DNA from: Lachnospiraceae bacterium
Lineage (GTDB): Bacteria; Bacillota; Clostridia; Lachnospirales; Lachnospiraceae
Direction of reading: 5' to 3'
Assembly: GCA_014804385.1 (NCBI GenBank)
Contig: JAAUZW010000015.1
Location: forward strand, 106,287 to 140,592
Length of the DNA stretch: 34,306 nucleotides
In this document: positions 1-34,306 of the stretch, piece by piece
Numbering within the stretch: the stretch's first letter is position 1
How the letters are laid out: every line of letters begins with the position of its first letter
Notes under the pieces: model-generated
Databases searched by the model: none
What the model saw: only the letters and a program-made list of their open reading frames with translations
What the model was told of the DNA's origin: nothing
Program-made: the position numbers and the translations under genes

Positions 1-776
1 TTGCGATGGGGCTGCTTGCCCTTGTGGGGGTTCCCGCGTGGCTGTATCATATCGTGGGCGGCCTTCTTTATGCGGCGTCGGCCTACATAATGGTGTGGCT
101 TTTTTGTACAAAGTATCTGAAAGAAGATATGAAGATATTCTGTATCCCGAGATGCCGGATTCAGGTAAAGTGGGCAGTAATGGCAGTGCTTTTGCCGGTT
201 TTTGTCAGTGCGGTCTATCTGCTTCTTCCGGGAAACTATGCGGTAAATGAGTTGGATTTCGGGACGAAGCTTGCGTTTGTAACCAGAGGAATATTCCTTG
301 CAGGATTGGGAGCCGGTGTGGTGGAGGAAATGTTGTTTCGCGGGCTGCTCATGAACGTGGTGATAAGAAAATGCGGCAGGGCGGCAGGTATTTTGGCGCC
401 TTCCGTACTCTTTGCTTCGTTACACATCATTGGCATGAATTTCAGTCTGTTAAGCTGTGTGCAGGTGATGGTTGCGGGAACTTTAGTGGGCGTTATGTTC
501 TCCCTGATCGCGCTGGAGGGACATTCCATCTGGAACAGCGCGGTCGTACATGCGGTCTGGAATATGATCATCATAGGAGGCGGTCTGGTCATCGGCACAG
601 AATTAGATGAGTATTCCATTTGCAGTTATGTGCTTGAGACGCGGTCCTTTTTACTCACCGGCGGTGAATTTGGCATAGAGTCCTCGGTGGTGTCCATCAT
701 CGGTTATCTTGTGGTGAGCCTGATGGCCTTGTGGATGATAAGGAGAGGCAAAGGGACGAGAGAAAGGGAAATTTGA
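1..776 (+). CDS. CPBP family intramembrane metalloprotease (5' end cut by window)
   Basis: Membrane protein of the CPBP/Abi (CAAX protease and bacteriocin-processing) family. The family motifs are visible: the paired glutamate motif VVEEMLFRG, then FASLHI, and a late NSAVVHAVWN segment that supplies a further metal-ligand histidine. Several hydrophobic helices surround these motifs, so the active site is predicted to lie within the membrane. The frame stays open to the window edge and the first ATG (base 6) begins in the middle of a hydrophobic run, so the true start is probably upstream and the gene is partial. The stop TGA lies two bases before the ATG of the downstream glycosylase gene, which suggests co-transcription. 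Physiological substrate is unknown; members include bacteriocin self-immunity proteins and prenyl-protein proteases, and nothing here distinguishes these. Confidence 0.85.
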   Translation, partial: AMGLLALVGVPAWLYHIVGGLLYAASAYIMVWLFCTKYLKEDMKIFCIPRCRIQVKWAVMAVLLPVFVSAVYLLLPGNYAVNELDFGTKLAFVTRGIFLAGLGAGVVEEMLFRGLLMNVVIRKCGRAAGILAPSVLFASLHIIGMNFSLLSCVQVMVAGTLVGVMFSLIALEGHSIWNSAVVHAVWNMIIIGGGLVIGTELDEYSICSYVLETRSFLLTGGEFGIESSVVSIIGYLVVSLMALWMIRRGKGTREREI

Positions 777-778
777 CA

Positions 779-1360
779 ATGAATGACAAGATGCAATATC
801 CGGATCATAAGCCCCGCTGTTTTTGGGCCAATCCAAAGAATCCGCGGTACATAAAATACCACGATGAGGAGTGGGGCGTGCCGGTGCATGACGACAAGCT
901 TCTCTTTGAAATGCTGATCTTGGAGTCTTTTCAGGCGGGATTGTCCTGGGAATGCGTGTTGAATAAGCAGGAGGCCTTCCGCAGCGCTTTCGATGGGTTT
1001 GACTTGGATACGGTATGCGGTTATGATGAGAATAAAATGGAGGTCTTGCGGCAGGACGAGGGGATCATCCGCAACCGGCTTAAAATCAAGGCGGCGGTAA
1101 ATAATGCCCGCATCTTTAAAGAAATTGCGGCGGAGTATGGAAGCTTTGCAGCCTATCTCTGGGGATATACCGATAATCAGGTGGTGTATGAGAACGATAA
1201 GGTGAGTTCCCCACTCTCGGATGCCATCTCGAAGGATCTGCAGAGACGGGGCATGAAATTTGTGGGAACCACCATTATCTATGCCTATTTACAGGCAGTG
1301 GGCGTGATTTATTCCCATGAGGAGGGGTGCTATCTGTGCAGACAGCAGATGAAGCAGTAA
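779..1360 (+). CDS. tag: DNA-3-methyladenine glycosylase I
   Basis: Base-excision repair enzyme that removes 3-methyladenine from alkylated DNA in the cytoplasm. The protein is 193 residues, close to the usual Tag length. The N-terminus PRCFW...YHDEEWG is typical, and the zinc-snap ligands can be placed: Cys14 and His28 near the start, His180 and Cys184 (SHEEGC) near the end. FQAGLSWECVLNKQ is also a Tag signature. The ORF track starts it at base 731, but the ATG at 779 is preferred: it sits just after the stop of the preceding gene and has a GAAAGGGA ribosome site upstream. It lies in a same-strand run with the isochorismatase-like gene 34 bases downstream. Function assignment is strong. Confidence 0.93.
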   Translation: MNDKMQYPDHKPRCFWANPKNPRYIKYHDEEWGVPVHDDKLLFEMLILESFQAGLSWECVLNKQEAFRSAFDGFDLDTVCGYDENKMEVLRQDEGIIRNRLKIKAAVNNARIFKEIAAEYGSFAAYLWGYTDNQVVYENDKVSSPLSDAISKDLQRRGMKFVGTTIIYAYLQAVGVIYSHEEGCYLCRQQMKQ

Positions 1361-1394
1361 GTTTTGAGAAGAAATTCGGAAGGAAAGACAGATT

Positions 1395-1922
1395 ATGGCA
1401 AAGAATGTTTTGGCAGTGATCGATATGCAGAACGATTTCATTGACGGTGCGCTGGGTACGCGGGAGGCGGAGGCTATCGTTGAGAAAGTGGCAGCCCAGA
1501 TCCGGGACTTTGCGGGGGAAGTGGTGTATACCAGAGACACCCATCTGGAAGGCTATTTGGAGACCCAGGAGGGGAAAAAGCTGCCGGTGCTCCACTGCAT
1601 CAAAGGCACGGAAGGATGGCAGATCAGAGACGGCCTGCAGAAACCGGGACAGGAAGAGGCGAAGATCTTTGATAAGCCTGCCTTTGGCTCTGTAGAGCTG
1701 GCGCAGTATCTGAAGGAGATGAAGGATCTGGAGAGCGTTACGCTGATAGGGTTGTGCACAGACATCTGTGTCATTTCTAATGCGATGGTCATTAAGGCGT
1801 TTCTCCCGGAAGTGACCGTTAAGGTCAAGGCAGACTGCTGCGCCGGGGTGACGCCGGAGAGCCATAAGAACGCGCTGGAAGCGATGAAGATGTGCCAGGT
1901 GGAGATTGTGGATGAAGAGTGA
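1395..1922 (+). CDS. Isochorismatase-fold cysteine hydrolase (nicotinamidase-like)
   Basis: Cytoplasmic amidohydrolase of the isochorismatase superfamily, 175 residues. The catalytic triad can be read: Asp10 in VIDMQNDF, Lys94 in IFDKPAFGS, and Cys125 in GLCTDICVISNA. RDTH at 47-50 resembles the metal-site region of nicotinamidases, so conversion of nicotinamide to nicotinate for NAD salvage is a reasonable hypothesis. Superfamily members also hydrolyse ureidoacrylate, N-carbamoyl compounds and isochorismate, so the substrate is not settled. The start has a GGAAGGAAAG ribosome site upstream. It follows tag on the same strand and is followed by about 180 bases before the next ATPase gene. Confidence 0.85.
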   Translation: MAKNVLAVIDMQNDFIDGALGTREAEAIVEKVAAQIRDFAGEVVYTRDTHLEGYLETQEGKKLPVLHCIKGTEGWQIRDGLQKPGQEEAKIFDKPAFGSVELAQYLKEMKDLESVTLIGLCTDICVISNAMVIKAFLPEVTVKVKADCCAGVTPESHKNALEAMKMCQVEIVDEE

Positions 1923-2100
1923 TATGGCGGTGGGTAATTCACAATTCCCTGCTTTTTTGTGACTATATGTATAAAATTCCCTCATGTTTTTGCTGTAAAG
2001 AATAAAAAATTCCCTCATGTTTTTGTGGATTCGTTGTATTTTATGGGAAAATGGCATATACTATGGGCAGAGATGCATGTCAGATAGAATGGGGGATGCT

Positions 2101-3438
2101 ATGAGGTATCTGAAACGAAAAATAGATATTTTTCTGGAGGAATGGAAACAGGATATTCACAGGAAGCCGCTTATAGTCAAGGGACCGCGTCAGATCGGTA
2201 AAACGGAGTCGATCAGGAATTTTGGAACGAAGTATTATGCGTATGTGGTTGAAATCAATTTTGTGGAGGAACCGAAGTATAAGCAGATTATCGAGGATGG
2301 TTACAGGACGGCGGATTTGATCAGGAACATTTCCCGCATGGATCCGTCCAAGCGGTTTGTGGAGGGGGAAACGCTTATTTTTTTTGATGAATTGCAGGAG
2401 TTTCCGGAGATTGCGACAGCGCTTAAGTTTTTTGGACAAGACGGCAGATTTGATATCATATGCAGCGGATCCCTTCTGGGTATTCATTATAGTAGAATTG
2501 AGAGCAACAGCGTAGGCTACAAGACAGATTACGATATGTTTTCTCTAGATTTTGAGGAATTTCTGTGGGCGAAGGGATATGACACGTTGTTTGTGGATGA
2601 TATGCTCGCGCATATGAGGAAACTGCAGCCTTTTAATGAGACGGAATTGTCTGTGTGTAACAGTTTGTTTCTGGATTTCTGCATTTTGGGCGGGATGCCA
2701 GCTGTGGTCAGAGAATATATTGAGAGGGATAGTTTTGAGGGGTCTCTTATAACACAGCGGCAGCTTCTTTCTGACTATGAGGAAGATGTGCGCAAGTATG
2801 CTCAGGGAATGGATCAGATGAGGATTCTCAATGTTTTCAGACAAATTCCGATACAACTCGCAAAAGACAATCGAAAGTTCCAGATTTCCAAAGTGGCGTC
2901 CGGTGCCAGATTTAAAGATTACAGGGGATGTATCGAGTGGCTTTCCGATACAGGCATCGTCAATGTCTGTTATTGTATGAACTTTCCGGAACTGCCGTTA
3001 AAAGGTAATTTCGATGAGAAGAAGTACAAGATATATTTTGCGGACAGCGGGCTGTTAGTTGCCATGTTTGACGAGGAGGCGCAGGAGGATCTGCGGGCCA
3101 ACCGAAATTTGGGCGTTTACAAGGGTGCTCTCTATGAGAACGTGGTGGGAGAGGCACTTGTCAAGAGCGGGTATGGCTTGTACTATTATAAACGCGAGGA
3201 CTCGACTCTTGAAGAGGACTTTTTTGTCAGGACAGCGCAGGATTTGATTCCGATTGAGGTGAAGGCGACGAATGGCAGGGCAAAGTCCTTGAGAACTTTG
3301 ATAGAGAGCGATAAATACGAGGATATTCACTATGGTATCAAGTTGATCAACGGCAATGTCGGATACGCTGATCAGATATATACGTTTCCGTATTTCTGTG
3401 CCTTTTTATTAAAAAGGTATCTGAAGCCGGATCATTAA
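2101..3438 (+). CDS. AAA family ATPase with C-terminal DUF4143
   Basis: ATP-binding protein of the AAA_14/DUF4143 type, 445 residues from the chosen start. An N-terminal Walker A GPRQIGKT lies at residues 28-35, a Walker B-like LIFFDELQEFP follows, then the arginine-rich sensor region. The C-terminal DUF4143 part contains a PD-(D/E)XK-like stretch (EEDFFV...IPIEVKAT). The ORF track begins at 2017, but the region between 2017 and 2100 reads as non-coding and the ATG at 2101 is preceded by GGGGGA at suitable spacing. These proteins are widespread and often multicopy in anaerobic gut bacteria and archaea; their cellular role is poorly defined. Nothing nearby ties it to a specific pathway. Confidence 0.85.
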   Translation: MRYLKRKIDIFLEEWKQDIHRKPLIVKGPRQIGKTESIRNFGTKYYAYVVEINFVEEPKYKQIIEDGYRTADLIRNISRMDPSKRFVEGETLIFFDELQEFPEIATALKFFGQDGRFDIICSGSLLGIHYSRIESNSVGYKTDYDMFSLDFEEFLWAKGYDTLFVDDMLAHMRKLQPFNETELSVCNSLFLDFCILGGMPAVVREYIERDSFEGSLITQRQLLSDYEEDVRKYAQGMDQMRILNVFRQIPIQLAKDNRKFQISKVASGARFKDYRGCIEWLSDTGIVNVCYCMNFPELPLKGNFDEKKYKIYFADSGLLVAMFDEEAQEDLRANRNLGVYKGALYENVVGEALVKSGYGLYYYKREDSTLEEDFFVRTAQDLIPIEVKATNGRAKSLRTLIESDKYEDIHYGIKLINGNVGYADQIYTFPYFCAFLLKRYLKPDH

Positions 3439-3451
3439 GGGAGAGGATACA

Positions 3452-4084
3452 ATGAGAAAAAAAGAACTGGCGCTTGCCGTGATCGAGAGACTAAAGGAGG
3501 CGTACCCCGACGCGGAGTGCAGCCTGGATTATAATGAGGCGTGGAAACTGCTCGTCAGCGTGCGGCTGGCGGCGCAGTGTACCGATGCGAGAGTCAATGT
3601 GGTGGTAGAGAAGCTATATGAGAAATTCCCGGATGTGGACGCACTGGCGGCGGCTCCTGTGGAGGCGATCGAGGCGATCGTGCATCCCTGCGGTCTGGGT
3701 AAGAGCAAAGCCAGGGATATCAGCGCCTGCATGAAGCAGATCAGGGATGTCTACGGCGGCAAGGTGCCGGATGATTTTGACGCGCTGTTAAAGCTGCCCG
3801 GCGTGGGGAGAAAAAGCGCAAACCTGATCATGGGAGACGTATTCGGCAAGCCTGCCATCGTTACGGACACACACTGCATCAGACTGTGCAACCGGATCGG
3901 TCTGGTGGATGGGATCAAGGAGCCGAAGAAAGTGGAGATGGCGCTGTGGAAGATCGTGCCGCCGGAGGAGGGCAACGATTTATGCCACAGGTTTGTGAAT
4001 CATGGCAGAGAGGTGTGCACGGCCCGGACGAAGCCGTACTGTGATAAATGTTGTCTGCAGGATATCTGTAAGAAAAATATCTGA
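3452..4084 (+). CDS. nth: Endonuclease III (DNA glycosylase/AP lyase)
   Basis: Bifunctional repair enzyme that excises oxidised pyrimidines and nicks abasic sites. It has 210 residues, as expected. The helix-hairpin-helix LPGVGRKSAN carries the Schiff-base lysine Lys121, and the general-base aspartate is Asp139 in VTDTHCIRL. The C-terminal [4Fe-4S] cluster cysteines are Cys189, Cys197, Cys200 and Cys206. The spacing between the first two is seven residues, where the canonical pattern has six; the cluster probably still forms but the loop is one residue longer. The start has a GGGAGAGG ribosome site 13 bases after the previous stop. It is the second repair glycosylase within 3 kb (with tag), though there is no sign of a shared operon. 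Confidence 0.94.
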   Translation: MRKKELALAVIERLKEAYPDAECSLDYNEAWKLLVSVRLAAQCTDARVNVVVEKLYEKFPDVDALAAAPVEAIEAIVHPCGLGKSKARDISACMKQIRDVYGGKVPDDFDALLKLPGVGRKSANLIMGDVFGKPAIVTDTHCIRLCNRIGLVDGIKEPKKVEMALWKIVPPEEGNDLCHRFVNHGREVCTARTKPYCDKCCLQDICKKNI

Positions 4085-4099
4085 CGAGAGGAACGGCAT

Positions 4100-4834
4100 A
4101 TGGACAGGCCCGATTATTTTCGAACCGCATTATCGAGTTTCGCTACGGATGTGGCCTGTGGCGGGGCAATCAGACACCTGACGAATCTGGGCTATACATT
4201 GGAGCAGATCGTGGCAAGGCTGGATTATCCCACACCCCGGTCTAAGGCCCAGAGGATCATGATGGAGCACCTGTACGAAAGGCGGGTGCTCTTGTTGCAG
4301 GAGCCTTCGCCCGCCCTATTTGCACTGCAGGCACAGTTCGTAGAGGAGCAGGATGCCTACGGGAGACGGACGTTTCGCAAAGTTTATATTGACTCTAATA
4401 GTCAGAAAAAAATGACGGATGCGCCGGATTTGACAATGTTGTCGCAATCTGGAAAAGAAGCGCAGTTACAGACTTTTTTGTGGAAAGAGTCATCGTATGA
4501 CCGTAAGAGGGACGGAAAGCTGACAGAGCTGTTACATAAGAAGTGCGAGGAAAACGGAGAGAACCTGTGCTATGTCTCCTGTACTTTTGATTTCTTAAAT
4601 ATTGACTTAAATAGTCAAAACAAGCAAGAACAAGGAAAAAAAGGAAAAGAGGAGACCATAGGCTGTCTCAACAGCCGACAGAGAGAATATCTGACTGGCA
4701 TCCGCTGGGAGAAGCCGGTGGTGTATCACAGGCTGGATCAGCGGATGCGGGAGATCATCGGGAAGATGTATGAGACGGGGGCTTACAATGGAGCCTGCTT
4801 TTTCATAAAGACAAGAGAAAAACTCTGTCTGTAG
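4100..4834 (+). CDS. Conserved-looking hypothetical protein
   Basis: A 244-residue soluble protein I do not recognise. It starts 15 bases after nth behind a GAGAGGAAC ribosome site, so it may be co-transcribed with nth. The N-terminus (GGAIRHLTNLGYTLEQIVARLDY) resembles a helical regulatory or nucleic-acid-binding region, but no named domain can be claimed. The middle is rich in Lys and Gln with a low-complexity run (NKQEQGKKGKEE). Two near-identical DNA palindromes of the form TTGACT-5-AGTCAA-like lie inside the coding sequence and encode IDxNSQ both times. The gene converges on the AraC gene with a 15-base gap and no visible terminator. Composition matches the chromosomal neighbours. No transmembrane segment or signal peptide is evident. 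Confidence 0.7.
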   Translation: MDRPDYFRTALSSFATDVACGGAIRHLTNLGYTLEQIVARLDYPTPRSKAQRIMMEHLYERRVLLLQEPSPALFALQAQFVEEQDAYGRRTFRKVYIDSNSQKKMTDAPDLTMLSQSGKEAQLQTFLWKESSYDRKRDGKLTELLHKKCEENGENLCYVSCTFDFLNIDLNSQNKQEQGKKGKEETIGCLNSRQREYLTGIRWEKPVVYHRLDQRMREIIGKMYETGAYNGACFFIKTREKLCL

Positions 4835-4849
4835 AGTAGGAGAAGAGTC

Positions 4850-5848
4850 TTATAAAAAGTAGGAGAGCGTACCCCGCTCCGTCTCATGGTGCAGTACCTT
4901 ATGGGCCCTGTAGTGGGTGGGAGTACAGCCAAGGAACTTTTTAAAGAGCTTGTTAAAGTAGCTGGTATTGTTAAAACCCACTGATAGCGCTACATCAGCG
5001 ATGGATTCAGAGTTTTGCTTAGAATCCATCAATTTTTTTGTAGATTCATAGATGCGGTATTTCATCAGATACTCAAAGGGGCTCATCTGCAGGGTTCTGG
5101 CGAAACAGCGGCAGCATTCGCTCTTGCTGACGTGAATGCTGTCGGCAATTTCCTGCAGGGTCAGCGGTTCCGCGTGATGAGTACGGATGAAGAGCATTGC
5201 TTCTTTGACCCGCAGTTCATCCGGACACACGCGGGGGGCATCGGGGGTTTCGTCCTGGGGAAGCCGATAGAGCAGTTCAGCCCAGAAATGGCACAGATGT
5301 CCTTTTGTAACGATCTCATAGCCATATATTTTTTTCAGATTTATTCGTATCACTTCACTTATAGTTTGCAGCATAGTATTATGCCAGGACTCGCTTCCAT
5401 CCAGACAAAAAATCTTAAAAAGCTGATAATTCTGTATCGGAAGCAGATATTGTGTCTGCAAGTGGCTGCTTTTATGCCCGAAAATAAAATCCGGGTGAAA
5501 AACCAGAGAATGAAAGGTGCAGATATTCTGCTCTTTGGAGTGGATACAGTGCATAACATTCTGGTTGATGATGAGTCCCTGTCCCGGTTTGATCAGATAA
5601 GTGGCGTTGTCGGTGGATACCTCCGCGATTCCCTGATCCACAATCAGGATTTCCATCTCCTCGTGCCAGTGCCAGCGAACCCAGTTCATATAAGATTTTT
5701 GAAGATCACAATAGCGGGCGTTGACCGGATAGTCCAACGTTCCGTAATCACTCTTGGAATAAAGATTTTCATAGGTTTCTGCGGAATCGACGGCGTTCAT
5801 CTGCTCATTTGTATCGGTTGTGGACAGGGGGAGCTGTGATTTACCCAT
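4850..5848 (-). CDS. AraC family transcriptional regulator
   Basis: Two-domain transcription regulator of 332 residues. The N-terminal half is cupin-like (WHWHEEMEILIVDQG...IKPGQGLIINQNVMHCI), the kind of sensor that binds a sugar or other small effector. The C-terminal hundred residues form the two helix-turn-helix AraC/XylS DNA-binding domain (LTLQEIADSIHVSKSECCRCF and SIADVALSVGFNNTSYFNKLFKKFLGCTPTHYR). The track's ORF begins at 5977, but the ATG at 5848 is chosen because AGAGGA sits seven bases upstream and the cupin domain follows directly. It is divergent from the S8 peptidase gene across about 200 bases, so it could regulate itself and that gene; this is inference. There is no adjacent sugar operon to identify its ligand. 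Confidence 0.9.
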   Translation of the reverse strand: MGKSQLPLSTTDTNEQMNAVDSAETYENLYSKSDYGTLDYPVNARYCDLQKSYMNWVRWHWHEEMEILIVDQGIAEVSTDNATYLIKPGQGLIINQNVMHCIHSKEQNICTFHSLVFHPDFIFGHKSSHLQTQYLLPIQNYQLFKIFCLDGSESWHNTMLQTISEVIRINLKKIYGYEIVTKGHLCHFWAELLYRLPQDETPDAPRVCPDELRVKEAMLFIRTHHAEPLTLQEIADSIHVSKSECCRCFARTLQMSPFEYLMKYRIYESTKKLMDSKQNSESIADVALSVGFNNTSYFNKLFKKFLGCTPTHYRAHKVLHHETERGTLSYFL

Positions 5849-6053
5849 GGTTTTTCCTCTTTTGTGTATGACAGATTTTAAGTGAACTGTCTGCCGTGTT
5901 GTTGTTTCTGTGGCAGCCGCAGAGAAAGCAGCGGGCCTGTTTAATAATATATTACTTCGTAAAAAGCGCGTGGTCAATCATTTTCAAGAATAATACTATA
6001 ATAATAAAACTATTTTGCGTAAAGTCGAAACAAGGCTGCGTATGGAGAGAAAT

Positions 6054-7847
6054 ATGAATTCGCAGAAAAATGAAAATGTACTGAATCTGGCGCTTGATAC
6101 ATCACCGGAGAATAGGGAGCGGTCTTTAGAATTGAATGTGGGCTTTGACGAGAGGGAGAAAACCTGGGAAGTGATCGTAAAATATCATGGTTCTTTACAG
6201 GAATTGACGGATTTTGGAATTGTTGTGGAGGAATTGATCGCAGGATACGCTATTTTGACTGTCCCGGAATCGGAGATGGAGCGGCTGCCTGACGTGGAGC
6301 AGATCGAATACGTGGAAAAGCCCAAACGTCTCTTTTTTTCTGATGCGGGAGGCAATACGGCCTCCTGCTTTGCGCCGGGGAGCCGGTTGTCAGAAACGCT
6401 CACAGGCAGAGGTGTTCTGGTGGCCGTCATAGATTCCGGGATCAGCTATTGGAATCAGGATTTTCGCAAACCGGACGGCAGCACCCGGATCCGCCGGCTG
6501 TGGGATCAGGTTTTAGACAGAGAATATACCCAGGAGGAGATCAATGAGGCTCTCGCTGCGGGCAGCAGGCAGGCTGCGGAACAGATCGTGCCAAGCATCG
6601 ACACCAGCGGCCATGGCACAGCGGTAGCCGGGATCGCCGCGGGAAATGGCGGAGCGCGCGGCGCGGCCTATGCGGGCGTTGCCGGAGAGAGCGAGCTTTT
6701 GATCGTGCGGCTGGGGACACCGAGAGTGGACTCTTTTCCCAGAACTACGGAGCTGATGCGGGCATTGACTTATACAGTTAATAGAGCTCGTGAGTTTGGC
6801 ATGCCCGTGGCGATCAACCTGAGCTTTGGAAATACCTACGGCGCCCATAACGGTACATCTTTGCTGGAGCGGTTTATTGATAATGTGTCGGAGATCGGCA
6901 GGAATGTGATCTGTGTGGGCAGCGGAAACGAGGGGGCATCGGGCGGGCATGTAGGCGGTAGTATTCGCCAACAGAGAACGGGGAGCTATAATATGACCGA
7001 TCTAGTCAATGAAAGCGGCGGGAATACCGCAAATCAGGAAGTGATGGTGGAAATGACAGTGGGAGCCTACGAAACAGGGCTTAACGTGCAGCTGTGGAAG
7101 GAGTATACCGACCGCTATCTGGTGACACTTGTGTCGCCCTCCGGAGAAACCTTTCAGGTGGATACTGACCGTCCTGGTAAACAGGTTTACCGGCTGCAGC
7201 AGACGCAGATTCTGCTCTACAACGGAGAACCGTCGCCTTATATGACGGGACAGGAGCTGTATTTTGATTTTTTGCCCATAGTCGGAAACAGATATCTGGA
7301 TCAGGGGGTGTGGACGTTTCGGCTCCGTCCCCTGCGGATCGTTACCGGGAACTATACCTTTTACCTGCCTTCCGCCACGGTGCGCAGCGCCGACACCCGT
7401 TTTGTCAGGACCACGCCGGATGTGACTCTCACGATTCCTTCCACGGCGGCTAAGGTGGTCACGGTGGGGGCTTATGATCCTGTGTACGAGGCCTATGCGG
7501 ATTTTTCTGGCAGAGGGTATCTGTACGAGGAGCAGGTTAACAGCCGTACCTCGGATACCTATGTGAAGCCGGATCTGGTGGCGCCCGGTGTGGGTGTGAT
7601 AGCCCCTGACCGAAACGGCGGTTATGGGCCGGTCACCGGCACGTCCTTTGCCACGCCCTTTGTGACGGGGGCGGCCGCCCTGCTGATGCAGTGGGGGATC
7701 GTGATGGGGAATGATCCCTATCTGTACGGGGAGAAGGTGAAGGCATATTTAAGGAAGGGCGCGAAACCGATCAGGGGTGTGGCGGAGTATCCCGATGCGA
7801 GAGTGGGGTATGGGGCGCTTTGTGTAGAAAACAGTCTGCCGGGGTAG
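6054..7847 (+). CDS. S8 family serine peptidase, Csp-like subtilisin
   Basis: Subtilisin-family protease of 597 residues with an intact catalytic triad: Asp127 (VAVIDSG), His187 (DTSGHGTAVAGIAAG) and Ser531 (GTSFATPFVTGAAALL). The oxyanion asparagine is in VGSGNEG. About 200 residues lie between the oxyanion asparagine and the serine block and contain beta-rich sequence, matching the jelly-roll insertion seen in clostridial Csp germination proteases. The N-terminal 100 residues look like a prodomain. No classical signal peptide is visible. Start ATG 6054 is preferred over the TTG at 6015 because GGAGAG precedes it. A role in spore germination or cytoplasmic proteolysis is plausible but unproven. 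Its last 38 bases recur 6.1 kb downstream, beyond the defence genes. Confidence 0.88.
   Translation: MNSQKNENVLNLALDTSPENRERSLELNVGFDEREKTWEVIVKYHGSLQELTDFGIVVEELIAGYAILTVPESEMERLPDVEQIEYVEKPKRLFFSDAGGNTASCFAPGSRLSETLTGRGVLVAVIDSGISYWNQDFRKPDGSTRIRRLWDQVLDREYTQEEINEALAAGSRQAAEQIVPSIDTSGHGTAVAGIAAGNGGARGAAYAGVAGESELLIVRLGTPRVDSFPRTTELMRALTYTVNRAREFGMPVAINLSFGNTYGAHNGTSLLERFIDNVSEIGRNVICVGSGNEGASGGHVGGSIRQQRTGSYNMTDLVNESGGNTANQEVMVEMTVGAYETGLNVQLWKEYTDRYLVTLVSPSGETFQVDTDRPGKQVYRLQQTQILLYNGEPSPYMTGQELYFDFLPIVGNRYLDQGVWTFRLRPLRIVTGNYTFYLPSATVRSADTRFVRTTPDVTLTIPSTAAKVVTVGAYDPVYEAYADFSGRGYLYEEQVNSRTSDTYVKPDLVAPGVGVIAPDRNGGYGPVTGTSFATPFVTGAAALLMQWGIVMGNDPYLYGEKVKAYLRKGAKPIRGVAEYPDARVGYGALCVENSLPG
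7805..7842 (+). repeat. Left copy of 38-bp direct repeat (S8 gene 3' end)
   Basis: This 3'-terminal stretch of the S8 peptidase gene matches bases 13895-13932 at 36 of 38 positions. The first 21 bases are identical, and both mismatches are synonymous in the peptidase frame. Weaker similarity continues past the stop. The two copies bracket the AT-rich defence region. Confidence 0.85.
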
Positions 7848-7868
7848 AATGACGTGGATTTTTGAGAG

Positions 7869-7916
7869 AATAAGCACTTTATTTTGTCGCATCTGGTGTC
7901 GAATAAAGTGCTTATT
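7869..7916 (+). terminator. Terminator-like hairpin after S8 peptidase
   Basis: Perfect 15-base inverted arms (AATAAGCACTTTATT and its complement AATAAAGTGCTTATT) are separated by an 18-base loop, 21 bases after the S8 stop. The arm ends in T-rich sequence. The stem is AT-rich, so termination strength is uncertain, but position and symmetry support a transcript end. Confidence 0.7.
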
Positions 7917-8232
7917 TGTGCAATTTGAATCCTGTATTGATATTTGATAAAGTTAAAATGGTTGTAGTTTAGCATTATGGAAAAATTGATAATATTATGG
8001 ACAGGTTAATGTACTTACAATTATCAGAGATTAAAGAAGGGTTGATGTGCATTTAAGGATTTTGATTATTTTAATTATTGGATATTAGAAATGCAATAAA
8101 TGTGAAAATCCTTAGTAATATCAGATTGAGGGATGCAATATTTTTTGTGAAAATATATTGCATAAAAAATAATTCTGTGATAAAGTATGGTAGAAAGTGA
8201 ACGAGTAGTTTTGTAAACTGGAGGAAACAAAC
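7917..8232. other. AT-rich intergenic region upstream of AAA ATPase
   Basis: About 315 bases without a credible gene. Composition drops sharply in GC relative to the S8 gene, marking entry into the accessory island. A weak promoter-like pair, TTGCAT at 8158 and TAAAGT at 8181 with 17-base spacing, precedes the ATPase gene. The ATPase ribosome site GGAGG is at 8220-8224. Nothing else was recognised. Confidence 0.5.
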
Positions 8233-9510
8233 ATGATTATAGAATTACGTGCTAAAAATTGTTTTTCGTTTTCTGAGAAAATTATTTTTACTATGATGGC
8301 AGATATGAGAAATAAGAAGTTTGCGTCTAATGTCCACAAGGAGAATAACTTTAATATACTGAAAACAGCTGGAGTGTATGGCCCAAACAATGCGGGCAAA
8401 ACATGTTTAGTGAAATGCATTCGTAGTATTAAGGAGGCGCTATTAAATCAAGATATCAGTCTTATGTCAAACATTTTTCAGGAAAGTCCCATATGTGAGT
8501 TGGGAATTTCATTTTTGGTAAAAGGAAGAGAATTTTCCTATGATTTTTGGTATGATGCAGAAAAACGAGAATATCCTTATGAAAAATTTATGGAAATTCA
8601 AAAAGACAAATACGGAAATGAAAAGCAACAGATATGGCTTTTGAAAGATAGTATAAATTCAGAATATTATTATGATGATCAAGAGCTGGTTAAGATGTTG
8701 TCTATTATTTCTCAGAGCAATTTGTTATTCTATTTGATTGATGCCAGTAAATTTGAACGTTTGGCTGAAATGAAGAGAATTGCTACAGATTTTGCTTCTA
8801 GGATTGATATTATCAATATGAACAATATTCCAATGGAGAGAACTATTAATCTTCTGAAGAATAAAAATAATCTTCAAAATAAAGTTGCTGAATTTGTAAA
8901 AAATGCGGATCTTTATATGGATAGTTTTGAGTATAGGGATATAAATAGGCTCAAGTTAGAAATCGGATTTAAAGGTGAAAAGCCAGAAGAAAAAGTGCTG
9001 GATATTCCAGAACAATTTATAGATCAGATGCGTCTGACATCAATATATAAAGGTGTTCCTGTGCCAAGTATTATTTTTGATTCTACTGGAACTAAAAAAA
9101 TTGCAGCACTTGCAAGTTATATTATTGAAGGACTGGAACAAGGTAGAATTTTAGTTGTGGATGAATTGGACAATAGTATACATTTTAAACTGACAAGAGC
9201 TATTGTTGCGATGTTTAATAACGAGTTAAATACTGACGCTCAGCTTATTTTTACTGTACATGATATAAATTTGATGGATTGTAAAAAAATGTTTCGTAAG
9301 GAACAAATTTGGTTTGTACACAAGGATGAGGAGGGAGTGTACGTCTATTCCCTTGCAGAGTTTACGGCTCAACAGGGTGTGCGGGATACTACAGATGTAA
9401 TGGAGAAGTATAGAAAAGGAGTGTTGGGAGCGTTGCCTGATCCAGGTCTCATTCGATCCCTGCTGAGTATAAAGGGGAATCAGAAAGGGGTGCCTGCAAA
9501 TGACAAATAA
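8233..9510 (+). CDS. AAA/ABC-type ATPase, RloA/AbiL-like defence protein
   Basis: A 425-residue SMC/ABC-like ATPase of the AAA_21 type. Walker A is GPNNAGKT (residues 50-57). A DSTGTKKIAAL segment sits where the ABC signature is expected. Walker B is ILVVDELDNSIH with Asp311 and Glu312, and FTVHDINLMD is the switch-histidine region. The start NCFSFSEKI...MMA is typical of phage-defence ATPases such as RloA, AbiLi and OLD relatives. The gene overlaps the next by 11 bases, showing translational coupling with the TOPRIM-like protein. In this family the ATPase is thought to sense infection and control a partner nuclease. Composition is AT-rich, unlike upstream genes, which suggests acquisition by transfer. 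Family is clear; the exact system name is inference. Confidence 0.85.
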   Translation: MIIELRAKNCFSFSEKIIFTMMADMRNKKFASNVHKENNFNILKTAGVYGPNNAGKTCLVKCIRSIKEALLNQDISLMSNIFQESPICELGISFLVKGREFSYDFWYDAEKREYPYEKFMEIQKDKYGNEKQQIWLLKDSINSEYYYDDQELVKMLSIISQSNLLFYLIDASKFERLAEMKRIATDFASRIDIINMNNIPMERTINLLKNKNNLQNKVAEFVKNADLYMDSFEYRDINRLKLEIGFKGEKPEEKVLDIPEQFIDQMRLTSIYKGVPVPSIIFDSTGTKKIAALASYIIEGLEQGRILVVDELDNSIHFKLTRAIVAMFNNELNTDAQLIFTVHDINLMDCKKMFRKEQIWFVHKDEEGVYVYSLAEFTAQQGVRDTTDVMEKYRKGVLGALPDPGLIRSLLSIKGNQKGVPANDK

Positions 9511-10129
9511 ACTTCCAAAGATTTTTTCGGGGAGTAAAATTTGTATTATATGTGAAGGTGATGAAGAGTATGAATATCTGGATAAGCTGATTTCTTTGGA
9601 CGTGTGGAGTAATAAATACCAATTTACTTTGGAAAATGCTAATGGAAATGGAAATATTCCAGCTAGATATCAAGACAAATACCAAAATGGTTCCTATGAT
9701 GTTGTATTAGTTTTTTGCGACACTGACAAAAAGCCATATGAACAATATGTTGACATTAAGCAAAAAATCAATGAATTTCATGGAGTAAAAAATGCGGCAG
9801 ATCGTGTAATTATATTTGGGAATCCTTGTACTATGCAAATTATCATTGAGCATTGGGAGGAGATTGTATTAGACACAAATGCAAAAAAGCGTAATGCTCC
9901 GATAATTTTGAAGTTTACCGGAATAGAAAAATATAAAGGTCGAGCAGATCAGAGGCAGGAGTTATTTTCCAAAATTACAAGAGAAAATTATAGAGATATG
10001 TTAGAAAGAATCAAAAAACTTCCAAATGATGATACCCTGGTAGGAAGTAGCAATTTTGGGAGATTTATGCAGTATTTTTCTTCGGATAACGAAGATTGGA
10101 TACAAGGAATCAATGACGCTTTGGATTAA
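9500..10129 (+). CDS. RloB/AbiLii-like TOPRIM-type protein
   Basis: A 209-residue protein that follows and overlaps the AAA ATPase gene. It shows a TOPRIM-like pattern: a strand followed by Glu19-Gly20 in ICIICEGDEEYEYL, then an acidic DxD pair, Asp74 and Asp76, in VVLVFCDTDKKPY. OLD-family nucleases carry an ATPase and a TOPRIM nuclease in one chain; here the two functions would be on separate proteins, as in RloA/RloB and AbiLi/AbiLii pairs. The predicted role is the effector nuclease of an abortive-infection module. Residue assignment to TOPRIM is based on motif reading only, and a DUF4276-type protein would look similar. The Shine-Dalgarno sequence lies within the ATPase coding end. Confidence 0.72.
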   Translation: MTNKLPKIFSGSKICIICEGDEEYEYLDKLISLDVWSNKYQFTLENANGNGNIPARYQDKYQNGSYDVVLVFCDTDKKPYEQYVDIKQKINEFHGVKNAADRVIIFGNPCTMQIIIEHWEEIVLDTNAKKRNAPIILKFTGIEKYKGRADQRQELFSKITRENYRDMLERIKKLPNDDTLVGSSNFGRFMQYFSSDNEDWIQGINDALD

Positions 10130-10428
10130 CAAAAAATAGGTTCTGTATATGTTGCGGAAAGAGGTGATGTGAGAGATAAGGTGATTAGGGTTGAAGTAGG
10201 AGTGTGGCAAAAAAATAGCTGAAGCGGCAACTTCAGCTAAAAGATTGTTAATGACCATAGATGATCATTGTATGTACAAAAGTTATTTTATCATCTAATG
10301 TTCTGATTTTCAATCCAAAACAGAAGTTCGACTAATTTCCAAGCAGGTCATTCTTGGTTTTTATAGATTTTGTAATTGTAGCAAAAAGTGCTGCTTTATT
10401 AAGTGTAGCCAAAAACAGGAGGAAAGTA
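10130..10428. other. Intergenic region before the CBASS operon
   Basis: About 300 bases, AT-rich, with no credible protein gene. It contains one clear hairpin (10216-10239) and presumably the promoter of the CBASS operon, although no convincing -35/-10 pair was identified. A structured RNA cannot be excluded from sequence alone. Confidence 0.45.
10216..10239. other. 9-bp stem hairpin flanked by A-runs
   Basis: TAGCTGAAG and CTTCAGCTA pair perfectly around a 6-base loop. The hairpin is preceded by seven A residues and followed by AAAA. As read on the minus strand it is followed by a T-run like a terminator. It may end the ATPase/TOPRIM transcript or insulate the CBASS operon. Confidence 0.55.
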
Positions 10429-10641
10429 ATGAAGTTAAAAGTATCGAGAGAATCAGAAACTGGATTAAACACGGAATTTGTGAACATTGAATCAGGAAGA
10501 AAAATAAAGCTTGAACAGGCTATTCGGCAGGTGGAAAAAGGGAACCCTGCTTATCAGAATTATGTGGCAGTCAAGAACCACAATGGAACTACATATCTGC
10601 GTTCAAAGCCGAACGGAAGTCTCAAAGATAATATTGAATAG
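10429..10641 (+). CDS. DUF3892-type small protein, first gene of CBASS operon
   Basis: A 70-residue protein beginning MKLKVSRESETG behind a strong AGGAGG ribosome site. The track's longer start at 10354 is rejected because those codons read as non-coding. The pattern of a short N-terminal strand, a residue stretch ALIK/KLEQAIRQVEKG, then YVAVKNHNGTTYLRSKPNGSLKDNI resembles DUF3892 proteins, which are small, mostly beta and of unknown function. It ends 12 bases before the CD-NTase start, so it is almost certainly co-translated with the CBASS genes. Whether it regulates the CD-NTase, acts as a substrate of the E2-like protein, or is a passenger is not known. Family assignment is from memory of the pattern and moderate. 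Confidence 0.7.
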   Translation: MKLKVSRESETGLNTEFVNIESGRKIKLEQAIRQVEKGNPAYQNYVAVKNHNGTTYLRSKPNGSLKDNIE

Positions 10642-10653
10642 GGAGGAATACGG

Positions 10654-11871
10654 ATGATTAATAGAGTGCAGAGAGAAAGAGATATATTAAAATTGATTGA
10701 GGGACTGGATATTCCACAAAGTTTATACGCAAAAGCGATTGAACATTACAATTCAGTTGCGGTGTTTTTGCAGGAACGAGGAATAGAGTCTGATATCTAT
10801 CCACAAGGCTCCTACAGCCTGGGTACAGTAGTAAGACCATATAAAGAAAGTGAAGATGCGGCATATGATTTGGATGCTGTTTGCGAGATTAAGATAAATA
10901 AAAGCGATACGACAGCGGAAGAAATAAAAAAGATGGTCGGAGATGCTCTAAAATCAGATGGAACTTACCGGAAAATGCTTCAGGAAGAATGGGATAAGTG
11001 TTGGACGTTGGAATATGCCGATGTAAATGGAATCGGTTTCAGCGTGGATATTGTTCCAGCTGTAGCTGAAGAGGACATTATATTAAAGAATACTCTGGAG
11101 ACAGAAGGAGTAGATTGTACGGTATACGACTCCCAGATAGCAATCACACATAAAGATGGAGAAAAATATACATGGAAAACCAGCAATCCCAAGGCTTATC
11201 AAAACTGGTTCAAGAAGCTCAATGAAAGGTTTGTTATAGCAGAAAGGCAAAGACTGGCTAAAAGGCGTGATGGAAGATTATATGTATTAAATGAGGGAAC
11301 AGTAGAAAAAATACCAGAAACGCAGGAGCGCTCAGCCTTGCAGCGGGTTATTCAAATTGTTAAATACCATGCAGATGTTTACTATACAAAAGGGAATATA
11401 AGAGAGTATAAGTCAGCGTCTGTAATAGTAACAACATTAATTGCACTTTTAGCACAGGAAGCAGATCCGTTCTTAGAAGTATTTCCGTTGTTGAGTTATA
11501 TTGTAGGGCAGTTGGAGATATATGGTGAAAATCTTTCATTAACCGAAAGTGAGTTTACAAAACGGTATGAGAATAAAAATGTAATAAGGTATGTTGGAGG
11601 GCAATGGGTGCTGAGGAATCCATTGAATCCAAGCGAGAACCTTGTTGATTCATGGAATCAGGAGCCGCGCAAGGCCCAATACTTTTTCCAATGGATTAGA
11701 ATGCTAAAAAGAGACTATTTAACTTCGCTAGATACTGAAGATGAGAAGTTTGTGGCTGTTCTGGAAAATAATTTTGGAAAAGATTATCTACAGAAAAGTT
11801 TGAATATAAGTGCTTATGCAAGAAAAGAGCCTGTCAATATCAATGTGACATCCAAGCCATATAGGAGCTGA
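10654..11871 (+). CDS. CBASS CD-NTase (cGAS/DncV-like nucleotidyltransferase, SMODS)
   Basis: A 405-residue cyclic-oligonucleotide synthase of the SMODS type. The nucleotidyltransferase signature Gly52-Ser53 in PQGSYSLGT is followed by the metal-binding pair Asp72 and Asp74 (AAYDLDAV) and the third aspartate Asp132 (GFSVDIVP), so the active site is complete. The C-terminal half is helical, as in the OAS-type second domain. After infection the enzyme would make a cyclic di- or trinucleotide that opens the downstream membrane effector. It is flanked by DUF3892 and E2 genes with 12-base and 1-base gaps. The C-terminus ends SKPYRS, a short flexible tail of the kind acted on by E2-type partners in type II systems. 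The nucleotide product cannot be predicted here. Confidence 0.92.
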   Translation: MINRVQRERDILKLIEGLDIPQSLYAKAIEHYNSVAVFLQERGIESDIYPQGSYSLGTVVRPYKESEDAAYDLDAVCEIKINKSDTTAEEIKKMVGDALKSDGTYRKMLQEEWDKCWTLEYADVNGIGFSVDIVPAVAEEDIILKNTLETEGVDCTVYDSQIAITHKDGEKYTWKTSNPKAYQNWFKKLNERFVIAERQRLAKRRDGRLYVLNEGTVEKIPETQERSALQRVIQIVKYHADVYYTKGNIREYKSASVIVTTLIALLAQEADPFLEVFPLLSYIVGQLEIYGENLSLTESEFTKRYENKNVIRYVGGQWVLRNPLNPSENLVDSWNQEPRKAQYFFQWIRMLKRDYLTSLDTEDEKFVAVLENNFGKDYLQKSLNISAYARKEPVNINVTSKPYRS

Positions 11872-11872
11872 T

Positions 11873-12526
11873 ATGAGAATGACAGAAATGGAAATTCAGG
11901 ATATGCTAAATGCGTATCCTGGATTAACCTATCAAAGAAAACAAGCAGAGGATATTTTTCAAGGAAGTATCGAAATTTGCCATAACGAGACAAATTCAAA
12001 TGTTATTCTTACAGGTGAATTCGGAATGAAAATAGTTATCGATGACGAATATCCCCAAAAGATACCTGTTGTGTATGATATAAATGATTCGATAAAATCT
12101 GATTATATACACAGATATTCTAATGGAGAGTTATGTTTAGAGTCTGCTATTCGATTACAGCTTTTTGCTGGAAAACATTCACAAAAAGAATTTATTGATT
12201 TTTTCTTAATAAATTATTTGTGTTCTTATCTATATTATGATCGGTATTTAATATACCCAAATGGAGAAAGACCACACGGGTTTTGGGGTGAGTATGATTT
12301 TTTGCTAGAATACTTTAATCTTACAATAGACAAAGTGGTTTCTATATTAAGATATATTTTATTTCATGGAATAAAGAGGAATGATTTATGTCCGTGTGGA
12401 AGTGGTAGACTTGTTAAAAGGTGTCATGGTAAGAAAATGATTGAACTTACAAATGGAATAAAGAAAGCAGGAGTAGAAAAAATTTATTTTGAGTTATTGA
12501 ATTATTTGAAGGAGAAATGTGAATGA
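11873..12526 (+). CDS. CBASS E2-like protein fused to SEC-C zinc motif
   Basis: A 217-residue protein with two parts. Residues 1 to about 150 look like a prokaryotic E2 (ubiquitin-conjugating-like) fold, with the catalytic cysteine Cys88 in SNGELCLESAIRL, the usual bacterial E2 context. Near the C-terminus, DLCPCGSGRLVKRCHGKK (Cys173, Cys175, Cys184, His185) is a SEC-C zinc-binding motif, otherwise known from SecA tails. There is no E1 or JAB partner in the operon, which fits the short, E2-only type II CBASS. Its job is probably to modify or prime the CD-NTase. The gene starts one base after the CD-NTase stop and overlaps the effector start by four bases (ATGA). A second in-frame ATG at 11879 is a possible alternative start. 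Confidence 0.85.
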   Translation: MRMTEMEIQDMLNAYPGLTYQRKQAEDIFQGSIEICHNETNSNVILTGEFGMKIVIDDEYPQKIPVVYDINDSIKSDYIHRYSNGELCLESAIRLQLFAGKHSQKEFIDFFLINYLCSYLYYDRYLIYPNGERPHGFWGEYDFLLEYFNLTIDKVVSILRYILFHGIKRNDLCPCGSGRLVKRCHGKKMIELTNGIKKAGVEKIYFELLNYLKEKCE

Positions 12527-13398
12527 AGGATGTTATTTTTGAAAGGCAAAATGATGATGAGGTATTAGATTTACTATATTCTCAAAGAGTTTTATATAAT
12601 CGTGCAGAGATATTCAATGGGATAGGTTGGATAATGACATTGTTGCTGCTGTTTTTAGCAGTGGGAAAGTTGTTTATTCCAATTTTAGAGCAATTATTTA
12701 GTATAATTGAAATCATAATGGCAGTTGGTATTTTTGCTGTGGATTATAAAACGAAGATACTGATAACTTGGGGAGCGGATACTAAAGGGCTTATAGATAA
12801 TGTTTTGTTTGGCTTCCCAATTCAGGACAAGGAAAAAATTATTGAATATGCCATTAAAATAAAAAATAAAAATAAAGAAGATTATAAACGGCAAACAACA
12901 CATAGAGGAGATGACAATATAAGAGGGGTACGGGACTGGTATACAGAATATAGTTCCGATGATCACTACAAGGTCATTTTAAATTGTCAAAAAGAAAATA
13001 TCTGGTGGAATGTAAAGCTGGTAAGTTACTATAAAAAAATAGTTCTTAGTTTTATCAGCATTTCAGTTTTGCTTATAATCGCATTTATGTCTTATTTGAC
13101 CATAAAAGTAGACTTTGCTTGGAGCTTAATAATATTGGGGAGTACATTCTTAATACGTAGTATAGAACAATTGATGGCAATAAAAGCATATACTAAGGCA
13201 ATGGAACATGCATATGCAAAAGTAGAATTGATTGAGACTGATAGGAATAATTTAAACATGGAGTCCTTGCTGTCATTACAAAAAGACATTGAAGAGAACC
13301 GGAAATCAGGATTTTTAGTTCCAAGATGGGTTCATTATATTTATTCGAAGCACCTTCACGAAGAAAAGAAGGAAATTAATGAGCATATGGCAGGCTGA
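12523..13398 (+). CDS. S-4TM family pore-forming CBASS effector
   Basis: A 291-residue membrane protein with four predicted helices in two hairpins: about residues 33-75 (WIMTLLLLFLAV and IIEIIMAVGIFAVDY) and about 168-215 (VLSFISISVLLIIAFMSYL and WSLIILGSTFLI). The soluble section between the hairpins contains DWYTEYSSDDHYKVILNCQKENIWWNVKL, matching the SMODS-associated 4TM (S-4TM) effector pattern. It is the expected killer component: on binding the cyclic nucleotide it would permeabilise the membrane and abort infection. Overlap of its ATG with the E2 stop shows tight coupling. It is the last gene of the operon; no clear terminator follows. Confidence in the family is good; pore formation is known only for the class. 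Confidence 0.87.
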   Translation: MKDVIFERQNDDEVLDLLYSQRVLYNRAEIFNGIGWIMTLLLLFLAVGKLFIPILEQLFSIIEIIMAVGIFAVDYKTKILITWGADTKGLIDNVLFGFPIQDKEKIIEYAIKIKNKNKEDYKRQTTHRGDDNIRGVRDWYTEYSSDDHYKVILNCQKENIWWNVKLVSYYKKIVLSFISISVLLIIAFMSYLTIKVDFAWSLIILGSTFLIRSIEQLMAIKAYTKAMEHAYAKVELIETDRNNLNMESLLSLQKDIEENRKSGFLVPRWVHYIYSKHLHEEKKEINEHMAG

Positions 13399-13538
13399 TA
13401 ACTAACAGATGAAAAGATTATAGAGGAGGACAAGGTTTTATGTATAGGGAAGTCTTCTTCGATATTATTTAGGTATTTTATCTGATGATTCCTGAACCCA
13501 TTTCTACTGTTATAATATGTTTTTATTGAATCCGAACG

Positions 13539-13618
13539 AATGGAGAATTACCGATTGAAAAGATTGCAAAATATTCGGTGTTGATGTTGCAGAAGTAGAG
13601 TTGATTGCAGGGCTTTAG
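13539..13618 (+). pseudogene. Remnant of an Rpn-family (PD-(D/E)XK) C-terminus
   Basis: Reading NGELPIEKIAKYS and then, after a one-base shift, GVDVAEVELIAGL followed by a stop gives the kind of C-terminal tail common in Rpn/PD-(D/E)XK transposase-like proteins of gut Clostridia. No start, catalytic core or upstream frame survives. The identification depends on joining two frames over a short span, so it is tentative. Confidence 0.4.
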
Positions 13619-13765
13619 ACAGTGTAAAGCGGCTAAATTGAGTGAGTGGTAAATTTATTTCAGAATGATAAATTGGGAAAATAATGGATTTTAAGGTATT
13701 TTCATGATTATATTATCCGGCATTTGCACATGTTTTCAATTGGTGAAGCAGCAGAAATGACTTAG

Positions 13766-13876
13766 CACTAATTCACCACGTTTTTTTCACGAACTTGACA
13801 CTAATTCACCACAAGCCCAACGAAGTTATGCGACTTTCAGGGATTTTGCCTCAAAAAAAGTGAAAAAAGTTCGTGA
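13766..13876. repeat. Degenerate mobile-element terminus with tandem and inverted repeats
   Basis: CACTAATTCACCAC occurs at 13766-13779 and again at 13799-13812. TCACGAACTT (13787-13796) is complementary to AAGTTCGTGA (13867-13876). Multiple short sub-terminal repeats of this sort are found at ends of some insertion sequences, for example IS21 family. No transposase frame remains here, so the parent element is unknown. Confidence 0.5.
13815..13855. repeat. 41-bp repeat, uninterrupted copy
   Basis: This stretch (beginning GCCCAACGAAGTTATGCG) recurs at 14718-14753 and resumes after the IS256 element at 16124-16128. Only one base differs. It therefore shows what the IS target looked like before insertion. 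Confidence 0.8.
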
Positions 13877-13894
13877 CATTAACTTGACACAATC

Positions 13895-13932
13895 GGGGTA
13901 TGGGGCGCTTTGTGTCGAAAATAGTCTGCCGG
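13895..13932 (+). repeat. Right copy of 38-bp direct repeat (S8 gene 3' end)
   Basis: Matches 7805-7842 at 36 of 38 positions, and lies 6,090 bases from it. Together the two copies frame the AAA/TOPRIM and CBASS genes. Confidence 0.85.
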
Positions 13933-13937
13933 TATAA
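13896..13937 (+). pseudogene. Remnant of a second S8 peptidase C-terminus
   Basis: In frame this encodes GYGALCVENSLPV and a TAA stop, against GYGALCVENSLPG and TAG in the intact gene. The internal differences are silent, as expected for two copies that diverged while coding. No upstream S8 sequence is attached. It is either the tail of a lost paralogue or a 3' end carried by an inserted element. Confidence 0.75.
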
Positions 13938-14015
13938 ATCAAGGTAAATTTTGAATAATGAGTACTTTTAGTATATTAGCGTTAAACAAAATATTAATTG
14001 CGCTTTGATTAGATA

Positions 14016-14069
14016 TTTTTTGCTTGGAGAGTATCATACTAACTATACAGAAATATTAAAAGGTAGTAT
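14016..14069 (+). repeat. Duplicated promoter/leader, copy 1 (upstream of antitoxin)
   Basis: About 53 bases starting TTTTTGCTTG match 16156-16206 with only a few differences including a one-base gap. Weaker similarity continues to the ribosome sites of both downstream genes. In this copy the 9-base arms TATCATACT (14032-14040) and AGTATGATA (14065-14073) form an inverted repeat, a plausible operator. Confidence 0.8.
14020..14049 (+). promoter_or_regulatory. Putative sigma-A promoter of toxin-antitoxin genes
   Basis: TTGCTT at 14020-14025 and TATACA at 14044-14049 with an 18-base spacer. The -10 lies between the arms of the TATCATACT/AGTATGATA inverted repeat, so antitoxin binding there could autoregulate the operon. 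This regulation is inferred. Confidence 0.45.
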
Positions 14070-14123
14070 GATATGTATAAGAAAATGGGAAAAAGCAAAG
14101 TAGTGGAGAAGGAGGAACAGACA

Positions 14124-14285
14124 ATGAGCGTAGTAGCAAATTTGGATAGACCGTGTACGATTTCTGAATCTATCATGCAGTCATGTAAGGAAGTAAAGAA
14201 CATGTGTGAAGGAAAAACGCCGAAACGTTCCCTAAATGATTTATTTGCAAATATTGAAAAATGGAGCAAAGAGGAAGAAAAATAG
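14124..14285 (+). CDS. RelB-type antitoxin (53 aa)
   Basis: Small acidic and basic mixed protein, MSVVANLDRPCTISESIMQSCKEVKNM...SLNDLFANIEKWSKEEEK. The ATG at 14124 is preferred over the track start at 14073 because AAGGAGG precedes it by eight bases, and the upstream codons belong to the duplicated leader. The stop TAG directly abuts the ATG of a RelE/YoeB-like toxin frame, the standard antitoxin-first order. The C-terminal helical part would wrap the toxin and the N-terminal part would bind the operator, but no DNA-binding fold can be named. Assignment as antitoxin rests mostly on its position and size. Confidence 0.65.
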   Translation: MSVVANLDRPCTISESIMQSCKEVKNMCEGKTPKRSLNDLFANIEKWSKEEEK

Positions 14286-14641
14286 ATGTACACAGTTATA
14301 CCTACCGAACAGTTTGAAAAAGATGTAAAGTATTATATCAAGAAAAAGGGGTTCACTCATATTGGTTCGGATATCAAAGCAGTAACTGATGAATTGGAAA
14401 GGGGAATCTGATAGGAACAGAAATTCCCGGATTAAAGATTCCAACAGATGGGCATACCTTTAAAGTAAGATCAGCCAATACAGATACCAGAGCGGGTCAG
14501 TCTAATGGGTATCGCATTATTTATTATGCAGTTCGGGATGATGCGGAGGTGTATCTTCTTACGATTTATTATAAAAAGGATGATAACAGGATACCGACCA
14601 ATCAGGAGATTATAGAGTTGGTAGAGACTTATTGCATGTAG
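14286..14641 (+). pseudogene. RelE/ParE-family toxin with -1 frameshift in a G run
   Basis: Starting at the ATG next to the antitoxin stop, the frame reads MYTVIPTEQFEKDVKYYIKKKGF...DELERG and ends at TGA 14409-14411. One extra G in the run GGGG at 14401-14404 would restore a continuous protein through NLIGTEIPGLKIP...HTFKVRSANTD...YRIIYYAVRDDAEVYLLTIYYKKD to TAG 14639-14641, about 118 residues, the usual size of a RelE/ParE toxin. These are ribosome-dependent mRNA interferases or gyrase poisons. As printed, the toxin is truncated to 41 residues. The cause may be mutation, slippage in the homopolymer, or a sequencing error. It is missing from the ORF track for this reason. Confidence 0.8.
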
Positions 14642-14674
14642 AATGGAAAAGAAGAGCTGTTCGATACGGTGAAG

Positions 14675-14696
14675 AAGCTGTGTTGAGCAGCTTTTT
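14675..14696 (+). terminator. Possible terminator after toxin
   Basis: Stem AAGCTG/CAGCTT around a 7-base loop is followed by a short run of T. The stem is only six base pairs, so strength is doubtful. Confidence 0.4.
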
Positions 14697-14717
14697 CTGG
14701 TATTAAATAGGCAGCAG

Positions 14718-14753
14718 GCCCAACGAAGTTATGCGGCTTTCAGGGATTTTGCC
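14718..14753. repeat. 41-bp repeat, copy split by the IS256 element
   Basis: Matches 13815-13850 except one base. The element inserted at ATTTTGCC; the remainder of the repeat (TCAAA) appears at 16124 after the right target duplication. Confidence 0.8.
14746..14753. repeat. Left 8-bp target site duplication of IS256 element
   Basis: ATTTTGCC directly precedes the left terminal GATA and is repeated at 16116-16123 right after the right terminus. Eight bases is the usual duplication length for IS256-family transposition. Confidence 0.85.
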
Positions 14754-14778
14754 GATAGTGTCAAGATTTTTTCGCAAA
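14754..14778. repeat. IS256 element left terminal inverted repeat
   Basis: Begins GATAGTGTCAAGATTTTTTC and pairs imperfectly with the right end (16 of 25 positions). It lies beyond the 3' end of the transposase gene. Confidence 0.75.
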
Positions 14779-14807
14779 TATTATTTCAGCCGTTTGGTGT
14801 CCGATTA

Positions 14808-16004
14808 TCAGCCGGCTATGATATCAGACAGCGGCTCATCTTCTGGGATGGTGAGATGATCCATGTTCATGTAGCGGCGTGTTCCCCATTGGGTCCCAGC
14901 CACATGGCGCAGTCTGGCACATACCAGCATCAGGGCACTCTGCCCATCCGGAAAGGCACCGATCGCCTTTGTCCGGCGTTTGATCTCACGATTGAGCCGC
15001 TCGATGGTGTTGTTTGTCCGTATCCGGCTCCAGTGCTGTGTGGGAAAGTCCATATAAGTAAGAGTTTCCTCTATGCCGTCCTGAAGCTTCTTTGCCGCGG
15101 AACCGAGTTTCATCTCCTTTAGTTTTTCTGTTACCCGAATGGCTTTCTCACGGGCGGCTTCTTTACTCTCCTGGGCATGGATGGCTTTCAGCATCATGGC
15201 AACTGACTTCATCTTATTACGCGGTGTGACAGAGAAGATGTTCCGGTAAAAATGGACGGTGCATCTCTGGTATCGGGCATCCGGAAATACCTCTGGTATG
15301 GTCTCCAGCATGCCAAGGTTCTTGTCACCGATGATCAGGCGGACACCAGTGAGCCCGCGTTCCTTGAGCCATACAAAGAAGGAACGCCAGCTTTCTTTAT
15401 CCTCTTTCATGCCTTCCGCCGCTCCGATGATCTCCCGGTATCCGTCGCTGCTGACACCAATGGCAACAAGGATAGAGACATTCCGGATCTCTCCGCCCCA
15501 GCTGCGCTTTAGATAAACGCCGTCTACATAGACATAAGGATAGTCACCGGACAGTGGGCGGCTGCGCCAGATCTCGATGTGCTCATAAGCTTTTTTGTTG
15601 AGATTGCTTATGGTTGTGGGAGACACCTTGGTACCCCACAATGCTTCTGTGATATCTTCTACACGACGCACGGATACCCCTGCAAGATACATCTCGATCA
15701 GGGCTTCTTCCACAGAAGATTCCCTGCGGCGGTAGCGTTCGATGATGGCAGTCTCAAAGGGAACGCCTTTGAGTTTGGGAACTTTCAGTTCCACCTCTCC
15801 TGCAGTGGTCTGTAAATTCCTTTTATAATGACCGGAACGGTAGCCCTGACGGTCACTGGAACGCTCGTACTTCTGAGCATTTACCAGTTCATCCGCTTCT
15901 TTGTCCAAAAGAGCATTGAGGGTTTCCTCCACACTGGAGCGGACAAGGTCTTTCAGATCGTGCTTTATTAAGTCTTCGTTTAGTTGTATAATGTTATCAG
16001 ACAT
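14808..16004 (-). CDS. IS256-family transposase
   Basis: Full-length 398-residue DDE transposase of the IS256/Mutator-like group. The catalytic acids can be placed in VYVDGVYLKR, LIIGDKNLGM and NTIERLNREIKRR, and the family block RTNNTIERLNREIKRRTKAIGAFPD is intact. The N-terminal part (DLVRSSVEETLNALLDKEADELV...RSGHYKRNL) is the usual DNA-binding region. The start ATG at 16004 has an AGGAGG-type ribosome site just upstream on the minus strand (CCTCCT on plus). The only gene in the element, it runs opposite to its neighbours and its composition is more GC-rich than the surrounding island, consistent with recent arrival. Confidence 0.95.
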   Translation of the reverse strand: MSDNIIQLNEDLIKHDLKDLVRSSVEETLNALLDKEADELVNAQKYERSSDRQGYRSGHYKRNLQTTAGEVELKVPKLKGVPFETAIIERYRRRESSVEEALIEMYLAGVSVRRVEDITEALWGTKVSPTTISNLNKKAYEHIEIWRSRPLSGDYPYVYVDGVYLKRSWGGEIRNVSILVAIGVSSDGYREIIGAAEGMKEDKESWRSFFVWLKERGLTGVRLIIGDKNLGMLETIPEVFPDARYQRCTVHFYRNIFSVTPRNKMKSVAMMLKAIHAQESKEAAREKAIRVTEKLKEMKLGSAAKKLQDGIEETLTYMDFPTQHWSRIRTNNTIERLNREIKRRTKAIGAFPDGQSALMLVCARLRHVAGTQWGTRRYMNMDHLTIPEDEPLSDIIAG

Positions 16005-16090
16005 GGTTTATGCCTCCTTTAGTAGGTTTTGTGTGGTAACTTAATTCTACCAAACGGCATAGACCATGTCTATTTTCTATGAAACTATAT

Positions 16091-16115
16091 TTTGCGAAAT
16101 CTATTATACGTTATC
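16091..16115. repeat. IS256 element right terminal inverted repeat
   Basis: Read on the minus strand it begins GATAACGTATAATAGATTTC, matching the left end at 16 of 25 positions. It sits upstream of the transposase start. Confidence 0.75.
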
Positions 16116-16123
16116 ATTTTGCC
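16116..16123. repeat. Right 8-bp target site duplication of IS256 element
   Basis: ATTTTGCC, identical to 14746-14753, immediately follows the right terminus and continues into the rest of the interrupted repeat. Confidence 0.85.
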
Positions 16124-16155
16124 TCAAAGAATCTTCCGGGGTGAAATGAAAAAGC

Positions 16156-16206
16156 TTTTTGCTTGAGAGTATCATACTAACTATACAGAAATATTAAAAG
16201 GTGGTA
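16156..16206 (+). repeat. Duplicated promoter/leader, copy 2 (upstream of GH3)
   Basis: Matches 14016-14069 closely with one base deleted and a few substitutions. Similarity fades but continues to the GAAGGAGGAA ribosome site. The inverted-repeat arm that forms a possible operator in copy 1 is altered here. Confidence 0.8.
16159..16187 (+). promoter_or_regulatory. Putative sigma-A promoter of GH3 gene
   Basis: TTGCTT at 16159-16164 and TATACA at 16182-16187 with the optimal 17-base spacing. It lies inside the duplicated leader, 67 bases before the GH3 start. The matching promoter before the antitoxin has an 18-base spacer. Confidence 0.5.
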
Positions 16207-16253
16207 TAGTGTTAGAAAACATGAAAAAGCAGAATGATGACGAAGGAGGAAAA

Positions 16254-18794
16254 ATGAACAAAAATAAAAAAATCGGAATTGCGGCGGTAATAGCGCTTGT
16301 CGCCATTATTTGTGCATTTGCACTTATCAATAAAAATTCTTCTGTGAACACGCCGGATGAAAATCTTGCGAATGTACAAGTGGAAACAGAGCAGCCGGAC
16401 GATTCTCAGGAAGAGGAGGCGAAAGAAACAGAGGAAGCGGAAGAACCTGTTGAATTACCGGAGCCTGACAAGAGTGTGTACATGGATGCCACTCAGGATA
16501 CTGAGGTGAGAATCGACGCCCTGATGGCACAGATGACATTGCAAGAAAAAGTAGCGCAGATGGTGCAGCCGGACCAGGCGGCGATCTCGCTTACGGATAT
16601 TGCGGAATATAACGTTGGTTCTATTCTCAGCGGCGGCGGTTCCGCACCCGGCGGTGGTAATACGGTAGTTCATTGGCAGAATAATGTGGACAACTTGAAA
16701 TATGCATCTATTACGCAGACGCGGCTTGGCATTCCCCTGCTTTATGGTGTGGATGCTGTACATGGACATAATAATGTAGCTAATGCAACAATGTTCCCGC
16801 ATAATATCGGGCTGGGAGCAACGGATGATGAGGAACTGATGGAGCGCATCGGTGCGGTCACCGCCAGAGAGGTAAGGGCCACAGGGATCCAGTGGACTTT
16901 TGCGCCCACACTGGGAAATGCCCGAAATGAGCTCTGGGGAAGAACTTATGAGTGCTATGGCGAAGATGTGGATATTGTCACAAGGATGGGAGCCGCTTAT
17001 GTGAGAGGGCTTCAGGGGGAAGCCGGAACGGATGCGTTTCTGGATGCCGACCATATTCTTGCCACCGCAAAGCATTATATTGGGGAAGGATATACGGCAG
17101 GCGGACAGAATCAGGGCGATGTTGTGATGGATGAGGCAGAATTTGACAAGCTGCTTCATGATTCCCTGTTAGACCCCTACATGGCTGCCCTGGACGAAGG
17201 GGCGCTCACTGTCATGGTATCTTACAATAGTGTTAACGGTGAGAAATGTCATGAGAGCGATTACCTCATTAACGAAGTATTAAAAGGAGAACTGGGCTTT
17301 AATGGTCTGGTGGTCAGCGATTATAACGGCGTACAGCAGGTAAGCGGATCAGACTATAATGACAGGGTTGCGCATGGCGTCAATGCGGGCATCGATTTGT
17401 TTATGCAGCCAAATGACTGGCAACAATTTATGGATGCGCTTGTGGAGGTGGTAAATGAGGGAAAAGTATCCCAGGACAGAGTGGATGATGCTGTCCGAAG
17501 AATTCTGCGTGTGAAGTTTGAGGCAGGGCTTTTTGAAGAGACAATCGGTGCAAAGCGTGAAGTGGAACTGATTGAGGCATTCGGCGGTGAGGAAAACAGG
17601 GCAGTTGCAAGAGAAGCGGTGCGTAAATCCCTCGTCCTTCTCAAAAATGACAATGTGGGCGGCAAGACGGCCATGGAAGCTCTTGACGGTTCGAAAAATA
17701 TACTGGTGGCAGGTTCAAAAGCAGATAATATAGGTGTGCAGTGTGGCGGATGGACAATCTCATGGCAGGGAAGCAGGGGAAATATTACCGAGGGGACCAC
17801 ACTTTTGACCGCGCTGCAGAATGCGGCGGATGGAAAGAACATTATTTTCAGTGAAAAAGGCGAAGTGTCCGCAGATACAGATGCGGTCATCGTGGTAGTG
17901 GGTGAAGATCCCTATGCGGAGACGCAGGGCGACAGAAGCTTCTCCAACCTGACGATCACCAATGATGACAAAAACATGATCAATGATTTAAAGGCATCTC
18001 TGGCAGCGGCGGGCAAAGAGGATATTCCTGTCATTGCGGTTTTATTTACCGGCCGTCCGGTTACCATTGCAGACTATGTGGAAGATTTTGACGCCATTGT
18101 GGCGGCGTGGCTTCCGGGAACAGAGGGAGACGGTATTGCAGATGTACTGTTGGGAGATTACGATTTTACCGGAACACTCACTTATACATGGCCGTGGTAT
18201 GCGTCGGATATCGAGACCAAGTTTGATAAAGACAGTGAAGATCTGATTCTCTTTAGGAAAGGAACCGGCCTTAACAAATCCGGTGCCAGCCTGAAGGCGG
18301 AAGGCACTACCGTTATCAATACAAAACCTGAAAAAACAGAGGAAGAGCTTGCCTATATACAGGAAGGCATAATTGATCTGAGCTCCACAGGATATGTACT
18401 GGAGGCGGAGAATTATACGGAGGATTCCTATCTGGTAGAGCGGGGAGATGCCAATAATATTTCCTATGTGGATGGCTGGTCCGGCGAATGGGCAAATGCA
18501 AAATGGAATGTGCTGATACCCGAGACAGGTAAATATAAGCTGCATTTCTATATTGCGGCTGCAAAGGATTCCGGGACAGTGTCTATCTATTACGCACCCG
18601 GAGCGATTACGGATGACGGTGCGGCAAATAAGACGGCGGTGCCCATGACTAAGACTGCCGACCTTTTGGATTATCAGGATTTTACAATAGATATGTCCCT
18701 GGAGAAAGGCGGATATGAATTTAAATTTATGAATAGTACGGCAGACGGAGCGGATTTCAGACTGGACCGTATTGAATTTGAATATATGGACTAA
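16254..18794 (+). CDS. Cell-surface glycoside hydrolase family 3 (beta-glucosidase/exo-glucanase type)
   Basis: An 846-residue exported glycosidase. The start MNKNKKIGIAAVIALVAIICAFAL is a signal peptide or membrane anchor without a clear lipobox, followed by an acidic linker (EQPDDSQEEEAKETEEAEE). The GH3 barrel shows GVDAVHGHNNV, KHYIGEG and the nucleophile motif VVSDYNG with Asp356. The GH3 C-terminal sandwich domain follows (ILVAGSKADNIGVQCGGWTISWQG...), then a CBM6/35-like module at the end (VLEAENYTEDSYLVERG...FRLDRIEFEYMD). The layout resembles exo-acting beta-1,3/1,4-glucanases. ATG 16254 behind AAGGAGG is preferred to the track start at 16209. The stop overlaps the end of the convergent channel gene. 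Substrate specificity is inferred. Confidence 0.9.
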   Translation: MNKNKKIGIAAVIALVAIICAFALINKNSSVNTPDENLANVQVETEQPDDSQEEEAKETEEAEEPVELPEPDKSVYMDATQDTEVRIDALMAQMTLQEKVAQMVQPDQAAISLTDIAEYNVGSILSGGGSAPGGGNTVVHWQNNVDNLKYASITQTRLGIPLLYGVDAVHGHNNVANATMFPHNIGLGATDDEELMERIGAVTAREVRATGIQWTFAPTLGNARNELWGRTYECYGEDVDIVTRMGAAYVRGLQGEAGTDAFLDADHILATAKHYIGEGYTAGGQNQGDVVMDEAEFDKLLHDSLLDPYMAALDEGALTVMVSYNSVNGEKCHESDYLINEVLKGELGFNGLVVSDYNGVQQVSGSDYNDRVAHGVNAGIDLFMQPNDWQQFMDALVEVVNEGKVSQDRVDDAVRRILRVKFEAGLFEETIGAKREVELIEAFGGEENRAVAREAVRKSLVLLKNDNVGGKTAMEALDGSKNILVAGSKADNIGVQCGGWTISWQGSRGNITEGTTLLTALQNAADGKNIIFSEKGEVSADTDAVIVVVGEDPYAETQGDRSFSNLTITNDDKNMINDLKASLAAAGKEDIPVIAVLFTGRPVTIADYVEDFDAIVAAWLPGTEGDGIADVLLGDYDFTGTLTYTWPWYASDIETKFDKDSEDLILFRKGTGLNKSGASLKAEGTTVINTKPEKTEEELAYIQEGIIDLSSTGYVLEAENYTEDSYLVERGDANNISYVDGWSGEWANAKWNVLIPETGKYKLHFYIAAAKDSGTVSIYYAPGAITDDGAANKTAVPMTKTADLLDYQDFTIDMSLEKGGYEFKFMNSTADGADFRLDRIEFEYMD

Positions 18795-19747
18795 GCATGA
18801 TAAAGCAAGATATCCCCTTCTTCTATTATAATGCTGTCCGAAGGCAGAATGACAGCGCCTTTTCGCACGAAGGCAATCACGTCGATTCCAAAGGCCGATT
18901 CTATTCGCCGCACCGATTGATTCAGAAAAGGGCTGTCATTGTCTACGGTAATGCTGACCGTTCCCTTGACACTGGTGTTTATCTTATTTTGGCCCTGAAG
19001 CTGTGTATACTGTTCCACAAATCCCGCTGAAATGATACCGGTAGGAATTGCCACCGCGCCTACACCTAAAAAGGATATAAAAATTGCCATGATCCTTCCC
19101 AGAGCGGTTATCGGGTAAATATCACCATAACCTACCGTAAGTATGGTTGATATGCTCCACCACATACCTGAAAACGCATTATTAAAAACATCCGGCTGTA
19201 CTTCATGCTCCGCACTGTACATACACAAAGAAGAGGCCGTCATCAGCACCAGAATGATAAAGACTGATGAGATAATCTGATTTCTTTTTTCATACAAAAC
19301 AGATGTAATGACATTAAAGGAATCATAATAGGCGTTGATTCTGAACAGGTGGAATATTCTGACCACTCTCAGCATTCTGAATACAACAAATCCTGACAGG
19401 AAAAAGAAGGGCAGAATTGTGCACAGATCCACGATCCCGTCAAAAGAAAGGAGGAAGTGGAGTACCGCCTTTATTCCCGCTTGGTCAGGATAAAGATATT
19501 CCGCAGTCCATATCCTCAGAATATATTCTATGCAGAATATAACAACCGTAACCGCTTCTATGCCCCTGAAAATCGCGGTATACTGATCCAACTGCTCAAA
19601 GGTCTCCATAAACAGAATTGTAAGGTTCACCAGAATCGTTGCAACGATAAATATATCAAAGGCTCTGCTTATAAAATCATCCTTTTTGCCGATTTGTATG
19701 ATATCAAAAATACGTTTTTTTACTTTTTCATTAAAAAGCTTCTGCAT
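18791..19747 (-). CDS. Voltage-gated-type potassium channel
   Basis: A 318-residue six-helix ion channel. The selectivity filter is TVGYGD within SISTILTVGYGDIYPITALGR. The arginine-bearing voltage-sensor-like helix is FRMLRVVRIFHLFRI, preceded by helices such as FIVATILVNLTILFM and VVIFCIEYILRIW. After the pore comes a short cytoplasmic part ending VIAFVRKGAVILPSDSIIIEEGDILLYHA, which resembles a TrkA-C (RCK_C) ligand-binding domain. ATG 19747 (MQKLFNEKV) is preferred over the track's 19843, whose extra codons fall within a palindromic element. The stop codon overlaps the GH3 stop on the other strand, leaving no room for a terminator between them. Predicted role is potassium flux across the cytoplasmic membrane. 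Confidence 0.9.
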   Translation of the reverse strand: MQKLFNEKVKKRIFDIIQIGKKDDFISRAFDIFIVATILVNLTILFMETFEQLDQYTAIFRGIEAVTVVIFCIEYILRIWTAEYLYPDQAGIKAVLHFLLSFDGIVDLCTILPFFFLSGFVVFRMLRVVRIFHLFRINAYYDSFNVITSVLYEKRNQIISSVFIILVLMTASSLCMYSAEHEVQPDVFNNAFSGMWWSISTILTVGYGDIYPITALGRIMAIFISFLGVGAVAIPTGIISAGFVEQYTQLQGQNKINTSVKGTVSITVDNDSPFLNQSVRRIESAFGIDVIAFVRKGAVILPSDSIIIEEGDILLYHA

Positions 19748-20068
19748 ATTGATTTTCTGCTTCCTGTTCTTTCTTTTAAAGTAGTAACTACAGGGCAGAG
19801 CCCCGAAAAGCCTACGGCTTTCCGGGGTCGCTTCGCTCGTCAAATGAACGAAGATATATTTGCTCGAGCAAGCTCGGCATTTATATCTTCGTTCGCTTGA
19901 CTCTGCCCTTTGCGAATATTATATCATCTATAGGAGCATATTCAACCTGGTTTCGTTGACAATTCACTTGAAATGCGCTACCGTAATGCATAAATAGATG
20001 AACAATTGTTTCATGCGGACATATTTCTTGAAAAGAGATGTCCGCTGTTACGGGCAGGGAGTATCTCT
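19748..20068. other. Divergent intergenic region with compound palindrome
   Basis: About 320 bases between the channel gene and the next plus-strand gene. The main content is the nested palindrome at 19792-19909. The right part holds ordinary upstream sequence for the anchored protein, with a GGGAG ribosome site at 20057-20061. No gene is seen. Confidence 0.6.
19792..19909. repeat. Compound palindromic element (nested hairpins)
   Basis: Outer arms AGGGCAGAG (19792-19800) and CTCTGCCCT (19901-19909) enclose two further structures. One is a GC-rich hairpin, CCCCGAAAAGCC/GGCTTTCCGGGG around TAC (19801-19827). The other is a long arm pair, 19840-19858 with 19882-19900, complementary at 17 of 19 positions. 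The whole could fold as a three-way or cruciform structure. It looks like a small non-coding mobile repeat. Confidence 0.75.
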
Positions 20069-20800
20069 ATGAGAAAAACCATAAAAAATGCGGTAATTAC
20101 ATTACTGATTCTGACCTTAAGCGTTTCCACCGCTTTCTTGGCGTATTTGCATTTCTTCGCATCGGAGGAAGAGAAGCTTTCGGGAGAATGGACGGCAGAA
20201 CTTGACGTGACGGAACAGGCGGCCGTCACAGCCCTTGGCTGGCTGCAGGAAATAGAAGGCGTCTCTGTCTCTCTGGAGGATATGAAGTCTTATATGCATG
20301 GATTGACCATACAAGTCAATCTAGAGATAGAGCAGACAGGGAGTTCTGTAGGAACCTTCCAATGCAATGTTTCGCAGGAAAGCTATGATGCCTGCAAGCA
20401 GGCAGCCTATGAGGCGTTTGCCTCAGCATTTCAGGAACTCTTGGCCGAGAGGCTTCGCATGGCAGGCTATACGGGCAGCATGGAGGAGGAAGCGATCGAG
20501 GAACTGGTAACCGAAACCTTTGGGATGTCCACGGACTCCTATCTGATATCTTACGGCCCTGCCTTGCTGCCTTCCCTGGAAGATTTGCAGGCTGAGTATG
20601 ACGGCAGCGGCACTTATGAAGCAGCAGAAAATATTCTTACCAGACAGTTTGAGACCGGTCAGGGTGCCGTCACAAGGGTAGAATACTATATCCGGCAGGA
20701 TGCCGTTCTGATTCTGTCAGAGGAGATCGGTTCTGTTCCCGCCGGTTTTTCGGCAGATGATTATCCGGTGGTGTATACCTTAAAGCAGCCCACAGACTGA
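20069..20800 (+). CDS. Membrane-anchored hypothetical protein
   Basis: A 243-residue protein with a single N-terminal hydrophobic segment (AVITLLILTLSVSTAFLAYLHFF) and an outside domain rich in Glu and Ala. I recognise no named domain. The track start at 20006 is a TTG without support; ATG 20069 has GGGAG seven bases upstream and directly precedes the basic MRKTIKN signal-like start. It lies 16 bases before the D,D-carboxypeptidase-like gene, so the two are very probably an operon and the protein may work on or near peptidoglycan. That functional link is by context only. Confidence 0.75.
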   Translation: MRKTIKNAVITLLILTLSVSTAFLAYLHFFASEEEKLSGEWTAELDVTEQAAVTALGWLQEIEGVSVSLEDMKSYMHGLTIQVNLEIEQTGSSVGTFQCNVSQESYDACKQAAYEAFASAFQELLAERLRMAGYTGSMEEEAIEELVTETFGMSTDSYLISYGPALLPSLEDLQAEYDGSGTYEAAENILTRQFETGQGAVTRVEYYIRQDAVLILSEEIGSVPAGFSADDYPVVYTLKQPTD

Positions 20801-20816
20801 ACGGGAGGGAGATTCC

Positions 20817-22268
20817 ATGAAAACAATTCTTCAGAAAACTGTTTCTATGATATTGTCCGTAATACTGATCTGTTCCCTCCTGCCAATCAGGGCGGATGCA
20901 GGATTCGAAATTCCCGGGAGCTGCCGGGTAGAGACGGACACCGGCGATGCAGGTACGGTAAAAACACTGGATTATGCCTATGATAATAACACCTATTTTT
21001 CTCTGCGGGATATCGCTATGCTTCTTAAGGATACGGATAAATCGTTTTCTTTGGATATTACAGGCAATTCTGTCTTACTGAATCAGGGAAATGTTTATGC
21101 GTCCTTAGGCGTGGAAAATACCCTCTGGGAGGACAGCGAAAATCCGAATATTGCCCTGCGGCGAAATGAATTTAAGGTAGATGAAAAAACGGTATTTTAC
21201 TATACATTGATTATGCAGCTTCCTTCCGGCGATTATGACTGTTTCATGATGGCGGCGGATCTTGCTATGATTTTGGATGTGAATATCACCGTTCCCGAGG
21301 CGGGCATCCTGCAGATTCATACCCAGGAGACTTTTGACATCTCCCCTGCTGCGCTGGAAGAAGACGGGTACTTTTACGGCGTCAACAGTGTATTGACAGG
21401 AGATGCCGCTACCGGGGAAATCTATTACCAATATCAGGCGGATATGTCCTACCCTATAGCCAGTACTTCCAAACTAATGACGTGTCTTTTGACGATGGAT
21501 GCCATTTCGGCAGGGCAGATCAGCCTTGATGAGCAAGTTACTGTTTCGGATGGGGTGCAGGCACTTGCCGATTCAGACGATGGGGTGATTCCTTTAAAAG
21601 CCGGAGACCAGATTACCGTGCAGGAGCTTTTGGTGGGAGCCCTTCTGCCCTCCAGTAACGAATGCGCCCTGTGTCTGGCGGAATCCATTGCCGGTTCAGA
21701 GGAGGCTTTTGTTCAAATGCTGAATCAGAAAGCACAGGAGCTGGGACTTTCCCAAACAATCTTTTACAACAGCAACGGTCTGCCCATCTATACGGAGGAT
21801 TTTGTTCCCGCAAAGCTTCAGAACAGCATGAGCGCGGAGGATATGTTTCGGCTGGTGTCTTACCTTTTGAAGGTCTATCCGCAGATCACGGATATCACTT
21901 CTATGGAAGAGGCAGCCTTAGAATCTCTCGACCTTGAAGTGAAAAATACCAACCCGCTTCTGCGCAATCTGCCGGAAGTCACAGGATTGAAGACAGGAAC
22001 TACCAACAAAGCCGGAGCCTGTCTGGTCACATCCCTGACTGCGGATAGCGGAAGCATGGAGCATGATTTGGTTGTGATTGTTTTGGGCACTGAGGACTCC
22101 ATAGAGAGGAGCCGTGTTTCGGGATTGCTGGCAAGGTACGCCCTGAATACTTTTGAGGCGGGGATAGAAAGCACGGAATCCGGGGGATCTGTTCTGCATT
22201 CCGGGAATTTACCCATACACGCCGAAGCGGCGGTGGATCAGATTATTCGGACGGCAAGAAAGCGGTAA
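20817..22268 (+). CDS. D-alanyl-D-alanine carboxypeptidase-like serine hydrolase
   Basis: A 483-residue exported penicillin-binding-protein-type hydrolase (peptidase S11). It has a signal peptide (MILSVILICSLLPIRADAG), then a beta-rich region around residues 45-170 resembling the copper-amine-oxidase N-like cell-wall domain (YFSLRDIAMLLK), then the catalytic domain. Active-site motifs are complete: Ser216-Thr-Ser-Lys219 (SxxK), Ser279-Ser-Asn281 (SxN) and Lys392-Thr-Gly394 (KTG). It would trim the terminal D-alanine from peptidoglycan stem peptides at the outer face of the membrane. No C-terminal amphipathic anchor is obvious. It follows the anchored unknown gene by 16 bases. Confidence 0.9.
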   Translation: MKTILQKTVSMILSVILICSLLPIRADAGFEIPGSCRVETDTGDAGTVKTLDYAYDNNTYFSLRDIAMLLKDTDKSFSLDITGNSVLLNQGNVYASLGVENTLWEDSENPNIALRRNEFKVDEKTVFYYTLIMQLPSGDYDCFMMAADLAMILDVNITVPEAGILQIHTQETFDISPAALEEDGYFYGVNSVLTGDAATGEIYYQYQADMSYPIASTSKLMTCLLTMDAISAGQISLDEQVTVSDGVQALADSDDGVIPLKAGDQITVQELLVGALLPSSNECALCLAESIAGSEEAFVQMLNQKAQELGLSQTIFYNSNGLPIYTEDFVPAKLQNSMSAEDMFRLVSYLLKVYPQITDITSMEEAALESLDLEVKNTNPLLRNLPEVTGLKTGTTNKAGACLVTSLTADSGSMEHDLVVIVLGTEDSIERSRVSGLLARYALNTFEAGIESTESGGSVLHSGNLPIHAEAAVDQIIRTARKR

Positions 22269-22274
22269 TTCTTA

Positions 22275-22303
22275 TTGCCTTATGCTTATGGGATTGCTAT
22301 ACT
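22275..22303 (+). promoter_or_regulatory. Putative sigma-A promoter of hybrid kinase gene
   Basis: TTGCCT at 22275-22280 and TATACT at 22298-22303 with 17-base spacing, 37 bases before the kinase ATG. It begins a few bases after the preceding gene's stop, suggesting separate transcription of the kinase. Confidence 0.5.
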
Positions 22304-22339
22304 TACTATAGTTTAAACAAAATAGGTGAGGAACTATCT

Positions 22340-25300
22340 ATGAAAAAGAAAAAACCCATTCAGGAGATCATTTTTGCGGTGTTCCTTTTTGTGGCCATTA
22401 TCCTTTTGTTTTTCTGGTTCAGGGAACAGAACAGCAGCCGGACAGTGAAGCAGAACAGAGATTATGCGGCGGATTCTGCGCAGATGAAGGCTGAGCAGAT
22501 TGACGATGAACTGAATAATGCTCTGGGTCAGATCAGAACCTATGCTTATTTTATAGGAGAAGGGCTGGATGTGCCTGTGGTCACGGCACAGATGCTTAGC
22601 ACAATGGAAACAAATTCCATATTTGATACCTTTATGTTTACAGATCCCGACGGTGTGGACTATGCTTCCGACGGGCGGACTGCCGACGCGACGGATCGAC
22701 AGTTTTATAAAGACGGCATTGCCGGAAACAGCGGCATTGAAGTTGTGTTTGATTCCCCGTTTTTTGATGAGACAATGCTGGGGGTTTATGCGCCCGTCTA
22801 TGTGGATGGAGAAATCATCGGCGTACTGCGGGGGGCTTATCTGGCGGAAGAATATTTGAGAAGCATGCTGGGTACTACATATTTCGGGGAGGCGGCCGAG
22901 GTATTTTTGTGTATGCCGGACGGCAGAGTGATCGCAAGCTCTGACGGTACGACTTATGAAGGGAATCTTCTGGATTCGCTGACGGGGGCGGGAGTGATCT
23001 GTCAGCATGATGCCGAATCGATTCAGCAAATATTTGAAAACGGCGGAGCAGGTGCTTTTACATGCGATAAATCCGGTAGAACAGACAATATCTGTGCCGT
23101 TTACCTGCCCCAAAATAAATATGTTCTGGTGCAGACATTTCCAAAAGATGTGACTGAGCGTATGATCAGGGAAGAAAATCTTGTAGGCATTCAGCTGGAG
23201 ACTATGCTGATCGTGCTGTTTGTTCTCTACATTATCATGATCATTATCCGTGCCGGACGGAAACGGAAAGAGCTGGAGAAGGAAAACCGGGAGATGGGGT
23301 ATATTATAAGCGGTGTTACCACGCTGTTTTCCCGGTTTGCGATGGTGGATTTCGAGGCGGATACTTATCAATATCTGGCGGGTACAAAGCCCGAGGACGG
23401 AGGGATCGAAGAAAGCGGAGAGTACCAGAGGCTCGTGACCTATCTTTCTTCTGCCGTGGAGGAGAGCATCTATCAGGAGATCGTAGATTTCATGAATAAA
23501 GATTCCATTATCGCGGCTATGCAGAAACAAAATGACCTGCGCTACGAAAGATGTGTGACAAAGGGCGGCCATACGGAATGGGAACACATGAATGTGATCT
23601 GTCTGGAAAGAAAAGATAATGTGGCATCTAAAGTTTTGTTTATCCGTCAGAATGTAACAGAGCTCAAGGAAAAGGAGCTGCGTATTCAGTGCGAAAGAGC
23701 ACTTGCAAACCGCAAGGAAAGACAGTATCAGATCGCGCTTATGTCTAATTCCTTATGCAGCTTTGAGTTTAACCTGACGCAGGATCTGGTTGAGCAGGAT
23801 ATTATCATGAAAATAGACGGACAGAGCATTTCGCTCCTTGCACGGGCGGGATTGACGGCGCCCTGTAAGGCTTCGGAATGCTTTGAAAAATGGAAACAGC
23901 GTGTTTTGGAGGAATCCATAGAAGAGTATTCCGCTACCGTAAACACAGAGAACCTGATCAGCTGCTATGAGCGGGGCGTCAGAGAAGTGATAGCAGAGTA
24001 TTGGGAAGGAGAGTCGGAAGAGGACCAGATGTGTGTACGCCAGTCTTTTATCATGACCAGAGACGACGGTACCGGCGACATTATGGTCATGGTGATAGCA
24101 AGAGATATCACGGAACAGGTCAGAAAACAGAGAGAGCAGACGCAGGCCCTGCAGGATGCGTTGCTGCAGGCACAGCATGCAAACAGGGCGAAAACCACAT
24201 TTTTGTCCAATATGTCTCATGATATCCGTACTCCCATGAACGCTATCATAGGATTTTCGACCATTGCGGTCAGCCATATTGATAATCAGGATCAGGTTCT
24301 GGACTGTCTGCAAAAAGTGCTTTCTTCCAGCAACCATCTGCTCAGCCTGATCAACGATGTTCTTGACATGAGCAGGATCGAGAGCGGAAAAGTGCAGATC
24401 AAAGAGCAGGAATGCAATATTTCTGAAATGATACATAATCTGGTAAATATCATTCAGCCGCAGGTCAAAGCAAAGCAGCTTGAATTATTTATCGATACCT
24501 TTGAGGTTACCAATGAGGATGTGATTGCCGATCCTTTAAAGTTAAATCAGGTATTCATCAATCTGTTGAGCAATGCGGTGAAGTATACGCCCGCCGGAGG
24601 CACGGTTTCCTTCCGTATCATGCAGAAGGGTACATTCCGGCACGGATACGGCGAATATATGTTTATCATTAAGGATAACGGCATCGGTATGTCACCGAAC
24701 TTTGTGGAACATATCTTTGAGCCTTTTGAACGGGAGTCCACTGTGACACAGAGCGGTATTGAGGGGACGGGACTGGGCATGGCCATCACCAAGAACATTG
24801 TGGAGATGATGAACGGCACCATCAGCGTTGAGAGCGAGATGGGCAAGGGAAGCACCTTTACGGTAGAATTGGAATTAAAGCTGCAGGATGTGGAGAAGAC
24901 CGCACAGCAGATCGGGGAGCTGGAGGGCCTGCGTGCGCTGGTTGTGGATGACGATCTCAATGTCTGCGACAGCGTCAGCAAGATGTTAAAACAGATCGGC
25001 CTGCGCGCCGAGTGGACAACCTCCGGCAGAGAGGCGGTGTACCGCGCAAAGGCTGCTCATGATGAGGGGGATTTTTATCATACGTATATCATTGACTGGC
25101 AGATGCCGGGGCTCAGCGGTGTGGAGACTGCCAGAAAGATCAGGGATGCGGTTGGCAATGAGGCCCCCATTATCATTCTGACGGCTTATGACTGGACAGA
25201 TATTGAGGAGGAAGCAAAGGCCGCGGGCGTTACGGCTTTCTGTGCGAAGCCTATGTTCATGTCCGATCTGAAAACAGTGCTTCTGGCTGCCAATAATCTG

Positions 25301-25726
25301 TTGGAAAAACAGGAAGATGTTCCGGAATGGACCTTGGCTGATTTTAAAGGAAAGCGTATTCTTCTGGTGGAGGATATTGAGATGAACCGCGAGATCGCTC
25401 AGGTCATTCTGGAAGAGGCCGGTTTCCTTGTAGATACAGCGCCGGACGGGACAGATGCGGTGTCGATCATGGAGAAGGCGGAAGAAAATTATTACGACGC
25501 GATCTTGATGGATATACAGATGCCCATTATGGATGGGTATGAGGCGACCAGGACCATCCGCAGTCTGCAGAGAAACGACGTGAAAAATCTGCCTATTATT
25601 GCCATGACAGCGAATGCGTTGGAGGAGGATAAGGAGGCGGCGCTTATGAACGGCATGGATGCTCACATCGCCAAACCTCTTGATATGGATATTTTCATAT
25701 CTGTACTTAAAAAGTTTCTTGGGTAA
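22340..25726 (+). CDS. Hybrid sensor histidine kinase with two receiver domains
   Basis: A 1,128-residue membrane signalling protein. Two membrane helices (about residues 9-27 and 288-306) flank an extracytoplasmic Cache-like sensor domain. PAS-like regions follow, then a short coiled coil into the HisKA box SHDIRTPMNAIIGF with phospho-acceptor His627. The ATPase domain has NQVFINLLSNAVKYTPAGG, DNGIGM and GTGLGMAI. Two receiver domains come last: Asp919 in IIDWQMPG and Asp1058 in ILMDIQMP, each with the conserved lysine (CAKP and IAKP). No separate response regulator or HPt is adjacent, so output is unknown. The stop lies one base from the end of the convergent MBL-fold gene. Confidence 0.93.
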   Translation: MKKKKPIQEIIFAVFLFVAIILLFFWFREQNSSRTVKQNRDYAADSAQMKAEQIDDELNNALGQIRTYAYFIGEGLDVPVVTAQMLSTMETNSIFDTFMFTDPDGVDYASDGRTADATDRQFYKDGIAGNSGIEVVFDSPFFDETMLGVYAPVYVDGEIIGVLRGAYLAEEYLRSMLGTTYFGEAAEVFLCMPDGRVIASSDGTTYEGNLLDSLTGAGVICQHDAESIQQIFENGGAGAFTCDKSGRTDNICAVYLPQNKYVLVQTFPKDVTERMIREENLVGIQLETMLIVLFVLYIIMIIIRAGRKRKELEKENREMGYIISGVTTLFSRFAMVDFEADTYQYLAGTKPEDGGIEESGEYQRLVTYLSSAVEESIYQEIVDFMNKDSIIAAMQKQNDLRYERCVTKGGHTEWEHMNVICLERKDNVASKVLFIRQNVTELKEKELRIQCERALANRKERQYQIALMSNSLCSFEFNLTQDLVEQDIIMKIDGQSISLLARAGLTAPCKASECFEKWKQRVLEESIEEYSATVNTENLISCYERGVREVIAEYWEGESEEDQMCVRQSFIMTRDDGTGDIMVMVIARDITEQVRKQREQTQALQDALLQAQHANRAKTTFLSNMSHDIRTPMNAIIGFSTIAVSHIDNQDQVLDCLQKVLSSSNHLLSLINDVLDMSRIESGKVQIKEQECNISEMIHNLVNIIQPQVKAKQLELFIDTFEVTNEDVIADPLKLNQVFINLLSNAVKYTPAGGTVSFRIMQKGTFRHGYGEYMFIIKDNGIGMSPNFVEHIFEPFERESTVTQSGIEGTGLGMAITKNIVEMMNGTISVESEMGKGSTFTVELELKLQDVEKTAQQIGELEGLRALVVDDDLNVCDSVSKMLKQIGLRAEWTTSGREAVYRAKAAHDEGDFYHTYIIDWQMPGLSGVETARKIRDAVGNEAPIIILTAYDWTDIEEEAKAAGVTAFCAKPMFMSDLKTVLLAANNLLEKQEDVPEWTLADFKGKRILLVEDIEMNREIAQVILEEAGFLVDTAPDGTDAVSIMEKAEENYYDAILMDIQMPIMDGYEATRTIRSLQRNDVKNLPIIAMTANALEEDKEAALMNGMDAHIAKPLDMDIFISVLKKFLG

Positions 25727-25727
25727 A

Positions 25728-26882
25728 TCAGGGGTTACATTTCTTACAGGGCACATATCCCTGCGCGATAATACTCTCCCGGTTTTCGGAGCTGTCTACT
25801 CTGTTTGTGGTGGGCAGGGAGTTACAGGTAGGCTTGTGGAACTTTTTGGTCTTACTGTTGAGGACATAGGTAAGTTCAGTGGTGGCCGGAGCAGCACTTT
25901 TCGAGGGCGTTTCCTCTATGGAGGGAGCGCTTTCTTTTTGTGGTGCGGGCGCCGGTGTATTGGACGCAGTCGCAGAGGAAGCAGTCTTACTCGAGTTGGC
26001 GGTGGCTTCGCCTGCCTTCCAGGTCTCGGAGGCGGGCACATTAAAGGTGATCGTCCTGCCGTCTGTGGAGGCAATGATGGTACCGTCCTCATCAGTCCGG
26101 TATACTTTTACGCCGTTTGTCCGAAGTGTATTCAGGGTCTCCGCGTGAGGGTGACCGTAGGAGTTCCCTTCTCCGCAGCTGATCACCGCGTAGGTGGGAT
26201 TGACCGCTTTGATCAATTCCTTTGAAGTGGAGTATTTGCTGCCGTGGTGTCCTACCTTATAGACGTCCGCGGAGAGGGAGATGTCAGTCCCTAAAATGTC
26301 CGCTTCGGCGTCCTCTCCGGCGTCCCCCGTAAAGAGGAAGGAAGTGCTTCCGTTCTTCAGAAGGAGCGCGATAGAGGCGTCGTTGGGATTGTCGTATTCT
26401 TTGCCGGGAGCCAGGATCGTTATGGTGGCGGTTCCCAGCGTATATTTACTGTTGACTTTAGGAGTCAACGATTTAAGACGCTTGTTATCCAGCGCCTGAA
26501 TCAGCTTCTGATAGGTTTTATTGTCTTTTTCATAATTGGAGACGAATACTTTGGAAATATCAAATTTTGTGAGGATCACCGGTGCACCGCCGATATGGTC
26601 AGCATCCGGATGGGTCAGGATCAGATAATCCAGTTTGGTGATCTTTTGCTTTTGCAGGTAATTCTGGATCGCGGTGCCTTTGCTGTCATCGCCCGCATCG
26701 ATCAGCATGGCGTGATCGCCGCAGGTGACCAGCGTGGCATCTCCCTGTCCCACATCAATAAAATGGACTTCCATTTTATCAGGACCAACTGCGAAGGCCG
26801 GCGTCGGCGCAGACAGAGCGCAGCCCAGCAAAACGGATGCAGTAAGAGCCAGATACAGAATTTTCCGATACCATTTTTTCAT
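25728..26882 (-). CDS. Secreted ComEC-like metallo-beta-lactamase-fold hydrolase
   Basis: A 384-residue exported protein. The start MKKWYRKILYLALTASVLLGC...AFA is a signal peptide; VLLGC could be a lipobox, but cleavage after AFA is also possible. The MBL domain has HFIDVGQGDATLV, the metal motif THPDADHIGG, FTGDAG and KVGHHGSKYSTS, as in the C-terminal domain of ComEC. A Ser/Ala/Pro-rich linker leads to a short C-terminal module YVLNSKTKKFHKPTCNSL...GYVPCKKCNP, which resembles an Ada-like metal-binding knuckle. Such stand-alone proteins may act on extracellular nucleic acid or related phosphodiesters. The 5' flank carries a palindromic repeat 30 bases upstream of the start. Confidence 0.88.
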   Translation of the reverse strand: MKKWYRKILYLALTASVLLGCALSAPTPAFAVGPDKMEVHFIDVGQGDATLVTCGDHAMLIDAGDDSKGTAIQNYLQKQKITKLDYLILTHPDADHIGGAPVILTKFDISKVFVSNYEKDNKTYQKLIQALDNKRLKSLTPKVNSKYTLGTATITILAPGKEYDNPNDASIALLLKNGSTSFLFTGDAGEDAEADILGTDISLSADVYKVGHHGSKYSTSKELIKAVNPTYAVISCGEGNSYGHPHAETLNTLRTNGVKVYRTDEDGTIIASTDGRTITFNVPASETWKAGEATANSSKTASSATASNTPAPAPQKESAPSIEETPSKSAAPATTELTYVLNSKTKKFHKPTCNSLPTTNRVDSSENRESIIAQGYVPCKKCNP

Positions 26883-27178
26883 GTCAATATCCCCTTTTTA
26901 TGCTATAGAAAATTGCGACAGTGTAAAACATTGAAGGAGAATGCGAAGCATTCTCTTAATCGAGCGCGCCGCGCTCGATTTCTTATAATATAGCACAGGA
27001 GTGCCCGGGATGCCAGAGGCATAGAGGGCGGTTTTGTGCACAATACCTAATTTCCAGAGGTGCAAATAGGCAAAACGCGCATTGACTTTCTCATATACGT
27101 TTTGTTATTCTTGTCATATGAACAACCGATTGCGCAAAGCAAAATAAGAGCCGAAAGGGAAATGGAGGACAAGACAGT
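26883..27178. other. Divergent intergenic region with palindromic repeat copy A
   Basis: About 300 bases between the MBL-fold gene and the 612-residue unknown gene. The left third is the palindromic repeat (26915-26990). The rest shows no gene; the unknown gene's ribosome site GGAGG lies close to its start. Confidence 0.55.
26915..26990. repeat. Palindromic repeat family, copy A
   Basis: Begins GCGACAGTGTAAAACATT, then hairpin GAGAATGCGAAGCATTCTC, then hairpin ATCGAGCGCGCCGCGCTCGAT and an AT tail TTTCTTATAA. The same order of parts occurs at 29328-29427, so this is a dispersed repeat, probably a small non-autonomous mobile element. Confidence 0.8.
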
Positions 27179-29017
27179 ATGGACAAGTTTATTGTCAATA
27201 TCATCCATCGGCCGGAGATGGTACCTGAGTATGCAGAAAAGGTGACCGGACACGGCAAAGAGGAGGATATCGGAAGAAAAGAGCTTTTGACGGAATCTCT
27301 GGATATCTTTAAGACACAGCAGGCGATCGCCCACAAGAATGGCTTAAAGACAACGATTCAGATGACCTACGCTTCTTTATTTAATGATGAGGCGGTGGCG
27401 CTTGCCAAAGAGGACCACGAGAAATACGGGGATGAGATCGCCCTGTCGTTGCTCGGCCTGCCCTGTGAGGAATTTCGTGAGAAATATAAGACCAAGGATT
27501 TCTGTATCTGGATGTTCTCCATGGAAGACAAAAAATCCATTGTGAACGACGTGTTCGGCAAATTCAAGGACCGCTTCGGGTTTTATCCGGAGTCTACAGG
27601 ATCCTATTATCTGGACGCGGATCTGGTAAATTATATCAAGGAAAAGTACCCGATGGTGAAATGTGCTGTGGCTACCTGCTGGGAGGAAGGACCGAAGGCG
27701 TATCACACCTGTAACAATTCCTGGTACACCTTTATGGACGGCGGCCCCTGGGCGCCATGGATCCCCAGTAAGCAGAATGTTCATGCGCCGGCGGCGAACG
27801 AGGCGGAGGACAGCGGTATCGTAGCGATCCCGCATTTGTCCAGAGACCTGATCGCCTGCTATGACGGCAACGGCTCTAACTTCGGCACCCATCCCCAGAA
27901 TGTGCTGCGGAGTATGTGCTACGATTCCAAGACATGGGAATATCCTTATATGTACAATTTGATCGATCAGTTCCGGTCTTTGGCGAAATACAATAACGGC
28001 TACGCTTACAACATGATGTTTGTAGGTCCCGGCTGGATGAATAAGATGGGACGCTGGGAGGCTCCCTATGAGCTGCTGCTCAAGTCCTATGAGGACGGCA
28101 TGGCATATTACGGACAGCTCAAGAAGGAAGGGAAACTGGACGACATGACCATGGCGGAGTTCGCGGATTACTATCGCGCCAACAGAAGGCTGACGGAGCC
28201 GGAGTGTGCGTTATGGAGAGATATCCTGTATGGATCGGACAAGCAGCTTTTCTGGTACTGCGATCCTTACATGAGAGTCTGCGCCAATATGGATCAGGGA
28301 GGCGCTATCGTGGATCTGCGGCCTTATGCGGCGAAGCTGGAGTGGCCGGTGGGTATCGGCACCAAGCATGTGACGGACGCTTCTTACCCTTTCCTGATTC
28401 AGGAGAAATACCGGGCGGGCTATTTTACACACTATGCGGGTGAAGGAACAGTCAGAAGCGCGAAGCTGACCCATAACGGCGAGGAAGTGGATCTGTGTCT
28501 GTGCAGGACCAAGGCTCATTTCTCTCAGGAGGGCAATACCAGGATCCTCACGCTGGATCCCGTGGACATCGAGTTCTATGATCTGACTGTGAAGCTGCAG
28601 ACAAAGCTGTACTTCGAGGAGGGCAGCTCCAATATCAAGATCGAGAGAACCATCTTGGAAATGAGTGATCCCACTGCCGAGGTGGAGATCAACGAGTACA
28701 TGGTGGCCTGCTACGGCACCACGGAGTACACTGAGGATATGACGAACATTGTGCTGTCAGTTACCGACGGGGCGCAGACCAGGAGCATTGACTATGCTTA
28801 TAAGTGCCGCGAGGAGGCGCTTGCAGGTGCAACGGAGGCTGTTGCGGTGGTTCCCGAGATCGAGACACGGGTTTCCATCAGCTGTGAAAAGAAGGATGCG
28901 GTGGGGTATATCAGAGAGGGCTATGCATTCTCCCCGATGTTTACGTTAGGCTACACCACCAAGTTAAAGGATAAGGAGGTATTTGCGACATGGCTCAATC
29001 TGGCAAAGGCAAATTAA
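27179..29017 (+). CDS. Unrecognised 612-residue protein, possibly carbohydrate-active
   Basis: A large cytoplasmic protein without signal peptide or membrane helix. I do not recognise the family with certainty. The first 350 residues look like an alpha/beta barrel (polysaccharide-deacetylase-like or glycosidase-like), with conserved-looking aromatic and acidic clusters such as FGFYPESTGSYYLDADL, MDGGPWAPWIPSKQN and MFVGPGWMNKMGRWE. From about residue 390 onward the sequence is beta-rich with sandwich-like strands. A carbohydrate role would fit the GH53 gene 300 bases downstream and the GH3 upstream, but this is inference. The ATG has GGAGG upstream. Its last 28 bases overlap the next gene, a zinc-ribbon protein in another frame. 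Confidence 0.7.
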   Translation: MDKFIVNIIHRPEMVPEYAEKVTGHGKEEDIGRKELLTESLDIFKTQQAIAHKNGLKTTIQMTYASLFNDEAVALAKEDHEKYGDEIALSLLGLPCEEFREKYKTKDFCIWMFSMEDKKSIVNDVFGKFKDRFGFYPESTGSYYLDADLVNYIKEKYPMVKCAVATCWEEGPKAYHTCNNSWYTFMDGGPWAPWIPSKQNVHAPAANEAEDSGIVAIPHLSRDLIACYDGNGSNFGTHPQNVLRSMCYDSKTWEYPYMYNLIDQFRSLAKYNNGYAYNMMFVGPGWMNKMGRWEAPYELLLKSYEDGMAYYGQLKKEGKLDDMTMAEFADYYRANRRLTEPECALWRDILYGSDKQLFWYCDPYMRVCANMDQGGAIVDLRPYAAKLEWPVGIGTKHVTDASYPFLIQEKYRAGYFTHYAGEGTVRSAKLTHNGEEVDLCLCRTKAHFSQEGNTRILTLDPVDIEFYDLTVKLQTKLYFEEGSSNIKIERTILEMSDPTAEVEINEYMVACYGTTEYTEDMTNIVLSVTDGAQTRSIDYAYKCREEALAGATEAVAVVPEIETRVSISCEKKDAVGYIREGYAFSPMFTLGYTTKLKDKEVFATWLNLAKAN

Positions 29018-29208
29018 ATTACAGATGTCCCTCCTGCTTTATGAGAGATCTGGATATCGACATGTTTTATGATAAGGATAAAAAGGAGTACCACTGCATC
29101 CGTTGTCAGTATGTGGGAACAGAGGAGGACGTGCTGGAGAAGAACGAGCTGGTACGTTTCCGTTACAAGGCGGCGATGAAGCGTTACACAAAGTTTGACT
29201 TTGACTAA
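28990..29208 (+). CDS. Small zinc-ribbon protein
   Basis: A 72-residue protein with two cysteine pairs, CPSC near residue 14 and CIRC near residue 37, spaced as a rubredoxin-like zinc ribbon; the C-terminal part is helical and basic. The start overlaps the end of the 612-residue gene by 28 bases in a different frame, with AAGGAGG just upstream, so it is translationally coupled to it. It could be a metal-binding accessory or a small nucleic-acid-binding protein. A strong hairpin terminator follows, showing the pair ends a transcript. Confidence 0.78.
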   Translation: MAQSGKGKLNYRCPSCFMRDLDIDMFYDKDKKEYHCIRCQYVGTEEDVLEKNELVRFRYKAAMKRYTKFDFD

Positions 29209-29226
29209 ATAAGTCAAGATAAAGGC

Positions 29227-29287
29227 AACAAAAGCATATTCCGGTGACAGAGTCGGTCAGAGGATTCTGCCCGAATATGCTTTTGTT
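29227..29287 (+). terminator. Terminator after zinc-ribbon gene
   Basis: Arms AACAAAAGCATATTC (29227-29241) and GAATATGCTTTTGTT (29273-29287) are perfectly complementary over 15 bases with a 31-base loop. It follows the zinc-ribbon stop by 18 bases and ends 18 bases before the GH53 start, so GH53 probably uses its own promoter or reads through. Confidence 0.7.
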
Positions 29288-29305
29288 ATGAAATGGGAGG
29301 CGGGG

Positions 29306-30535
29306 ATGAAATCCTATATAGAAAAAGGCGACAGTGTAAAACATTTCAGGGAGAATGCGGAACATTCTCGTAACCGAGTTCGCGAGGCGAATCTCGCAAT
29401 TGAGCGAAGCTCAATTTTTTATAAAGGCATGGATCTGTCCACGATCAAAGAGGTGGAGAGTCTGGGCGGCAGATTTTACGATCGGGGTGTTGAAAAGGAT
29501 ATATTCGCTATCTTAAAAAGCTATGGCACGAATGCGGTGCGCCTGCGTCTGTGGAACGACCCTTACGGGGAGGATGGCACGCCCTATGGGGCGGGCACTA
29601 ACGATCTGGCTGCGACCATAGAGTTGGCGAAGCGCGCGAAAGAACATGGCATGGAGATCCTTCTGGATGTGCATTACAGCGATTTCTGGGCGGATCCCGG
29701 AAAACAGCGTGTGCCCAAGGCGTGGCGGGGGATGAATGAGGACCAATTGACTGAATCGGTCTACACTTTTACGAAGGAAACTCTGCTCGCCATGCGCAGG
29801 GCGGAAGCTTATCCGAATCTGATTCAGGTGGGAAATGAACTGTCACACGGCATGCTCTGGCCCTTGGGACAGCTTCCGGAATACGGCAATTACGATGGGC
29901 TGGCACGCTTTGTACGGGCAGGAATCCGTGGTGTGCGGGAAGTGGATGCGGATATGCCCATTATGCTCCATCTGGATAACGGCGGCAATAACGCGCTGTA
30001 CCGGGATTGGTTCGATCACTATCTGGAGCGGGGCGAAGATGATTTTCAGATCATCGGCCTGTCCTACTATCCCTTCTGGCACGGAAGTCTGGAAGACCTG
30101 CAGAACAATATGAATGATCTGGCAGTCCGTTACGGCAAGGAGTTGGTCATTGCGGAGGTATCCATGGGATTCACCATGGAGGACTATGGAACCTATGAGA
30201 AGCTGGCGCCCGGAGAGCGAAAGGGATATGCCACGAAACAAGAACTCGTGGAAAAGATTCCTTTTCCCATGAGCAAAGAGGGGCAGGCAGATTTCATGAA
30301 AGCAATATTTGCAGTGATCGATCAGGTGCCGGATGGCAAGGGCAGAGGCTTTTTCTACTGGGAGCCGGCCTGGATCCCTGTGCCGGGGTCGGGCTGGGCG
30401 AATGAAACGGCGTTAGCCTATATAGAGGAAAAGGGTCCCGGCGGTAATGAGTGGGCTAATCAGGCGCTGTTTGATTATGATGGCAATGCCCTGCCGGCGC
30501 TTGCTGTGATTCGGGATTATCAGCCGAAGGCATAG
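29306..30535 (+). CDS. GH53 arabinogalactan endo-beta-1,4-galactanase with repeat-derived N-terminus
   Basis: A 409-residue enzyme that cuts beta-1,4-galactan side chains of pectin. The catalytic residues fit GH53: acid/base Glu178 in QVGNELSHGMLWP and nucleophile Glu284 in VIAEVSMGF. The family start GMDLSTIKEVESLGG is present, and NAVRLRLWNDP and LLDVHYSDFWADPGKQ are typical. No signal peptide, so it should act inside the cell on imported galacto-oligosaccharides. Ahead of the catalytic domain lies about 30 residues (GDSVKHFRENAEHSRNRVR...) encoded by the palindromic repeat. ATG 29306 has GGGAGG upstream and is preferred over 29288. An internal start at Met (GMDLST) cannot be excluded. Confidence 0.9.
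   Translation: MKSYIEKGDSVKHFRENAEHSRNRVREANLAIERSSIFYKGMDLSTIKEVESLGGRFYDRGVEKDIFAILKSYGTNAVRLRLWNDPYGEDGTPYGAGTNDLAATIELAKRAKEHGMEILLDVHYSDFWADPGKQRVPKAWRGMNEDQLTESVYTFTKETLLAMRRAEAYPNLIQVGNELSHGMLWPLGQLPEYGNYDGLARFVRAGIRGVREVDADMPIMLHLDNGGNNALYRDWFDHYLERGEDDFQIIGLSYYPFWHGSLEDLQNNMNDLAVRYGKELVIAEVSMGFTMEDYGTYEKLAPGERKGYATKQELVEKIPFPMSKEGQADFMKAIFAVIDQVPDGKGRGFFYWEPAWIPVPGSGWANETALAYIEEKGPGGNEWANQALFDYDGNALPALAVIRDYQPKA
29328..29427. repeat. Palindromic repeat family, copy B, inside GH53 reading frame
   Basis: Starts GCGACAGTGTAAAACATT like copy A, followed by hairpin GAGAATGCGGAACATTCTC, an added hairpin around CGAG/CTCG, then ATTGAGCGAAGCTCAAT and TTTTTTATAA. It has an open frame through the whole length and joins in phase with the GH53 domain. 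Confidence 0.82.
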
Positions 30536-30550
30536 TGACGGGAATGTGGG

Positions 30551-30579
30551 TTGAAATTTTAGGACTTTCAGAGTAGAAT
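30551..30579 (+). promoter_or_regulatory. Putative sigma-A promoter of OFA transporter
   Basis: TTGAAA at 30551-30556 and TAGAAT at 30574-30579 with 17-base spacing, 59 bases before the transporter ATG. It is among the best promoter matches in the window. Confidence 0.6.
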
Positions 30580-30638
30580 ATAAAAAGGAATCGGCATTTT
30601 CGCCTTTTCAATCTATCTAAAACGAAAGGACAACGAAT

Positions 30639-31940
30639 ATGAAAAACTGTCAAAACAAATGGGTGCGTGCCGCGATCCCGGCGCTGCTCCTACACTTTAG
30701 TATCGGCACGGTGTACTGCTGGTCTATTTTCAGTCAGGAGATTGCTGACTACATAGGATTTTCCAAGGGTGCTACCGAGTGGGCGTTCAGCTTTGCGATA
30801 TTCTTCCTGGGAATGTCGGCGGCATTTATGGGGAATATAGTGGAGAAGGATATCCACAAGTCGTCTCTGATCGCCACGATCACCTTTTCTCTGGGTATGG
30901 CGGGCACAGGCTTCTTCATCTATTATGGCGGCAACCATCAGGGCAGTGTGCTTGCTCTTATCGGCATTTACGTTTTCTACGGGTTTATCATGGGTATCGG
31001 TCTGGGAACCGGGTATCTGTCTCCCGTAAAGACCCTGATGCTGTGGTTTCAGGATAAGAAGGGACTTGCAACGGGTCTTGCCGTAGCGGGCTTCGGCGGT
31101 GCGAAGGCTATCGCAAGTCCTATCATGCAGGCGCTGCTGAATAATCTGGGTGAGGGCGGTATCTATAAGATGTTCTTTATTCTGGCAGTGGTTTACTTTG
31201 TTATGATGTTTATCGGGCATCTCCTTCTGGCGAAGCCGGAGGGCTGGCATGAGCCTCAGAAGAAAGAAAAAGGACAGGGTATCATGGATGTTTTAAAGAC
31301 CCGTCCGATCAGCAACTATGTGGGAATCTGGCTGATGTTCTATATTAACATTACCTGCGGTCTGGCATTGATCTCGCAGGAGAAGATGATCGTGAAGTGT
31401 ATCGGTCTTGCCGGCGTAGTGGGTATGATCTCCACTGTGACTGCAATCTTTAACGCAGGCGGTCGTCTGGGCTTCTCCGCTTGGGCAGATCATATGAAGG
31501 ACAGAAATACGGTCTACAAGCTGATCTTCATTCTCTCTATTGCATTTACAGGACTGGTGATGCTCACTGGCGGTATTAAGAACGGCGAGGGTAATACGCT
31601 GCTGATGATTTTGGTGCTTTGCCTGCTCTTCATGGTAAATGCGGGATACGGCGGCGGATTCTCCAATGTGCCGACTCTGCTTTCCGATCATTACGGCATG
31701 GGCAGCATCAGTGCGATCCACGGCATTACGCTCTCTGCATGGGCGTTTGCGGGACTTACCGGTAACCAGGTCGCGTCCTTGATCGTAAGCCATACCGGAA
31801 GCTATTTCGAGGATGCACATGGAAATCTGATCAATCCGGTAGGGTATCAGAATGTGTTGTATTTTACGATCGTACTCTACATCATAGCGTTACTGCTGAG
31901 CCTTTTCCTGGTGAAGCCTTCTGAAGTGGCTAAAAAATAA
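30639..31940 (+). CDS. MFS transporter, OFA (oxalate/formate antiporter-like) family
   Basis: A 433-residue membrane protein with about 12 hydrophobic helices. The first helix region ALLLHFSIGTVYCWSIF and the segment GLGTGYLSPVKTLMLWFQDKKGLATGLAVAGFGGAKA are hallmark OFA sequences. The central loop (KPEGWHEPQKKEKGQG) divides the two six-helix halves. Members exchange oxalate for formate or carry other small carboxylates; the actual substrate cannot be read here, and no oxalate-degrading genes are nearby. It has its own promoter and a strong terminator, so it is likely a single-gene unit. The start has GAAAGGA upstream. Confidence 0.9.
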   Translation: MKNCQNKWVRAAIPALLLHFSIGTVYCWSIFSQEIADYIGFSKGATEWAFSFAIFFLGMSAAFMGNIVEKDIHKSSLIATITFSLGMAGTGFFIYYGGNHQGSVLALIGIYVFYGFIMGIGLGTGYLSPVKTLMLWFQDKKGLATGLAVAGFGGAKAIASPIMQALLNNLGEGGIYKMFFILAVVYFVMMFIGHLLLAKPEGWHEPQKKEKGQGIMDVLKTRPISNYVGIWLMFYINITCGLALISQEKMIVKCIGLAGVVGMISTVTAIFNAGGRLGFSAWADHMKDRNTVYKLIFILSIAFTGLVMLTGGIKNGEGNTLLMILVLCLLFMVNAGYGGGFSNVPTLLSDHYGMGSISAIHGITLSAWAFAGLTGNQVASLIVSHTGSYFEDAHGNLINPVGYQNVLYFTIVLYIIALLLSLFLVKPSEVAKK

Positions 31941-31956
31941 ATAACCGACATTACAG

Positions 31957-31996
31957 CAAGCAAAACCCCGAAGGTTCGCCTTCGGGGTTTTGCTTG
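31957..31996 (+). terminator. Strong rho-independent terminator after OFA transporter
   Basis: An 18-base-pair perfect stem containing CAAAACCCCGAAGG is closed by a TTCG tetraloop. It sits 17 bases after the transporter stop. The A-run on one side and T-run on the other may allow it to work in both directions, serving also the end of the convergent minus-strand gene. Confidence 0.88.
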
Positions 31997-32131
31997 TGTA
32001 AAAGGGGAATTTTCGGAATTGCTTTTACCGACTTGACTTCCGAAATCAAGTCTATATTCAATATACCGAGTCTTCCCGCTGGCGTCTATAATTATATTAC
32101 AAAAGAATAACACTATATTAGCGAATGTTGC

Positions 32132-34306
32132 TTACATCCCCAAATAGGCACGCTGGTTCTGAAGTTCCTGCGGAATAGGCATTCCGGTGTTTTTGAGCTT
32201 CTGGAACAGGTTGTCGTAATGATGAATCTTTTGTGCCTGTTTGATATCGTAACGCGTCATAGTGTCTTTGTAGAGCGGGTTTGCTGACAGGCGGTTACGG
32301 ATCTCCTTTGAAAAAGGACAGTAGGAGAAGATGATATTACGGGATATCTTGTTAAGCCGCGGAGAACCGTTTCCCTCGTAGAGGATCCATGCTTCATAAT
32401 CTCTGATAAACATTTCCTTATAATTGTTTTTCGCTTTCTGCATGGCGAGTTTGATCTTATCCTTGGCGTCTGTGGACAAGTCACGGTTCTTACGGTAGAA
32501 CTGGATGTAGTCGAAATACTCGCTGGTGAGGGATGCCTCGGAGATATCGTTCCAGCGTGCGCCCTGGACACGTTTGCACATTTCCCAACGGAAATCGCCG
32601 GTCAGCCGAACCAGAATGTTGGTCAGATCCTCCATCTGGAAGATGGACACCATCATGCGGGCCGGGGTCGTGCGCTTGCGTCCTTCGATCTCCTGCCATG
32701 CCACGCCGCGGATACCAATATTGGGCATTAGTATAATATCGGGAAGTACCTCCACACTTATCGTCTCTTTTCCGATACCAATTTCAGGATTGGTGTAGGT
32801 GACGTCGCGGTAGTAAGCGCTGAAGTCGAGGGCGCGGATCTTTTTAAAGGATTCCTCCACCTTGTCGGCGGATACCAGAGTGCCGTCCAGATCTTTTAAA
32901 ACATTATGCTCCGAGAAGATCGGGCAGAAACTTAAGATACGGCCAAAGGAAATCTTATTGACGGAAGGGAACATATTGCGCATCTCAAAGAGAACCATTT
33001 CCTTCTGGTCAGTCTGCATTCTGATCTCGTCGTCGGGAGAGATTCTTCCGTTCATCCTCTGCTCACGGAGATATGCGGGATAGTCGTTGTCAAACTCATT
33101 ACGGCTGGGTACCTTTTCCCCGCGATAGATGGCGAGAAACCATTCGTAGGCCGTGTAGACCTGACGCTCGGGGTTGGAAGGGAGCTTATCCACGATTGAG
33201 TATAAGTAGGCAGCATTCTCCAGTCCGGCCAGCGTCTCGTCCACATAGCCGAAGTTGAAGAACATTTTCACAATCTTGGGTACGGAAGGATCGTCTATAC
33301 TCTTCAAAAAGGCATGTTCATAAATCGTATAGAAATGTTTGGTGATGACAAGGCGCAGTTTCCTGGCAGCGTCGTCGGAGGCGTTTTTGTCGGACATTTT
33401 GGCAAACTTGCCGACAGCCTCTCGGAAAGCGGCAGCCGTTTCAGCGTCCACCTCGGCGTAGTTAAGGATAGTATTCATGGAATCGGTCAGATCAGCCACA
33501 TCATTTGCAGCAGACGCGTCCTCACCGGGATGGTCTTCGGCATATTTCAGTTTTTCACGGTATTCATGGATTCGCTCCTGATACATCTCTTTGTCGATGG
33601 ATTCCTGATCCTCGAGCTGTATCATCATCTTGGACAGCGCTGCAGTCAGTGTGGTAGAGTCCGGATCGTTTGGTCCGATTCGGTATAAAATGCTGGCATA
33701 GAGATCAAAAAGATCCAGATGATTTTCATTCATCAAAATATGAATGATATCTGCCTGATAGTCAGAGAACACACGGCTTATAGAAATGATCCGCTGAATG
33801 TCCTGATTGGCTTTCATGACCAATCCGGTCAAAAAATCGGAACTGTAAAACTTGGCCGATTTTTGTGTAATGGATGTTTCCAGCTGGGTATAATAGCCGT
33901 CCAGCCAGCTTTCCAGATCTTCCTCCAGGGTAAGCTCCGTCACATTTTCCAGATCGGGGAGAACCCTCGCGGGGATTCCGTGCTTGGTGCAGAATGATTT
34001 GTAGATCTCATAGCTGCTCATCAGATAACGATGGAAATTATCACAGGCAAAAGAACTCATGGCATACTGATCGTAGATTTCGCGGAACTGCCGAAACAGG
34101 GAAGTGATGAACATATTTGACAGATCTACACTTTTTTCCATCAGAGTCTTCAGCTGTGAAGCTGTGCAGGCGTAGGACGAGATAGCCGTGGGCTCCTCCG
34201 TGCGGTAGGAAATAAAATAGGAACCAAAAAAAATCTCACAAATGCCGATTACATCGCCCTTTTGCAGATAAATTGTGCCGCCGGGATAAGTAGCGCTTAC
34301 GCTTCC
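32132..34306 (-). CDS. Large protein with N-terminal cyclic-nucleotide-binding-like segment (5' end cut)
   Basis: The ORF track starts this gene at an internal Met (34141), but the same frame stays open to the window edge. The added 55 codons read GSVSATYPGGTIYLQKGDVIGICEIFFGSYFISYRT..., the pattern of a cNMP-binding beta-roll (Crp/cNBD-like). So the gene is longer than called and partial; at least 724 residues lie in the window. The rest is mainly helical with no domain I recognise; several blocks (FYSSDFLTGLVMKANQDIQRI, IEGRKRTTPARMMVSIFQMEDL) look conserved. No membrane helix is obvious. A cyclic-nucleotide- or redox-responsive scaffold protein is possible. It converges on the OFA gene across the strong terminator. 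Confidence 0.8.
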   Translation of the reverse strand, partial: GSVSATYPGGTIYLQKGDVIGICEIFFGSYFISYRTEEPTAISSYACTASQLKTLMEKSVDLSNMFITSLFRQFREIYDQYAMSSFACDNFHRYLMSSYEIYKSFCTKHGIPARVLPDLENVTELTLEEDLESWLDGYYTQLETSITQKSAKFYSSDFLTGLVMKANQDIQRIISISRVFSDYQADIIHILMNENHLDLFDLYASILYRIGPNDPDSTTLTAALSKMMIQLEDQESIDKEMYQERIHEYREKLKYAEDHPGEDASAANDVADLTDSMNTILNYAEVDAETAAAFREAVGKFAKMSDKNASDDAARKLRLVITKHFYTIYEHAFLKSIDDPSVPKIVKMFFNFGYVDETLAGLENAAYLYSIVDKLPSNPERQVYTAYEWFLAIYRGEKVPSRNEFDNDYPAYLREQRMNGRISPDDEIRMQTDQKEMVLFEMRNMFPSVNKISFGRILSFCPIFSEHNVLKDLDGTLVSADKVEESFKKIRALDFSAYYRDVTYTNPEIGIGKETISVEVLPDIILMPNIGIRGVAWQEIEGRKRTTPARMMVSIFQMEDLTNILVRLTGDFRWEMCKRVQGARWNDISEASLTSEYFDYIQFYRKNRDLSTDAKDKIKLAMQKAKNNYKEMFIRDYEAWILYEGNGSPRLNKISRNIIFSYCPFSKEIRNRLSANPLYKDTMTRYDIKQAQKIHHYDNLFQKLKNTGMPIPQELQNQRAYLGM

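Follow-up and report, generated by a model that had tools for sequence, protein, structure and literature searches.

A probable in-frame insertion of a chimeric two-hairpin repeat at the start of a GH53 galactanase gene in Lachnospiraceae

In a stretch of 34,306 nucleotides (the window), taken from a 168 kb contig of a 2.6-Mb Lachnospiraceae genome, the gene of a GH53 arabinogalactan endo-beta-1,4-galactanase carries 105 bp of a dispersed repeat directly after its second codon, and the frame of 409 codons that starts at ATG 29306 crosses the insert without a stop and runs on into the GH53 domain, as a sequence-only reading of this DNA had proposed. The explanation that we prefer, with a probability of roughly 0.7, is that a mobile, terminator-like repeat recently entered the gene in frame and is tolerated there, its translation being predicted to give a tail; the same estimate includes the nature of the repeat, a non-autonomous MITE-like element and a chimera of two related families. 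By this explanation, the chimeric repeat would have transposed in the recent past into the gene of a cytoplasmic galactanase, between codons 2 and 3, and this gene would have retained its native ribosome-binding site and start codon while gaining exactly 35 open codons. The ribosome would start at 29306 and translate the repeat, and the outcome would be a flexible or helical N-terminal tail before beta-strand 1 that the barrel tolerates. The features are as follows.

29306..30535, forward strand: GH53 arabinogalactan endo-beta-1,4-galactanase gene, 409 aa with the insert (Pfam, PDB, 62 relatives)
29306..29311, forward strand: native codons 1-2 (ATG AAA); ATGAAA stands directly 5' of FYKG in the two closest relatives
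29312..29416, forward strand: in-frame repeat insertion, 105 bp, 35 codons, SYIEKGDSVKHFRENAEHSRNRVREANLAIERSSI; missing in 62/62 relatives inspected
about 29315..29374, forward strand: family-A part with the TATATAGAAAAA end, the GACAGTGTAAAACATT block and the first hairpin (29351-29369), from the family A alignment and covariance model
29375..29425, forward strand: family-B part with hairpins 29375-29396 and 29398-29416 and the TTTTTTATA end; up to 98% identity to copies from other species in the genus
29398..29420, forward strand: intrinsic-terminator-like hairpin and T-run within the reading frame (consensus only; about 2.3 chance sites expected in the region)
29417..29431, forward strand: native codons 3-7 (F Y K G M), barrel beta-strand 1; internal ATG at 29429
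26898..26986, forward strand: complete non-coding family-A copy (104-bit model match), upstream of a metallo-beta-lactamase-fold gene

The galactanase gene and the empty sites of its relatives

The 409-aa product matches PF07745 over its full length (residues 39-401, profile 1-339/340, E=3.3e-112) and the PDB galactanases 7osk (E=8e-80) and 1r8l; it shares the complete catalytic domain with these enzymes and differs from them by the 35-residue repeat-derived tail. N177-E178 and E284 are invariant in 39 relatives, and we take them to contain the GH53 catalytic glutamates, the acid/base after the Asn and the nucleophile on a later strand (clan GH-A). K40 and G41 are also invariant (39 sequences). 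A Shine-Dalgarno-like GGGAGG (29295-29300) is located five bases upstream of ATG 29306.

The species is represented by a single assembly, a draft genome, and among named genomes those nearest to it are Lachnospiraceae metagenome assemblies. The GH53 N-terminus is free of the insert in all 62 relatives inspected, with the start codon two to four codons 5' of the same residue and the conserved motif F/Y-x-K-G-M-D after it; the comparison of N-termini suggested by the sequence-only reading therefore gave no N-terminus common to the window enzyme and its relatives. ATGAAA is followed by TTTTACAAAGGCATGGAT in the two closest relatives, which stand at 95 and 94% protein identity, while in the window ATGAAA is followed by 105 bp and then by TTTTATAAAGGCATGGAT, with the native codons resuming as TTT TAT AAA GGC ATG GAT; the uninterrupted form of the start is ATGAAATTTTAYAAAGGC. 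It follows from this alignment that the start and second codon are native and that the insert, codons 3-37 of the window gene, amounts to exactly 35 codons, none of which contain GH53 sequence. Repeat-derived residues are thus predicted as had been claimed, but they number 35 and not about 30. The exact ends of the insert are ambiguous by a few bases, and when the sites were compared for a target-site duplication, the borders proved AT-rich, with several substitutions separating empty and filled sites. Gene order flanking the window GH53 gene agrees with that of the relatives. Stops flagged within the relatives' GH53 genes were, where checked, ordinary C-terminal ends.

Several other elements were noted around the gene. 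Just 5' of the GH53 start (29227-29287) there is a separate 18-bp inverted repeat (94%), and its place is taken by a different hairpin in the two closest relatives. Close upstream, 27179-29017 encodes a 612-aa protein without a Pfam match at E<=0.001; a DNA match shows it to be conserved in the nearest relative. Between convergent genes, at 31957-31996, an 18-bp inverted repeat that is perfect and has a 4-base loop is probably a bidirectional terminator.

The repeat family, its modules and the placement of its copies

The insert is a chimera, in which the 5' part comes from family A and the two 3' hairpins from family B. The opening and hairpin said to be shared with a copy at 26915 are indeed shared, but only over the 5' part (approx. 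29315-29374), since 29375-29425 belongs to the second family; the 18-mer GCGACAGTGTAAAACATT is exact at 26915 and 29328, and two matches occurred in 0 of 100 shuffles. The non-coding copy, earlier placed at 26915-26990, exists, but the complete element spans about 26898-26986. The nearest relative lacks it at the orthologous position, where only 7 bases lie between the flanking matches. The full 121-base A+B match was found in the window copy only. As the family-B half is nearly identical to copies elsewhere, comparison of the sequences suggests that the insertion into the GH53 gene is recent.

Family A is a repeat of approx. 90 bp with two hairpins (consensus TTATATAGAAAATTGCGACAGTGTAAAACATTTAAGGAGAATGCGAAGCATTCTCTTAATCGAGTGCGCGGGCACTCGATTTTTTATA), present in dozens of copies in the window genome (30 DNA matches, 56 covariance-model matches) and matched in 57 of the 77 genomes of the genus, while in a sample of 150 Lachnospiraceae genomes there were matches in three, two of this genus and one of another. 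In its second hairpin, 6 of 10 pairs have undergone compensatory changes, and none of 500 shuffles attained the covariation score of 0.189. Where copies stand in tandem, their ends overlap and the period is about 86 bp. Families A and B have the ends TATAG(A/G)AAATTG and TTTTTTATA in common, and terminal inverted repeats are formed by a TATARAAAATTG-like left end and a CAATTTTTTATA right end, which pair in the predicted fold; these repeats are clearest in family B, and short and imperfect in family A. As expected of a MITE, the repeat is short and dispersed, and it is present or absent between relatives, with empty sites for both window copies. No Y1 (REP/IS200-type) transposase was found in the window genome, the curated Rfam models gave no match at E<=1 over 26400-30600, and the literature searched contained no account of this repeat family in Lachnospiraceae. 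Related subfamilies in the same genome (L285, L286, L287, L298; L289, L293, L294, L300, L301) contain other internal hairpins or ...GTAGTAACCCAAATCGAG..., which suggests a modular superfamily with shared ends.

In order to describe placement, 96 distinct copies in the genus were classified with a hexamer-based gene predictor: 84 are intergenic, 7 are at contig ends, 4 extend C-termini by short tails, which in three cases contain a common peptide, DSENA(A/S/P)HSP, and a single one, that of the window GH53 gene, is N-terminal and in frame. The sequence-only reading had asked whether other genes carry the repeat in frame; apart from the four C-terminal tails, no second N-terminal or internal case appeared in the 96 copies, and a peptide-level search with four of the six element frames returned no further N-terminal or internal insertion among the matches listed. 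Other copies are crossed by long frames of up to 869 aa; in the four of six reading frames checked, these were dismissed as gene-flanking read-through or spurious antisense frames. Three unrelated genes (L209, L223, L276) end in the repeat-derived peptide DSENA(A/S/P)HSP, and a further one (L165) is similar and longer; the common C-terminus arises because an antisense repeat copy supplies the stop of the three genes. At L033:1485-1545 (G000:C17:21095-21166), a truncated copy closes with AAGGAG, some ten bases 5' of the start codon (ATG) of a gene that looks by eye like a NUDIX hydrolase, so that the repeat appears to supply the ribosome-binding site of that gene. A reverse-strand promoter in the repeat (TTTACA-16/18-TATA-like) was considered and rejected, the resemblance being at the level of consensus only.

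The upstream gene runs in the hairpin-then-T direction in 55 of 81 intergenic copies (binomial p=0.002, with copies from related species not fully independent). This bias is consistent with a terminator-like role or with the repeat being tolerated at gene ends.

Condition of the enzyme and competing explanations

The GH53 barrel is still under purifying selection, as judged from dN/dS values of 0.056 and 0.068 against the nearest relatives. On the terminal branch of the window species there are 12 amino-acid versus 39 synonymous changes, compared with approx. 6 versus 70 in two relatives pooled (Fisher p=0.02), and with this excess a mild relaxation is possible. AlphaFold2 gives a confident intact barrel with beta-strand 1 at residues 39-43, in front of which the insert is modelled as a low-confidence helix (pLDDT about 47-67). 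The 35-residue tail is probably harmless.

The main rival to a tolerated insertion is impaired expression, which we consider unlikely: the AATTGAGCGAAGCTCAATT-TTTT hairpin at 29398-29420 would end transcription early unless covered by ribosomes, and the gene would have been recently crippled or attenuated. The terminator-like site does lie in frame, and the orientation bias of the family in the terminator sense and the surplus of amino-acid changes on this branch point the same way. However, the gene contains no frameshift or stop, strong purifying selection is still seen for most of the branch, the scan yields about as many terminator-like sites by chance, and 5' mRNA folding of the window gene is not extreme, being equally strong in 11 of 62 relatives. 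Terminators within translated regions are also commonly suppressed by ribosomes. A related and very doubtful idea is that the inserted hairpin acts as a translation-coupled attenuator in the coding sequence, with ribosome traffic through the repeat deciding whether the galactanase mRNA is completed; if this were true, a jumping terminator repeat would by now serve its host gene as a switch in addition to forming a peptide tail. Translation could otherwise start at the internal ATG 29429 (Met42), which has AAAGG just 5' of it, leaving the repeat as a 5' untranslated region. This is very improbable, because AAAGG is 1 nt from the ATG and thus too close for a Shine-Dalgarno sequence, GGGAGG is well positioned before 29306, and the product would lose FYKG, i.e., most of beta-strand 1, which is kept in all relatives.

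That the tail has been recruited for a function, e.g., translation-coupled attenuation or partner binding, and is an innovation at the protein level, is extremely improbable. A hexamer coding score, trained on the relatives' sequences, is -0.01 per codon for the insert in the frame of the gene, while the remaining forward frames score -0.84 to -0.97 and those of the opposite strand -0.32 to -1.03; the in-frame value is between the means of real coding stretches (0.41) and wrong frames (-0.76), and under 92% of the real coding stretches. In favour of recruitment, the in-frame score beats the best frame of 25 of the 27 non-coding copies, but the B half is nearly identical to copies elsewhere, which indicates that it has been under selection for little time, and the tail occurs in no relative and has a low-confidence structure. 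An assembly chimera induced by the repeat, in a draft of metagenome type, would account for the complete A+B junction being found only in the window copy, and repeats of this family are often at contig ends; such an artefact is nevertheless highly improbable, as typical read pairs are longer than the 105-bp insert, the contig runs on for tens of kilobases on both sides with flanking gene order as in the relatives, and a random misjoin would keep the frame and codon 3 only by chance. The tolerated insertion of a mobile repeat is the reading that we retain.

Known systems and meaning

The closest likeness is to the Rickettsia palindromic elements (RPE), which are palindromic repeats of 105-146 bp with inverted ends, found in frame in conserved protein genes whose products are predicted to keep their fold (PMC2229807, PMC10969869); an open frame of this type, through the element and fused in frame to the host gene, is present at 29306-30535. 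In Rickettsia, an RPE-bearing guanylate kinase was found to be translated and to be active, its affinity for the substrate being altered (PMC2229807), and by analogy tolerance would be plausible for the window galactanase. The resemblance, which had been proposed from the sequence, thus holds for a palindromic dispersed repeat in frame after a native start, but does not extend to recurrent gene invasion. Nearly half of 44 reported RPE copies are in genes (PMC10969869), and recurrent in-frame insertion in unrelated genes, the hallmark of RPE, is not seen with the Lachnospiraceae repeat, which is mostly intergenic (84/96, with 1/96 N-terminal) and belongs to a different phylum; the two were compared by description.

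Other short repeats are similar in part. SPRITE and RUP of Streptococcus pneumoniae, in the excerpted account (PMC3049150), are short repeats with short inverted ends, SPRITE having a terminator-like hairpin and T-rich tract near gene 3' ends, and that excerpt reports no in-gene fusions; the organism is unrelated, and the Lachnospiraceae family differs from what is described there in having two hairpins and internal modules that can be exchanged. ERIC/IRU, RU-2 and the 107-bp Correia elements with open reading frames are likewise MITEs that are mostly intergenic with an occasional in-frame gene fusion (PMC2229807), but they are longer (107-168 bp), and the Lachnospiraceae repeat was found in one genus and, within the family sample, in one other.

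The sequence comparisons give no sign of an acquired function for the tail, and the Rickettsia analogy is limited, as the Lachnospiraceae repeats rarely enter genes; the galactanase is a clean but apparently isolated case of a process known from Rickettsia and other bacteria. One Lachnospiraceae genus commonly carries a superfamily of two-hairpin repeats whose ends are shared and whose hairpins are exchangeable. Together with close relatives in which the site is empty, the GH53 gene offers a well-resolved view, before and after, of how a bacterial miniature repeat may create protein sequence in an abundant gut family.
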